Source of the DNA: Planctomycetaceae bacterium
GTDB taxonomy: Bacteria; Planctomycetota; Phycisphaerae; Phycisphaerales; SM1A02
DNA: 52,776 nucleotides
Direction: 5' to 3'
NCBI GenBank assembly: GCA_002683215.1
Contig: NYSY01000150.1
Location: 1-52,776 of the forward strand
A program made the translations under genes and the position numbers. Each line of letters opens with the position of its first letter. Position 1 is the stretch's first letter. The notes beneath the pieces are model-generated. The model was given only the letters and a program-made list of their open reading frames with translations. It ran no database searches and was not told the DNA's origin. This document shows positions 1-52,776 of this stretch, in pieces.

Positions 1-672
1 CTGGAGCGACTCCACCTCGTCGCCCCAGAGATCGATCCGGATCGCGAACTCCTCGTAGGCGGGATAGACCTCGATGCAGTCCCCCTTGACCCGGAACTGC
101 CCGCGGACCGGATCGACCTCGTTCCGCACGTACTGCATGTCCGCGAGGGCGAGCAGGAACTTGCGTCGGTCGATGGCCCGGCCCTTTTCGATCATCACCG
201 TCTTCTTCGCGTATTCAGCCGGCGAACCGAGGCCGTACAGGCAGGAGACGCTCGCCACCACGATCACGTCGCGCCGGCTGAGGAGGCTGCTGGTCGCGGC
301 GAGCCGGAGCCGGTCGAGGTCGTCGTTCCGCGACGCGTCCTTCTCGATGTAGATGTCGCGGGCCGGAATGTACGCTTCCGGCTGGTAGTAGTCGTAGTAG
401 GAGACGAAGTACGAGACCGCGTTCTCCGGGAAGAGTTCGCGGAGCTCTTCGAAGAGCTGGGCGGCAAGCGTCTTGTTGTGGCTGATGACCAGCGTGGGTC
501 GTTCCACGCGTTCGATCACGTTGGCCATGGTGAAGGTCTTGCCGGTGCCGGTCGCGCCGAGCAGCACCTGCTTGCGCCGACCGTCCCGGATGCCGGCCAC
601 CAGCTGTTCGATCGCCTCCGGCTGGTCACCGGTGGGCGAGAACTCGCTCTTCAACTCGAAGGGTCTGGACAC
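1..672 (-). CDS. uvrB: UvrB, excinuclease ABC subunit B (N-terminal part, runs off the left edge)
   Basis: The reverse strand encodes 224 codons of UvrB, the damage-verifying helicase-like subunit of the UvrABC nucleotide excision repair complex. The Walker A motif GATGTGKT is at residues 39-46 and the UvrB-specific beta-hairpin motif [12 protein letters not shown] at about 92-103, the element that inserts between DNA strands. The frame stays open to base 1, so only the N-terminal third is in the window (family proteins are about 670 residues). The start is GTG at 672, or GTG two codons earlier at 678; an in-frame TAG lies just upstream, so no longer start is possible. It follows the ABC permease by about 40 bases on the same strand, with no clear functional link. 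Identity is certain; only the exact start is open. Confidence 0.97.
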
Positions 673-713
673 GTCCACATGCTATGCCGTCCGGAAGGCC
701 GTCGTCGGTCTCT

Positions 714-3320
714 TCAGCCGCCGCGGCCGCCGGCGAGCAGCGCTCGAGGTGATCGTCTTCGAAGGGCGAGACTCGCGGGGAGCGAGGCGACGAGCGCCGC
801 GGCGAGGACGAACAGGGCGCCGACGATGGTGGGAATGACCGGGATCGAGAGGGCGAGCTGCAGGCCGGCGAGATCCCGGTAGAGCCCGACCCCCATCCAT
901 GCGAGGTGGATGCCGAGGCCGACCCCGACCACGATCGCCGCGATCGCGGTCGCGGTGATTTCGGCGAGCACCAGTCGCGGCGCGACCTCGGGCGCGCCGC
1001 CCACCGCGCGGATCACGCCAAACTCGAATCCCCGGGCGGTGATGCCGGCGGCGACGACGTTGCCCACGCCGAGGCAGGCGAGCAGGAGCGCCGCCATCGC
1101 GACCGCGGCGGTGACGCTGAGGATTCTTGCTCCGATGTCCTCGACCAGGGCCTTGATGCCGCGTCCGCTCGCGAAGATCGCCCCGGGGATGCTCTCCCGA
1201 AGAACTTCGCCCAGTCGTTCCTCGGCCGCGTCGGCGGCCTCGGCATCGGCCGGAAGATCGAGGTCGAGCTGCATGATGAAGGCTTCGCGGGTTCCGTAGC
1301 GGGTCGCCACGGTGTCGAAGTCCATGAACACGCAGCTCACCGCGTGCTCCATGTAGACGCTTCGGATCCCGAAGAGCCCGGTGGCCATGTCGAGGCCCGC
1401 GGCACCGACCACGCCGACGATTTCGTACGTGGTCTCGTCGCCTTCGGCGCCGAGGGCGATGGTGTCGCCGACCCCGAGGTCGCGGGCCACGAGGAACTCC
1501 TTCGCGACGAGGACCGCATCGCCTTCCTCGAGGCGGGGAATCGCCGCCTCGGCGGTGCCCTCGATCCAGTCGAGCCGGTTCATCTCGAGGAACTCGGCGG
1601 GCTCGAAGCCCACGCAGACCACGTTGGGTGGCGCAAGGTCGCCGGTGCCGAGCCGCTGTGATTCGGCGACGCGGAGCGGGAGGTACCCGACCGGGCTCGC
1701 CGCCGCGACCGCGGGAAGGGCCGCGATGGTGGCCTGCTCGGTTTCCCCGAGTCCGCCGGTCTTCATCACGAAGGCGTCCGCGAAGCGGACCCGTTCGCCG
1801 AAGTCGTCGACCAGCGCGAGCCCGTTGCTCCAGGTGGACACGAGCACCGAGAGTCCGACCATGAGCGCGCCCGCGGTCAGTCCGAGTCGGAAGGCGCCAC
1901 CACGGAGATTGCCCGCGACCAGCGACGGTGGAAGCCTCCAGAGCCGTGCGAGCAACCGCCCGAACAAGCGGGAGACGACGACGAAGATCGGAACCGCGAG
2001 CAGGAAGTAGCCGACGTGGAGGGCGGGCAGGCCGAGGAAGGCGTACACGTTGAAGCGGAGGTCGACGTCGCTGATCGCGAGCAGCAGGAGTTGGAACGCG
2101 ATCAGGACCAGGCCGACGACGCCACAGCCCAGGATCGCGGTGGTCCGGACGGGCCGGGCGCGGTTGGCGAGGGCTTCGAGGGGCGTGGTGGACGCGGCCC
2201 GCCACGCTGGCCAGGCGGCGCCGAGCAGGCCGGCCGCGGTTGCGCCGAGGAAGGCGAGCAGAAGCCCCTCGGGCGGAACGACCAGTCCTCCCGGAAGGAA
2301 ATCGGCGTACCACCACGCGAGGATCGCGGAGAGGCCCACGCCGAGGGGCGGGCCGAGCAGCCCGCCGCCACCGCCGATCGCCAGACCGACGCAGGCCTGG
2401 GAACCCGCGAGCTGGGATCGGCTCGCGCCGATGCACCGGAGCATCGCGAGCTGCCGGATCTGTTCGCCGATGGCCGTCGTCATGCCGATGGCGACGATGA
2501 AGGCGCAGGCGAGGAACGCCACGATGGTGCCGGTGCGGAAACCGACCCGGCTGGCCCGGACCTGCCGGTCGTATCCGGCCCGGGCCCGTTCGGCGGATTC
2601 CAGGCGCAGCGGCGTCTCGATGTTCGCTTCGTGGGTGGCCACCCAGGTCGGGACGTCGAGGCCGTCTTCAAGGACGATGGACACCACGCTCGCCTCGCCG
2701 GTGCGTCCGGAGGCCTCTTCGATCACGCGGCGATCGACGTGCACCCGCGGCTTCTGCAGCGCGCCGAGCTCCGGTCGATCGCGAATGCCCACGATCTCGA
2801 GATCGATCGCGGGGCCGAAGCGTTCGACCCGGATCACCTCGCCCACGCCGGCTTCGAGTCGCCGGGAGGTCAGTGGATCGAGGAGGATCTCCGCCGGGTT
2901 CCCGGGGAATCGACCCTCCAGCAGGTCGTACTGTTCGAAGACGGTGTCGCGTTCGGTCTCGACGCCGCGGGCCTGGACGGTGAGTCGGATCCGCCGGCCG
3001 TCCTCGTCCCGTCGGTCGTCGGTGCGGGCGAGGGTCAGGGCGCCCTCCACCCGTGGGGCCGCCTCGACCACGCCGGGCAGGGTGCGGACGAGTTCGACCA
3101 CTTCGGCATCGAAAGGGGATCCGTAGCGGTGCACGATCCGGGCGTCGACGGCACCGATCGATCGTGAGATCCGGTGCTCGATGCTCCCCTGCACGGTGCG
3201 CATGCCGGTGGCGACCGCCGCCACGAGGGCCGACGCCATCGCCACCGCGATCACCAGCAGCGTGGTGCGGACCCTACGCCCGGACAGGACGTGTCGCGCG
3301 ATGTGCCAGCTCGCTCTCAT
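714..3320 (-). CDS. ABC transporter permease, MacB/LolC-FtsX superfamily (868 aa, fused double-permease form)
   Basis: This is a large inner-membrane permease. After a short N-terminus comes TM1 (about residues 18-42), a long extracytoplasmic domain, then three TM segments with the FtsX-domain feature REQIRQLAMLRCIGAS-like at about 300 (seen as GEQIRQLAMLRCIGA). A second periplasmic region and a second set of TM segments follow, with a second related loop (FEFGVIRAVGGAP) near 800. This duplicated layout is typical of the roughly 800-900 residue predicted permeases of lipoprotein or macrolide-type exporters, which move substrate by mechanotransmission. The gene overlaps the 3' end of the upstream ATPase gene by 47 bases, so the two are translationally linked and form one transporter. 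Substrate cannot be told from sequence. Confidence 0.9.
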   Translation of the reverse strand: MRASWHIARHVLSGRRVRTTLLVIAVAMASALVAAVATGMRTVQGSIEHRISRSIGAVDARIVHRYGSPFDAEVVELVRTLPGVVEAAPRVEGALTLARTDDRRDEDGRRIRLTVQARGVETERDTVFEQYDLLEGRFPGNPAEILLDPLTSRRLEAGVGEVIRVERFGPAIDLEIVGIRDRPELGALQKPRVHVDRRVIEEASGRTGEASVVSIVLEDGLDVPTWVATHEANIETPLRLESAERARAGYDRQVRASRVGFRTGTIVAFLACAFIVAIGMTTAIGEQIRQLAMLRCIGASRSQLAGSQACVGLAIGGGGGLLGPPLGVGLSAILAWWYADFLPGGLVVPPEGLLLAFLGATAAGLLGAAWPAWRAASTTPLEALANRARPVRTTAILGCGVVGLVLIAFQLLLLAISDVDLRFNVYAFLGLPALHVGYFLLAVPIFVVVSRLFGRLLARLWRLPPSLVAGNLRGGAFRLGLTAGALMVGLSVLVSTWSNGLALVDDFGERVRFADAFVMKTGGLGETEQATIAALPAVAAASPVGYLPLRVAESQRLGTGDLAPPNVVCVGFEPAEFLEMNRLDWIEGTAEAAIPRLEEGDAVLVAKEFLVARDLGVGDTIALGAEGDETTYEIVGVVGAAGLDMATGLFGIRSVYMEHAVSCVFMDFDTVATRYGTREAFIMQLDLDLPADAEAADAAEERLGEVLRESIPGAIFASGRGIKALVEDIGARILSVTAAVAMAALLLACLGVGNVVAAGITARGFEFGVIRAVGGAPEVAPRLVLAEITATAIAAIVVGVGLGIHLAWMGVGLYRDLAGLQLALSIPVIPTIVGALFVLAAALVASLPASLALRRRSPRALLAGGRGG

Positions 3321-4029
3321 CCATGCCCTCCGTCTGGAAGTCGTCGGCGACGCGGCCGTCCTGGAGTACCAGGACCCGGCGGCAGTGCGTCGCCGCCGCG
3401 GGTTCGTGGGTCACCATGAGCACGAGGACCTCCCGCGCGGTTCCAAGCTCGTCCAGCAGGCCCCAGAGTCGGTCGCTTGCGGAACTGTCGAGGGCGCCCG
3501 TGGGTTCGTCGGCGAGCAGGACCGGCGGCGCGAAGAGCAGCGATCGCGCGATCGCGACCCGTTGCTGCTCCCCGCCGGACAGTGCATCGGGTCGGTGTTC
3601 CGTTCGATCGCCGAGGCCGAGTTCGTCGAGAAGTGCGCCGGCGCGGTCTCTGAGGTCGCGTTCGTGGCCGCCGTCCAGCACCCCGGGGAGCATCACGTTC
3701 TCGATCGCCGACATCGACGCGAGCAGATTGAACTGCTGGAAGACGATGCCGATCCCGCGTCGACGGAACGCGGTCAGCCCCGTTTCGTCCATGTCGTCGA
3801 TTCGGGCGTCGCCCACTCGGATCGTTCCCGAGTCGGGGCGATCGAGTCCGCCGATGAGGTGGAGCAGGGTCGACTTGCCGCTGCCGCTGGGGCCCATCAC
3901 GGCACAGAGCCCCGGCTCGTGGAGATCGAGGTCGATGCCACGGACCGCCTCGACCCGGCGTTCGCCGAGCGAATAGGACTTGCGGAGATCCCGGATCTCG
4001 ATGCCCCGAAACGCTTCTGGTGCGGTCAT
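3274..4029 (-). CDS. ABC transporter ATP-binding protein, MacB/LolD type
   Basis: A 251-residue ABC ATPase. Walker A GPSGSGKST is at residues 46-54, the Q-loop in IVFQQFN near 96-101, the signature LSGGEQ at 150-155, and Walker B LLADEP at 171-176 followed by TGALD. The order and the spacing, including the LLADEPTGALD form, are those of the MacB/LolD/FtsE group that pairs with FtsX-type permeases, which is exactly what the next gene downstream encodes. It powers that permease from the cytoplasmic side. ATG start at 4029. The gene ends 47 bases inside the permease gene. Substrate is unknown; lipoprotein release (LolCDE-like) or general envelope export are the family possibilities. Confidence 0.93.
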   Translation of the reverse strand: MTAPEAFRGIEIRDLRKSYSLGERRVEAVRGIDLDLHEPGLCAVMGPSGSGKSTLLHLIGGLDRPDSGTIRVGDARIDDMDETGLTAFRRRGIGIVFQQFNLLASMSAIENVMLPGVLDGGHERDLRDRAGALLDELGLGDRTEHRPDALSGGEQQRVAIARSLLFAPPVLLADEPTGALDSSASDRLWGLLDELGTAREVLVLMVTHEPAAATHCRRVLVLQDGRVADDFQTEGMDESELAHRATRPVRA

Positions 4030-4137
4030 GGTGACGACGGTCCTCTCGGACGAGGGGTTCGTTCGGGGGCTCCGCCGGATGCGGGGCCCTTCGGGCTTCG
4101 CTTGGTGTTCGGGCGGAGCCGCGGTCCGCGAGGGGGT

Positions 4138-4515
4138 TCAGGCGTTCATGGCGTCGTACGCCGCGGCATCCATCAGAGACTCGAGGGGGCCGGCATCGGC
4201 GACCCGGAGGCGGATGAGCCAGCCTTCGCCGTAGGGATCGTTGTTCACGATCGAGGGATCGTCGACGACGGCGTTGTTGGCGTCCGCGACCTCGCCCGCG
4301 ACGGCGGTGTAGATGTCGCTGGTGGTCTTGACCGATTCCACCTCGCCGACCGAATCCCCGGCGGCCAGTTCGGTTCCCGCGGGCTTCATCTCGACGTAGG
4401 TGATGTCGGTGAGGGCTTCGGTCGCATGGGTCGTGATTCCGATCGTCACGTGGTCGCCGTCGACGAGAAACCACTCGTGGGACTCGGAGTATCGGCGATC
4501 GGCGGGGCTCGACAT
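4138..4515 (-). CDS. gcvH: Glycine cleavage system H protein
   Basis: GcvH shuttles the methylamine intermediate between the P, T and L proteins of the glycine cleavage system on a lipoyl arm. The 125-residue protein matches the family length. The N-terminal YSESHEW motif is at about 9-15 and the lipoylation site is Lys63 within VESVKTTSDIY, where many homologues have VESVKAASDIY. The C-terminal NxDPYGEGWL motif is present. No gcvT or gcvP lies beside it; the neighbours are an ABC transporter downstream and a long non-coding gap upstream, so in this genome gcvH stands apart from its partners within the window. I looked for a glycine riboswitch upstream and did not recognise one. Confidence 0.97.
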   Translation of the reverse strand: MSSPADRRYSESHEWFLVDGDHVTIGITTHATEALTDITYVEMKPAGTELAAGDSVGEVESVKTTSDIYTAVAGEVADANNAVVDDPSIVNNDPYGEGWLIRLRVADAGPLESLMDAAAYDAMNA

Positions 4516-4580
4516 GGCGGGGATCCGGGAACGGGACTCGGGGGCGTCGGAGGTACCTCCCTCTCGACGGACGGCGGTCG

Positions 4581-4606
4581 ATCATACCCCGCAATCACCA
4601 TTGCAA
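4581..4606 (-). promoter_or_regulatory. Possible promoter for gcvH
   Basis: Read on the reverse strand, TTGCAA (4606-4601) and TATGAT (4586-4581) resemble -35 and -10 boxes in otherwise very GC-rich DNA, about 65 bases before the gcvH start. The spacer is only 14 bases, short of the usual 16-18, so the -10 is more believable than the pair. Confidence 0.3.
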
Positions 4607-4697
4607 GGGGTCGAAGGGGGATTGGGACGGAGGTGGGAGAATACCCCAAACCCCACCCAATCGACCCACCGGGGCTTTCCGATCTGAATTCCGACGC

Positions 4698-4788
4698 TAT
4701 GTTGGTCAGGTCGCGGCAGACGCGGCCACTTCATTTGATCTTTCTCCCCTCTGGAAAGCACCGGTCTCACGACCGGTGCTTTCTTTTC
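4698..4788 (+). ncRNA. Candidate small RNA ending in a strong terminator
   Basis: No plus-strand protein gene lies anywhere in the first 4.9 kb, yet a strong plus-strand terminator stands at 4754-4787. Just before it is a second hairpin: GGTCGCG (4709-4715), loop GCAGA, CGCGGCC (4721-4727). Between the hairpins is an unpaired pyrimidine-rich stretch of about 26 bases that includes TTTCTCCCCTCT, complementary to purine-rich Shine-Dalgarno sequences. Hairpin, C/U-rich linker, terminator is a common layout for trans-acting regulatory RNAs. A weak -10-like TATGTT occurs at 4698-4703, giving a transcript of roughly 80 bases. It is not recognisable as SRP RNA, 6S RNA or tmRNA. The terminator is seen; the RNA itself is inference. 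Confidence 0.35.
4754..4787 (+). terminator. Rho-independent terminator with no upstream protein gene
   Basis: Perfect 13-bp stem: GAAAGCACCGGTC (4754-4766), loop TCAC, GACCGGTGCTTTC (4771-4783), followed by TTTT. On the opposite strand the stem is followed by CCAGAGG, so the U-tract defines a plus-strand terminator. It would end whatever is transcribed rightwards through 4516-4753 and insulate the gene that begins at 4956. Confidence 0.8.
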
Positions 4789-4929
4789 GTCCATCGCCTT
4801 CAACGACACGCCGCACGGTGTCACGCGGCGGCCGGGCGAAGTCGACGGTTCGGTGGTCGATCGGGGACGTCGCCTCCCGGCGCGAATCGACCGGAATCGA
4901 TCCGGGACGGTTCGTTTCGGCCGCTTCGT

Positions 4930-4935
4930 TACACT
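4930..4935 (+). promoter_or_regulatory. Possible -10 box for the 4956 operon
   Basis: TACACT lies 20 bases before the ATG at 4956, in the right position for a short leader. No convincing -35 box is seen. It is supported mainly by position after the terminator at 4754-4787 and by the absence of any other start signal for this plus-strand gene run. Confidence 0.3.
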
Positions 4936-4955
4936 TCAGCCTTCTTGAACGGACG

Positions 4956-5813
4956 ATGACGGATCTGGAGGATCGGTTCTTGGCGCAGATTCAACTTCTG
5001 ATGACGGCCTCGGTGGCGGCTTTTCGGAGCCGGATCGAATCGCCGGATGACCCGCTCGAACTGGACGACATGCCGCGTTTCGCCGTGGGTGAGCTCGGCG
5101 TCCGGGGGCTGTCGATCCCTGCTTCGATGCTCACCGGCCTCGATGCCACCGCGCTGGAGCGGATTCGGGACGAAGCGGATCGCGCCCGATGTCCGACCCT
5201 GCTGCTCTTCGAAGAGGCGGGGTTCGACCTCGGCACCAGCGATTCCGCGACCCGGGCGGCGGCCATCGATCGAATCGGACGCCTGGCCCGGGCGGCGAGC
5301 ATGCTGGGCTGTGCGAATCTCGGCATCGGATGCACGGGTGCCGACGACGAGACACGCTTCGATCTCGCCGCCGTCGCCCTCCGCGAGGTGATGCAGAAGA
5401 TCGACCGCTACGACGTGAACCTGCTTCTGGGCAACCATCCGGGACTCACCGAAGATCCGGATCGTCTGACCGAACTCATCAAGAAGGTCGGCGGATTCCG
5501 AATCGGCTCGCTGCCGGACTTCCGGACCGCCCATGATTCCGGCGACTACGCCGGCAATCTTCGTCGCCTGGCACCGTACGCCGGCACGATCATGGCCACC
5601 GTCGGCGCCGCCGCCCGGGGCCGGAAGCCCGCGGCCGCGTCGAAGGACAAGACCCCGTTCGACGTGGCCGAAGGCCTTCGTTCGGTGCTTGCGGTCGGCT
5701 ACCAGCATGCGATTTCACTGGATCACGCGGGGGGTAAGAATGCGGCGGCCGCCATCATCGCGGCCCGCGAGTTGCTCGAGGAAGGGTTGGAAAGTCACGC
5801 GGAGGGGGAATGA
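4956..5813 (+). CDS. Sugar phosphate isomerase/epimerase-like TIM-barrel protein
   Basis: A 285-residue cytosolic protein that reads as an AP endonuclease 2/xylose isomerase-like TIM barrel. It has alternating beta and amphipathic alpha stretches, a strand ending PTLLLFEEAGFD, then ANLGIGC, then DVNLLLGNHPG, then FRIGSLPDF and a late strand ISLDHAGGK. The aligned acidic and histidine residues (E, H, D) at strand ends fit metal binding, but I cannot assign a substrate. The frame is open further upstream to 4776, but that part lies on the terminator region and encodes low-complexity sequence, so ATG 4956 is preferred. The stop overlaps the cmk start by 4 bases. Its placement at the head of a cmk-plsC-cca run gives no pathway clue. 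Confidence 0.7.
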   Translation: MTDLEDRFLAQIQLLMTASVAAFRSRIESPDDPLELDDMPRFAVGELGVRGLSIPASMLTGLDATALERIRDEADRARCPTLLLFEEAGFDLGTSDSATRAAAIDRIGRLARAASMLGCANLGIGCTGADDETRFDLAAVALREVMQKIDRYDVNLLLGNHPGLTEDPDRLTELIKKVGGFRIGSLPDFRTAHDSGDYAGNLRRLAPYAGTIMATVGAAARGRKPAAASKDKTPFDVAEGLRSVLAVGYQHAISLDHAGGKNAAAAIIAARELLEEGLESHAEGE

Positions 5814-6556
5814 GAACGATGCCCGCACCGTCGGACGATCCCGCTCGCACCACCTCGTCCCGAGACCAAGAAGCGATTTTTCCGCTGATCGTGACGATCG
5901 ACGGGCCGGCGGGAACCGGCAAGTCGACCGTGGCGCAACGCGTCGCGGAGCGGTTGGGACTGATGGTGCTCGACACCGGGGCGATGTACCGGGCCGCGGC
6001 GCTGCTGGTGATCCGGCTCGGGACCGATCCCTCGGATGGCGTGGCGATCGCTGCCGCGATCGAAACCCACTCCATGGAGGTCGACTTCACCGCGGATCCC
6101 CCCACGCTCCAGCTCGATGGGCACGACCCCGGGGAGGAACTTCGAAGTCGGGAGGTCGAAGCGATCGTCTCGATCGTCGCGGCCCAACCCGAGGTCCGGC
6201 AGCGACTCGTCGCGGTCCAGCGGGCGATTGCGGCCTCGCACCCGCACCTCGTGACCGAGGGGCGCGACCAGGGATCGGTGGTCTTCCCGGATGCCCAGGC
6301 CAGGTTCTACCTCACGGCATCCAGTGAGATCCGGGCGAAGCGTCGCGTGGATCAGCTTCGTCGAAAGGGTCAGTCCCCGGATCCGGTCGAGATCCGAAAC
6401 GGAATCGAGGCCCGGGATCGACTGGATGCGGGACGTTCCGACGCCCCCCTGACCAGGCCGATCGGGGCGATCGAGATCGACACCGACGAGCTCAGCCTCG
6501 ATGAGGTCGTGGATCGGATGATCCAGTCGATTCCCACGCGAGGCGGGCGGTCATGA
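5810..6556 (+). CDS. cmk: Cytidylate kinase
   Basis: Cmk phosphorylates CMP and dCMP to the diphosphates. The 248-residue protein has a P-loop GPAGTGKST at residues 32-40, then the family motif LDTGAMYRAAAL shortly after. The acceptor-side TEGRDQGSVVFPDA (family form GRDIGTVVFPDA) and the lid-region SSEIRAKRR and DRLDAGRSDAPL are also present. The usual GRD-I-G reads GRD-Q-G here. The N-terminus is about 20 residues longer than E. coli Cmk; ATG at 5819 is an alternative start and is better spaced from the GGAGGGGG sequence just upstream. The gene overlaps both its neighbours by 4 bases, indicating translational coupling with the TIM-barrel gene before it and plsC after it. Confidence 0.96.
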   Translation: MRTMPAPSDDPARTTSSRDQEAIFPLIVTIDGPAGTGKSTVAQRVAERLGLMVLDTGAMYRAAALLVIRLGTDPSDGVAIAAAIETHSMEVDFTADPPTLQLDGHDPGEELRSREVEAIVSIVAAQPEVRQRLVAVQRAIAASHPHLVTEGRDQGSVVFPDAQARFYLTASSEIRAKRRVDQLRRKGQSPDPVEIRNGIEARDRLDAGRSDAPLTRPIGAIEIDTDELSLDEVVDRMIQSIPTRGGRS

Positions 6557-7287
6557 AGCGGTTCGAGTTCGCCCGTCGAGCCCCCGGGCGGCCGGCCATC
6601 GCGACGCTCTGGTGGGACATCTGCCAGTCCTTGTCCGCGCTGTTCGTGAAGGTCGGGTTCGGGCTCCGGGTGACCGGGCGGGAACGAATCCCTTCGAACG
6701 GCCCGCTGCTCTACCTCTCCAACCACCAGTCGTTCATGGACCCGGTGATCAACGGGGCCTTGATCCACGATCGTCCGTTTCGCCCGTTTGCGCGGGAGAC
6801 GCTGTTTCGCGGACCGTTCGGTTGGTTGATCCATTCCCTCGGAGCGCTGCCGGTGTCGGGTGGTGGTGGCGACAAGGCGGTGATGCGAGCGGCGATCGCC
6901 GAACTCAAGGCCGGCCGATGCGTGCTCATCTACCCCGAGGGGACGCGGTGCCCGGACGGTACCGTGAAGACCTTCAAGTCCGGAATCGCCCTTCTGCTCA
7001 AGCGGGCGGATGCGACCATCGTCCCCATCGGCATCGACGGGGCTTTCGACGCGTGGCCCCGGAATCGTTCGCGTCCTCGATGGCGGCGGCCGATCGAGTG
7101 CGAGGCGGGGGCGCCCATCGCCGCGAAGGACCTGCTCGCGGAAGGCGTGCCGGAGGCGCTTCAACGCCTCGAACGCGACGTGGACGAGCTCCGGCTTCGG
7201 TGTCGCGCGAGGCTTCGGGCCCGCTTCGGACCGGAGGTTCCGGAACCCGGGCCCGGTGATGAACGCTTGTCGGATGCGTCCGAATGA
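6553..7287 (+). CDS. plsC: 1-acyl-sn-glycerol-3-phosphate acyltransferase (PlsC family)
   Basis: Membrane-associated acyltransferase that adds the second acyl chain to lysophosphatidate in phospholipid synthesis. The catalytic NHx4D motif is NHQSFMD at residues 57-63 and the glycerophosphate-binding PEGTR at 128-132, both correctly spaced. A hydrophobic N-terminal stretch (about 20-40) fits membrane association. Length of 244 residues is usual. The start overlaps cmk by 4 bases (ATGA) and the stop overlaps the next gene by 4 bases. cmk next to a PlsC-type gene is a common arrangement because CTP feeds CDP-diacylglycerol synthesis. Other lysophospholipid acyl acceptors are possible for the family. 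Confidence 0.93.
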   Translation: MKRFEFARRAPGRPAIATLWWDICQSLSALFVKVGFGLRVTGRERIPSNGPLLYLSNHQSFMDPVINGALIHDRPFRPFARETLFRGPFGWLIHSLGALPVSGGGGDKAVMRAAIAELKAGRCVLIYPEGTRCPDGTVKTFKSGIALLLKRADATIVPIGIDGAFDAWPRNRSRPRWRRPIECEAGAPIAAKDLLAEGVPEALQRLERDVDELRLRCRARLRARFGPEVPEPGPGDERLSDASE

Positions 7288-8534
7288 CCGCGGCCTCGGT
7301 CGATTTCGGGGAAGTTCGAAGCGCTGCGCTGCGAATCGCTCGAAGCCTGATCGAGGCTGGCCACGAGACCTATTTCGCAGGCGGATGCGTACGCGATCGG
7401 TTGTTCGGCCACGCGCCGACCGACATCGACATCGCGACGGCGGCGACCCCCGACGCGGTGCGGGCGATCTTTCCGAGAGCAAGAGGCGTGGGGGCGAGCT
7501 TCGGGGTGATGCTCGTGCCGCACGACCGGTGCAGCATCGAGGTGGCGACCTTCCGATCCGACTTCGCCTACGAGGATGGACGGCGTCCCGGGCGGGTGCG
7601 TTACGGCACCGCTGAAGAAGACGCCCAACGCCGGGACTTCACGATCAACGGCTTGTTCGAAGTGCCGTCCGACGGACGGATCGTCGATCTCGTCGGCGGC
7701 CGCGCGGACATCGAGGCGCGGTTGCTTCGGGCGATCGGTGATCCCGAGGATCGTTTCGAGGAGGACCGGCTGCGGATGCTCCGCGGCGTTCGTTTCGCCG
7801 CCCGGTTCGACCTCGCGATGGATCCGGCCACCGAGGCCGCGATCTCGGCGAGGGCCGATCGGCTCGGTGGTGTGAGCCGGGAACGGGTCGGGCAGGAGAT
7901 CCGCCGGATGCTCGCGGACCAGGGGCGGGTTCGAACGGCCGGATTGGTGGAATCCACGACCCTTGACCGCGCGGTCCTCGGAGTCCCTCGCGCGACGGCC
8001 GAATCAGGGCATCCCCGGCTCGTCGCGATGCCTGAATCGGCGCTGTGGATCGATGCACTGGCGGCCTGGGAACTGGATCGAGGCACCGCGGACGATGCCG
8101 TGGAGCGTCTCACGCAGGCCCTGGTGCTGTCCAACGAGGAGACGTCCACCCTTCGGGGCCTGCTGGAAACCCGCCATCGACTGCTCGAGGCGTGGGATCG
8201 GTCGGGGGTCGCCGCCCGCAAGCGGCTCGCGGCGACGGCCATCTTCCCTCGCGCCTGTGATCTGCTGGCGACCGAGGCGCCCGATCTGGTCGCGGGCGTG
8301 CTTCGGGAGACGGACGAGCTCCGATCGACCGGACTCGCGCCGACGCCACTGCTGACCGGTGAGGACCTGAAGTCGATCGGACTCATCGCGGGTCCGGTCT
8401 TCGGCCGAATCCTCGCCGAGGTGTACGACGCCCAGCTCGAAGGGCGGGTGCGTGACCGAGAGGAGGCGATTTCCCTGGCGCGTGACCTGGGCGATGCACC
8501 GGATGCCCCGCAGGGCTCACAATGCGACGGCTGA
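7284..8534 (+). CDS. CCA-adding tRNA nucleotidyltransferase / poly(A) polymerase family
   Basis: A 416-residue class II nucleotidyltransferase. The head domain has GGCVRD at residues 33-38 and the metal-binding DxD at Asp47 and Asp49 (TDIDIAT). Then come the RRDFTINGL motif and the neck-domain EEDRLRMLRGVRFAARF motif that holds the nucleotide-selecting EDxxR residues. The tail region is helical and ends without an HD domain. These are the features of CCA-adding enzymes, which repair or complete tRNA 3' ends, a required step here because the tRNA-Ser gene at 30365 does not encode CCA. Adding only A or only CC is possible in split systems, so the symbol is left open. Start overlaps plsC by 4 bases. 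Confidence 0.93.
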   Translation: MTAASVDFGEVRSAALRIARSLIEAGHETYFAGGCVRDRLFGHAPTDIDIATAATPDAVRAIFPRARGVGASFGVMLVPHDRCSIEVATFRSDFAYEDGRRPGRVRYGTAEEDAQRRDFTINGLFEVPSDGRIVDLVGGRADIEARLLRAIGDPEDRFEEDRLRMLRGVRFAARFDLAMDPATEAAISARADRLGGVSRERVGQEIRRMLADQGRVRTAGLVESTTLDRAVLGVPRATAESGHPRLVAMPESALWIDALAAWELDRGTADDAVERLTQALVLSNEETSTLRGLLETRHRLLEAWDRSGVAARKRLAATAIFPRACDLLATEAPDLVAGVLRETDELRSTGLAPTPLLTGEDLKSIGLIAGPVFGRILAEVYDAQLEGRVRDREEAISLARDLGDAPDAPQGSQCDG

Positions 8535-8680
8535 CCGCGACAAAAGCACGAAAAAAAACGTCAGGCTGCGAGGAACCGGACGCGGATTTGAGTCGTCTAC
8601 TTGATATCCTGACGCAGCCGGGATTCACTCCTGCACCGATCCCGATTTCGTTCCGACCGTCCCGCCCTCTGGAGTCCAGA

Positions 8681-9844
8681 ATGTCGATCCCGCTCCGATT
8701 CGTCGCCCTGTCCGGCCTGCTCGCCGCCGCGACCGTGTCTTCGCTCGCCGCCCGGGGGGCCGAGACGCCCGCCAGCGTGTCCGACGCCAACGAGTCCAAG
8801 GTTCCCGTGGTCTACGTGGTGCCGATGAGCGGACAGATGGGCACCGACATTCATCCTTCGATCTACGACGAGGTCGTCAAGGACGTCATGGAGGTCCAGC
8901 CCGACGTCATCGTCTACCAGCTGAAGTCGGCGGACATCGACAACAACTTCTACCTCGCCGGCAATGACGACCGCCGGGAGTTCGGACTCGCGAAGATCGG
9001 TGAGTACCGCGATCTCGTCCGAACCCTCCACGAGAAGCTCGACGCCCGGCAGGTGATGTGGGTCGAGGATTCGGTGGGGCTCGGCAGCCTGCTCGCGCTC
9101 TCCTGGCCCGAGATGTACATGTCCGAAGGCGGGCGCCTCTGGGGCCTCGCCCGCATCTCCTCGATGGCGGCGGGTTGGAGCGATCCCGACGTCGCATCGA
9201 AGATGTTGAACGCGTGGGTCGGCATGGGCAACGGCTTCCTCCAGATCGGCGGTTACCCGCTCGAGATCGGCTGGGCCATGATGCGTCCGGAATACAACCT
9301 CAGCGCGAGCTTCAAGGGCCGCAAGGTCAGTTGGGCCAACGACACCGCAGGCCAGTGGGTCGTGGATTCGAGCGGCGACAACGTCGCCAACTTCAACGCC
9401 AGCCTCGCCGAGGACATGGGCCTCTCGCAGGGAACCGTCGAGAACCTCGACGACCTCATGTTCCTGATGGGATTCCGCGAATACGAACAGGCCGAGTCCG
9501 GCAAGGAGATGGTCGAGAAGTACGTCGCCGACTGGCGTCGGACCTTCGACCGGTGCAAGACCTGGTGGGCCGACGCCCAGCAGAAGATGGGCTGGGCGTC
9601 GGGAGACGACGCGATCAAGTACCTCGGCAGCGCCAAGACCGACATGGAGCGGATTCTCCGCGCCTGCCGTCAGTATCCGGCCGTCGAGGCTCGATGGCAG
9701 CAGGATTACGGAATGAGCATCCTGCAGCTCGAGCTCCAGATCGAGGGGATCAAGGACCAGATCGGCGACATGCGTCGCGGCAACCAGGGTCGTGGCCGTG
9801 GCGGCAGCAACCGAGGCCGTGGCGGTGGTGGTCGCGGACTCTGA
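8681..9844 (+). CDS. Exported ClpP/crotonase-fold protein, apparently lacking the nucleophile
   Basis: The likely start is ATG 8681, which gives a clean Sec signal peptide (MSIPLRF, hydrophobic core to about residue 24, cleavage near AARGA). The open frame extends back to 8522, but that part is Arg/Lys-rich and overlaps cca. The mature protein resembles the SppA/NfeD clan: strand VPVVYVVPMSG followed by a helix and then VQPDVIVYQLKS. The PGG oxyanion motif and the serine of active members are not visible. Lining it up with the next gene puts Gly133 (in SVGLGS) where that protein has Ser220. The C-terminus is a short Gly/Arg repeat tail. It is paired with the next gene, from which only a 52-base gap separates it. 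Function is unknown; a catalytically dead partner is one reading. Confidence 0.6.
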   Translation: MSIPLRFVALSGLLAAATVSSLAARGAETPASVSDANESKVPVVYVVPMSGQMGTDIHPSIYDEVVKDVMEVQPDVIVYQLKSADIDNNFYLAGNDDRREFGLAKIGEYRDLVRTLHEKLDARQVMWVEDSVGLGSLLALSWPEMYMSEGGRLWGLARISSMAAGWSDPDVASKMLNAWVGMGNGFLQIGGYPLEIGWAMMRPEYNLSASFKGRKVSWANDTAGQWVVDSSGDNVANFNASLAEDMGLSQGTVENLDDLMFLMGFREYEQAESGKEMVEKYVADWRRTFDRCKTWWADAQQKMGWASGDDAIKYLGSAKTDMERILRACRQYPAVEARWQQDYGMSILQLELQIEGIKDQIGDMRRGNQGRGRGGSNRGRGGGGRGL

Positions 9845-9896
9845 TCCGAGTCCGATGGTTCCGTTTCAAACAAGCAACTCCAGCCAGGGATTTCTC

Positions 9897-11207
9897 ATGC
9901 AGACTCGATTCGCTCCCATCCTGATGTTCCTGTTCGCGGCCCTCGCCATCAACGGCGTCGCCTCCGCGCAGCAGTACGAACTGATGTTCGACAACGGGTC
10001 GAGCTGGCGTGGCGATGATGGTGACCGCGTCGACGTGGTCTTTTCCGAGCGGGGCGTCTCGCAGTCCATGTCCGGCGTGATCATGAAGATCGATGGCCGG
10101 CCTGGATTCCAGATCGTGTTCGTCCGAGGCGAGATCGCGGGCAAGCAGGCGACCAAGGGGATCTTCGCCCCGGACATCGAGAGCATGAAGACCTCCGATG
10201 GGGCGGGCGGCGGCGCCGTCGCCACCAGGCCCGCACCAACCACCAAGAAGCCCGACCCGAAGACCAAGACCAGCTCGAGCCCCGCGGTCACCACCGAGCG
10301 TGCGGACGGAACCCTCGAGTCATCGAAGCCGGGAGTGTTCTTCATGCCCTGGGAGGGGCCGGTCGGCATCGAAGCCCGGCACGACGAGATCAAGTCGATC
10401 ATCGCCGAAGCGGACAAGTACGGGCCCGGCCAGATCATCGTCCTGCAGATCAATTCCCCCGGTGGGCTCGTGATCGAGGGCGACAAGATCCACGAAACGC
10501 TGAAGGACGTGAAGCAGCGGCATCGCGTGATCGCCTGGGTCAAGGAAGCCATCTCCGCGGCGGCGTTCACCTCCCTGCATTGCGACGAGATCTACTTCAT
10601 GCAGGTCGGTGCGATGGGCTCCGCCGTGATGTACGCGGGCCAGACCGCGATCTCCGGTGGTGAGCTCGACGCCTGGCTCGAGAAGTTCAGCGAGGTCGCC
10701 GAGATCGGCGGGCGTGATCCGATCATCGCCCGATGCATGGTGACTCGAACCGCGATGGCGAGCTACGACAAGGATCCGGAGACCGGCAAGGTCACGATCT
10801 ACCCCGACATGCGGGGCGAGTTCGACATCTCCGACGACAAGAACGTGCTCACGCTCAACTCGGACAACGCGATCGACTGTGGCTATGCGGACGGCATCGC
10901 CAACACCACCGACGATCTCGCAGTGCTTCTGGACCTTCCTGAATGGCACGAGGTCAACGATTCCGGTCGTCGCATCCACGAGCGATGGCAGCGGACGGTG
11001 AAGCAGTGCCGTGACCGGATCCCCCGGCTTCAGGCCGAACTGCAGCGGAACCCGGAACGCGCCATCACCCTGCTCAAGGAGCTGCTCGGTTGGTACAACC
11101 GGTGCTACCCGGTGCTCGTCTACGAGATGGGCCTCCCGCCCGACCCGGATCCGATTCGACGACAGATCGAGGAGATCCGGCGTCAGCGAGGCAACAACCG
11201 CAACTGA
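9897..11207 (+). CDS. Exported ClpP/crotonase-fold serine protease-like protein (NfeD/SppA clan)
   Basis: ATG 9897 gives a signal peptide (MQTRFAP, hydrophobic core, ASA-Q cleavage near residue 24), so the in-frame extension to 9792 is rejected. After an N-terminal beta-rich domain (about 26-95) and a Pro/Thr/Lys linker (about 100-140), the protease-like domain begins. LQINSPGG (184-190) is the strand plus oxyanion PGG motif and EAISAAAF places Ser220 where NfeD-type proteins have their nucleophile in ASAG. The strand HCDEIYF follows. A C-terminal helical region (about 350-436) is unlike NfeD. No NfeD membrane partner or stomatin is adjacent, though three SPFH genes lie 2 kb downstream. The catalytic lysine could not be placed with confidence. 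Confidence 0.65.
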   Translation: MQTRFAPILMFLFAALAINGVASAQQYELMFDNGSSWRGDDGDRVDVVFSERGVSQSMSGVIMKIDGRPGFQIVFVRGEIAGKQATKGIFAPDIESMKTSDGAGGGAVATRPAPTTKKPDPKTKTSSSPAVTTERADGTLESSKPGVFFMPWEGPVGIEARHDEIKSIIAEADKYGPGQIIVLQINSPGGLVIEGDKIHETLKDVKQRHRVIAWVKEAISAAAFTSLHCDEIYFMQVGAMGSAVMYAGQTAISGGELDAWLEKFSEVAEIGGRDPIIARCMVTRTAMASYDKDPETGKVTIYPDMRGEFDISDDKNVLTLNSDNAIDCGYADGIANTTDDLAVLLDLPEWHEVNDSGRRIHERWQRTVKQCRDRIPRLQAELQRNPERAITLLKELLGWYNRCYPVLVYEMGLPPDPDPIRRQIEEIRRQRGNNRN

Positions 11208-11256
11208 ACGGATCGTGTTCCTCCGGTCATCGATCCGATCGCCATGAACGGCAGTC

Positions 11257-11287
11257 AACGGGCCTCGACCTCGCGTCGGGGCCCGTT
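11257..11287 (+). terminator. Terminator-like hairpin after the ClpP-fold gene pair
   Basis: AACGGGCCTCGAC (11257-11269), loop CTCGC, GTCGGGGCCCGTT (11275-11287): a 13-bp stem with one T-G pair, followed by CTTCGTGG. The downstream T-run is poor, so termination is likely but not certain. It separates the exported protease pair from the membrane protein at 11325. Confidence 0.55.
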
Positions 11288-11324
11288 CTTCGTGGTCGAA
11301 CGAAAATCCCGGTAGGCTCGTGTC

Positions 11325-11957
11325 ATGAACAACGACAATGCCGATCGACCGATGACGCCGCCGGTGCTTCCCGCCGACGATCTCGAAGCCCGTTCCGTTC
11401 GCTGGCCGACCGTGATCGGGATCATTTCGCTGGTCTACGGCATCCTCGCCCTCATCGGAAACGGCTGTGGGGCGGCGTCGCCCTTCGCCACGCCGTTCTT
11501 CCTTCAGATGAGCGGCATGGACGCCGACAAGCTCACGATGTCGCCCGCCCTCGTGTGGGTCCAGGTGGGGTCGGGCGTGATCGGGATGGTGATCGCCGTG
11601 GTGCTGCTGGCGGGGAGCGTCTCGCTCCTTCGTCGTTCGACCCGGTCGCTCGGAATCCTCAAGACCTGGGTCGCGTTGGCGATCGTCACCACGATCATCG
11701 GGATCGGTCTCGGCTTCGTCTTCCTCGACGCGAACGTGCGGTATCAACTGGACATCCAGGATGCGACGCGGGCGATGATCAAGGATCGTGGTGGCGACCC
11801 GTCGCAGTTTCCGGCCAAGACGGCGGAGGAGATCAAGTCCCAGAGCCGCCTCATGCTGGCGGCCTTCGGCCTGCTGCCGATGGTCTATCCGGTCATCCTC
11901 GGCTTCCTGCTCACGAATCGGACTCGATCCGAGCAGGCCATGGACTGGCAGGAATGA
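11325..11957 (+). CDS. Hypothetical four-helix membrane protein
   Basis: I do not recognise a named family. The 210-residue protein has a short polar N-terminus and four hydrophobic segments: about 28-48, 70-94, 108-130 and 175-200. A polar loop (about 135-170) holds DIQDATRAMIKDRGG. The last residues are charged. The layout is like small DUF4190-type membrane proteins but I saw no diagnostic motif. It stands alone between a terminator-like hairpin and a convergent gene. ATG 11325 is preceded by GGTAGGC-like purine-poor sequence, so the start rests on the coding frame rather than on a clear ribosome-binding site. Confidence 0.75.
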   Translation: MNNDNADRPMTPPVLPADDLEARSVRWPTVIGIISLVYGILALIGNGCGAASPFATPFFLQMSGMDADKLTMSPALVWVQVGSGVIGMVIAVVLLAGSVSLLRRSTRSLGILKTWVALAIVTTIIGIGLGFVFLDANVRYQLDIQDATRAMIKDRGGDPSQFPAKTAEEIKSQSRLMLAAFGLLPMVYPVILGFLLTNRTRSEQAMDWQE

Positions 11958-11962
11958 GCGGT

Positions 11963-11979
11963 CCGGGCGGGCGGCCCGG
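11963..11979. terminator. Short GC-rich hairpin between convergent genes
   Basis: CCGGGC (11963-11968), loop GGGCG, GCCCGG (11974-11979) fills most of the 28-base gap between the convergent stops at 11957 and 11986. With no T-run on either side it is only a possible bidirectional terminator. Confidence 0.35.
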
Positions 11980-11985
11980 GGTGCA

Positions 11986-13023
11986 TCAGCCGACTTCGCG
12001 TCGCTGGAACAGCATCACGGCCATCGACAACGCGACGACGATGAGGACCAGGCCGTAGGGCACGGTCCACGCGAGGTATTCGAACGGAATGTCCGCGTCC
12101 TGGGTGATCGCATCCGCGAGCCAGAAGACCTGGAAGTTGGGGACGATGGCGTAGGCGGCCTCGAGCAGCCAGCCCTGCACGACCAGTTCGGTGCCGATCT
12201 CGCCGCCGGCCTCGGTGACCGCGGCTTCGATCTCGTTGATCCGGATGATGCGACGGGCGATCAGCCAGTCGGAGAGCAGGCCGAGCATGAAGAAGCCGAT
12301 CGTGGTGACGAGGGTGAGCACCTGTCCCAGTCGCGTGCTCGCGGCGAGGGCGATCGAGGTGAGGACCAGCTCGCCGAGGAAGAGCACGGCGACGGCGACC
12401 CACAGGTTGCCTTCGAACTGCATGCCGATCGGCTGGGGGGAGAAATCGGCGGCCAGCGGGAGGGTGATCCCGTAGGCGATCAGAAGCAGCGGTGTCCCGA
12501 CCACGATGAAGGTGCTTGAAAACACGTAGTCGTAGAAGAAGTTGCACCAGACGCCGACCCCGATCGCGAGCAGGACGGCGCCGAAGCCGAGCAGGATCAC
12601 CGGAAGGTGGTAGGGGGTCGTGACCGTCTGCTGGACCCCGTGGATCTCGACCATCATGAATACGAGGGCGAGGAAGGCGATCACCAGCACCTGGGCACCG
12701 GCCACGCCGAGGTACTTCCCGATCACGAAAACCGGGCGAGCGACCGGCTTCGACACCACCGTGAGCACGGTTCGATTGTCGATCTCCCGGGTCAGGACGT
12801 TGGAAGCCACGAAGGCGGCGAGGATCGCGCCACCGATGAAGATCGTGGAGAGGCCGATGTCGACGAACATCCGCTGGTCGTCCTGCAGCGTGTAGGCGCT
12901 GAAGGGGTTGCTCAGGATCACGAGGATCGTGCAGACCACCAGCACCACCAGCAGGATCGGCTGACGGATGCTCTCGAAGAGGGTGTTCCGGGCGATCGCC
13001 AGAAGCTGTTCGAAGACGGCCAT
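11986..13023 (-). CDS. ABC-2 type transporter permease
   Basis: A 345-residue polytopic membrane protein with about six hydrophobic segments: around 20-40, 60-80, 112-132, 148-172, 180-200 and 212-232, plus a last one near 318-338. The cytoplasmic loop motif TREIDNRTVLTVVSKPVARPVFVIGK after the second helix is the ABC-2 permease hallmark (E-x-x-x-x-T...K-P-x-x-R...GK). A second copy of this motif style occurs in the larger permease at 19241 (VRDRQIWHLVTKPLGR), so the two are paralogues. No ATPase gene lies beside this one. It is transcribed divergently from the SPFH/ABC operon across a 343-base gap and may share that operon's ATPase at 18000; this is inference. Confidence 0.88.
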   Translation of the reverse strand: MAVFEQLLAIARNTLFESIRQPILLVVLVVCTILVILSNPFSAYTLQDDQRMFVDIGLSTIFIGGAILAAFVASNVLTREIDNRTVLTVVSKPVARPVFVIGKYLGVAGAQVLVIAFLALVFMMVEIHGVQQTVTTPYHLPVILLGFGAVLLAIGVGVWCNFFYDYVFSSTFIVVGTPLLLIAYGITLPLAADFSPQPIGMQFEGNLWVAVAVLFLGELVLTSIALAASTRLGQVLTLVTTIGFFMLGLLSDWLIARRIIRINEIEAAVTEAGGEIGTELVVQGWLLEAAYAIVPNFQVFWLADAITQDADIPFEYLAWTVPYGLVLIVVALSMAVMLFQRREVG

Positions 13024-13366
13024 GGGGGTTCCTGGATCGGGCGGAGAGGTGAGTCCGAGGCGGGAATCGCTCGGTCGGGATGGCCGCGGTCGGCCGATGG
13101 TACGAGGGAATCGTCGCTCCCCGAAGCCGCAGGTCCGAGCGAGCGAGTATCATTCTCACCGGCGGGTACGAACCCGACCGGCTCGGCATCGTACCCTCGG
13201 GGCGAGTCGGGCATCGGTGTTTCGCCTCGTCCGGAATCGCTTCACGTCCGTCTCCTTCCGGAAGGCCGTGCAGCGCCCTTCTGATTCCGGCTCCTGCCGA
13301 GCCGGTCGATGCGACCATCGACCACTGCTCCCGCGAACCCCTCGCCACCGCATCGGATCGAGGCTC
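13024..13366. other. Divergent intergenic region with an inverted repeat and a -10-like box
   Basis: No gene is supported here; the open frames crossing it are extensions of flanking genes. It must carry promoters for the leftward permease and the rightward SPFH operon. TATCAT at 13148-13153 is a plausible rightward -10. About 15 bases beyond it, GGGTACGA (13164-13171) and TCGTACCC (13189-13196) form a perfect 8-bp inverted repeat with a 17-base spacer, which could be an operator or a leader hairpin. Confidence 0.4.
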
Positions 13367-15526
13367 ATGAGAACCGACCATCTCGCGTATCAGCAGGCGA
13401 CCCGAGTCGCTGGAATGGGATTCATGCTTCAGGCCGTCATCGGCCTGATCATGCTGGTGTACGGATTCATCTTCAACGATTCGGCCTTCCAGGTGGCCAG
13501 CGAACCGATTCTCGTCGGCACGCTGGTCTGGATCGCCCTCTTGGTGGTGTTCCACCAGCACCGGCTCGAACGCCTCGAGGCGTTGGAGCGGGACGATCTC
13601 GCTTCGGCCCGTGGCGAGGACACGGCGGGAATCTTCGAGGAAGGTGAGACGGACGTCGCCGCACGTCGTCTTCGCCTGATGCACGTCTGGCTGATGCCCA
13701 TCGCCAGCCTGCTCGTGGCCGGCCTCCTCGTGCTCTTCGGGCTGCGGACCCTCGCCTGGTTCGACTGGCAGACCAACCCCGAATTCGATGTCGCATCGTT
13801 CTCCCCGGGCCCGCATCCCGGCTGGCAGCTGGCGATCACGCTGGCCCTCGCCCTCTTCGCGTTCATCTTCTCACGCTTCGTCGCGGGGATGGCCGCCCGC
13901 CCGGCGTGGGCGAACCTCCGCGGTGGTGCGGGGCACATGGTCGGAAACGCCCTGGTGCTGCTCGCGGTGGCGGTCGGCATCGCGTTCCAGTTCTTCGACA
14001 ACGACGGCGTGCTGGAAGGCATCACCTGGGGACTCGCGATCTACATGCTGCTGATCGCGGCGGAGATCGTCCTCAACTTCGTGCTGAACCTCTACCGCCC
14101 CCGGCGTCCGGGCGAAACGCCCCGGCCCGCCTTCGATTCGAGGATTCTGAGTCTCTTCGCGGCGCCCGACTCCATCGTTCGCTCGATCAACGAGGCGGTG
14201 AACTATCAGTTCGGCTTCGACATCACGAGCTCCTGGGGCTACCAGCTCCTGCTTCGCAGCTTCGCATGGCTGCTCGGGTTCGGGCTCGTGGTGCTCATCG
14301 CCCTGAGTTCGGTGGTGGTCGTCGAACCCGGTCAGCAGGCGGTCCGCCTGCGGGGTGGCCGGATCGTCGGCTCGGTCTACGAAGGCTCGACGATGTTCAA
14401 GCTGCCGTGGCCCCTCGAGACCGTAGAGGTGGTCGACGCCGCCCGGATCCAGGAACTGAGCCTCAACGGCGTGCCGCGCGAGGTCAAGGAAGTCGATCTC
14501 TGGGACCCCGCGGCGGAGCCGATCAACGAGCTGTTCCTCGTGTCCGCCAATCCGCTTCCCGACGAGGTCACGCGATCCGTCGACCAGCTCGAGGTCGCGC
14601 AGCGTCGCCTCGACGAGGCGACCGGTCGTGCCGAGGAGGAGGACGACGAGAACCAGACCAGGCAGGCGGTCACCAACCAGTTCGCCCTGCTCGACGTCGA
14701 CGTCATCCTGCGTTACCGGCTCAAGTCCGGGGCGCTGATCGACTTCCTGAACTTCTCCAACGACGTTCGTCCGAAGCGAAGCCCGCTGGACATGCGTGAA
14801 CTCGCCCTGCAGGACATCGCCCTCCGGGTGGTCACCCAGACCTTCTCGCAGCTTTCGCTCGAGGACGTGCTCTCGCCGCAGGGTTCGGCCTTGCCCACCG
14901 AGATGCGGAACCGCATCCAGATCGCCTTCGACGACGCCCGCACCGGGGTCGAAGTGGTGTCGGTCGCGATTCCCGCCCTTCGTCCCCCGGGCGACTCGGT
15001 CTCCATGTTCGAAGAGCTGGCGATCGATACCCAGAACGTCCGCAAGACGCTCGAAGAGGCCCGGCGGACCGCGAACGCGGCCCTGGCCGGGATGGTCGGC
15101 GATGCCGACCGGGCGCGGAAGATCGTCGAGATCATCGAGCGGTACCGGGAACTCGACCGCACCGAGGGGCCTGATGCGGAGGCGACGATCGACGCCCGGG
15201 TCGAAGCGGAGCGGATGCTTCGTGACAGCCAGGGCCTGATCGCATCCTTCATCGCGAGCGTCCGGAGCCTGCGGTGGCAGATCCACATGGACGCCCGTCG
15301 GAAGACCGACGAGGTGCGGGGGCAGGTCGGGGCCTTCTCGGTCGCACCCGAGCTCTACCGCGAACGCCGGATCATGGAAGTCCTCTCCGAAGTGCTTCAG
15401 GGAGTCCGGTCCAAGTACGTGCTCGCCGTCGATTCGGCCCGCACCGATCTCGACGTGGAGATGCAGGAGCCCGATACCGGGCTGAATCTCCGCGAGTATC
15501 TCGACAAGCCTGGTGAATCCAACTGA
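13367..15526 (+). CDS. SPFH/band 7 protein, HflK-like, with a polytopic N-terminal extension
   Basis: At 719 residues this is far longer than ordinary HflK (about 420). The first 270 residues hold about six hydrophobic segments: near 18-37, 46-62, 104-123, 149-170, 186-205 and 221-240. Another membrane anchor follows near 285-310, then the SPFH domain, which opens with the classic EPGQQAVRLRGGRI and continues with PWPLETVEVVD as in HflK. The middle has long charged helices (ARRTANAALAGMVGDADRARKI, 560-600) as in the coiled-coil arm of HflK. Starting at ATG 13367 gives the first TM; the frame is open upstream but that part is low-complexity. It heads a seven-gene plus-strand operon. HflK/C normally form a membrane cage around the FtsH protease; no ftsH is present in the window. 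Confidence 0.85.
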   Translation: MRTDHLAYQQATRVAGMGFMLQAVIGLIMLVYGFIFNDSAFQVASEPILVGTLVWIALLVVFHQHRLERLEALERDDLASARGEDTAGIFEEGETDVAARRLRLMHVWLMPIASLLVAGLLVLFGLRTLAWFDWQTNPEFDVASFSPGPHPGWQLAITLALALFAFIFSRFVAGMAARPAWANLRGGAGHMVGNALVLLAVAVGIAFQFFDNDGVLEGITWGLAIYMLLIAAEIVLNFVLNLYRPRRPGETPRPAFDSRILSLFAAPDSIVRSINEAVNYQFGFDITSSWGYQLLLRSFAWLLGFGLVVLIALSSVVVVEPGQQAVRLRGGRIVGSVYEGSTMFKLPWPLETVEVVDAARIQELSLNGVPREVKEVDLWDPAAEPINELFLVSANPLPDEVTRSVDQLEVAQRRLDEATGRAEEEDDENQTRQAVTNQFALLDVDVILRYRLKSGALIDFLNFSNDVRPKRSPLDMRELALQDIALRVVTQTFSQLSLEDVLSPQGSALPTEMRNRIQIAFDDARTGVEVVSVAIPALRPPGDSVSMFEELAIDTQNVRKTLEEARRTANAALAGMVGDADRARKIVEIIERYRELDRTEGPDAEATIDARVEAERMLRDSQGLIASFIASVRSLRWQIHMDARRKTDEVRGQVGAFSVAPELYRERRIMEVLSEVLQGVRSKYVLAVDSARTDLDVEMQEPDTGLNLREYLDKPGESN

Positions 15527-15540
15527 CCCCGAGGGCCGGT

Positions 15541-15560
15541 CCGGGACTTCGAGGTCCCGG
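15541..15560 (+). other. Intra-operon hairpin between the first two SPFH genes
   Basis: CCGGGAC (15541-15547), loop TTCGAG, GTCCCGG (15554-15560) sits in the only sizeable gap (66 bases) among the first five genes of the operon. No T-run follows, so it is more likely an mRNA-stabilising or attenuating structure than a terminator. Confidence 0.4.
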
Positions 15561-15592
15561 CGTTCCCGTCACGTGAAACTGCGCAGCGAACC

Positions 15593-16537
15593 ATGAGCAA
15601 GACCATCACCGCCGTCGTCGCCATCCTGATCGTCCTGGTGTTGATCCTCTTCAACACCACCTTCACCGTGAACTTCCACGAAGTCGCGGTGAAGACGAGG
15701 CTCGGCCGACCGGCCGGGATCATCCGCGAGCCGGGACTGCACTTCAAACTCCCGTTCTTCGTCGACTCCGTCGCGAAGCTCGACACCCGTCAGCAGTTCG
15801 TGAAGTCACCGATCAAGACCGTCCAGACCCGCGACGGGCAGCAGGTCATGGTCCAGGCGTTCATGCTCTGGAAGGTGGGCGAGGGCGACGAGGAGGCGAA
15901 GGCCTTCTACAACAGCTACGGCTCTCTCGCAGGTGCCCAACGCGACCTCGAGACCCTTCTCCAGGGCGGTCTCGGACGGATCGGCGGCTACGCATTCGAC
16001 GAGTTGATCGGGCCCAGCAGCAAGCTTCCCGAAGCCGAAGCCGCGATCCTCGCAGAGGTCCAGTCCCCCGAGAACGTGCTGACCGGCGTGGTTCCGATCT
16101 CGGTCGGGATCAGCCGGGTGGTGTTCCCGCCGAAGACCACCACCGCGGTGATGCGACGCATGTCGGCCGTGCAGGAGACCCTCGCCAACATCGAGGAGTC
16201 CCGAGGCAACTCCGAAGCGAACACCATCAAGCAGAAGGCCCAGGCCCAGGCCCAGATCATCCGTGACTTCGCCGAGCAGTGGGCCGCGGTCATCGAAGCC
16301 CGCGGCAACGAGGAGGCCACCCGGTACTACGAGCAGATGCGGGAGCACGCGGATCTCGCGATCTTCCTGTCCTGGCTCGAGACGCTCCGCTCGGGACTGC
16401 GCGGCTCGACGACCTTCGTCACCGACATGACCAAGGCGCCCTTCCATCTGATCGACCTCGAGGCGGACACCACCGCCGAAGGGATTCCGCAGCCGTCGAC
16501 GGCCTACGTCGAGACCGGATCGGAGGACGACCAGTGA
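15593..16537 (+). CDS. SPFH/band 7 protein, HflC-like
   Basis: A 314-residue single-anchor membrane protein. The N-terminal TM is at about 5-24, directly followed by the SPFH domain with the HflC-type opening VNFHEVAVKTRLGRP and EPGLHFKLPFFVDSVAKLDTR. A helical region with ESRGNSEANTIKQKAQAQAQ (about 200-225) corresponds to the HflC arm; in HflC this region reads RAEREAVARRHRSQG-like and is similarly Arg/Glu/Ala-rich. Length matches HflC (about 330). It lies directly after the HflK-like gene in the normal hflK-hflC order, and its stop overlaps the third SPFH gene by 4 bases (GTGA). Role inferred from family: part of an inner-membrane SPFH assembly. Confidence 0.9.
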   Translation: MSKTITAVVAILIVLVLILFNTTFTVNFHEVAVKTRLGRPAGIIREPGLHFKLPFFVDSVAKLDTRQQFVKSPIKTVQTRDGQQVMVQAFMLWKVGEGDEEAKAFYNSYGSLAGAQRDLETLLQGGLGRIGGYAFDELIGPSSKLPEAEAAILAEVQSPENVLTGVVPISVGISRVVFPPKTTTAVMRRMSAVQETLANIEESRGNSEANTIKQKAQAQAQIIRDFAEQWAAVIEARGNEEATRYYEQMREHADLAIFLSWLETLRSGLRGSTTFVTDMTKAPFHLIDLEADTTAEGIPQPSTAYVETGSEDDQ

Positions 16538-18003
16538 ACGAGGAACGACCCGACGAATTCGAGCCGGTCCGCGAAGAGGACGATCTCGGGGGCGAGGATG
16601 ATTCCCCGCGCCGCGAGAAGTCCGCGGAATTCACGGTCGTCGCGGACGCGGCGAACGCGACCGACCTCCGCGACGCGATGGATCCCGCGAATCAGAGCCT
16701 GACCGAAGCCCTGCGGTTGAGCTACCGCGTTCTCCAGCTCGCGATCCTCGGCCTCGGCGTGGTCTTCCTCTTCAGCGGTTTCCAGACCGTCGAAGAGAAC
16801 CGCACCGGAATCCGCACGCTCTTCGGCGCCATCGAAGGGGAGGGCTCCGACGCCCAGATCTCCGCCGGGCTGCAGCCGTTCTGGCCGTACCCGGTGGGGG
16901 AGATCATCACCGTCCCGCTCAAGCGGACGGTCTCCGTGGAACAGTCCTTCTGGCCGAACTTCGGCGCGAAGTCGCTGACCCTCGAGGAGGCCACGACGAA
17001 CGCCGAGACCAGTCGCCCGCTCCGGCCCGGACCGGAGGGCAAGGGCGACGGCTCGCTCATCCTCGAAGGCGGCGATCTCGCCCACTGTCGGATGACCGCG
17101 GAGTACTCGATCGACGACGCCGTCTCGTTCCTGACCCGGTTCACGCCGGAGCAGGCGGACGAGATCGTGAAGCTCGTGCTCGAGCAGGCCACGGTCCACA
17201 CCGCCGCGACCATGACGCTCGCAGGGTTCATCGAAGGTGACGAGGCGATCTCCGAGATTCGTCGACGCGCCCAGGAATCCCTCAACGCCAACGAGAGCGG
17301 GATCCGCATCGCCACCGTATCGGTGACCGATCGCGTGCCGCCCCTCGCGGTCCGGCGAAGCGTCCAGCAGGTCCAGTCGGCGCGGGAGCGTGCGAAGATC
17401 GCGGTCGAGGTCGCGCGGCGTGAAAGCACCACGATCCTCGACGATGCGGCGGGTGCGAGCGCCCTCGCCGGACTCATCGAACTGATCGGAGACTACGAGA
17501 CGGCCCTCAGTCGCGGCGACGAGGCGGAGGCCGAGGTCGTCCTGGCCCGCATCGGCGACCGCTTCGAGTCCGACGAGATCGGGGGCGAGGCGGCGAAGAC
17601 CATGACCGAGGCCCGTGCCTTCCGGTACATGATCGAATCGAGCGTCGGCACCGACGTCAAGCGTCTCATGAGCCTGGTTCCGGCCTACCAGGAGAACCCG
17701 AACCAGCTGGTACGTCAGCTCTGGCTCGATGCCTACAACGAGGTGCTCAGCGGTCCGCAGGTCGAGGTGATCTCCGCCCCGCCGGGACTTCGTGGGCTCG
17801 CGCTCCGCATGAAGAGTTCGATGGACGTGTCGACGGCTCGTCGCAACGCGGCGTCGGAGGCGAAGAAGATCGACACGATGCGTGGGATGGCCGACGTGAA
17901 CAACTGGCAGCTCGGTGGCCGGCAGATCAACATCAACCGGTCCGGTCGTCGTCTGAACCGCGACGCCCGCGGCGGCTACGGCCGCGAGGGAGACGGCGAA
18001 TGA
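16534..18003 (+). CDS. Third SPFH/band 7 protein of the operon
   Basis: A 489-residue protein starting at GTG 16534, whose GTGA overlaps the preceding stop. An acidic cytosolic N-terminus (about 1-65) precedes one TM (near 68-86, LQLAILGLGVVFLFSGF). Then comes an SPFH-like domain with TVEENRTGIRTLFGAI and WPYPVGEIITVPLKRTVSVEQ, resembling HflK's start. A helical arm follows (VRRSVQQVQSARERAKIAVEVARRES, about 270-295). The C-terminus is basic and Gly/Arg/Asn-rich. A longer frame upstream to 16279 runs through the HflC-like gene in another reading frame and is rejected. The stop overlaps the ABC ATPase start by 4 bases. Three different SPFH proteins in one transcription unit is unusual; whether they co-assemble is unknown. 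Confidence 0.82.
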   Translation: MNEERPDEFEPVREEDDLGGEDDSPRREKSAEFTVVADAANATDLRDAMDPANQSLTEALRLSYRVLQLAILGLGVVFLFSGFQTVEENRTGIRTLFGAIEGEGSDAQISAGLQPFWPYPVGEIITVPLKRTVSVEQSFWPNFGAKSLTLEEATTNAETSRPLRPGPEGKGDGSLILEGGDLAHCRMTAEYSIDDAVSFLTRFTPEQADEIVKLVLEQATVHTAATMTLAGFIEGDEAISEIRRRAQESLNANESGIRIATVSVTDRVPPLAVRRSVQQVQSARERAKIAVEVARRESTTILDDAAGASALAGLIELIGDYETALSRGDEAEAEVVLARIGDRFESDEIGGEAAKTMTEARAFRYMIESSVGTDVKRLMSLVPAYQENPNQLVRQLWLDAYNEVLSGPQVEVISAPPGLRGLALRMKSSMDVSTARRNAASEAKKIDTMRGMADVNNWQLGGRQININRSGRRLNRDARGGYGREGDGE

Positions 18004-19244
18004 ACGAGGTGACCGAGCTCACGAAACGGGATCCGTCCCGTCCGACGGTCGGGGAGCCGATCGTCGAGGCGGTGGCCCTCACCAAGATCTTCAGCGATTT
18101 CTGGAAGCGGGCGAAGGCCCGAGCGGTCGACGGAATCGACTTCGAGATCAACCGGCACGAGATCTTCGGTCTGCTCGGCCCGAACGGGTCGGGGAAGAGC
18201 ACGACGATCAAGATGATCCTCGGTCTGCTCCACAAGTCCTCCGGTCGGCTGAGCGTCTTCGGCAGAGATCCCGCCGATGTCGCGATCAAGAGCAAGATCG
18301 GTTACCTCCCCGAGGAGTCTTACCTCTACCGGTTCCTCGACGCTCGCGAGACCCTCGACTACTACGCACGAATCTTCGGGCTGGACCACCGCACGCGGAA
18401 GCGCCGCATCGACGAACTTCTCGACATGGTCGGCCTCGCGCAGGTCAAGCGTCGGGCGGTCGGTGAGTATTCGAAGGGGATGAGCCGGCGGCTCGGACTC
18501 GCCCAGGCCCTGATCAACGATCCGGAACTGCTGATTCTGGATGAACCCACTTCAGGGCTCGATCCGATCGGCACCCGTCAGGTCAAGGACCTGCTGCTCG
18601 AACTCGGGCGGCGGGGCACCACCATCCTGCTGAGTTCGCACCTCCTCGGCGACGTCGAGGACGTGTGCGACCGGATGGTGATCCTCTACGGTGGAAAGAT
18701 CCGCGGTGAAGGTCGCACCGGCGAGCTGCTCGCGGATTCGCAGCACACCGTGATCCGCACCCCGACCCTCGACGCTGAAACGGTGGACGAGATCGAAGGC
18801 GTGCTCCAGCGTCGCGGTGTCGCGATCGATTCGGTGCAGCGTCCGCGACAGCGACTCGAGGATCTCTTCATGGGAATCGTCGAGCGGGCCCAGCAGGAGG
18901 CGGCGGGCACTTCGGGCGCCCTGCAGGGGGGTGAGACCGCGGCCTTCCTCACCCGTGACGAGGCGGTCGAGACGGGCGAGGGCGAATCGCTCCTCGACGC
19001 GCTCCAGACCGAACGCACGCCGGACAAGCCCCGGGCGGTCGAGAAGAAGGCGGATGCCGCTGCCGCCGAAACGACCACGAAGTCCGCTGAAGTCCTCGAC
19101 GAACTGTTGCAGGAGAACGCGCCGGCGGCGCCGGAGGCGTCGGCGACCGAGGTGCCGGACGCGCCCGACGATCACGACAACGCGATGATCGACGACCTGC
19201 TCGGTGGCGATGACGACGGCGACGATCGGAGTTCGTCACGGTGA
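18000..19244 (+). CDS. ABC transporter ATP-binding protein with an acidic C-terminal extension
   Basis: A cytosolic ABC ATPase of the ABC-2 (CcmA/NatA-like) group. Walker A GPNGSGKST is at 60-68, the Q-loop region in IGYLPEESYLY near 100-110, a signature in the YSKGM form at about 157-161 and Walker B LLILDEPTSGLDP at about 177-189. The ATPase ends near residue 300. The remaining 110 residues are Ala/Glu/Asp-rich low-complexity sequence with no domain I recognise, beginning after EAAGTSGALQGGE. The start codon ATG overlaps the third SPFH gene and the stop overlaps the permease gene by 4 bases each, so ATPase, permease and SPFH proteins should be made together. Confidence 0.93.
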   Translation: MNEVTELTKRDPSRPTVGEPIVEAVALTKIFSDFWKRAKARAVDGIDFEINRHEIFGLLGPNGSGKSTTIKMILGLLHKSSGRLSVFGRDPADVAIKSKIGYLPEESYLYRFLDARETLDYYARIFGLDHRTRKRRIDELLDMVGLAQVKRRAVGEYSKGMSRRLGLAQALINDPELLILDEPTSGLDPIGTRQVKDLLLELGRRGTTILLSSHLLGDVEDVCDRMVILYGGKIRGEGRTGELLADSQHTVIRTPTLDAETVDEIEGVLQRRGVAIDSVQRPRQRLEDLFMGIVERAQQEAAGTSGALQGGETAAFLTRDEAVETGEGESLLDALQTERTPDKPRAVEKKADAAAAETTTKSAEVLDELLQENAPAAPEASATEVPDAPDDHDNAMIDDLLGGDDDGDDRSSSR

Positions 19245-21367
19245 ACACGATTCGGAAGATCTGGGGCGTGGTCGACGAGGTTCAGCACCGATCGATGGTG
19301 AAGATCGTGCTGACGGTCCTCGCGGTCCTGGTGGTGAGTGCGGTCTTCGGCAGGATCTGGATGGAGGCCGGTGCCGCGCGAAATCGATTCGACGAAGTGG
19401 TCAACGTCCTCCGGGAGGCGAACTCCATCGAGATGGACGCGGTCGCGACCCGCCTGCTCGACACCGGTGAAGTCGAGGTCGGCGACGAGACCTTCGGCGG
19501 CCCGTCGGTCAAGGCCGGAATCTCCGAGTTCTTCGACGAGGAATCGGGTCGACTCACCCAGATCGCGGAACTCGGAGCGCTGTTCATCGCCACGACCATC
19601 CCGGACTGGCTCCCGACGCTCGTGATCGATCGTCCGGAGTTCGTCGTCTGGGGCGGACTGCTCGTCCTCGTCTGGCTTCTCATCGTCATCTGGACCGAGA
19701 TCAGTCTTCCGGTGCTCGTCACCCTGCTCGCGACCTTCGCGCTTTCCGCGGTTCCGTGGTGGCAGGGCTATCGGGGGGTGGTGGTCTCGATCCTCGGCGT
19801 CGGCGTGCTGGTGATCACCTTCGTACTGCTCATCCGACTCCTGCTGCTGGTGCTCTCCACGCTGGGCTCGCCCCGTTCGACTTCGGACCGTCACGGCCGG
19901 CCCTCCCGGCTGGTGGGCATCTGTGCGGTCGCCCACACCCTCGTCCGGGAGAGCATCCGGCTTCGGATCTCGCTCGCGTTCATCGTGCTGATGCTCGTGA
20001 CGCTTCCGCTCATTCCGCTGTGGATCGATCCCGGCGAGCCCGTCCGGTACCAGTTGCAGAACTTCCTCAGCGACTCGATGGCCCTCGTCTACACCCTCGC
20101 CGCGTGCATGACGCTGGTGCTGGCCTGCGCGACGGTGAGCTTCGAGGTCCGGGACCGGCAGATCTGGCACCTCGTCACCAAGCCGCTCGGTCGCCTCGAG
20201 TACATGATCGGCAAGTGGCTGGGCCTCGTCCTCCTCAACCTGGTCCTGCTCGCGATCGGCGGCATCTCCATCTTCTCCTTCACGCAGTACCTCAGTACGC
20301 GGGCGGACGATCCGATGCAGGCCATCGAGGTCCACGACGAGGTGCTGACCGCGCGGGTCGGGGTCTATCCCAGTTTCGATCGACTGACCGAGGATCAGGT
20401 CCGGGACCGGGCCCTCGCGGAGTACGAGCGCGATCTCCTGCTCAAGAGCGAGGTCGAGGACGGGATCCGCACCTATGCGGACACCATCCGTCGGATCGTC
20501 CGCCGGCTCCGGAAGGAATACCTCGACCAGCAGCGGATGATCGCGCCGGGCGGCATGGAGGAGGGCAAGGAGTACGACGCTCGCGTCTACGAGTTCGAAG
20601 GGCTCGGCGCCGCCCGCGACGAGGGCCTGAACCTGACGCTCCGCTATCTGTTCCACATCGGACGATCCGAGAACATCGATCGATATCCGGTGGTGTTCCG
20701 CTTCCCCAGCCAGGGTGAGGAGGTCGGCCAGGAGTTCGTCCCCGAGCAGTGGCATCGACTGCTGGTTCCCGCGAGCTTCGTCGACGACGACGGCGTCCTC
20801 CGGGTCCAGATCCTGAACGGCGGGTTCTCCGTGAACCAGCAGGGCGCCGCGACCAAGCGATTCTTCGCGAACGGTGCGACGCTCTTCTTCGACGCGACGG
20901 ACGTCGAGGTCATGTGGCAGGCGGCGTCGTTCGAATCGAACTTCCTCCGCGCCATGATCGTCAACTGGACCAAGCTCGCGTTCCTCGCGATGCTCGGCGT
21001 CTCCGCCGCGACGTTCCTGAGTTTCCCGGTCGCGGTCCTGCTCGCCTTCACCGTCTTCGTCGGCGGATCGATGGCCTCGTTCATCGGCAACAGCGTCACC
21101 CTGTTCCGGCCCGACTCGGAGGCGATCGCGCTGATCCAGTGGGTGCAGATCCTGATCGGATGGATCGCCGGAAGCGTCGCGTGGCTGCTGGAGCCGTTCG
21201 GCCAGGCGAGTCCCAATTCGATGGTCGTCGAAGGCCGCCTCGTCTCCTGGGCCGGCGTCGGACGCGACCTCCTGGTGATCGGCCTCCTCTGGTGCGGCAT
21301 GGCCCTCGGCATCGGCCTGCTGGTCTTCCGACGCCGCGAACTCGCGACCTACAGCGGACACGGCTGA
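19241..21367 (+). CDS. ABC-2 type transporter permease, large (708 aa)
   Basis: GTG 19241 overlaps the ATPase stop. The protein has TM1 near 25-43, a loop, then a cluster of TM segments (about 125-145, 148-165, 175-205), a second cluster (about 245-265, 285-308, 330-350) around the ABC-2 motif FEVRDRQIWHLVTKPLGRLEYMIGK. A large polar domain of roughly 200 residues (about 365-570) follows, then four C-terminal TM segments (580-690). The insertion of such a domain between TM clusters is unlike simple ABC-2 permeases of about 260 residues. The motif is shared with the shorter permease at 11986. It should form the channel energised by the preceding ATPase; the substrate is unknown. Confidence 0.85.
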   Translation: MNTIRKIWGVVDEVQHRSMVKIVLTVLAVLVVSAVFGRIWMEAGAARNRFDEVVNVLREANSIEMDAVATRLLDTGEVEVGDETFGGPSVKAGISEFFDEESGRLTQIAELGALFIATTIPDWLPTLVIDRPEFVVWGGLLVLVWLLIVIWTEISLPVLVTLLATFALSAVPWWQGYRGVVVSILGVGVLVITFVLLIRLLLLVLSTLGSPRSTSDRHGRPSRLVGICAVAHTLVRESIRLRISLAFIVLMLVTLPLIPLWIDPGEPVRYQLQNFLSDSMALVYTLAACMTLVLACATVSFEVRDRQIWHLVTKPLGRLEYMIGKWLGLVLLNLVLLAIGGISIFSFTQYLSTRADDPMQAIEVHDEVLTARVGVYPSFDRLTEDQVRDRALAEYERDLLLKSEVEDGIRTYADTIRRIVRRLRKEYLDQQRMIAPGGMEEGKEYDARVYEFEGLGAARDEGLNLTLRYLFHIGRSENIDRYPVVFRFPSQGEEVGQEFVPEQWHRLLVPASFVDDDGVLRVQILNGGFSVNQQGAATKRFFANGATLFFDATDVEVMWQAASFESNFLRAMIVNWTKLAFLAMLGVSAATFLSFPVAVLLAFTVFVGGSMASFIGNSVTLFRPDSEAIALIQWVQILIGWIAGSVAWLLEPFGQASPNSMVVEGRLVSWAGVGRDLLVIGLLWCGMALGIGLLVFRRRELATYSGHG

Positions 21368-21451
21368 TCTCGCCCCCACGAACCGGCCGGTGGATCCGGC
21401 CGTATCACGAACTGAACGGCATTTTCTTTCCGCCCCCATCGACCGCGCCCC

Positions 21452-23665
21452 ATGAGCAAAGACCGAATCATCCAGATCGTCGCGCTGGCCTTCGCGGTCA
21501 CCGCGGTCTTCGGCGCCGGCCGGATCCTTCCGACCATCGTGGAGAAGGCGGGGCAGGAGCATCTCATGCTCACCACCGTCGATCCGACGACTGGCGAGCC
21601 GAACGACGAATCCGAAGCCATCGACGTCTTCACGAGCATGGTCCGTTCCATCGAGACCACCATGACCTTCGCCGGCGACGAGCCGGTGGAGTTCATCTTC
21701 GACGCGGGCACCCGCGACTGGAGCGGCAACGTCGGTGACGTGGTGGAGATCACGTATCGCGATGGGGCGGTGACTCAGGAACTGACCGCCCGGGTCGACG
21801 GGATCGACGGCTACGCCCTTCGCTACACCGACGCCTCGATCGAGGGCGCCCCGCCGATCGTCGCCCTCGGGACCGCGATCGGGGCGCTGCGCGGTCTGAT
21901 CGTCGACTACCTGTGGATCAAGGTCAACATGATGAAGGAGGAGGGGCAGTTCTACGAAGTCATGAGCGACGCGGATCTGATCACCAAGCTCCAGCCCCGG
22001 TTCTCGCAGGTGTGGGCGTTCCACGGCCACAACATGGCGTACAACATCTCGGTCCTCACCAACACCCCCGAGGAACGCTGGGACTGGGTGAAGGCCGGAA
22101 TCAACCTCGTTCGAAACGAGGGGCTTCGATACAACCCCAACGACGTCGTGCTTCACAAGGAGCTGGCGTTCTGGTTCGCCCACAAGATGGACGGCGTCTC
22201 GGATGATGGGCATCTCCACTACAAGCGGGAGCACGCGAAGGAGTGGCACTATCTCCTCGGGAAGCCGCCCTTCAACGCGGAAGATCGCGTGCTCTGGATG
22301 GAGACGATCGCCAACGCCGCCGAATCCATCGAGGAGGCCGAGGCCCGGGTGCCGGGGACCGCGCAGCTGGTCGAGGATCTCCGCGAAGCCCTCGAGCAGA
22401 CCGGATCCGGCTTCGAGATGTCCTTCGACCGGGATTTCCTGATGAGCATCGGGAAGTGGAACGCCGTCAAGCAGTCTCCGTACGCCAGGATCCTCGGTCT
22501 CGATTCCACGTTCGCGAAGAACGATCCGATCTACGCGATCTTCGACCAGGTGCTCGGCGATCCGGCCCGGATGGACCAGGTCCGCGAGTTCGTGAACTTC
22601 CTCCGGAAGAAGACGCTCCGCGAGGACTACAACATGGACCCCGAGGTGATGTACGAGTACACCCGGGACATCGGACCGATCGACTGGCGTCACCCCCAGG
22701 CGCATGCCCTCTACTGGGGCAAGCTGGGATCCGAACGCGGCTCCAAGCGCTACGAGGACGCCGAAGACGCCTACAACGTCCTGAACAACGACCGCATCTG
22801 GCTCCAGGCGATGCAGGCCCTTGCGAAGTCGGGTCTGCTCAACGTCGACCCCTTCAGCAACGACAACCCCGGTCGTCTCAACGACTCCCGATGGATCCGT
22901 TCGATCGACCAGTACTTCCGGGAGCTCTACGGCAAGCACTTCAACTCGCGTGGTGGTGGTGGCGACACGTTCGCCAACTTCCACGAGAACTTCATGAAGT
23001 ACGCGATCCGGGATCTCTGGCGGGCCGGCGAGTACGAGGACGCTCAGGAGATCTACGAGTACCTGAACGAACTCTACGGAGAGGGTGGCGTCATTCCGAA
23101 CGCCTCCTACACCGTCCCGATCGACGTCTTCGTGAAGGACCAGACCACGGGCGAGTACGAGATGCAGCCCGAGGTCGCGCGAAGCGACGTCTACGCCGCC
23201 CTGCGTCGCGGCTTCCGCGAAGGTCTGCTGCTCAACAAGCCGGAGATCCTCGAAGACGCGGTGAAGTTCGCGGGCGAGCTGACCCTCTACTTCCAGGGCC
23301 TCGAGGGCAGCGACTACACCTCCAAGTTCGGTGAGAGCCGGATCAAGGACCTGATCGGCGATCTCGAGACGAGCGTCCGCGACATCTTCCAGGAAGTCCT
23401 GCTCAACGACTCGCTTCCGCTGATCGACCGGTTGCAGATCTACGCCAAGGCGGGCGAGGACCAGAAACGGATGGCCTTCGACGAGGTCCGGCCGTTGCTC
23501 GAGATGGAGTTCGCTCGCAGCCCGCTCGCGAGCGCCCTGAAGTTCGATCAGGCGTTCAAGGAGCCGCCCGGCATGGAGGCGTATCGATCGTTTCGGGCCG
23601 CGGCGGCCGCACGCGAAGGTCAGCGTCGCGAGGACGTGATCGGTGCCGAGGCGGAGGAGAAGTGA
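21452..23665 (+). CDS. Conserved membrane-anchored hypothetical protein of the SPFH/ABC operon (737 aa)
   Basis: I cannot assign a named domain. A signal anchor (IIQIVALAFAVTAVFGAGRIL, about 5-25) is followed by a beta-rich stretch to about 130. A short hydrophobic segment near GTAIGALRGLIVDYLWIKV (132-150) comes next, then a long mainly helical region with aromatic-rich pieces such as RFSQVWAFHGHNMAYNISV and RWDWVKAGINLVRNEGLRYNPND that look like irregular TPR/SEL1-type helical hairpins. The rest is helical and charged. Proteins of this type are, from memory, found beside ABC-2 systems in planctomycetes. An 84-base gap precedes the ATG and GTGA overlap joins the next gene, so it belongs to the same transcription unit. 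A scaffold role is speculation. Confidence 0.72.
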   Translation: MSKDRIIQIVALAFAVTAVFGAGRILPTIVEKAGQEHLMLTTVDPTTGEPNDESEAIDVFTSMVRSIETTMTFAGDEPVEFIFDAGTRDWSGNVGDVVEITYRDGAVTQELTARVDGIDGYALRYTDASIEGAPPIVALGTAIGALRGLIVDYLWIKVNMMKEEGQFYEVMSDADLITKLQPRFSQVWAFHGHNMAYNISVLTNTPEERWDWVKAGINLVRNEGLRYNPNDVVLHKELAFWFAHKMDGVSDDGHLHYKREHAKEWHYLLGKPPFNAEDRVLWMETIANAAESIEEAEARVPGTAQLVEDLREALEQTGSGFEMSFDRDFLMSIGKWNAVKQSPYARILGLDSTFAKNDPIYAIFDQVLGDPARMDQVREFVNFLRKKTLREDYNMDPEVMYEYTRDIGPIDWRHPQAHALYWGKLGSERGSKRYEDAEDAYNVLNNDRIWLQAMQALAKSGLLNVDPFSNDNPGRLNDSRWIRSIDQYFRELYGKHFNSRGGGGDTFANFHENFMKYAIRDLWRAGEYEDAQEIYEYLNELYGEGGVIPNASYTVPIDVFVKDQTTGEYEMQPEVARSDVYAALRRGFREGLLLNKPEILEDAVKFAGELTLYFQGLEGSDYTSKFGESRIKDLIGDLETSVRDIFQEVLLNDSLPLIDRLQIYAKAGEDQKRMAFDEVRPLLEMEFARSPLASALKFDQAFKEPPGMEAYRSFRAAAAAREGQRREDVIGAEAEEK

Positions 23666-24324
23666 GTCCGGATCGTCCCCCCGCGATCTGGTGCATCGGT
23701 CGGAACTACGCCGATCACGCGGCGGAAATGGGAAACACCCGCCCCGAACGCCCGATGGTCTTCTTCAAGAATCCCGCATCGGTGATCGGCGGAGGCGAGT
23801 CGATCGTCGTGCCGCCGGCCTGCAGGGAGCACGGTCCGCAGGTGGACTGGGAAGCCGAGCTCGCAGTGGTGCTCGGGCGTGATGCGAAGGATCTCGATCA
23901 CGCCTCGGCCTTCGAGCATGTCGCGGGATATCGAATCGCCAACGACGTGACCGCCCGCTGGTGGCAGAAGCATGGAGCGGGTGGTCAGTTCTGCCGAGGC
24001 AAGAGCTTCGACACCTTCTGTCCGCTCGGTCCGCTCCACCCGACCACGGCGGTCGCCGATCCGCAGGATCTGGGCATCCGGACCCGCCTGAACGGTGAGG
24101 TGGTGCAGTCGTCCAACACGAGCGAGATGCTGTTCTCCGTCGCCGAGCTGCTCGTCGAACTCACGCGGGGCACCACCCTCGCGGCGGGGACGATCCTGCT
24201 CACGGGAACTCCGGCCGGCGTGGGGGCCGGCATGTCACCGCCGATGTTCCTCCGCGACGGCGACGTCGTGGAGATCGAGATCGACGGCCTGGGCTCGCTG
24301 CGGAATCCCGTGGTCGAGGGCTGA
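23662..24324 (+). CDS. Fumarylacetoacetate hydrolase (FAH) family protein
   Basis: A 220-residue FAH-fold enzyme starting at GTG 23662, overlapping the preceding stop. Motifs in order: IGRNYADHAAEM (family form CxGxNYxxHxxE), PMVFFKNPASVIG, the metal-binding DWEAELAVVLGR, GYRIANDVTAR, KSFDTFCPLGP, and LLTGTPAGVGAG near the C-terminus. This is the core of acylpyruvase/FAHD1-type hydrolases that cleave or decarboxylate acyl-pyruvates such as oxaloacetate or acetylpyruvate. Length equals the minimal family domain. It is the last gene of the long operon, ending 21 bases before a convergent gene. Its connection with SPFH/ABC genes is only positional. Confidence 0.92.
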   Translation: MSPDRPPAIWCIGRNYADHAAEMGNTRPERPMVFFKNPASVIGGGESIVVPPACREHGPQVDWEAELAVVLGRDAKDLDHASAFEHVAGYRIANDVTARWWQKHGAGGQFCRGKSFDTFCPLGPLHPTTAVADPQDLGIRTRLNGEVVQSSNTSEMLFSVAELLVELTRGTTLAAGTILLTGTPAGVGAGMSPPMFLRDGDVVEIEIDGLGSLRNPVVEG

Positions 24325-24345
24325 TTCGAACCCGTTTCCCCGAAC

Positions 24346-24558
24346 TCAATCGGAACTCGTCTTCGGCGGCACCGGGTCCGGGCCCGCGCCGCCACCGGGC
24401 CGGCATCGCAGCACGCGTCGCGTCGCCATCCAGCCGCCGCGGACGGCGCCGTGACGTTCGAGGGCCTCCATCGCGTACTTCGAGCAGCTTGGTTCGAAGC
24501 GGCAGTGCCCGCCGAGCCACGGCGAACCGAATCGCCGGTACCCACGGACCAGCAGCAT
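24346..24558 (-). CDS. yidD: Membrane protein insertion efficiency factor YidD
   Basis: YidD is a small amphipathic-helix protein that assists YidC-dependent membrane insertion. The motif GYRRFGSPWLGGHCRFEPSC followed by SKYAMEALERHGA, GGW, RVLRCRP and GGxGPDPVP covers the whole family. The start given here, ATG 24558, shares a base with the rnpA stop (TGATG), a typical coupling overlap, and yields 70 residues. ATG 24624 would yield 92 residues with 67 bases of overlap and adds only a poorly conserved tail plus ATLGL; it remains possible. yidD directly after rnpA is the standard order. Confidence 0.93.
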   Translation of the reverse strand: MLLVRGYRRFGSPWLGGHCRFEPSCSKYAMEALERHGAVRGGWMATRRVLRCRPGGGAGPDPVPPKTSSD

Positions 24559-24971
24559 CAGGCCGAGGGTGGCGATGCTTCGTCGGCCGGTGGTGTCGTC
24601 CGCTTTCGGTGTCGTTTCCGCCATGTCTCGTCCAGTCGTTGGATCGCGGATTCGAGATGCGCGGCGTACGCGGCGAGGGACAGTTCCTCGTGCGGCCGGA
24701 CCACGACGAGCAGATCGTAGCCGACGGGCCATGATCCCCGATTCAGCCTGAAGGTCTCGCGAAGGAGTCGCTTGAAGCGGTTCCGCCCGACCGCATTGCC
24801 GCAGCGGCGGCCGACCGACAGTCCGAGTCGAAGGCGTTCGAGCCCGTTGGGAATCGCGTAGACCAGCAGGGGACCGGACTCGCGTCGAGTACGGCCGCCA
24901 TGAACCTCGGAGAAGGCGGTCCGGCCCTTGAGCCGATCTTCGGCGCCGAAGGTGAAGCGGGGGGCCGGCAT
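24558..24971 (-). CDS. rnpA: Ribonuclease P protein component
   Basis: The protein cofactor of RNase P, which matures tRNA 5' ends. The 137-residue product has the N-terminal FTFGAEDRLKGRTAF motif, then LGLSVGRRCGNAVGRNRFKRLLRE, where the RNR-type basic helix is at about 63-72, and a hydrophobic strand GYDLLVVVRP. The C-terminus is a basic and Pro-rich tail. Normally rpmH lies immediately upstream; here the upstream neighbour is the ClC channel gene, whose stop lies 4 bases before this ATG. The gene therefore appears to be co-transcribed with the channel, an unusual context. Confidence 0.95.
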   Translation of the reverse strand: MPAPRFTFGAEDRLKGRTAFSEVHGGRTRRESGPLLVYAIPNGLERLRLGLSVGRRCGNAVGRNRFKRLLRETFRLNRGSWPVGYDLLVVVRPHEELSLAAYAAHLESAIQRLDETWRKRHRKRTTPPADEASPPSA

Positions 24972-24975
24972 CGCG

Positions 24976-26823
24976 TCAGCTCTCCTCCAGGGCGTGCTGG
25001 TATTCGCGCATGAGGCGGGTCCTGGTCAGGACGCCGATGACCCGCCCGTCGCCGGGCTTGCTCAGCACCGCCAGCGACGCCGAGTCGTGCTCGCTGAAAC
25101 GATCGAGCGCGACGTCGAGGGTGTCGTCGAGCACCATGCTCGGGAGGTCGGTCCGTTCGATTTCGTTCACCTGCAGCAGGGGGATCGCCTCGCGGAAGAC
25201 CAGGGCGGCCTGCAGGTCGGCGCCGGTGACCATGCCGAGGTAGTTGTCCTGATCGTCGACCACCACGAAGTCCGAGACCGCGAAGCGTTCGCTGAGGTCG
25301 AGCAGGCGCTGGCCGCTGTCGTCCGGTCGCACCGTCACGGGAGGCATGAGCGGAACGTCGCGGACCGTGAGCTGTCGGAGGAGGGTCAGATCGGTGCTTC
25401 CTCCGACGCGGATGCCCGCCGCCGCCAGCTCCGCGGTGTACACGCTTTCGCGGTAGAAGACACGTCCGACGATCACGCTGATCACGGCACAGAGCATCAG
25501 GGGCACGATCAGGCTGTAGGTCTGCGTGATCTCGTAGACCAGCATGACGCCGGTCATCGGCGCGTGGGTGGTGGCCGCCACCATCGCCGCCATGCCGACG
25601 AGGGCGAAGTGGGCGGGGCTCGCTCCGGGGAACCAACCCGTCTGGGCCACGATCAGACCGAACATGCTTCCGATGATGGCGCCGACCATGAGGGCGGGTG
25701 CGAAGAGGCCGCCCGCGCCGCCGGAGCCCAGCGTCAGACTGGTCGAGACGATCTTGAGGACCACGAGCAGCAGAAGGATCCCGATCACCACGCCGGTTCC
25801 ATCCGCGATCATCGAGCCCGCGGCGTCGACGTAGGAGGCCGGATCGAGCAGTCGCATGATGACCGTGTAGCCGTTGCCGAAGAACGGTGGGACCGGATCC
25901 GACGTGAGATCCGTCCCCCGCGGGGCGACCAGCAGCATGTAGCCGACCCCGAGGATGCCCAGAAGAAGCGCGCCGACGCCCGGACGCAGGGCATCGGGGA
26001 CGGGTATCCGGCTGAAGCAGCGTTCGCTCCACTGCATGGTGCGGATGAAGAGCACTGCGACGAGACCGCACGCGACGCCGAAGGCCACGAACGCCGGGGT
26101 CATGCCGATCGTGAACGGGACCGGATTGTTCTCGAAGAACTCCGGGCCGACCCCGAAGAGCGGCTCGTTCGAGCCGAGGATCGACTGGGTGGTCGCCGCG
26201 GCGAGGACCGACGCGATGACGATGGGGGTGAAGGTCCGGAGCGAGAAATCTCGAAGCAGGACTTCGAGCACGAAGAAGATTCCCGCGATCGGGGCGTTGA
26301 ACACCGAGGCCAGTCCGGCCGCGGCCCCGCAGCCGAGCAGCGTCGTCCCGCTCTTCGCATCGAGCCGAAGCAGGCGGGCGAGGTTCGAACCGATCACGGC
26401 CCCGATCGTCACGATCGGGCCTTCGGGACCGGCGGAGCCGCCGGAGCCGATGGTCAGGGTCGACCCGATCCACTGCCGGACCAGCAGTCGGAGCCGGAGT
26501 CGGGACTGCTTTCGAATGACCCCGTAGATCACGTTCGAGACGCCATGCCCCTTGAACTCCGTCGGGCACCGCCACGCGAGGAGACCGGTCAGCACGGCGC
26601 CGATCACGGGAATGATCGGAAGCAGCCAGAGCAGCGTCGAGGGGGATTCGGCCCCGAACTCCTCGGCGAGGTGCTCCAGCCACTGGATCGGCTTGATGAA
26701 GAGGTAGCCCGCCACACCCATGATCAGGCCGACCCCCGCCGCGACGACGAGGAGCCACCATTCGCGGCTGAATCCGAGACGCGTCGCGAGGCCGAGAACG
26801 AGATTCCAGAGTCGGGTGGCCAT
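24976..26823 (-). CDS. ClC-family chloride channel/antiporter with C-terminal CBS domains
   Basis: A 615-residue ClC protein. About ten hydrophobic segments span residues 25-440. The selectivity-filter motif GSGGSAGPEGP (family G-K/R-E-G-P) supplies the gating glutamate near residue 135 and GSGGAGGLFAP (family GxFxP) lies near 345. The N-terminal GSGIP motif is altered to GHGVSNVI. Two CBS domains follow (about 470-610), with VSDFVVVDDQDNYLGMVTGADL and LAVLSKPGDGRVIGVLTRTRL, which may sense nucleotides. Presence of the gating Glu suggests an H+/Cl- exchanger or related anion transporter. It begins its own minus-strand unit, continuing into rnpA and yidD after a 4-base gap. Confidence 0.93.
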   Translation of the reverse strand: MATRLWNLVLGLATRLGFSREWWLLVVAAGVGLIMGVAGYLFIKPIQWLEHLAEEFGAESPSTLLWLLPIIPVIGAVLTGLLAWRCPTEFKGHGVSNVIYGVIRKQSRLRLRLLVRQWIGSTLTIGSGGSAGPEGPIVTIGAVIGSNLARLLRLDAKSGTTLLGCGAAAGLASVFNAPIAGIFFVLEVLLRDFSLRTFTPIVIASVLAAATTQSILGSNEPLFGVGPEFFENNPVPFTIGMTPAFVAFGVACGLVAVLFIRTMQWSERCFSRIPVPDALRPGVGALLLGILGVGYMLLVAPRGTDLTSDPVPPFFGNGYTVIMRLLDPASYVDAAGSMIADGTGVVIGILLLLVVLKIVSTSLTLGSGGAGGLFAPALMVGAIIGSMFGLIVAQTGWFPGASPAHFALVGMAAMVAATTHAPMTGVMLVYEITQTYSLIVPLMLCAVISVIVGRVFYRESVYTAELAAAGIRVGGSTDLTLLRQLTVRDVPLMPPVTVRPDDSGQRLLDLSERFAVSDFVVVDDQDNYLGMVTGADLQAALVFREAIPLLQVNEIERTDLPSMVLDDTLDVALDRFSEHDSASLAVLSKPGDGRVIGVLTRTRLMREYQHALEES

Positions 26824-26950
26824 GCGGGCTCGGTCTCCTGGCAGGGCCGGAATCCGGTCCGAATCCGCGACCGTACCCGTTTCCGGGCCGTCGTCAAGCC
26901 CTGTCCAAGCGCGTCTGGACGTCGACTGGCCTGCAGCGAGCTGGATCGGG

Positions 26951-26956
26951 TATCAT
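26951..26956 (+). promoter_or_regulatory. Possible -10 box for rpoZ
   Basis: TATCAT stands 50 bases before the rpoZ ATG in the 183-base gap between divergent clc and rpoZ. No good -35 hexamer is present at the proper distance. Confidence 0.35.
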
Positions 26957-27006
26957 CGTCGGATTGGCGGGATTTCCGCCAGGAATCATTCCAGAGGTCC
27001 ACACCC

Positions 27007-27216
27007 ATGATCGAAGCCCTGAAGAGCGACGAGATCGTTCGCAAGGTCGGCGGAAGGTTCCGCCTCACCGCCCTCATTCAGAAGCGGATCGCCGAACTCA
27101 TCGACGGTGCCCGCCCACTCGTCGAGCGCAACGGCATGTCCGACCTCGAAGTGGTCATCGAAGAGATCATGCAGGACATGATCTCGCTCGAAGATCCCAC
27201 TCAGCCGGAAGGCTGA
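27007..27216 (+). CDS. rpoZ: DNA-directed RNA polymerase omega subunit
   Basis: A 69-residue protein with the omega pattern. EIVRKVGGRFRLTALIQKRIAELIDGARPLV (about 9-39) matches the conserved helix pair that clamps the beta-prime C-terminus, followed by an acidic tail. Omega helps assembly of RNA polymerase. ATG 27007 is preceded by AGAGG at suitable distance. A longer in-frame extension exists but it runs antisense through the clc gene and is rejected. The next gene, coaC, is 43 bases downstream; rpoZ next to the phosphopantothenoylcysteine enzyme is a frequently seen order in bacteria, which supports both calls. Confidence 0.9.
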   Translation: MIEALKSDEIVRKVGGRFRLTALIQKRIAELIDGARPLVERNGMSDLEVVIEEIMQDMISLEDPTQPEG

Positions 27217-27259
27217 GTCGAGGAACCGGCTCGGTGCGTGCTCGATCCCGGAGAGATCC

Positions 27260-27859
27260 GTGACGGATGCGACCAACGAGAACCCGCGCGACGAATCGGC
27301 GGACGGTGTCTTCACCGGTCGAAGGATTCTCGTGTGCATCTGCGGCGGGATCGCCGCCTACAAGTCGGCGACCGTGGTTTCACGGCTGGTCCAGGCCGGC
27401 GGTGAAGTGACGGTGGCGATGACCGAAGCCGCGACCCGCTTCATCGCGCCGCTCACCTTCCAGGCGTTGAGCGGGCGGCCGGTGTTCACGAGCCAGTGGG
27501 ACCAGTTCGATCACGCCGATCCGCAGCATGTCCGAATGGCGGAGGGGCTCGACGCGGCATTGGTCGCGCCCTGCACCATGAACACCCTCGCCAGACTCGC
27601 CGCGGGCTTCACCGACGATGCGGTCACCACAACGCTCTCGGCGATCGATCGCGCCCGGGTCCCGGTGCTGCTCGCGCCGAGCATGAACGCGGAGATGTGG
27701 TCGCAGCCGGCGACCCGTCGGAATCTCGGGACCCTGTCGGATGACGGGTTCCGGCTCATCGAGCCGGCGAGCGGCTGGCAGGCGTGTCGACGCGTCGGTT
27801 CGGGGCGTCTTCCCGAGCCCGAGGCCCTGATCGCCGCCCTGGCCGACTCGATGACCTGA
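27260..27859 (+). CDS. coaC: Phosphopantothenoylcysteine decarboxylase (CoaC-type flavoprotein)
   Basis: A 199-residue HFCD-family flavoprotein that decarboxylates 4'-phosphopantothenoylcysteine in coenzyme A synthesis. The flavin-binding N-terminus ILVCICGGIAAYKSA is at about 24-38. Then come the histidine in HVRMAEGLDAALVAPCTMNTLARLA, the motif APSMNAEMW and the cysteine loop ACRRVGSGRL, all expected for CoaC. In most bacteria this domain is fused to CoaB, the synthetase; here the protein ends after the flavoprotein domain, so CoaB must be elsewhere. GTG 27260 is preceded by GGAGAG. It follows rpoZ in the same direction. Confidence 0.92.
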   Translation: MTDATNENPRDESADGVFTGRRILVCICGGIAAYKSATVVSRLVQAGGEVTVAMTEAATRFIAPLTFQALSGRPVFTSQWDQFDHADPQHVRMAEGLDAALVAPCTMNTLARLAAGFTDDAVTTTLSAIDRARVPVLLAPSMNAEMWSQPATRRNLGTLSDDGFRLIEPASGWQACRRVGSGRLPEPEALIAALADSMT

Positions 27860-28047
27860 ATCTTGATGGTTTGGGAACCGCCGACCGATTGTTTTCGGAC
27901 GGTGAGTCGGATTCACTGGCTTCGCCCCGCTTCGAGAGTACGCTCTGGAGGCGGGTGCCGGTCTCGATGGACATCGACGGGATCCAGGTGATTTCAGGGG
28001 GTGGAGGATGCGTGTCCGCCCTCATTTGATTTGGAGACCATCTCATC

Positions 28048-29514
28048 ATGCCTCGAATCCTGACCATCCTGCTCGCGATCTGCGGAATCGCTTCCACCAG
28101 TATCGCCGGCCCACCGTCGCCGCTCGATGTGCGGATGCGGGGGATCCATCGTCATCAGGCGATTCTCGATCGCAGTGACGCGGACGGGGGTGGTATCGCC
28201 GGCGCCTGCGACGCGGTGGTGGTCGCCCACACCGCCAGCGACTTCGGCCCTGGAGAGTACATCGCGCAGGGCGGCTTCATCGAGGGCGAGATCGCCGCGA
28301 CGAGTTTCCAACTCCCGCCCGACGCCTTCCCCGTCCGGCTCGATCTGTTCGAGTCGTTGTTCGCGACCAGTTCCACCGTGGTGGAGACGATCACCGAGTA
28401 CGCGATCTACGTCTGGTCGGGTCGCCCCGACTCCGGCACGCTGGTTTTCAACGTCGCCTCCGACGGCGACATTCTTCCGCACATCATCATGCCGCCCGGA
28501 ACCACCGGGGTGCGCCTCGAATTCCTGGTCGACCCCGGCGACCCCGATCAGATCTGGATCGACGACGACGGCTCGCACACCGTGACGGTCGGCATCGAGA
28601 TCGTTTCCCATCACCAGCCGCCGGCGAGCCAGTGCATCACGCCCCCCAATCCGCAGTTCAACGCGTTTCCGTGCACCGACGTCGACGGCCTTCAGTCCGC
28701 GACCGGCAACTGGATCTTCGTGGAGGATTGCGGGATCTTCGGATGCCCCGACGGGTGGAAGCGATTTTCGGATCTGCCGAGCATCTGCCGGCCCAGCGGC
28801 GACTGGGTCCAGCGTCTCACGTGGACGCCGAGCCTCTGCGACGCCCTCGGGGCGTGCTGCATCGGCGGAACCTGTTCGACCCTCGACGAAATCACCTGTG
28901 CCGACGCGGGCGGCATCTTCCTCGGACCGGGCACCGATTGCGGTGCCGGGGATTGCGCCGAGACCGCACCGTGCTGCTTCCCGGCGACCGGAGGGTGCGT
29001 GCAGCTCACGCCCGCGGATTGCTTCGCGGTCCAGGGCATCCCGGGACCGGTGGGCGAATCGTGCGACGACTACATCTGTTTTCCGGAAGGCGCGTGTTGT
29101 CTGCCGACCGGGGATTGCGCCGGCATCGTCTCGCCGGCGGAATGCAAGTCGCTCGGTGGTGTGTTTCAGGGCGACGGGACCGACTGCCTCAGCGTCGACT
29201 GCCCGGAGCCCGTCGGCGCCGCCTGCTTCGGGAACGGTTTCTGTCTGGTGCTGACCGAAGCGGAAGCCATCGCCGCCGGGGCGGAGTGGCGCGGCGTGGG
29301 CTCGACCTGCGAGGATCTCGACGGAGACGGAACCGCGGATGCCTGTGCGGCGTCCGGATCACCCGCCGACTTCAATGGCGACGATCTGGTGAACGGGATC
29401 GACCTCGGACTGTTCCTGGTCGGATGGGGAGAGCCCGGGCCGACGGATCTCGACAATGACGGCACGACCAACGGCATCGATCTCGGCATCCTGCTGGTCG
29501 AATGGACCGGTTGA
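28048..29514 (+). CDS. Secreted Cys-rich repeat protein with dockerin-like C-terminus
   Basis: A 488-residue exported protein with a signal peptide (about 1-20, TSIA-G). The first half has beta-sandwich-like sequence (about 25-190). From about 265 to 400 there are at least three copies of a Cys-rich repeat of the type GACC-x3-G-x-C ... C-x-x-x-GG-x-F-x-G-x-GT-x-C ... C, starting GACCIGGTC, APCCFPATGGC and GACCLPTGDC. The C-terminus (about 440-488) has two dockerin-like calcium-loop segments, DFNGDDLVNGIDLGLFLVGW and DLDNDGTTNGIDLGILLVEW. In planctomycetes such tails mark secreted proteins, apparently for surface association or export; that role is inference. Start ATG 28048 with TTTGGAGA upstream. 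It ends next to a strong terminator. Confidence 0.85.
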   Translation: MPRILTILLAICGIASTSIAGPPSPLDVRMRGIHRHQAILDRSDADGGGIAGACDAVVVAHTASDFGPGEYIAQGGFIEGEIAATSFQLPPDAFPVRLDLFESLFATSSTVVETITEYAIYVWSGRPDSGTLVFNVASDGDILPHIIMPPGTTGVRLEFLVDPGDPDQIWIDDDGSHTVTVGIEIVSHHQPPASQCITPPNPQFNAFPCTDVDGLQSATGNWIFVEDCGIFGCPDGWKRFSDLPSICRPSGDWVQRLTWTPSLCDALGACCIGGTCSTLDEITCADAGGIFLGPGTDCGAGDCAETAPCCFPATGGCVQLTPADCFAVQGIPGPVGESCDDYICFPEGACCLPTGDCAGIVSPAECKSLGGVFQGDGTDCLSVDCPEPVGAACFGNGFCLVLTEAEAIAAGAEWRGVGSTCEDLDGDGTADACAASGSPADFNGDDLVNGIDLGLFLVGWGEPGPTDLDNDGTTNGIDLGILLVEWTG

Positions 29515-29535
29515 TCAGCATGGCGTGAGCGAAAT

Positions 29536-29574
29536 GACACGCGGCCCGCTTCGTACTGAAGCGGGCCGCGTGTC
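29536..29574. terminator. Perfect bidirectional terminator between convergent dockerin-like genes
   Basis: GACACGCGGCCCGCTTC (29536-29552), loop GTACT, GAAGCGGGCCGCGTGTC (29558-29574): 17 perfect base pairs in the 81-base gap between convergent stops. T-runs are weak on both sides but the stem is very stable, so it probably serves both genes. Confidence 0.75.
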
Positions 29575-29595
29575 GCTTGATCGAGTTGATTTCGG

Positions 29596-30216
29596 TCAAC
29601 CGGTCCAGTTCGCGAAGAGCAGGCCGAGATCGAGTCCGTTGACCTTGAAATCCCGGTTGAGGTCGCCGAGCGGGAAACCGATCGGTTCGACCTCGATGTG
29701 CATGGTCTGCCCGTAGTCGATGCCCTGGGCGTGCTCCTCGGCGGCGATGCGGAAGAAGATCACCTGTCCCGCCTCCACGTTGAACTCGATCGAGGCGCCC
29801 CCGAAGCAGCTTTCCAGATCGTCGGGCGCGTTCTTGAAGCCGCATGCGATCGCGGATCCGTCGCAGGCATGGCGGGCCGCGAGGACCCATCGAGGGTGCA
29901 CGTCTCCACCCGTGCAGACCACTGCCTGCAGGTTCCCGGTGGTGGGGGCGACGTACCGGACGAACAGATCCGCTTCCGGCCCCCAGATGCAGCCGCCTTC
30001 CCACGACGGCGATGCTCCGCCGTAATCGATTTCGAACCATGTATTGGACGGGGCGGTGCCATTGAGCGAGTCGCAGTCATCACCCTGGAAGCTCCAACCA
30101 GCGGCAGGGGCGGCGTGGGACGCGGGGCTCGATTCCATGAAGAGCGTTGCGGACGCGGCGAGGATGGCGAACCCGGCGATGGTGGGTGCGATTCGATCGT
30201 GGTGCTTGCGAGACAT
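29596..30216 (-). CDS. Secreted protein with single dockerin-like C-terminal motif
   Basis: A 206-residue exported protein starting at ATG 30216, chosen because GGAGGAAT lies 5 bases upstream and a signal peptide follows (hydrophobic core about 13-28, cleavage near SHA-A). The frame continues upstream, but through the tRNA gene region. The mature domain has four cysteines in CDSLNG ... GGCIWG ... VVCTGG ... ACDGSAIACG and beta-strand pattern with VEAGQVIFFRIA and QTMHIEVEPIGF, like bacterial pre-peptidase-type beta-sandwich domains. The tail DLNRDFKVNGLDLGLLFANW is a single dockerin-like repeat. It faces the 28048 gene across a shared terminator. Function unknown. Confidence 0.82.
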   Translation of the reverse strand: MSRKHHDRIAPTIAGFAILAASATLFMESSPASHAAPAAGWSFQGDDCDSLNGTAPSNTWFEIDYGGASPSWEGGCIWGPEADLFVRYVAPTTGNLQAVVCTGGDVHPRWVLAARHACDGSAIACGFKNAPDDLESCFGGASIEFNVEAGQVIFFRIAAEEHAQGIDYGQTMHIEVEPIGFPLGDLNRDFKVNGLDLGLLFANWTG

Positions 30217-30348
30217 GGTGATTCCTCCACAGGTGTGTTTCGGTCCCTCCAGAGCGTCTGGGCGACCCGGTTGCAGCAACCCGTAGGGACTTGGCTCACC
30301 GGTGTGACAGGAAAACTCGGCCTGCTCGCGAAGCCGATCGGAGGTCGC

Positions 30349-30354
30349 TAGAAT
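30349..30354 (+). promoter_or_regulatory. Possible -10 box for tRNA-Ser
   Basis: TAGAAT lies 11 bases before the first base of the tRNA, a normal position for a stable-RNA promoter. A -35 match is not clear. Confidence 0.4.
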
Positions 30355-30364
30355 CCTCCGCTCA

Positions 30365-30451
30365 GGAGAGGTGGCAGAGCGGTTGAATGCGCCGGTCTCG
30401 AAAACCGGTATGGCCTCCGGGTCATCGTGGGTTCGAATCCCACCCTCTCCG
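30365..30451 (+). tRNA. tRNA-Ser (anticodon CGA)
   Basis: An 87-base class II tRNA. The acceptor stem pairs GGAGAGG (30365-30371) with CCTCTCC (30444-30450), with G as discriminator base. The anticodon arm is CCGGT, loop CTCGAAA, ACCGG, giving anticodon CGA, which reads UCG serine codons. A long variable arm (TGGCCTCCGGGTCATC region) fits serine, and the T arm has GGTTCGAATCC. No CCA is encoded, so the CCA-adding enzyme at 7284 or similar is needed. A strong terminator follows 8 bases later. Confidence 0.97.
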
Positions 30452-30458
30452 CTTGAAG

Positions 30459-30500
30459 ACGACCGCCGGCACGATTTCGTGCCGGCGGTCGTTTCTTGTT
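30459..30500 (+). terminator. Terminator of tRNA-Ser
   Basis: ACGACCGCCGGCACGA (30459-30474), two-base gap TT, TCGTGCCGGCGGTCGT (30477-30492), followed by TTCTTGTT: a very long perfect stem and a T-rich tail directly after the tRNA. The innermost pairs must open to make a loop of four or more bases. Confidence 0.85.
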
Positions 30501-30530
30501 CTCCGCGTCTTGAGGGGGCGTTCGAAGTGC

Positions 30531-31385
30531 TCAGACGGCTTCGCCCGTGTCGTCCGCGATCCACCCGACGGTGCCGTCCGGAAGTCGGATCCGCCACCAG
30601 CCCGGACGCCGCTCGAGAATGGAGAATTCGACGCCTTTGGAGATCGTCTCGTCGGTCGCGGGGGAGAAGGTGGTGCCATTCCCGGTTCGCAGGATCACGT
30701 CGCCGGTCAGGAGCACGCCGGCGGAACGACGGGTCGCGAGCGTTCGATCCACGAGGATCGTTCCGGTGGCGAGGACCGCGGTGATCCCGAGGACTGCCAG
30801 CGTGGATCGCCAGGCGAGGGTCTTCGCCTCCGCTTCACCGGTTCGTGGTCCGCGGCCGCCGACTCGGCGTGCGAGCAGCAGGAGCCAGAACCCGACCCAG
30901 GTCGACAGGGCGATCAGGACGCGACTCCGCGTGTCGAGAACCTTCCACCACCCCGCGAGATTGGAAACGGTGAGATCGGTCGCATCGGCTTCGATCGGCC
31001 GCTCGACGCGGCGTCGAGCCTCCGCGAGGTTCGCGGCGACATCGTCGTCGAAGGGGGCCAGTCGCTCGGATCGCCGGTAGGCGACGATCGCTTCACCCAG
31101 TCGTTCCGCTCGAAGTTCCGCGTTGCCGAGGTTGAACCAGGCGGCGGCGTTGTCTCCGCCCGCCGAGATCACCGCTCGCCAGCCCTCGGCACTGCGCTGG
31201 AAATCAGCCAGGGCGTCGGTCGACCCCGCCACCTGGCCGAGGCCCGAGGCGTATGCCGATTCCGCGTTCCGGGCGAGTTCGAGGAGGTCCGCTTCACCGA
31301 ATGCCACCGGGGCTCTGATCGCGCCCAGCAGGATCAGGCCGGCGATCAGCATCGAGCGGAATGGCGTTTTCCGGGCGGTTGTCAT
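30531..31385 (-). CDS. batE: BatE-like protein (TPR plus SH3-like domain)
   Basis: The last gene of the Bat operon. ATG 31385 overlaps the batD stop by 4 bases and gives a signal peptide (FRSMLIAGLILLGAIRAPVAFG, to about residue 32). TPR-like helices (about 60-120, AAWFNLGNAELRAERLGEAIVAYRRSERLAPFD) follow. Two TM segments lie near 150-170 and 192-210. A C-terminal bacterial SH3-like domain is present, with GDVILRTGNGTTFSP and GWWRIRLPDGTVGWI (about 225-280). This is the architecture of BatE in the aerotolerance operon, a periplasm-facing protein. The upstream frame extension runs through batD and is rejected. Confidence 0.85.
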   Translation of the reverse strand: MTTARKTPFRSMLIAGLILLGAIRAPVAFGEADLLELARNAESAYASGLGQVAGSTDALADFQRSAEGWRAVISAGGDNAAAWFNLGNAELRAERLGEAIVAYRRSERLAPFDDDVAANLAEARRRVERPIEADATDLTVSNLAGWWKVLDTRSRVLIALSTWVGFWLLLLARRVGGRGPRTGEAEAKTLAWRSTLAVLGITAVLATGTILVDRTLATRRSAGVLLTGDVILRTGNGTTFSPATDETISKGVEFSILERRPGWWRIRLPDGTVGWIADDTGEAV

Positions 31386-33253
31386 CGGTCGGGTCTCCGT
31401 ACCGGCCGGAGCGTGTCGAGGCTGGGAATGAGCGCCGCCGCCCGCCGTTCCAGCTCGGCATCGTCGCCGGAGGCACCGGCGTATCGGGCGGTCTCCGCGG
31501 CATCGAGCACGCTTCGAAGCGCCTCCCGATCCGATCGTTCGAGGCCCGCTCGTTCCACGGCGTGCTCGGCTTCGCGGGCGGTCATCGCGCCTTCGGGGAG
31601 ATGGAGCCGATCCGCGATCAGACCGCAGAGCGACGCATGGACACGGTCCGCCGCCGACCCCTCGCCGCCGAGGACCGACTTCGCCTTCGTTCGTGCGGCG
31701 GCCGCCCGGCCCGCGTCCGGATTCGATCGTCGATGCTCCCGCCGGCGGATCAGCAGCAGGCCCGTGAAGAAGGTCGCCGGCCCGGCGATCGCGATCGCCG
31801 CGGTCGCCCATCCCGGCTCGAATTCACTGCGGGGGGTCGCGGCGTCGACGACCGGATGATTCGCCCGCAGGCCGCCGGTGGTGGCGGTCAGCGTCGTGCC
31901 GCGTAGGATCGCCTGATCGAGCCCGTCCTCGCCCCGGACCGTGCTGACGAGGTCCAGGCGTTCGCTCGGGGTGACGTTGATCGGAACCGGTTCGCTGCTC
32001 GCGGTCACGTAGCGTTCGAGTTCCGGATCGAAGCTCACGAACGGGATCGACGGGATCGCGTCAAGGTCGTCGCGCTTCGGCCGAAGCGTCTCGGTGAAGG
32101 TCTTGGTTCGTCCGTCGACGATCCCGGTGGTCGGATCGTCCGGAACCCGGAATCCTGCCAGCGCCTCCAGGTCGCGGAGCGGGGGGGGACGGAGGTTCGC
32201 GAGATCACCCGCGATTCCCGGTGATTCGTCGGTGACCTCGAGCCGGAGGGTGATGGGATCGCCGACCGAGACGTCGCGGGGTTCGGCGAGGGCTCGGACC
32301 GAGAACCGACCCACGGCCCCGGTGAAGCTCGATGGTCGTCCCGCCTCCGGAAGCGACCGGACCTCGATCGGTCGGATACCGGCGGTCTGGATCACGGGAC
32401 GGATCCCCTCGATCTCCACCTGGCGCCGATTGAAGATGTCCCGGGTGACGGCGATGCCCGTCGGTTGCCGAAGCACGATCTGGACCTCGCCCGGATCGAT
32501 CTCGCCCGACTTGATCGGGATGACGTCGTGCTTGATCTCGTAGAGGAAGTACGTCCGATCACCGCGCTCGACCCGGCGGCCCGACGGGCGACGGCGATTT
32601 CTCGCGAGCTCTTCGAGCGATTCCTTGAACAGGCCCCAGGAGGACTCGCCCGCGGAGATGAGTCCCCACATGTCGGCCTCGTCCAGCCGGATTCGATTCG
32701 CTCGATCGACGAACTGCTCGACCCAGATCTGCAGGGTCAGCCGTACCGGTTGCCCGACCCACGCTTTCTTCGGGGTGCCGATGATCTCGACGACCAGGAG
32801 GTCGCCCACCTCGCTCTTGGTCGCGATGACCCTCCAGGGAGCGCTTTCGAAACGTTTTCCGTCCACCGTCAGACTGATCGGCGGGATCTCGATGATGCCG
32901 GGGCGGGTCGCGACGAATCGAACCACGTAGGTGCGGGTCGACCGTGTGGTCGCCACCCCGTTTTTGATCTGGGTGAAGGTGCTCTCCCGGGCGCTGGGCA
33001 GCACCGTGCTCGTGAGGCCGTCGATCTCCGGAACCTGCGGCTCGGTCCACGCTTCGGCATTCACGATGTCGACTTCGAGCAGGAAGGGTTGCCCGACCCA
33101 GACCTCCCGCTGGCCGAACTTGAACTCCGCCTCGCCGTCCGCCAGAACGCTCACGTTGAGTGAAGCAAGGCAGGCGATCAGCATCAGCAGCCAACGCGGC
33201 AGGACGCGGAAGGATCGTCGAGTGGATTCAGCGGAGACCACGGGATGCATCAC
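31382..33253 (-). CDS. batD: BatD family protein
   Basis: A 623-residue protein with an N-terminal signal/anchor (about 19-38), large extracytoplasmic beta-rich domains and a TM near 488-508 (TAAIAIAGPATFFTGLLLI) leading to a cytosolic helical tail. Family features: GQPFLLEVDIVN near 53, then WRVIATKSEVGDLLVVEIIGTPKKAWVGQPVRLTL (the double BatD 'oxygen tolerance' repeat) and DPITLRLEVTDESPGIAGDLANLRPPPL further on. BatD proteins act with VWA proteins BatA/BatB at the membrane; the exact function is not settled. ATGA overlaps join it to batC upstream and batE downstream. Confidence 0.9.
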   Translation of the reverse strand: MMHPVVSAESTRRSFRVLPRWLLMLIACLASLNVSVLADGEAEFKFGQREVWVGQPFLLEVDIVNAEAWTEPQVPEIDGLTSTVLPSARESTFTQIKNGVATTRSTRTYVVRFVATRPGIIEIPPISLTVDGKRFESAPWRVIATKSEVGDLLVVEIIGTPKKAWVGQPVRLTLQIWVEQFVDRANRIRLDEADMWGLISAGESSWGLFKESLEELARNRRRPSGRRVERGDRTYFLYEIKHDVIPIKSGEIDPGEVQIVLRQPTGIAVTRDIFNRRQVEIEGIRPVIQTAGIRPIEVRSLPEAGRPSSFTGAVGRFSVRALAEPRDVSVGDPITLRLEVTDESPGIAGDLANLRPPPLRDLEALAGFRVPDDPTTGIVDGRTKTFTETLRPKRDDLDAIPSIPFVSFDPELERYVTASSEPVPINVTPSERLDLVSTVRGEDGLDQAILRGTTLTATTGGLRANHPVVDAATPRSEFEPGWATAAIAIAGPATFFTGLLLIRRREHRRSNPDAGRAAAARTKAKSVLGGEGSAADRVHASLCGLIADRLHLPEGAMTAREAEHAVERAGLERSDREALRSVLDAAETARYAGASGDDAELERRAAALIPSLDTLRPVRRPDR

Positions 33254-34278
33254 CAGTCACGCTCCACGGGTCTTCTCGGGCGGCGTTCCTCGGCTTCGGC
33301 CTGGGCCCGACGGCGCTGCCGTTCCTTGTCCCGCACGGATTGAAGAAGCCGTTCGGCTTCCTCCCGGGTCATTCGCGGTTCGGAGTCCTTCTTCGAATCG
33401 TCCGAGGCTTTCAAAGGAGAAGGCGTCGCTTCCGATTCGTCTTCCTGCTTCGATTCCGATTCCTGCTCGGACTCAGACTCGGACTCGGACTCCTGCTGCT
33501 GGTCGGACTCCTGCTGCTGGTCGGACTCCTGCTGCTGGTCGGACTCCTGCTGCTGGTCGGACTCTTGCTGCTGGTCGGACTCTTGCTGCTGGTCGGACTC
33601 CTGCTGCTGGTCGGATTCCTGCTGCTGGTCGGACTCCTGCTGCTGGTCGGACTCCTGCTGCTGCTGTTGCTGGACCTCCTGAAGGCGTCGAATCAACCGC
33701 GAGGCGAGTTCCGCATTGATTCGGGCATCTCGATTCCGCGGATTTGCGTCGAGGGCGTCCTTGAAGTGTTCGAGCGAGCGTTGGACCCGTTCGATCGTCT
33801 CCTGCATCGCAGTCGGGTCAGTCGCCGGAGTGTCCTGGCCGAGGGACTCGAGTGCCTCCGCGTATCGGGCCGTCCCTTCGTTGTACATCGATCGGGCGGC
33901 GAGATCGGCATCACCGATGCGGGCGGCGCGCTCGAATGCGTCGGCCGCGGCCTGCGGGTCTCCATCGCGATACCGGGCCACGCCGAGGTTGTAGATCGCG
34001 GCGGCCGCCATGGGATCGAGCCGTTCGACTTCGGCCCAGGCGGCGGCGGCATTCCCCCAGTCTTCCGAAGCCATCGACTCGCGTGCTCGCTCGATCGCCG
34101 CCCGGATCTCGGTGGCGGAGCCGGAAGGCGTCTGGTTCGTTCGCTCGGATCCGACCTGGTCCGCCTGGGGAATCGCGGGCCCGTTCGTGGTCGCCATCGA
34201 CGTCGAGATCACGGAAGACAGCCCGAGCGCCGCGAGCAGAACCGTGATTCGAGGGATTGGTCGGCGGTCCGGCGTCAT
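33250..34278 (-). CDS. batC: BatC-like TPR protein with a Gln/Glu/Ser/Asp repeat linker
   Basis: ATG 34278 (overlapping batB's stop by 4 bases) yields 342 residues. A signal peptide (about 10-28) is followed by TPR helices from about 60 to 200 (AAAAWAEVERLDPMAAAAIYNLGVARYRDGDPQAAADAFERAA split over two repeats). Then residues about 209-262 are nine copies of the hexapeptide ESDQQQ, extended by ES and EQ runs to about 275. A charged, very basic C-terminus follows (REEAERLLQSVRDKERQRRR). BatC proteins are TPR proteins with a low-complexity acidic or Gln-rich middle before the conserved basic tail, so the plan fits; the perfect hexapeptide array is unusual. A longer upstream frame is antisense-like low-complexity and rejected. 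Confidence 0.85.
   Translation of the reverse strand: MTPDRRPIPRITVLLAALGLSSVISTSMATTNGPAIPQADQVGSERTNQTPSGSATEIRAAIERARESMASEDWGNAAAAWAEVERLDPMAAAAIYNLGVARYRDGDPQAAADAFERAARIGDADLAARSMYNEGTARYAEALESLGQDTPATDPTAMQETIERVQRSLEHFKDALDANPRNRDARINAELASRLIRRLQEVQQQQQQESDQQQESDQQQESDQQQESDQQQESDQQQESDQQQESDQQQESDQQQESDQQQESESESESEQESESKQEDESEATPSPLKASDDSKKDSEPRMTREEAERLLQSVRDKERQRRRAQAEAEERRPRRPVERDW
33493..33654. repeat. Nine tandem copies of an 18-bp unit inside batC
   Basis: The unit reads CTGCTGCTGGTCGGACTC on the plus strand, repeated nine times without gaps, encoding ESDQQQ on the minus strand. Three copies have single T substitutions (two CTC-TTG, one GGATTC), so it is nearly but not completely homogenised. 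In-frame length (a multiple of 3) means copy-number changes would not break the gene. Confidence 0.97.
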
Positions 34279-35312
34279 GCGGTCATTCTCCCCGATTCGA
34301 CGGGACGTCGCCGACGTTCGCCGACGAGCATCTCCACGATCATCAGCACCAGCGCGATGCCGGCGAACCACTGGAATCGCGGGATCGTCCGACGCGCGGT
34401 GCCTTCGTCGCGATCCCGGAGATCGATGGTGGTGATCCAGTCCGCGAAGAACTCGCCCAGATCGATCAGGCTGGTTCCGGCGGGAACGAAGACGCCGCCG
34501 CCGGCGGCCGCCACCGATTCGAGCAGGGTTGGGTCCATCTTCGACCAGACCTCCTGGTTCTCGTACTGAAGCCAGCCCGGCTGCCCGTCGCGGGACACTG
34601 GAATCCGCCCGCCATCCTCGGAATCTCCGATGCCCACGGTGTAGATGCGAACTCCATGGTCCCGACGGGCGGCTTCGGCCGCCTCGACCGGAAAGCTCCC
34701 CATGTCCTCTCCGTCGGTGAGAATCACGATCGCCTTCCCGCCCGGCTCGTCGTTGCCGAATGCATCGGCGGCGACGCGGATCGCGTCGCCGAGCATCGAG
34801 CCGCCGCGGGTTGCGCTTCGGGGCGTGAGTTCGTCGAGGGCGTCCTTGAACGCGTCGTAGTTCAGGGTCAGGGGACTCTTCATCGCCGCCGTGCCGGCGA
34901 AATCCACGAGTCCGACCCGATCCCCGGTCATCGAGCCGACCGCCTCCTCGATGAGCGAGCGGCTCCGGTCGAGGCGGCTCGGCGTCGCATCCCCGGCGAG
35001 CATGCTTCGCGAGACGTCGACGGCGAAGATCACGTCCATGCCGCCGCCGCGATCGACCTCGACGTAGCGGACACCCCACCTGGGATCCGCGATCGCGAGC
35101 ACCAGGGCCAGCAATGCGAACGTCGCGAGGCCGGCACGGATCGCCGGCCGAAAAAGGCTCACGTGGGGCGCGATCCGGACCAGCATCGGATGCGACGCGA
35201 ACCGGCCGAGGGCCCGGCGTCGGGCGAGAAGTCCGAACGTCGCGACGACGGCCAGCACCGCGACGAGCGCGAGCAGCTTGAAGGCACCGGGATCCTGGAA
35301 GTCGAAGTCCAT
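34275..35312 (-). CDS. batB: BatB-like VWA-domain protein
   Basis: A 345-residue inner-membrane protein: TM segments at about 11-30 and 57-76, then a von Willebrand factor A domain with the MIDAS motif DVSRS at 99-103, the threonine loop near FAGTA and ILTDGED further on, and a final TM near 315-333. This is the BatB plan (two N-terminal TM, VWA, one C-terminal TM). Divalent-cation-dependent protein binding is expected. Overlaps batC's start by 4 bases; a 20-base gap separates it from batA. Confidence 0.92.
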   Translation of the reverse strand: MDFDFQDPGAFKLLALVAVLAVVATFGLLARRRALGRFASHPMLVRIAPHVSLFRPAIRAGLATFALLALVLAIADPRWGVRYVEVDRGGGMDVIFAVDVSRSMLAGDATPSRLDRSRSLIEEAVGSMTGDRVGLVDFAGTAAMKSPLTLNYDAFKDALDELTPRSATRGGSMLGDAIRVAADAFGNDEPGGKAIVILTDGEDMGSFPVEAAEAARRDHGVRIYTVGIGDSEDGGRIPVSRDGQPGWLQYENQEVWSKMDPTLLESVAAAGGGVFVPAGTSLIDLGEFFADWITTIDLRDRDEGTARRTIPRFQWFAGIALVLMIVEMLVGERRRRPVESGRMTA

Positions 35313-35332
35313 GCGTGGTTCGAGGAGAAGGG

Positions 35333-36451
35333 TCAGGGAAGCGTGCGAAAACGAGTGTGGACCAGAAGCTGTTCGCCGGCGAGGAGGGCGAACGCGAGCA
35401 GCAGGAGCGGTGGGATGGTCAACGTGTCGAGCCGAAGCGGTTCGACCGCGAGATCCCGGTAGGAGCGGTAGCGACGTTGCTCGGTCGTGGTCTTCTCGAG
35501 GGCGTCGATCGCCGCGTAGATCTCTCGAAGACTGTCGGTGTCGGTGGCGCGGAAATAGCGACCACCCGTCGCGTCGGCGACCTCGGTCAGGGTCTTCTCG
35601 TCGATCGAGACCCGCTGTCGCGTCGTGATCTGGCGACCGAAGGGATCCTTCATCGGGATCTTCGCCACGCCGTTCGACCCCACGCCGATCGCATAGATGC
35701 GGACATCGAAGGCGTTGGCGATCTCCGCCGCCACCAGGGGGTCGATGTCCCCCGCATTGTTCTCGCCGTCGGTGAGCAGCACGATCACCCGGCTCTTGAT
35801 CCTGCGGCCCGCGTCGTCGTCTCGCTCGTCGAGTTCACGAAGCCGTTCGACCGCGAGGGCGATCGCGTCTCCGATGGCGGTCCCGTCCTCGCTGCGTTCG
35901 GTGGCGATCCGGACTTCGTCCAGAGCGCTCGTGACGTAGGTGTGGTCGAGGGTCAGGGGGCTGACGCTGTCGGCGAAACCGGCGAAGGGGATGAGGCCGA
36001 CGAGGTCGTCCGGACGCCCGGAGAGTTCATCATCACCCTGGATGAAGTCGGTCAGCACCTTCTTGACCGCGGTGAGCCGATCGACGGTTCCGCCGCCGAG
36101 TCGGAAGTCCCGCGCCCGCATGCTTCCCGAACGGTCGATGACCGACTGGATCGCGACGCCTTCGACGAACACCCGGCTTCGCTCGTTCGCCTTGATCGGG
36201 CGGGCCATGCAGATGATGAGCAGGACGATGCCGCCGGTCCGAAGCGAAGGGGGAAGCCAGCGCAGGCGTCGAACCCAGCTGCCGCCGGTGCCCGCGAAGG
36301 TCTCGGTCGAGGCGTGGACGATGCTGGCACGCCGTTGCCAACGTGGAAGCCAGGCGAGCAGGCACAGGGGAAGCAGAAGAAGCCACCAGGCCGATTCGGG
36401 GTGGAATCCGAGTCGCGAGAAGTCGTCGAGGAGGTTCTGAAGGCGGCTCAT
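35333..36451 (-). CDS. batA: BatA-like VWA-domain protein
   Basis: A 372-residue paralogue of the next gene with the same plan: TM at about 20-36 and 72-86, the VWA MIDAS at DRSGS (106-110), VIVLLTDGENNAGDIDP (about 234-250), YAIGVGSNG, and a final TM near 350-366. In canonical BatA the motif is DxSxS; here the first Asp is in VIDRSGS, so it is intact. It precedes batB and follows the DUF4381-like gene with a 4-base overlap. Confidence 0.92.
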   Translation of the reverse strand: MSRLQNLLDDFSRLGFHPESAWWLLLLPLCLLAWLPRWQRRASIVHASTETFAGTGGSWVRRLRWLPPSLRTGGIVLLIICMARPIKANERSRVFVEGVAIQSVIDRSGSMRARDFRLGGGTVDRLTAVKKVLTDFIQGDDELSGRPDDLVGLIPFAGFADSVSPLTLDHTYVTSALDEVRIATERSEDGTAIGDAIALAVERLRELDERDDDAGRRIKSRVIVLLTDGENNAGDIDPLVAAEIANAFDVRIYAIGVGSNGVAKIPMKDPFGRQITTRQRVSIDEKTLTEVADATGGRYFRATDTDSLREIYAAIDALEKTTTEQRRYRSYRDLAVEPLRLDTLTIPPLLLLAFALLAGEQLLVHTRFRTLP

Positions 36452-37614
36452 TCGCGGGCCTCCATGCGTTCAAGCCCGTCCACGGCGCGGTCCAGCGATC
36501 GTCGCCGGCTTCGATCAACGTCGCCGGCCTCGATCGTTCCGGGTTCGACACCGTTCTCCTCGGAGGTCGGAACCGGCTTCGGTCCGATCTCGACGACGAG
36601 ATCGCGAACCTGGTCGAGTGCGTCTTCGCAGACCGTCCGGGCGGGGCGATCGCCGGCGAACTTGACGAGGTCGGCGGTGCGGAGGATCGTCCCCAGCCGG
36701 ATCATCCGGTCTCGGTGCGCGGACTCCATCTCCGGATCTGCACGGGCCGCTTCGATGAATTCCGGCGTGGTTCGCTCGGGGGCGGCGATGCCGAACCGCC
36801 GTTCGACGTACTCCCGCGCGATGTCGGTGAGTCGAGTGAAGAACGGATCGACGCGGGCATCCCGGAGAAGGTCGTCTGAAGCAAGCCGATCGAGTCTCGC
36901 CAACGCCCAGGAATCCGCGGGTTCCGGGGGTGGGACCGTTCGAGGCCGACGTCGCCACCACCAGAGCAGGACCAGCATCGCGAGGAGGCCCGCGACAACG
37001 GCCGCGATCATCCACCAGAACCAGATCGGGAGCGGACTCGGGACTTCGACGGCCGCGGCGATGTCCTGGTGGGATTCGACGTCGGTGTCGAGCCCGGCGA
37101 CCGAGGTGACCATCAGGGTGCGGGCGGGCGTTTGAATGCTCGCACCGCCGAGACCGATCGGGATCGGCGGAAGCTTCTGAGGTCCCGGCTCGAAGGCGCG
37201 GAGCGACAGCCGGCGGGTCGCGGGGGCGTCCTTCGTCTCGGCGCTCGGGATTCGCGGTGATTCGATCACTTCGAAGATCCCGAACTCGGTGCCGGGCGCC
37301 GGAAGGTCCAGCGCCGCGACCTCTTCAGCCGTCGGGGACCCGGGGAGAAGGAAATCGATCAGGATCGGCGCTCCGGTTTCGATCGGCTCGGTTCGAAGGA
37401 TCGCGGTGAGCGTGGTGTCGCCGATCCGGAGCGGCCAGGATTCACCGGCTTCGAGGATCGGAGGTTCTTCGGAGGTCGGCTCGATCGATTGGGAGGGAGA
37501 CGTCGACGCCGGGAGAACCGATGACGTGGTCAAGAGCGCCAGGAGGCAGGCCAGGGCGGCGGGCGTCCGTCGGCCGCTTCGAAGCACGGGACTCGGGAAT
37601 CGAACGCGGATCAT
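36448..37614 (-). CDS. DUF4381/BatD-like membrane protein of the Bat operon
   Basis: A 388-residue protein: signal peptide (about 14-38), a periplasmic beta-rich domain (about 50-175, with ILIDFLLPGSPT and FGIFEVIESP), a TM near 196-220 rich in Trp (LPIWFWWMIAAVVAGLLAM), and a cytosolic helical domain with LTDIAREYVERRFGIAAPERTTPEFIE split across helices. The last part matches the DUF4381 pattern YxxxRF...A...T..E. It lies between the DUF58 and batA genes with 4-base overlaps on both sides, the usual place for this family. Confidence 0.82.
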   Translation of the reverse strand: MIRVRFPSPVLRSGRRTPAALACLLALLTTSSVLPASTSPSQSIEPTSEEPPILEAGESWPLRIGDTTLTAILRTEPIETGAPILIDFLLPGSPTAEEVAALDLPAPGTEFGIFEVIESPRIPSAETKDAPATRRLSLRAFEPGPQKLPPIPIGLGGASIQTPARTLMVTSVAGLDTDVESHQDIAAAVEVPSPLPIWFWWMIAAVVAGLLAMLVLLWWWRRRPRTVPPPEPADSWALARLDRLASDDLLRDARVDPFFTRLTDIAREYVERRFGIAAPERTTPEFIEAARADPEMESAHRDRMIRLGTILRTADLVKFAGDRPARTVCEDALDQVRDLVVEIGPKPVPTSEENGVEPGTIEAGDVDRSRRRSLDRAVDGLERMEARE

Positions 37615-38543
37615 CGAGATCGCCTCCGTTCCCGGCGATGGAAATAGGCGGTGAGGGGCTCGATGAAGTCCTCGCCCGTGTCGATCTCGATCGGGTCGAT
37701 CTTCATGCGGCGGAGGATGTCCCGGCGTCGTTCGTCCCGGGCCGCGGCCGCCTCCTCGAAACGTCTTCGGACTCGTCGGCGTCCGGTGTCGACGAGGCGT
37801 CTTGCCCCGGTCTCGGCGTCGGTGAACTCGACGAGGCCCATGCTCGGGAGTTCCCTTTCCCGGCGATCCTGCACCACCATCGGAACGATGTCGTGCCGTT
37901 GCCGGGCGGCCCGAAGCGGCCGCTCCCAGTCGTGGTCGACGAAATCACTGGCCACGAACACCACGGATCGCTGCCGAAGGACCCGGTCGAGCTCGCGGAT
38001 CGCGGGACCGATCGCGGTGCCGCGGCCTTCCGGCCGAAGGGCGAGCAGCTCCCGCACGATCCGCATCACGTGTTTCGTGCCCTTTCGGGGCGGCACGTAC
38101 TTCTCGACCCGGTCGGTGAATGCGAGGAGCCCGACCTTGTCGTTGTTGAAACTCGCGCTGAACGCGAGCGTCGCGACCAGCTCCGCGACGACGTCCCTTT
38201 TGAACTGCGTGGTGGTTCCGAACGCGAGGGAACCGGAGACGTCCACCGCGAGCATGACGGTCAGCTCCCGCTCCTCGCGGAAGAGCTTGATGTGGGGTTC
38301 GCCCAGTCGGGCGCTCACGTTCCAGTCGATCGATCGGACGTCGTCGCCGATCTGGTAGGGCCGGACCTCCTCGAACTCCATGCCCCGGCCCTTGAAGGCG
38401 GAGTGGTACTGGCCAGCCAGCGCGTCGCTCACCACGTGACGGGTGAGAAGCCTGATCCGTCGGACCCGACGGAGAAGATCCCGTGCATCGTCCTTGGAGG
38501 AAGGATCAACGACCTTCGATGATTTCGTGTGGTCCGGTTTCAC
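37611..38543 (-). CDS. DUF58 domain-containing protein
   Basis: A 310-residue protein of the DUF58/VWA-like family that always accompanies MoxR ATPases. Seen: GQYHSAFKGRGMEFEEVRPYQIGDDVRSIDWN (about 45-75, the hallmark G-x-G-x-E-F-x-x-R-x-Y-x-x-GD-x-x-R-x-IDW), then KLFREERELTVMLAVDVSGSL with MIDAS-like DVSGS near 99-103. Cytosolic, no TM. It has 4-base overlaps with moxR and with the DUF4381-like gene. It likely couples the MoxR ATPase to the membrane VWA proteins. Confidence 0.95.
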   Translation of the reverse strand: MKPDHTKSSKVVDPSSKDDARDLLRRVRRIRLLTRHVVSDALAGQYHSAFKGRGMEFEEVRPYQIGDDVRSIDWNVSARLGEPHIKLFREERELTVMLAVDVSGSLAFGTTTQFKRDVVAELVATLAFSASFNNDKVGLLAFTDRVEKYVPPRKGTKHVMRIVRELLALRPEGRGTAIGPAIRELDRVLRQRSVVFVASDFVDHDWERPLRAARQRHDIVPMVVQDRRERELPSMGLVEFTDAETGARRLVDTGRRRVRRRFEEAAAARDERRRDILRRMKIDPIEIDTGEDFIEPLTAYFHRRERRRSR

Positions 38544-39559
38544 GGGACTGGGACGTGATCGAGCATTTCGGAGATGAGGTCGTCGGCGGTTCTTTCCTCC
38601 GCCTCGGCCTCGTAGGAGAGTCCGAGACGGTGCCGAAGCACGTCGGGGGCCGCATCCTTCACGTCCTGCGGCACCACGTAGCCTCGTCCGGCGAGGAATG
38701 CCCGAGCCTTGGCGACCAGGACCAGGGCGATGGTCGCCCGCGGGGACGCGCCGAAGTCGAGCAGTTCCGCGAACCGAAGGCCGGCCCCGCCGGGTTCCCG
38801 GGTGGCGACGACCAGATCGACGACGTAGTCGCGGATGCGATCGTCGACGTGGATGCGGTCGATCAGCGTGCGGGCGTGGGCGATGTCGGCAGGCTCGATC
38901 ACCGCTTCGACCTCGAGATCGGTGGTGGTCTTCGCCATTCGATCGAGAATCCGACGCTCCTCCTCGCGATCCGGATAGCGGACGACGAGCTTCATGAGGA
39001 AGCGATCGACCTGGGCTTCGGGAAGCGGATAGGTGCCTTCCTGTTCGATCGGATTCTGGGTCGCGAGCACCATGAAGGGGCGGGGGAGCGGGTGCGTCTC
39101 GTCGCCGATGGTGACCTGTCGCTCCTGCATCGCCTCGAGCAGCGCCGACTGAACCTTGGCCGGGGCCCGGTTGATCTCGTCGGCGAGGACGAGATTCGAG
39201 AAGATGGGGCCGGTTTTCACCACGAAGTCGCCCTCGGACGGGCGGTAGACGAGGGTTCCCACGAGGTCCGCGGGCAGCAGGTCGGGGGTGAACTGGATTC
39301 GCTTGAAACCGGTTCGGATGCCGCGGGCCAGACTGGCGATCGCCGTGGTCTTCGCGAGCCCCGGCACCCCTTCGATCAGGAGATGCCCGTTGGCGAGCAG
39401 GCCCACGATCAAACCGTCGAGGAGCTCCTGCTGCCCGACGATGACGCGATGCATCTGCTCCTGCAGTTGCTGGAAGGGACGGCAGGCGGCCGCGACCTCG
39501 GCTTCGAGCCGAGCGGTGTCATCCCGGGTCGGCGGCGACGTGATGGCGGGATCGGACAT
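38540..39559 (-). CDS. moxR: MoxR family AAA+ ATPase
   Basis: A 339-residue AAA+ chaperone-type ATPase that heads the Bat operon. Walker A GVPGLAKT is at 64-71, Walker B LVLADEIN at 123-130 followed by RAPAKVQSALLEAMQE, then the sensor-1 region VLATQNPIEQEGTYPLPEAQ and the C-terminal lid with ARAFLAGRGYVVPQDV. All are diagnostic of MoxR. Related operons in other bacteria have been linked to stress tolerance and maturation of metal-containing periplasmic enzymes, but the target in this organism is unknown. The upstream gap of 218 bases to the divergent gene should contain its promoter; I found no convincing -35/-10 pair. Confidence 0.96.
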   Translation of the reverse strand: MSDPAITSPPTRDDTARLEAEVAAACRPFQQLQEQMHRVIVGQQELLDGLIVGLLANGHLLIEGVPGLAKTTAIASLARGIRTGFKRIQFTPDLLPADLVGTLVYRPSEGDFVVKTGPIFSNLVLADEINRAPAKVQSALLEAMQERQVTIGDETHPLPRPFMVLATQNPIEQEGTYPLPEAQVDRFLMKLVVRYPDREEERRILDRMAKTTTDLEVEAVIEPADIAHARTLIDRIHVDDRIRDYVVDLVVATREPGGAGLRFAELLDFGASPRATIALVLVAKARAFLAGRGYVVPQDVKDAAPDVLRHRLGLSYEAEAEERTADDLISEMLDHVPVP

Positions 39560-39764
39560 GGTGGATCGGCTCGAAAAGGTTGGAAGGTGAGGGTGGATGA
39601 TGCTCGGACGAACGGAAACGCGGTCGCCGCCGAAAATCGTACACCGCGGAGCGATTGACGTTTCAGTCGAAGAGATCGAACCGAAGGTACGATCGAGCCC
39701 GGACGGGGTTCGACGAAGAACGCCGGCCGATCGGGATTTCAGACGAATTCGGAGTTCCTGGCTC

Positions 39765-39771
39765 GAGGAGG
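39765..39771 (+). promoter_or_regulatory. Ribosome-binding site deciding the 39778 start
   Basis: GAGGAGG ends 6 bases before GTG 39778, whereas the in-frame ATG at 39655 has no such site and adds residues with no similarity to the family. Confidence 0.7.
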
Positions 39772-39777
39772 TCTCAC

Positions 39778-40650
39778 GTGCAGATCGGTTGGATCGGATG
39801 CGGCGTCATGGGGGCCTCGATGGCGGGTCACCTTCTCGAAGCGGGGCACGTGCTCCGAATTCACACCCGGACCCGGGCGAAGGCGACGGATCTGCTCGAG
39901 CGTGGAGCCACCTGGGCCGACTCCCCCCGGGATGCCGCCGATTCCGCCGACGTGGCGATCTCCATCGTCGGCTTTCCCGACGACGTCGAAGCGGTGCACC
40001 TCGGGGACACCGGGACGCTCGCGGCCGATCGGCCACCGCCGATTCTGGTCGACATGACGACCAGTGAGCCTGATCTGGCGGTTCGCCTGCATGAAGCCGC
40101 GGCCGCGAGGGGCACCAGTTTTCTCGATGCGCCGGTTTCCGGGGGGGACATCGGAGCGCGTCGCGGAACCCTCTCCATCATGGTCGGCGGCGATGATCCC
40201 GCGGTGGCGGCCGTTCAACCGATCTTCGACGTGCTCGGGGGGACGGTGGTCCACCAGGGCGGGCCCGGAGCCGGTCAGCGGACCAAGATCGTCAATCAGA
40301 TTCTCGTGGCGGCGTCGATGATGGGGGCGGCGGAGGCGGTGCTCTTCGCGACGCGAGCGGGCCTCGATCCACGCCGCGTGCTCGACTCCGTCGCCAGCGG
40401 TGCGGCCGGAAGCTGGACGCTGTCGAATCTGGTGCCTCGGATGCTCGAGGGCGACTTCGAGCCGGGTTTCTTCATCGACCACTTCGTGAAGGACCTCGGC
40501 ATCGCGGTTCGGGAAGCCCGTGGACTCGGGCTCGATCTGCCCGGACTGGCCCTGGCCGAGCGGTTCTATCAAGAAGCTCGACGGGAAGGACTCGGCGCGA
40601 AAGGCACCCAGGCCTTGTTGCTGCTGATGGAAGCTCGTCAGCAAAGTTGA
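39778..40650 (+). CDS. 3-hydroxyisobutyrate dehydrogenase / beta-hydroxyacid dehydrogenase family
   Basis: A 290-residue NAD(P)-dependent enzyme starting at GTG 39778. The Rossmann motif IGCGVMGASMAGHL is at about 6-19. The substrate motif DAPVSGGDIGARRGTLSIMVGG is at about 117-138, and the catalytic-lysine helix GAGQRTKIVNQIL near 163-175. The C-terminal all-helical domain closes the active site, with DLGIAVREA. The family oxidises 3-hydroxyisobutyrate, tartronate semialdehyde or related beta-hydroxyacids; the sequence does not identify which. It is divergent from moxR and not in an obvious pathway cluster. Confidence 0.93.
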   Translation: MQIGWIGCGVMGASMAGHLLEAGHVLRIHTRTRAKATDLLERGATWADSPRDAADSADVAISIVGFPDDVEAVHLGDTGTLAADRPPPILVDMTTSEPDLAVRLHEAAAARGTSFLDAPVSGGDIGARRGTLSIMVGGDDPAVAAVQPIFDVLGGTVVHQGGPGAGQRTKIVNQILVAASMMGAAEAVLFATRAGLDPRRVLDSVASGAAGSWTLSNLVPRMLEGDFEPGFFIDHFVKDLGIAVREARGLGLDLPGLALAERFYQEARREGLGAKGTQALLLLMEARQQS

Positions 40651-40778
40651 GATCTGAGAACCGCCTCCTCGGCCCCGAGAGGGTCGGTTGGGGGAGCAGC
40701 GGGGGTTTTTCCTCCGGTTCGAGGCGGTAAATCCGGGACCAGAGCCATTCGAGTGCTGGAATCCTGCGTCGGGGCTGG

Positions 40779-40784
40779 TACACT
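40779..40784 (+). promoter_or_regulatory. Possible -10 box for the small basic protein
   Basis: TACACT lies 66 bases before ATG 40850, with CTGGAA 17 bases further upstream as a weak -35. The same hexamer TACACT occurs before the operon at 4956. Confidence 0.3.
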
Positions 40785-40849
40785 TCTCGATCCGAGTTTC
40801 GGCCACGAGGTGGCCGGCTTCCAGACGACAGCCTGCCGGACCGAATGCC

Positions 40850-41164
40850 ATGGACCTCGCCCCGTCCTCGACCGTCACCTTCACGATCACCACGCTCCCC
40901 AAGAACGAGCGCGGCCGCAAGACGCTCAATCGGCTCATGAAGATGCAGCCCGAGGTTCAGAAGGGTCTCTCGATGCTGGCTCGTCGGCGTCGGCAGAAGG
41001 ACAACGTCCCGACCAAGCGTGCCGGTCGAATCTGGATCAACCGCAAGAAGCCCACCGCGCTCACCCGCGTCGAGATCGGCGAATCGTTCACGCTTCGCGT
41101 GACGCCGCAGATCATTCCCGACATCAAGAGCGTCGCGGCCTACCTCGAGATGAAGGCCGCCTGA
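40850..41164 (+). CDS. Small, very basic conserved-type hypothetical protein (104 aa)
   Basis: I do not recognise a named family. The product starts with MDLAPSSTVTFTITTLPK and is rich in Lys and Arg: ERGRKTLNRLMKMQPEVQK (about 20-38), LARRRRQKDNVPTKRAGR (about 43-60) and WINRKKPTA. It ends in a hydrophobic beta-like stretch (ESFTLRVTPQIIPDIKSVA). No signal peptide or TM. The charge pattern suggests nucleic-acid or ribosome binding, but this is inference from composition only. ATG 40850 was chosen because upstream in-frame sequence is low in structure and includes the probable promoter. It stands alone with gaps of about 200 bases on both sides. Confidence 0.75.
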   Translation: MDLAPSSTVTFTITTLPKNERGRKTLNRLMKMQPEVQKGLSMLARRRRQKDNVPTKRAGRIWINRKKPTALTRVEIGESFTLRVTPQIIPDIKSVAAYLEMKAA

Positions 41165-41371
41165 TCGCGGTCCGAACGTCGACCTCCGGTCGGCGAATGC
41201 TCGAGCCGACCATCAAGACGATCCGAACTGATCCGGTGGACACCTCAGGTGCCGCCGGATTCGCTGCGCCGTCGATGTTCGAAGTCGGGCGTGGGGTCGA
41301 TCCGACGCGGCGGCCGGGTCGTCGGATTCGGTGGTTGATCCCCGATGCGATCCCGCCGTCTCGAACGATGA

Positions 41372-42511
41372 TCACTTGACTCGCGTGGTCAGGAGCAGGC
41401 TCAGCGGTGGCTGCGATACCGTCGAGGGAAGGACGACCACCACGCCGGCGGCGGGAAGTCGCAATTCAAGGTCCGTCTCGATCATGCGTTCATCCACCGG
41501 TCCGGAGCTCGTCGTCGAGAACGTCCCACGAATCCGGCAGCGCAGGACATGGCCGGCTGGATCCCATCGGGGGTCGAGTTCGAGCACGACTTCGACGTCG
41601 TCGTGCGTTGCCGACACGCTGGTCCGCCGTCCGGGCACGAGGTCCGCGAGGGCTTCGAATCGCGGGCTCGCATCGGGTGCCCGGCGAATCGCCGCGATCG
41701 CGGTCGGGGAGTCCGGTGGGTGGGCGAGGCGGATCCGTTCGACCGCCGCGATCGGCATCCGAACGATCGAGATCGAGCATTCGACGCGATCCGGTCGCTG
41801 GATCCGGAGCGTCTCGAGCAGGCGGGCGACCTCGAGTTGAATGAACGCCGGCGCGACGACGAGGAGTGCATCCGGACGGATCCGGATGCGTCCGATCGAT
41901 CCGCCGACGTCGTACCAGTCATCTCGGGCGACCACGTCGCGAATCAGCTCCGTCAGCTCGGAGGCATCCTTGAACCGGGCCGGGCGGTCGACGTCGGCGG
42001 CCAGCAGTGGGGCCGATTCGATCAGGTCGGCGATGGGATGGAGGACCGGGCCGCCGGAGCCGGCGGTGGCGGCCCGCGCGGTCACGCGGAGGCCGTTCGG
42101 CGTGCCGTCGATGATCGGTCGTTCGTAGCCGCCGCCGATCGCGGCGAGCACCTGTTCGAGAACGATCATCATCGACCCGGGTCGGGCATCCACCTCCACC
42201 GTCTCGGTCCGGAGAATTCCGATCGTTTCGAGGGCCGCCCAGTCGGCATCGATCCGCAATTCACCGAGCTGTCCGAGCACCAGCAGGGCTTCGTCGAGTC
42301 GAAAGCTCCGCGCCGGCAGCGATACGCGAGTGCGTTCCGCCTCCTGAAGCCGTTCGAGCGCCTTGACGACCGGTGCGGGGCTGACGTGTGGTGGAGAGAT
42401 CGGCGTGGGAGGCGACGAGGGAGGCTCGGGCGACGGGGGATCGGAGGCCGGTGGGGCGGGCGGGGCGAACGCAAGCAGGAAGGCGACGAGGCTCGCGATC
42501 GGAAGGTTCAC
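41372..42511 (-). CDS. Exported protein with secretin N-domain-like region
   Basis: A 379-residue protein: signal peptide (about 1-22), a Pro/Ser-rich linker (23-45), then a segment with the secretin/TonB short N-terminal pattern (SFRLDEALLVLGQLGELRIDADWAAL and VEVDARPGSMMIVLEQVLAAIG, about 66-125). In secretins this precedes the ring domains. Further on, DIRDVV-like LTELIRDVVARDDWYDVGG and LLVVAPAFIQLEVARLLETLR (about 195-240) look like the N1/N3-type ring-building subdomains. No secretin barrel follows; the C-terminal part is beta-rich and ends at residue 379. It may be a dedicated accessory of a type II or IV machinery or a secretin relative that lost the barrel. The start overlaps the HD-GYP stop by 4 bases. 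Confidence 0.7.
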   Translation of the reverse strand: MNLPIASLVAFLLAFAPPAPPASDPPSPEPPSSPPTPISPPHVSPAPVVKALERLQEAERTRVSLPARSFRLDEALLVLGQLGELRIDADWAALETIGILRTETVEVDARPGSMMIVLEQVLAAIGGGYERPIIDGTPNGLRVTARAATAGSGGPVLHPIADLIESAPLLAADVDRPARFKDASELTELIRDVVARDDWYDVGGSIGRIRIRPDALLVVAPAFIQLEVARLLETLRIQRPDRVECSISIVRMPIAAVERIRLAHPPDSPTAIAAIRRAPDASPRFEALADLVPGRRTSVSATHDDVEVVLELDPRWDPAGHVLRCRIRGTFSTTSSGPVDERMIETDLELRLPAAGVVVVLPSTVSQPPLSLLLTTRVK

Positions 42512-43251
42512 CGCGTGCCCTCCGAGCCGAGATCGAGAATGGCCTCGATCCGCTCGACGTCCGCGGCGTCCGTGGTGGATTCCAAAAGAGCCTTGCGAGC
42601 GAGGGACATCGCTTCCGGAGTGAGCGGCCCGACCAGCGAAGCATGGCCCTCGCGGTCGTTGAGATGCTCGAGGATGGAGTCCAGCCGGCCGGTCCGATGC
42701 AGTTCCTCGAAGACTTCGACCGCACGCGGCTCGTACCAGGTGCCGGCGTGTTCACGAAGGTCCTCGATTGCGCAGGCCGCGGCATCCTCGCCGACGCCGT
42801 CGCGGTAGGGTCGGAGACTGGTCATCGCATCGAAGCCGTCGATCACCGTGAACCATCTCGCCGCGATCGGAATCGCCTCGCCGGCGAGACGGTCGGGATA
42901 GCCGGTGCCGTCGATTCGCTCGTGGTGACTCCGGATCACGTTCAGCACGAGCGGATCGCGCACGCCCATGCGTTGCACGCGTTCCCATCCGAGCACGGTG
43001 TGCGCCTTCATCGTCTCGTATTCCGCGTCGGTCAGACGGCCGGGCTTCGAGAGGATCTCGGCGGGAATGTCGATCTTGCCGATGTCGTGCAGGACGGCGC
43101 CCAGCATGAAGCCCATGACCGTGGCGACGGGCATCCGCTCCGCTTCCGCGACCGCCTGCGCGTACATCGTCACCCGCCAGGTGTGTGCGCCGGTACTCCG
43201 GTCCTTCAGCTCGACGATGCGGGCCAGTGCGTTGGCGAGTTCGAAATCCAC
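42508..43251 (-). CDS. HD-GYP domain phosphodiesterase
   Basis: A 247-residue stand-alone HD-GYP domain, expected to hydrolyse cyclic di-GMP. Residues: His23 in HTWRV, HD at 55-56 in LHDIGKIDIP, His84 in HTVLGWE, HH at 109-110 and GTGYP at 115-119 in SHHERIDGTGYPD, then the later DGFDAMTS and RPYR motifs. All catalytic positions are present. No receiver or sensor domain is attached, so regulation must come from partners. It is translationally coupled (4-base overlap) to the secretin-N-like gene downstream, suggesting a link between c-di-GMP and the envelope protein. Confidence 0.94.
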   Translation of the reverse strand: MDFELANALARIVELKDRSTGAHTWRVTMYAQAVAEAERMPVATVMGFMLGAVLHDIGKIDIPAEILSKPGRLTDAEYETMKAHTVLGWERVQRMGVRDPLVLNVIRSHHERIDGTGYPDRLAGEAIPIAARWFTVIDGFDAMTSLRPYRDGVGEDAAACAIEDLREHAGTWYEPRAVEVFEELHRTGRLDSILEHLNDREGHASLVGPLTPEAMSLARKALLESTTDAADVERIEAILDLGSEGTR

Positions 43252-43340
43252 GGATGAAGGGTAGCACGTGCCGCATCCGGACCGATGCGGAGACGGTGCG
43301 ATTCGCGACAGGTCGCGGCATCAACGGGCCTGCAACCGGA

Positions 43341-44090
43341 TCAGCAGGGGCGTGAAAGAATCGCCCGCCGGATCGGTACGAGGACGGACGGAATCAGGCG
43401 TTCCTCGACGAGGCGTTCGCCGTGCCCCGCGAGGCGTGCGAACATCGCGGGAAGATCTTCGAGCCGCCGAATGGGTCCGCTCGACCGTACGGTGAGATAC
43501 ACGCTGATGGGTTCATGGCCCTCGAGTCCCGGGATTCCGAGGCCACGGGCTGGACGGGACTTCACTTCGAAGAAGGCCTGCATCGTGGGGTCGTCTTCGA
43601 GGGAGATCCCGATGAAGGGCTGGGCCTCGACGAGCCGTTCGCGGTCGCGGTCGACGAGTTCCGCGAGGGGCGAGTTCGCGAGCAGCGCTTCGAAGACGAT
43701 TTCATCGCGATCTCGGTCGGCTTCGAAGTCGAAACCGAAGACGAGCTCCAGGTGGTCGAGATCGAGCGGGCTGATCGAGAGAAAATACGGCGAGATCTCG
43801 AGGATCTTCCGGTGCAGCTTGTACGCCTCTTCGAGCGAGGTCGGATTCACCGAGCCGCTTCGAAGCGTGGTCTGCCGAAGCGCGACCCATGAGTAGGTGC
43901 CGTCGGTGTCCTCGGATTCCAGGGCGCACTCGCCGTCGTACCGCTTCAAGCGTTCCATTCGGGGGAATTCACGCTGGATTCGACCGAACAGGTCGAGGAC
44001 CGACTCCCGCCCCGTGGGGACGTCCATGGTCAGCGCGATCTTCTGATTCAGGTAGAAGTCCGAGCAGAGGGTGGTGATGTCGGGATCCAC
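43341..44090 (-). CDS. Conserved hypothetical protein
   Basis: I know no functional name. From the chosen GTG start 44090 it has 249 residues, beginning VDPDITTLCSDFYLNQKIALTMDVPTG. It is soluble, with alternating segments such as TSLEEAYKLHRKILEISPYFL and DLDHLELVFGFDFEADRDRDEI. An ATG at 44180 would add 30 low-complexity residues; the shorter start is preferred because GGAG lies about 8 bases before GTG 44090. From memory, planctomycete proteins of similar start (ITxLC...NQKxAL) are widespread, which would make it lineage-conserved. It lies between the HD-GYP and DUF418 genes without overlap. Confidence 0.72.
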   Translation of the reverse strand: MDPDITTLCSDFYLNQKIALTMDVPTGRESVLDLFGRIQREFPRMERLKRYDGECALESEDTDGTYSWVALRQTTLRSGSVNPTSLEEAYKLHRKILEISPYFLSISPLDLDHLELVFGFDFEADRDRDEIVFEALLANSPLAELVDRDRERLVEAQPFIGISLEDDPTMQAFFEVKSRPARGLGIPGLEGHEPISVYLTVRSSGPIRRLEDLPAMFARLAGHGERLVEERLIPSVLVPIRRAILSRPC

Positions 44091-44229
44091 GGAGGAGGCT
44101 CCATCGTCGCCTCGACGCCCGAGGGGAGGAGCGGCCCTCCCGGTCTTCGGGCCGTCGACCTCGGTCGCGACAACGGCCAAGGTAGGGCCTGAACCGGGGT
44201 TGCCGGGGTCCTTGACGCGTTTTCCACGG

Positions 44230-45489
44230 TCAGGCGCGTGGTTTCTCGAATCTCGGGGCTCCGAGATAGGAACCGGCCCGCCAGAGCCATTCCATCGGCC
44301 CCATTCGGAATCGTCTCGACCAGGCCACGCAGCACGTCGACACCACGCAGTACACGAGCACGGCGGCGAGGAGCAGTTGCATCTCTCCGAGGCGCCCGAA
44401 CTGTGCGAAGCCCCAGAATGACATCAACGTGACGAACAACACGCTCTCGAAGAGATAGGCGGAGAGCGACATCCGCCCGACGGTCGCGAGGGTCTTCGCG
44501 CCGGGCATCCGTTGTGCGGCGCAGGCCCGGCCGACCACCCCGATGAGACCGATCGCCAGGACCGCCGACGCGATGTCGTGACCGGCGGAGATCGCCGCTT
44601 TCTGCACGACGCCGGGCTCGCCGAACTGGAGCAGGCCGGCGAGGGCCAGCTCGAGCGGAAGGCCGATCGCCACACCCCAGATCGCGAGGCGACCGAGGAG
44701 TGGTCGTCGATCCGGATCGAACAGGCCGATGTCGTGAAAGTACGAGCCCACGAGTACGAGGCCGAGGACGTGCCATCCGTAATTCAGGAAGAAGATCACG
44801 CTGGCAAAGCCCCAGGTCACGCTCCGGAAGAGGAACGCATCGGTCCACGGCCCTTCGCGATAGGCCGCGATCTCCGCGGGGATCCACTGGGGATGCGCTG
44901 GGTCGAAGTTCGCGGCCTGCATCGCCTCCAGGCCACGAAGCGTGAGATCGGGGGTGTCGGTCACCGCTGGTGCGAAGAGGGCGAGGAGGCCGAAGAGAAA
45001 GGTGCCGCACATCGAAACCGCAAGGCACCCGATCCCCAGCCACAGTCTGATCGTGGTGGGAATCTGGATCAGGAGAATCATGATCATCCCGACCAGTGCG
45101 TACTGGAAGAGGATGTCCCCGTACCACAGGAGACCGGCGTGCAGCAGGCCGAAGACCGCGAGAATCGCCATTCGACGCGCGAGGAATCCCGCGGCCCGAC
45201 CGGTCCGCTCGAGAAGCCGGGCGCGTTGCATCGCGATTCCGAATCCGAAGAGCACCGAGAAGATCGAGATGAACTTGAAGGAGAAGAAGCCGGTCACGAC
45301 GAACCGGGCGATCCCGTCCGCACCCTCCGCCGTGATGTCGGTCTGGCCGGACCCGACGGCGAGTGGAAGGCCGAAGAACCACGCGTTGACGACCACGATT
45401 CCGAAGAGCGAGAAACCCCGCAGCACGTCGATCGCGGAAATTCGTTCGGCGACGGGCAACGGTGATGGGATGGTGGATGCGTCCTTCAT
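44230..45489 (-). CDS. DUF418 family membrane protein (first copy)
   Basis: A 419-residue polytopic membrane protein of the YeiB/DUF418 type. After a short N-terminus the family start ISAIDVLRGFSLFGIVVVNAWFF (about 17-40) is followed by SFKFISIFSVLFGFGIAMQR (about 70-88) and RRMAILAVFGLLHAGLLWYGDILFQYALVG (about 104-133). Around eight TM segments follow, with the C-terminal MGPMEWLWRAGSYLG typical of the domain (family form GPxEWLWR). Function is not well known; the clan includes predicted acyltransferase-like membrane proteins. The next gene downstream is unrelated. A related second copy lies immediately upstream. Confidence 0.9.
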   Translation of the reverse strand: MKDASTIPSPLPVAERISAIDVLRGFSLFGIVVVNAWFFGLPLAVGSGQTDITAEGADGIARFVVTGFFSFKFISIFSVLFGFGIAMQRARLLERTGRAAGFLARRMAILAVFGLLHAGLLWYGDILFQYALVGMIMILLIQIPTTIRLWLGIGCLAVSMCGTFLFGLLALFAPAVTDTPDLTLRGLEAMQAANFDPAHPQWIPAEIAAYREGPWTDAFLFRSVTWGFASVIFFLNYGWHVLGLVLVGSYFHDIGLFDPDRRPLLGRLAIWGVAIGLPLELALAGLLQFGEPGVVQKAAISAGHDIASAVLAIGLIGVVGRACAAQRMPGAKTLATVGRMSLSAYLFESVLFVTLMSFWGFAQFGRLGEMQLLLAAVLVYCVVSTCCVAWSRRFRMGPMEWLWRAGSYLGAPRFEKPRA

Positions 45490-45553
45490 GGTCGAGGTTA
45501 CTCCGAACGGATCTTCGCAGATTTCAACGCTCGCGACGGGGCGTCCAAGCGGA

Positions 45554-46840
45554 TCAGTCGTCCGTGGAGCGACGGGAGGTCAGATCCACGAATCTTCCAT
45601 CGGCGCGGGCGTCAGGCCGTCGAATCGGTGGTCGTTGCAGGTAGGTGAACCAGCGCCAGCACCATTCGAAGGGCCCCAGCAGGAACCAGCGGTTCCAAAG
45701 GAGCCCGGCGGCCATGACCAGGCCGAAGACCGCGATCCCCACGCCGACCGCGGCGGCATTGCCCAGCGTGTCATACCAGCCGAGTCCCCAGGAACGGAAG
45801 ACCACGGCCAACAGGATCGATTCCAGCAGGTAGCCGGAGAGCGACATCCGGCCGAGGATCGCGAACGTTCCGGCGATCGGGAAGCGTCCCTTCTCCACGA
45901 GCGTGGTGATCAGGCCCGCGTATCCGATCGTCACCATTGCGGCGGCGATCGGATGAAGGAATGCCCAGGCGACCGGAGCGAATCCATCGCCACCCCGAAG
46001 ATGCGGCGGCAGGAAGCCGGCGAGTTCGAGAAAGAGACCGGCGGCCAGGCAGGGGAATGCGATCTGGTTTCGCCGGCCGGCATGTTCTTCACTGAAGAAA
46101 CCGAGGTCGCGAAGTGCAGTGCCGATCAGGACGAGGCCGAGGAGATACCAACCGTAGAAGCTGACGCCGTAGCTGATCGAGCTTCGCCAGTTTCGGAAGC
46201 GGGACTCGAAGCCTTCCGTGACTGGTGTCATGGCGGCCTCGTCCCGGAGCGGGTCGTTCGATTCGGCCTCGATGTTCGGAGGACCGGTTTCGGCGACGCT
46301 GGTCATGGCCGGTGCCACGGTCGCCGGCTGGTCGAGCCAGGACTGGAGCGGCCCTCGCGCCGCGAGGATCGCGGAAAACACCACGAGTCCCAGTCCCAGT
46401 CCCAACCGAACTCGGGTCGATCGGCCCAGAAGCGGAAGCGAGAGGAGGGCGATTCCGGCGAACACGAACAGAACGTCGCCGAAGAAGAGTCCGAGCCCAT
46501 GAAGCAGGCCCGCGGCGGCCAGCCAGCCGATTCGCCGGAGCTGGAATGGCCTGCTTGCCGCACCCGAGGCCGCGAGGCGAGCCTGCTGTGTGGCGAGCCC
46601 GAATCCGAAGAGCAGGGTGAACAGGCCGAGGAACTTGTAGTGGCCGAACACCAGGTCGAGGTAGGCGACGGTGGAGTCGGCGACCCCGCCATCGAGCGTC
46701 CAGGGGCCCTTGACGGCGCGGGAAATCGGCATCGCGAAGAATCTGACGTTCTCGATGACGATGCCCAGCAAGGCGACCCCGCGAATCACGTCGATCGCGG
46801 GGATCCGGCCGCGGCGTTCGATGGGGCGGGGGTGTTCGAT
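45554..46840 (-). CDS. DUF418 family membrane protein (second copy, start codon unclear)
   Basis: Same family as the neighbour: IPAIDVIRGVALLGIVIENVRFF, then YKFLGLFTLLFGFGLATQQ, LAAAGLLHGLGLFFGDVLFVFAG, and the C-terminal LGPFEWCWRWFTYL. The family start normally lies 10-20 residues before DVxRG, but in that interval the frame has no ATG, GTG, TTG or CTG. Options: an ATC codon at 46840 that has GGAG 6 bases upstream (used here, 428 residues); GTG 46987, which overlaps the HAD gene by about 98 bases; ATG 47086, overlapping it by 197; or GTG 46789, which cuts into the conserved region. A +1 frameshift from the upstream HAD gene is also conceivable. Function is not assigned beyond family. Confidence 0.8.
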   Translation of the reverse strand: MEHPRPIERRGRIPAIDVIRGVALLGIVIENVRFFAMPISRAVKGPWTLDGGVADSTVAYLDLVFGHYKFLGLFTLLFGFGLATQQARLAASGAASRPFQLRRIGWLAAAGLLHGLGLFFGDVLFVFAGIALLSLPLLGRSTRVRLGLGLGLVVFSAILAARGPLQSWLDQPATVAPAMTSVAETGPPNIEAESNDPLRDEAAMTPVTEGFESRFRNWRSSISYGVSFYGWYLLGLVLIGTALRDLGFFSEEHAGRRNQIAFPCLAAGLFLELAGFLPPHLRGGDGFAPVAWAFLHPIAAAMVTIGYAGLITTLVEKGRFPIAGTFAILGRMSLSGYLLESILLAVVFRSWGLGWYDTLGNAAAVGVGIAVFGLVMAAGLLWNRWFLLGPFEWCWRWFTYLQRPPIRRPDARADGRFVDLTSRRSTDD

Positions 46841-46889
46841 GTCGGTCTCCGAATCGACAGGTCGGTCCGTCCGGTGCGGGATGCCTTCT

Positions 46890-47618
46890 TCAGGATCTCG
46901 TCTGAAGGGGGCCGGCGGCGAGGGCGGTGTCGACCGCTTCCTGGAAGCGGGCGAGGTCCGAGAGGCCGGGGAGGAGGACGTCGGCACCGTGGGGGCGAAG
47001 CTGATCTTCGGTGAAACGACCGGTCGCGACCGCGATGACCCGGCAGCCGTTGTGGTGCGCACAGTCGATGTCCGCCGGGGTGTCACCGACGATCACCGTC
47101 TGGTGCGGTTCGACTTCGAGACCGAGCCGCTCGGCCGCCCGCCGGATCGCCACGGGCGGCAGACCGCGGCGGAGGTCCGCTTCGGAACCCCACGCACCGA
47201 AGCGGAAGTGATCGGGATCGAGGCCGGCGGCTTCGATCTTGAGGCGACCGGTCTCGGGGTAGTTGCCGGTGAGGAGCGCCGCCTCGAGGGTCGGGTGCTC
47301 GTGGACCCAGCGGGCGGCCTCGCCGGCGCCCTCGAGGGCGTAGACCGGAGACTCTTCCTCGATGATCCTCGCGAGGATCGCCCCGTAGGTCCTGCGGAAG
47401 CGGTCGTGGCCGTCCTCCTCGGCGTCGCGACCGAGTTGATCGAGCATCGCTCGCCAGATCAAAGGGTCGAGCCAGCCCGCGGTGTCCAGCTGCTCGTGAT
47501 CCACTTCGTCCCCGGGGTGTCGGGGCGGATGGAGCTCCTTCATCGCGAGCGACATGGATCTCGGCCCCGCACCGCCGCTGCGAAGGAGGGTGCCGTCGAT
47601 GTCGAAGAGGATCAGCAA
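46890..47618 (-). CDS. HAD-superfamily hydrolase, phosphatase-like
   Basis: A 242-residue HAD hydrolase. Motif I FDIDGT is at residues 5-10 from TTG 47618. Motif II is in [19 protein letters not shown], the motif III lysine region is less clear, and motif IV is [15 protein letters not shown]. The cap lies between I and II, as in phosphoglycolate-phosphatase-type enzymes. TTG 47618 is chosen because the motif-I strand [10 protein letters not shown] must start at the N-terminus and GGAG lies 8 bases upstream; no ATG or GTG fits. Longer frames run through sucC. It lies 37 bases after sucC on the same strand. Substrate unknown. Confidence 0.85.
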
Positions 47619-47655
47619 GATGTTCGCTCCGGTTCGTGGATCCGCTCGATCAGCT

Positions 47656-48852
47656 TCAGGCCACGGCGTCGCAGACCGCGGCCGCCGCTTCCGCGAGGTC
47701 GCCGGCGGTCCGCATGGTGGGAATCTCGGTCTTCGCATCCTCGAGGATGCGTCGGGCCGCATCGACCTCGGTGCCTTCGAGTCGCACCACGAGGGGGACT
47801 TCGAACCCGACTTCCTTGGCGGCGGCGACGATGGCGGAGGCGATGGTGTCGCACCGCATGATGCCACCGAAGATGTTCACGAGCACGCCGTTCACGCGTC
47901 CGTCGCCGAGGATGATCCGGAACGCCTCGGTCACCGACTCCTTGGTGGCGGAGCCACCCACGTCGAGGAAGTTCGCAGGCTCGCCGCCGTGCAGCTTCAC
48001 GATGTCCATCGTGCTCATCGCGAGTCCGGCGCCGTTGACCAGGCAGCCGATGGTGCCATCGAGGGCGACGTAGGAGAGCCCGGCCTCCTGGGCGCGGATC
48101 TCGGCGGGATTCTCTTCGGTGGGATCGTGCATCGCCTGGAGGTCGGGGTGTCGGAAGAGCGCGTTGTCGTCGAAGCCGAACTTCGCATCGATCGCGAGCA
48201 CGCGGCCGTCCGGCGCGCCCTCCGACGGCGGGGTCGCGATCAGGGGATTGATCTCGACGATGCTCGCGTCCGTCGACTCGTAGAGTTTCGCGAGCCGCTG
48301 CATGATCGACGCGGCCTGCTGGATCTGTCGGCCGTGGAATCCAAGGCGGGTCGCGAGGGCGCGGGCCTCGAACGCTTCCAGTCCGGTGCGGGGATCGATC
48401 GCGACCTTGAGAATGGCGTCCGGGTTCTCGTGGGCGACGGTTTCGATCTCGACGCCGCCTTCGGCGCTGGCGATCAGGGTGTTGACGCCGCGATTCCGGT
48501 CGAGGGTCACCGCGACGTAGTACTCCTTCTCGATGTCGACGCCGGCGGCGACGAGAAGTCGATTGACCTCGATGCCTTCCGGTCCGGTCTGGACCGAAAC
48601 CATCCGGTTGCCGAGCATGAAGGTCGCGGCTTCGCGGGCCTCGTCGACCGAGCGGACGAGCTTGACGAAGCCGGCCTTGCCTCGGCCGCCGGCATGCACC
48701 TGGGCCTTCACCACCACCAGGGTCTCGCCGGCGGCGAGCAGCTGCTCGGTCTCGGCGACCGCATCCTCCACGTTCTCGACCATGCGGCCGGCAGGGACGG
48801 GGATGCGGGCGTCGGCGAGGAGCTGTCGGGCCTGGTACTCGTGGATCTTCAT
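47656..48852 (-). CDS. sucC: Succinate-CoA ligase [ADP-forming] beta subunit
   Basis: Beta subunit of succinyl-CoA synthetase in the TCA cycle. The 398-residue protein starts [22 protein letters not shown] (ATP-grasp N-terminal helix). Then come [20 protein letters not shown], the ATP-grasp core EINPLIAT (about 205-212), and the C-terminal CoA-ligase domain with [28 protein letters not shown] and [11 protein letters not shown]. Length fits the family (about 390). The usual partner sucD is not next to it: downstream is a HAD hydrolase and upstream a 158-base gap. The open frame upstream of ATG 48852 is rejected. A -10-like TAATAT lies upstream. Confidence 0.97.
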
Positions 48853-48893
48853 GGCGGTCTCGGTCGTGGGTGATGTGGGTGGCGTGGAATCGG

Positions 48894-48929
48894 GGCTCCG
48901 TAGCCGGAACACCGGAGCCGTGCATATTA
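48894..48929 (-). promoter_or_regulatory. Possible sucC promoter and leader hairpin
   Basis: On the reverse strand TAATAT (48929-48924), unusually AT-rich for this window, is a likely -10 box about 72 bases before sucC. Just downstream CGGCTCC and GGAGCCG-like arms (GGCTCCG 48894-48900 with CGGAGCC 48913-48919 on the plus strand) could form a 7-bp leader stem. The -35 is not recognisable. Confidence 0.4.
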
Positions 48930-49010
48930 CTCGGAGCAGGACATGATTTCCCGTGTTCATGCGGGGGGAATCACGATGACCGGGGGATCCGTCCGCGGCG
49001 GTGGGGTGGG

Positions 49011-49676
49011 TCAGTCTTCGGCGACGCCCAGGCCGCGTGCCGCATCGATGATCCGCTTGATCCCGTCCGGATCCGGGACGTTCTGGATCCGGATGTCCGC
49101 CACCCCATCGCCGGCGGCGCTGTCGATCTCGAGATCGCCGATCCCGACGACTCGCTGCCAGAAGCTCTGGGTGATCCGGATGTTCCGGACGTGCTGGTGA
49201 AGGACTTCGGAGGTGCTCCGCATCACGATGCCCCGCTCGTCGATCGTGCGTCGGGAGGTGATCCGAAGACGATCCCACCGGTGGCCGAGCACGAAGATCC
49301 AGGTCATCCAACCCCCGCCCGCAAGCAGCACGGCGAGCCCGATCCACCACATCCAATGGGGAATGCTCGACGAGGTCAGTGCGAGAATCAGGAATCCGCC
49401 TCCGGTGAGGGTGGTCGCCGAGGAGGCGAGGCTCGCGATGGGGTGGCCCCGGACCAACGCGGGGCGGGCGACGCGGAGAAAGCGCTCTTCAGTGTCGGGG
49501 CGATCGGGTGAATCGGATGATGCCGTCATCGTGTCCGGGGGCGGTTCGGGCGCCGCCGCCGACTGGACGCGATTGACGTCGCCGCAGTAGGGACAGGCGA
49601 TCTTCTCGACGGTGGGGGCCGCGGGAAAGGACCGTTCGCAGGCATCGCAGACGATCTCGACGGGCTCGCGCATCAT
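49011..49676 (-). CDS. Membrane protein with N-terminal zinc ribbon and PH-like (bPH2) domain
   Basis: A 221-residue protein. N-terminal zinc-ribbon cysteines are at 10, 13, 28 and 31 (CDAC ... CPYC). After a linker, two hydrophobic segments lie at about 80-98 and 103-123. A bacterial PH-like domain follows, with RWDRLRITSRRTIDERGIVMRSTSEVLHQHVRNIRITQSFWQRV (the YdbS/bPH2 pattern L-T-x-x-R...E...V.L..I..I.) and IGDLEIDSAAGD. ATG 49676 or 49673 is preceded by GGAG; 49673 has the better spacing. It lies 26 bases after the aminotransferase gene. The usual role of such proteins is unknown. Confidence 0.78.
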   Translation of the reverse strand: MMREPVEIVCDACERSFPAAPTVEKIACPYCGDVNRVQSAAAPEPPPDTMTASSDSPDRPDTEERFLRVARPALVRGHPIASLASSATTLTGGGFLILALTSSSIPHWMWWIGLAVLLAGGGWMTWIFVLGHRWDRLRITSRRTIDERGIVMRSTSEVLHQHVRNIRITQSFWQRVVGIGDLEIDSAAGDGVADIRIQNVPDPDGIKRIIDAARGLGVAED

Positions 49677-49702
49677 CGTCTCCAGTGCGGTAACGCCGCG
49701 CC

Positions 49703-51457
49703 TCAGGGATTCCCGGCGTTTTCCATCCAGCGGTCGGCGCAACGACCGGCGTTCTGACCGGATACCTGTCCGCTTCGCTCGGTGTAGGTGCCTTTCCACG
49801 CCTTGCGACGAACGATCTCCACCGCCGCGAGGAAGGCGTCGACGTCGGTCTCGTCGTTGAACAGGCCGATCGAGGCCCGGACCGCGCCGGCCGGATCGCC
49901 GCCGGCGAGGAGGCGGTCGCTGTGGACGTGCGAGCAGAAGCGGCCGTTGCGGACCGCGATTCCGAACTCCTCGCCGAGCACCGCGGCGGTCAGCATGTCC
50001 GAGACGCCGTCGACGTTGAAGGGAACGATCGCGACCCGTTCTTCGAGGTCCGGCGGCCCGTAGAGGGTGATCCCGCCGATTCCTTGGAGGCCGTCCACCA
50101 TGCGTCGGAAGAGCTTCATTTCATGGGCACGGACTTCCTGCATCGTGATTCGCATCAGGAGCCCGAGCATGACCGACATGCCGATCGCCCCGCCGACGTT
50201 GGGGGTTCCGTACTGGTGGCGATCGGGGCTGGGGAGCCAGGTCGCGCCGGTTTCGTCGACCTTGGCGGCGACGCCTCCGCCGGGGACCACGGGATCGACC
50301 GAATCGAGGACGTCGCGGGGGCCCACGAGGAAACCGGCTCCGAACGGCGCGTAGGCCTTGTGGCCCGCGGCGACGAGGAAGTCGATCGACGTCGGTTCCC
50401 CCGGGCGACCCATGTCGATGGGGGCGTGGGCGATCAGCTGGGCGGCGTCGACGCAGATCAGGGCGCCGGCCTCGTGGGCCAGTGCGGCGATCTCGTGGAT
50501 CGGGGGCATCCAGCCGGTGACGTTCGCCGCCCCGGTCACCGAGACGAGCTTGATCGGCTCCTGCTTGAGGGCGGCCCGAACCGCATCCATGTCAAGTCGA
50601 TGTTCAGGATCGAGCCCGACCCGCACCACGCGACCGCGGCGGCGGTGGGGGAGATCACTGCTGTGGTGCTCGAGGTCCGTGACCAGCACCGCGCCGGGAC
50701 GGGCCGCGACCGCATGGGCGACGATCTCGCAGGCGGCGGTGGTGTTCGAGGTGAAGACCACGCAGTGGTGTCGGAGATCCGCGCCGACGAAGGCGGCGCA
50801 GGTTCGATACGCGTCTTCGAATCGCAGGGTCGAGCGTCGTGCCAGCTGGTAGGAGGCGCGGTGGACGTTGGCGTAGTCGAGGCTGAGGAAGTTCCTGACC
50901 TCATCCATCGCGAAGTCGGGCGGGTGGGTGGTCGCCGCGTGGTCGAGGTAGACGAGCGGGCGGCTGGATCCGTCGAGGACCTCGACGGTGCGGCTGGAGA
51001 TGGCGAAGTTCGATCGGATCGATTCCCAGTCCTCGTGGTCGACGGTCGGTCGTTGATCACGGGCCGCGATGGTCACGGGCCCCGGCGCGATCTCCATTCC
51101 GGCGTCGGTCCAGCCCGCGAATCCCCCATCGAGGCTTCGCACGTCCGTGAAGCCCATGCGCTGGAGCGTCTGGGCGGCGAGGAGGCTCCGCTTTCCGGTC
51201 GCGCAGTACAGGCAGATGGTCTCGGTCGGGCACGTCACCCGCGGATGGATCTCCTTCTCGAGCGTGCCACGCGGGATCAGGATCGCTTCCGGGACGATGC
51301 CGTCCTGCCATTCGGTCGGCTCGCGGACATCGACGACGACGCCCTTGGAGCCGCTCGACCGGAGCGTCGCCAGCTCGGCGGCACCGATCGAGCGAACCTC
51401 CCGACGCGCGGCGTCGCAGAGGTCGTCGTAGGTGTGTGGGTGCGCGATTCGGTCCAT
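49703..51457 (-). CDS. Rhodanese-cysteine desulfurase fusion (class V aminotransferase)
   Basis: A 584-residue fusion. Residues 20-125 are a rhodanese domain with VVVDVREPTEW and the active-site loop CATGKRS, Cys85. Residues about 165-560 are a class V PLP enzyme of the SufS/Csd kind. It has VYLDHAATTHPP (about 169-180), FTSNTTAACEIVAHAV (PLP phosphate-binding), HHSSDLPHR, VDAAQLIAHAPIDM and the Schiff-base Lys367 in GHKAYAPFGAGFLVG. RNGRFCSHV follows with Cys508 at the position of the cysteine desulfurase catalytic loop. The pairing suggests sulfur transfer from cysteine to the rhodanese cysteine in one chain. No suf, isc or mnmA gene is adjacent. It has a plain ATG start. Confidence 0.9.
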   Translation of the reverse strand: MDRIAHPHTYDDLCDAARREVRSIGAAELATLRSSGSKGVVVDVREPTEWQDGIVPEAILIPRGTLEKEIHPRVTCPTETICLYCATGKRSLLAAQTLQRMGFTDVRSLDGGFAGWTDAGMEIAPGPVTIAARDQRPTVDHEDWESIRSNFAISSRTVEVLDGSSRPLVYLDHAATTHPPDFAMDEVRNFLSLDYANVHRASYQLARRSTLRFEDAYRTCAAFVGADLRHHCVVFTSNTTAACEIVAHAVAARPGAVLVTDLEHHSSDLPHRRRGRVVRVGLDPEHRLDMDAVRAALKQEPIKLVSVTGAANVTGWMPPIHEIAALAHEAGALICVDAAQLIAHAPIDMGRPGEPTSIDFLVAAGHKAYAPFGAGFLVGPRDVLDSVDPVVPGGGVAAKVDETGATWLPSPDRHQYGTPNVGGAIGMSVMLGLLMRITMQEVRAHEMKLFRRMVDGLQGIGGITLYGPPDLEERVAIVPFNVDGVSDMLTAAVLGEEFGIAVRNGRFCSHVHSDRLLAGGDPAGAVRASIGLFNDETDVDAFLAAVEIVRRKAWKGTYTERSGQVSGQNAGRCADRWMENAGNP

Positions 51458-51477
51458 TCCGCGATTCTACCACTCCG

Positions 51478-51504
51478 GAATCCGTCGAATCCGTCGAATC
51501 CGTC
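51478..51504. repeat. Three tandem copies of a 9-bp unit upstream of the desulfurase gene
   Basis: GAATCCGTC is repeated three times (51478-51504), followed by a degenerate GAAGCCG copy. It lies 21 bases upstream of the desulfurase start, in its presumed leader. Purpose unknown. Confidence 0.9.
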
Positions 51505-51532
51505 GAAGCCGTGGTAATCCGGGTTTCCGGCG

Positions 51533-51904
51533 TCAGTCGGACGTCTGGACGAAGTGGAGGTCGATGTAGCGGGCGACGTAGTCGAGGATGCTCGAGGCTT
51601 CGGGAATCTGGGGGTTCGAGGTCGGGCCCATCGGCTCGAATCGCATCCCGCGAAACCGTTCGACCGCGTCCGCGGGGCTCAGCCCATGCTGGAGGGCCAG
51701 GCTGAAGGCCCGGCAGAAGCCCTGGATCAGGCCGGACAGCGTCGATCCTTCCTTGCTCATCTTGATGAAGACCTCGCCCGGGTTGCCGTTATCGAAGAGC
51801 CCGATGGTCAGGTAACCCTCGTGTCCCGCGATCGCGAATTTGTGGGTCATCGACCGGCGGGTGCTGGGAAGGCTCTGGCGGGGGGGATCGGCCATGGTCT
51901 GCAT
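51533..51904 (-). CDS. Stand-alone C-terminal (TSCPD-type) domain of B12-dependent ribonucleotide reductase
   Basis: A 123-residue protein matching the C-terminal end of adenosylcobalamin-dependent ribonucleotide reductase NrdJ: RRSMTHKFAIAGHEGYLTIGL, then GEVFIKMSKEGSTLSGLIQGF, SLALQHGL, ERFRGMRFEPMGPT and PEASSILDYVARYI. The large catalytic part is not in the window. In some bacteria NrdJ is split into NrdJa and a small NrdJb; here an even smaller piece stands alone, either as a split subunit or a regulatory paralogue. ATG 51904 is taken, with ATG 51895 an alternative. No cobalamin genes are near. It is separated from rplI by about 206 bases that hold two hairpins. Confidence 0.85.
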   Translation of the reverse strand: MQTMADPPRQSLPSTRRSMTHKFAIAGHEGYLTIGLFDNGNPGEVFIKMSKEGSTLSGLIQGFCRAFSLALQHGLSPADAVERFRGMRFEPMGPTSNPQIPEASSILDYVARYIDLHFVQTSD

Positions 51905-52016
51905 CTGCTTGCGACTCCTGAAGTCCGGCTCGGCGACGCCACGATCCTTCGATGCGTCACCAGACGGTTTGGCACTTGGTTCAGATCGTATCGGCCAGCG
52001 ACGCCCGGTCGCTGAA

Positions 52017-52038
52017 TTTTCGATTCCAAGATCGAAAA
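52017..52038. other. 8-bp inverted repeat beside the rplI terminator
   Basis: TTTTCGAT (52017-52024), spacer TCCAAG, ATCGAAAA (52031-52038). It overlaps the T-run of the rplI terminator and could be a second stem or an operator for the leftward gene at 51904. Confidence 0.45.
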
Positions 52039-52074
52039 CGACCGCCCGCGAACCGGGGATTCGCGGGCGGTCGT
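52034..52074 (-). terminator. rplI terminator
   Basis: On the reverse strand, ACGACCGCCCGCGAA (52074-52060), loop TCCCCGG, TTCGCGGGCGGTCGT (52052-52038), followed by TTTCG. A 15-bp perfect stem with a short T-run, 37 bases after the rplI stop. Confidence 0.85.
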
Positions 52075-52110
52075 GAATGGCATCTTGCCGGAGCGGGATC
52101 CGGAATCGAA

Positions 52111-52737
52111 TCAGGCTTCGGAGGTCTCGGCGGCAGGCTCGGTCGCCGAATCCTCGGCGGGCGTCTCCTCGCCACCTTCCGAGTCGGCGTCGGCGGATCG
52201 ACGGGCGGAGGGTTCGATCAGTTCACCCTCGTTGTCGAACTCCATCTCTTCGGATTCCTCCGAGAGGGAGCGGTCCGCTTCGACCACGATGTGGACCTGG
52301 GCTCGGAGGTCCTTCTCGAACTGGATGACGACCGGATAGTCGCCGACCCGACGGATCGGGTTCGCGAGCCGGACGGCCCGCTCGTCGACGCCGTGGCCGA
52401 GTTCGATGAGACCGTCGGAGATGTCCCGTTGCGTCACGGAGCCGTAGAGGACGCCGCGGTCGTTGCAACTTCGGACCAGCGTGATGCTCATTTCCTCGAG
52501 GGCCTCGATGATCTGCTTCCGCTCGCTGCGGATCTGCTCGAGATCGGCGAGGGCTTCGGCACGCGCGGCCTTGAGGGCTTCGACGCGTTCATCGGTCGGT
52601 GCTTCGGCGATGCCGAGCGGGAGCAGGAAGTTCCGGGCATAGCCGGGCTTCACGGTCACGACGTCGCCGACGATGCCGAGGCTTTCGACGTTCTGGTTGA
52701 GCAGGAGGGTGATGGTTCTGGTTGACTTGGCAGGCAT
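52111..52737 (-). CDS. rplI: 50S ribosomal protein L9 with acidic C-terminal extension
   Basis: bL9 binds 23S rRNA domain V. The first 40 residues have the family signature: LLLNQNVESLGIVGDVVTVKPGYARNFLLPLGIA. The long connecting helix (about 48-80, ERVEALKAARAEALADLEQIRSERKQIIEAL) follows. The C-terminal globular domain has LYGSVTQRDISDGLIELGH and IGDYPV-like RRVGDYPVVIQF. The protein then runs on to 208 residues through an acidic Glu/Asp/Ser/Ala tail of about 45 residues that ordinary L9 (about 150) lacks. ATG 52737. rpsR and ssb, often upstream, may be off the right edge. The end is served by the terminator at 52034-52074. Confidence 0.95.
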   Translation of the reverse strand: MPAKSTRTITLLLNQNVESLGIVGDVVTVKPGYARNFLLPLGIAEAPTDERVEALKAARAEALADLEQIRSERKQIIEALEEMSITLVRSCNDRGVLYGSVTQRDISDGLIELGHGVDERAVRLANPIRRVGDYPVVIQFEKDLRAQVHIVVEADRSLSEESEEMEFDNEGELIEPSARRSADADSEGGEETPAEDSATEPAAETSEA

Positions 52738-52776
52738 GGTGTTCTCGCTGTCCTCGTTTCCGGGTTAGGAGCCGCC

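Follow-up and report, generated by a model that had tools for sequence, protein, structure and literature searches.

Background

The TSCPD domain in the C-terminal extension of NrdJ, the class II ribonucleotide reductase (RNR), is reported to have an IscU-like fold (PMC9669993), and by the same account the RNR literature as of 2022 assigned it no role. In the split class II RNR of Pseudomonas aeruginosa (PMC4520616), the domain is encoded apart from the catalytic subunit in NrdJb, a protein of 229 residues that has a cysteine-rich tail, shares an operon with nrdJa, supplies what NrdJa lacks and binds the rim of the NrdJ cleft in trans. Another RNR accessory domain, the ATP-cone, acts in trans as a regulator in NrdR (PMC9110341). 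Our literature search, which lay mostly outside subscription journals and preprints, found no paper joining TSCPD and ribonucleotide reductase. Judged by titles, the term "TSCPD domain" led only to methanol oxidation, and "Phycisphaer" with "ribonucleotide reductase" only to descriptions of new planctomycete taxa.

The gene described here lies in a 52,776-nucleotide stretch of DNA (the window) from a member of the Phycisphaerales (the order, below), and encodes a free-standing TSCPD protein; gene and protein are both called FS. It shares its Pfam family and most invariant residues with the TSCPD domain of NrdJ, but it is a separate gene with its own start, without catalytic barrel or zinc-finger tail, and has 21 conserved positions of its own, including Cys64, alongside an NrdJ that keeps its own copy of the domain. 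Like NrdJb, FS is encoded apart from the catalytic subunit; unlike NrdJb, it is only 123 aa long, tail-less and unlinked, and its putative partner NrdJ already has a TSCPD domain. Three features of NrdJb are therefore missing: the cysteine-rich tail, the adjoining nrdJa and a catalytic chain that lacks the domain. The likeness to NrdR is one of analogy only, since the domain is a different one and FS has no DNA-binding part. As a small, strongly conserved, free-standing copy in genomes that also have the full enzyme, FS offers a handle on the role of the TSCPD domain, and it opens the questions of whether this domain binds in trans, how it affects oligomerisation and re-reduction, and whether the order uses it to control its dNTP supply.

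TSCPD-like ORFs on Phaeobacter plasmids are similar to FS over residues 8-82, are 122 aa long and stand beside ssb; they differ in lacking the GHEGYLT and KEGST motifs and in their location on roseobacter plasmids, not on chromosomes of the order. No NCBIfam or PHROGs match was obtained for them. Two of these ORFs (L225:3977-4345 and L230:3977-4345) lie downstream of ssb and are annotated as hypothetical or as "ribonucleotide reductase".

The FS gene and its product

FS is a real, conserved gene (Table 1). Its sole Pfam match is PF12637 TSCPD (E 5.3e-15, 55.9 bits against a gathering cut-off of 22.8), and its NCBIfam matches are three full-length NrdJ models, each matched over a C-terminal stretch only (PRK06556, 738-855 of 960; PRK07562, 969-1084 of 1222; PRK08665, 600-702 of 759) with scores far under the whole-protein cut-offs. 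These matches bear out the free-standing NrdJ domain that an earlier note had proposed from the letters of the window. The same note had called it the last segment of NrdJ; the position is indeed C-terminal, but what matches is the TSCPD domain. NrdJ itself continues past this domain with a linker and a cysteine-rich zinc-finger tail, whereas FS ends after it. The note was also right that no large subunit stands beside the gene, whose neighbours are rplI and a fusion of a rhodanese and a class V aminotransferase.

Table 1. Features of the FS locus in the window
Feature	Position	Strand	Description	Basis
FS gene	51533..51904	-	123 aa, ATG start	ORF, Pfam, NCBIfam, relatives, dN/dS
AGGAG, probable ribosome-binding site	51915..51919	-	10 nt upstream of the FS ATG at 51904	
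rplI (ribosomal protein L9)	52111..52737	-	upstream neighbour of FS	
Rhodanese - class V aminotransferase (cysteine desulfurase-like) fusion	49703..51457	-	downstream neighbour of FS	
Long helix, codons 54-72	51689..51745	-	9 of the 21 FS-specific positions	model
Cys64 codon	51713..51715	-	invariant in the FS compared; Gly in the 21 NrdJ TSCPD domains compared	

Among the best 80 named relatives, FS proteins counted from the start of the match are 111-163 aa long. These relatives are MAGs mostly titled Phycisphaerales, Phycisphaeraceae or Planctomycetota, the labels Singulisphaera, Chitinophaga and Kuenenia being taken for automatic bin names, and each of the five nearest bears the title Phycisphaerae, Phycisphaera or Phycisphaerales. 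A first alignment (A1) comprised 27 of 30 loci (L007, which has an ambiguous base, L021 and L022 were left out). A second (A2) drew on 46 of the 80 named loci, near-duplicates and L036 (ambiguous base) having been dropped, and on 14 of 23 viral loci; a TSCPD match at E<=0.01 was present in all 61 of its members (47 FS, 14 viral NrdJ). Compared with the TSCPD domains of the relatives' NrdJ, FS has 49-54% identity, and 44% to one 52-residue fragment.

Distribution of FS and of NrdJ

In a set of 61 genomes, consisting of the window's genome (G000) and 60 relatives, FS was found in 55, at 66-97% identity to the window protein in the relatives, so that the same short gene, for which the earlier note had advised looking in related genomes, does exist there. 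One of the 55, G021, has only a fragment; of the others, five genomes have NrdJ matches only (G002, G007, G048, G052 and G060), and G057 has neither.

Across 270 genomes of the order, matches were divided by a gap in E-values, those of FS being 2e-57 or better and all others 1e-45 or worse. On this basis 250 genomes have a match of FS strength, and 248 of them have at least one further TSCPD match, which was taken as NrdJ, frame lengths being known for the matches listed. Another 17 have NrdJ-strength matches only; in G327 the second match, and in G310 the one weak match (2.9e-34), may be a piece of FS or of nrdJ. Two have FS only and three have neither.

Outside the order FS was not seen. In a sample of 195 genomes from the phylum, it occurred in 19 of 20 genomes of the order (own genome included), while nine other members of the class matched only in frames of at least 409 aa; beyond the class, 72 of 166 genomes matched only in such frames and 94 had no match. 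A survey at E<=1e-52 that covered 396 genomes from the class placed all 116 matches within the order, nine genomes of which are listed as having none. None of the 271 class genomes outside the order reached this cut-off, below which a divergent FS could fall; 260 unmatched genomes were assigned to the outside from the sort order of the table.

Two TSCPD domains exceed the cut-off in the window's genome (2.88 Mb, 68.6% complete), FS itself and one on contig C75 that is part of a frame for class II NrdJ; this contig stops after the domain and ahead of any tail. All 11 NrdJ proteins of the order examined have their own TSCPD domain, and the zinc-finger tail is visible in six (L116-L119, L122 and L131); in the other five the tail region is cut by the contig or the fetched stretch, or is read in the wrong frame. 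Since the class II NrdJ of G000 comes with a TSCPD domain already, FS is a paralogue and not a missing piece of NrdJ. The earlier note had suggested finding nrdJ elsewhere in the genome and checking whether it lacks the C-terminal domain, and had held that an intact nrdJ containing it, together with no conservation of the short gene, would speak against its proposal. The nrdJ was found and does contain the domain, while the short gene is conserved in the 250 genomes above.

Genomes with one gene and without the other

In 10 of the 17 genomes of the order that have no match of FS strength, rplI was found. Seven gave no rplI match (G007, G289, G292, G295, G310, G327 and G254), and assembly gaps are likely, as six of the seven come from the family of the window, in which FS mostly adjoins rplI. 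G300 has rplI and mfd with no FS between them and has kept NrdJ, a case of true absence.

The near-universal presence of FS in the order would be expected if NrdJ depended on it as a subunit, in the way known for NrdJb in Pseudomonas; an obligate subunit was among the options of the earlier note. We consider this highly unlikely, given that the order's NrdJ already includes a TSCPD domain, and in six of 11 proteins visibly the zinc-finger tail, that FS is tail-less, and that the 17 genomes have a match of NrdJ strength without a full-strength FS match, including the 10 with rplI and G300 with its empty interval.

In the reverse direction, G370 has FS only, and its NrdJ catalytic sequence is present in matches that reach the start of a contig. 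G359, also with FS only, gave no RNR match at all, probably owing to a gap. G031 (80% complete) has FS without an NrdJ TSCPD match, though one of its contigs has part of an RNR at its edge.

The three genomes with neither match belong to one genus (g45). G246 (one contig) and G057 (20 contigs) encode a class I-like RNR (PF02867, E 1e-186 and 4e-189) and have no TSCPD match and no FS; the best NCBIfam match of G057, PRK07207, is above its cut-off, and G246 has a further RNR-like frame of 620 aa. The third, G245, is without FS and has class I-like pieces; it also has an NrdJ of the order's type, on a contig of 3.2 kb that stops short of the TSCPD domain and may be contamination or real. A clean joint loss of NrdJ and FS in this genus is weakened by that contig: should it be genuine, only G246 and G057 speak for the co-loss, and they count as one event within one genus.

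Selection and origin

Five members of the genus, the window's genome and four relatives, have FS proteins 88-97% identical to each other, and over the 10 pairs dN/dS was 0.038-0.095 (five of six genus members were used; L007 was left out for its ambiguous base). FS is under purifying selection. A non-functional remnant of an older NrdJ is what one might suppose of a part of a larger enzyme with no partner gene adjoining, and we regard it as the most improbable explanation of all, refuted by the selection and conservation data: the low dN/dS, the single clade across the order, the identity of relatives to the window protein and the ribosome-binding site. As to the earlier note's "remnant kept for another use", a decaying remnant is not supported, given conservation in 250 of 270 genomes and dN/dS below 0.1.

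A tree was built from 93 of 101 domains, after duplicates, short rows and rows with X had been dropped; L134 gave no domain. The 37 FS proteins form one clade (100/99) with a stem length of 0.65, separate from the clade (99/96) that unites the order's 11 NrdJ domains. FS is a paralogue, of single origin, of the class II RNR domain TSCPD (IscU-like), and was probably fixed in the ancestor of the order. Descent from NrdJ of the same order was considered and set aside in view of the separate clades, the branch parental to FS being ambiguous (118 columns, long viral branches).

That FS is an in-place remnant of an ancestral nrdJ, left standing where the larger gene had been, was likewise rejected. 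Five genomes of the class (G100, G148, G214, G224 and G166) have an intact prs-rplY-pth-rpsF-ssb-rplI cluster, and within the 13 kb fetched around it no nrdJ match was found, which argues against a remnant of either kind. TSCPD matches were obtained in five phage and 21 plasmid records, all below 60% identity; of the 23 viral loci, 21 match within open frames of at least 512 aa, L224 is cut by the start of the locus and L214 has a 182-aa frame. FS has no PHROGs family. A phage or plasmid origin was rejected on these grounds, i.e., the low identity, the mostly long viral frames and the lack of a PHROGs family.

The frame in viral contig L214 (2974-3519) starts at the TSCPD domain and runs into CxxC residues, and resembles a split NrdJb.

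Structure model and FS-specific residues

A model of FS built from 61 sequences (mean pLDDT 88.4) has three strands (18-49), a helix at 54-72, a helix at 77-84, a short strand and a helix at 106-119. The top eight PDB rows in Foldseek were IscU/ISCU, but with E>=0.097, and VIA-align gave Z values of 5.0 for IscU (1q48), 4.7 for SufU (5xt5) and 6.4 for a lipoyltransferase. The model agrees with an IscU-like fold but does not by itself establish it.

Columns of 117 FS proteins (from overlapping genome sets) were compared with those of 21 NrdJ TSCPD domains, 11 from the order and 10 from elsewhere. Most residues invariant in NrdJ are kept in FS, among them R16, T20, H21, F23, G30, Y31, P42, G43, E44, K51, G53, S54, T55, Q72, T95, S105, D108 and Y109, as would be expected if a binding surface were shared. 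Twenty-one columns are conserved in at least 90% of FS proteins with a residue other than that of NrdJ, among them K48, Q61, C64, R65, R83, M87, E102, A111 and Y113. Thirteen of the 21 lie in helices 54-72 and 106-119, those in the former being L56, S57, Q61, G62, F63, C64, R65, F67 and L69.

All 27 rows of A1, an alignment not selected by motif, have Cys64; the set of the best 80 was partly selected by a pattern containing FCRAF, so that motif counts there are biased. With this one invariant cysteine, FS is without the several conserved metal-binding cysteines of an IscU-type Fe-S scaffold, and since 32 of the 80 named FS proteins have a single cysteine, a four-ligand scaffold is unlikely. 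The replacement of a glycine of the NrdJ domains by an invariant Cys64 would also suit an adaptor that links NrdJ to a further factor, for instance a reductant of the thioredoxin type or AdoCbl delivery, with Cys64 taking part; one cysteine cannot form an intramolecular disulfide, and we hold this to be very unlikely.

Genomic neighbourhood and possible function

Among the best 80 named relatives rplI is present in 68 and mfd in 62 FS loci, the cluster reading prs-rplY-pth-rpsF-ssb-rplI-FS-mfd in varying orientation, with many loci cut by contig ends. In the window's family FS mostly adjoins rplI/mfd, although in G016 of the same family it is elsewhere, and it lies away from both genes in the 10 loci retrieved from the order's other families. 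There its neighbours are, as we take them to be, purF and a gene for a MutY-like protein, psuG, or cmk and lepA; this placement elsewhere marks FS as an independently placed gene. Next to nrdJ, FS was not found in the window or in the loci looked at, and no order-wide operon was seen. The rhodanese-cysteine desulfurase-like neighbour occurs in only five of the 80 named loci, those of the nearest relatives of the window; an Fe-S role deduced from it was set aside on this count and because of the one invariant Cys.

On balance, we favor, at roughly even odds, the reading of FS as a separately encoded accessory or regulatory protein of NrdJ, which would modulate its assembly or compete with its linked tail. 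An action on NrdJ is the most likely one given that FS occurs nested among the genomes that bear NrdJ and that it has kept much of the ancestral surface. FS would bind NrdJ through the surface common to TSCPD domains; it could pair with the TSCPD domain of NrdJ, or else dock on the rim of the cofactor cleft, the site at which NrdJb binds. Without a cysteine-rich tail FS cannot carry electrons as NrdJb does, which points to modulation instead: it may alter the oligomeric state of NrdJ or compete with the covalently linked TSCPD-tail for the cleft. The effect could be inhibitory or stabilising, and our guess is that inhibition is likelier. The lack of FS in G246 and G057, which have no NrdJ TSCPD match, suggests such a link to NrdJ; suggesting otherwise are the lack of an order-wide FS-nrdJ operon and of an NrdR-box signal upstream of FS (see below), the TSCPD domain that NrdJ itself retains, so that FS need not supply one, and the genomes in which FS is missing while NrdJ stays (G300, and G245 if its contig is not contamination).

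Alternatively, FS may have left RNR and been recruited to another conserved cellular task, e.g., sulfur or metal handling via Cys64 or a role linked to DNA or RNA in the vicinity of ssb, rplI and mfd, its co-occurrence with NrdJ then reflecting the presence of NrdJ in nearly all members of the order. Several observations are in keeping with this: no linkage to nrdJ was seen, the strong new conservation is unlike that of the NrdJ domain, the stem of the FS clade has a length of 0.65, rplI and mfd recur beside FS, and the rhodanese-cysteine desulfurase-like neighbour is present in the window and the five named loci. Nevertheless, the neighbours change between families, most NrdJ-invariant residues are conserved in FS too, the gene is absent from G057 and G246, and the cysteine counts argue against a four-ligand Fe-S scaffold. 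We consider such a departure possible but distinctly less probable than the accessory role. Of the three options of the earlier note, a regulator or accessory protein of RNR and a function away from RNR are thus still standing, and the obligate subunit and the decaying remnant are unsupported.

Regulation of FS and nrdJ

Control of FS by NrdR was rejected: over 77 of 80 upstream regions, the best-site scores for an NrdR box were not above those of shuffles, although the consensus used would miss a divergent box. NrdR itself is present in all 20 order genomes of the phylum sample. Upstream of nrdJ in the order (L115-L122, L131-L133 and L240) the best NrdR-box-like site was at chance level in 12 of 12 cases (p 0.37-1), and outside the order (L123-L130) such a site reached p<=0.035 in five of eight, the two groups differing in base composition. 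A genome-wide search gave no sites in seven order genomes, but of five genomes from outside the order, three (G148, G224 and G211) contained the reversed control pattern at least as often as the box itself. No convincing motif common to the upstream regions of nrdJ and FS was found.

The lack of recognisable NrdR boxes at the 12 nrdJ genes of the order examined, although NrdR is present, would be in line with control having moved from transcription to the protein level. By analogy with NrdR, we tentatively propose, as a more specific and somewhat doubtful version of the accessory role, that FS might be a dedicated, order-specific, trans-acting controller of class II RNR, adjusting dNTP synthesis by way of oligomerisation or by blocking the redox tail.

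Further observations on class II RNR genes

An insertion of about 103 columns in the catalytic domain is present in all 11 NrdJ proteins of the order (L115-L122, L131-L133) and in none of eight from outside it (L123-L130). For the contig-cut NrdJ of G000 the best NCBIfam model is PRK07562, with a score under the cut-off of that model. In G052, which has no FS match, contig C154 (L134) carries a second class II RNR fragment with PRK08665 as the best match and with its own divergent TSCPD domain. In G026 a dCTP deaminase gene (L119:110-934; Pfam DCD, 8e-33) lies directly upstream of nrdJ, and the two form a dNTP-supply gene pair.
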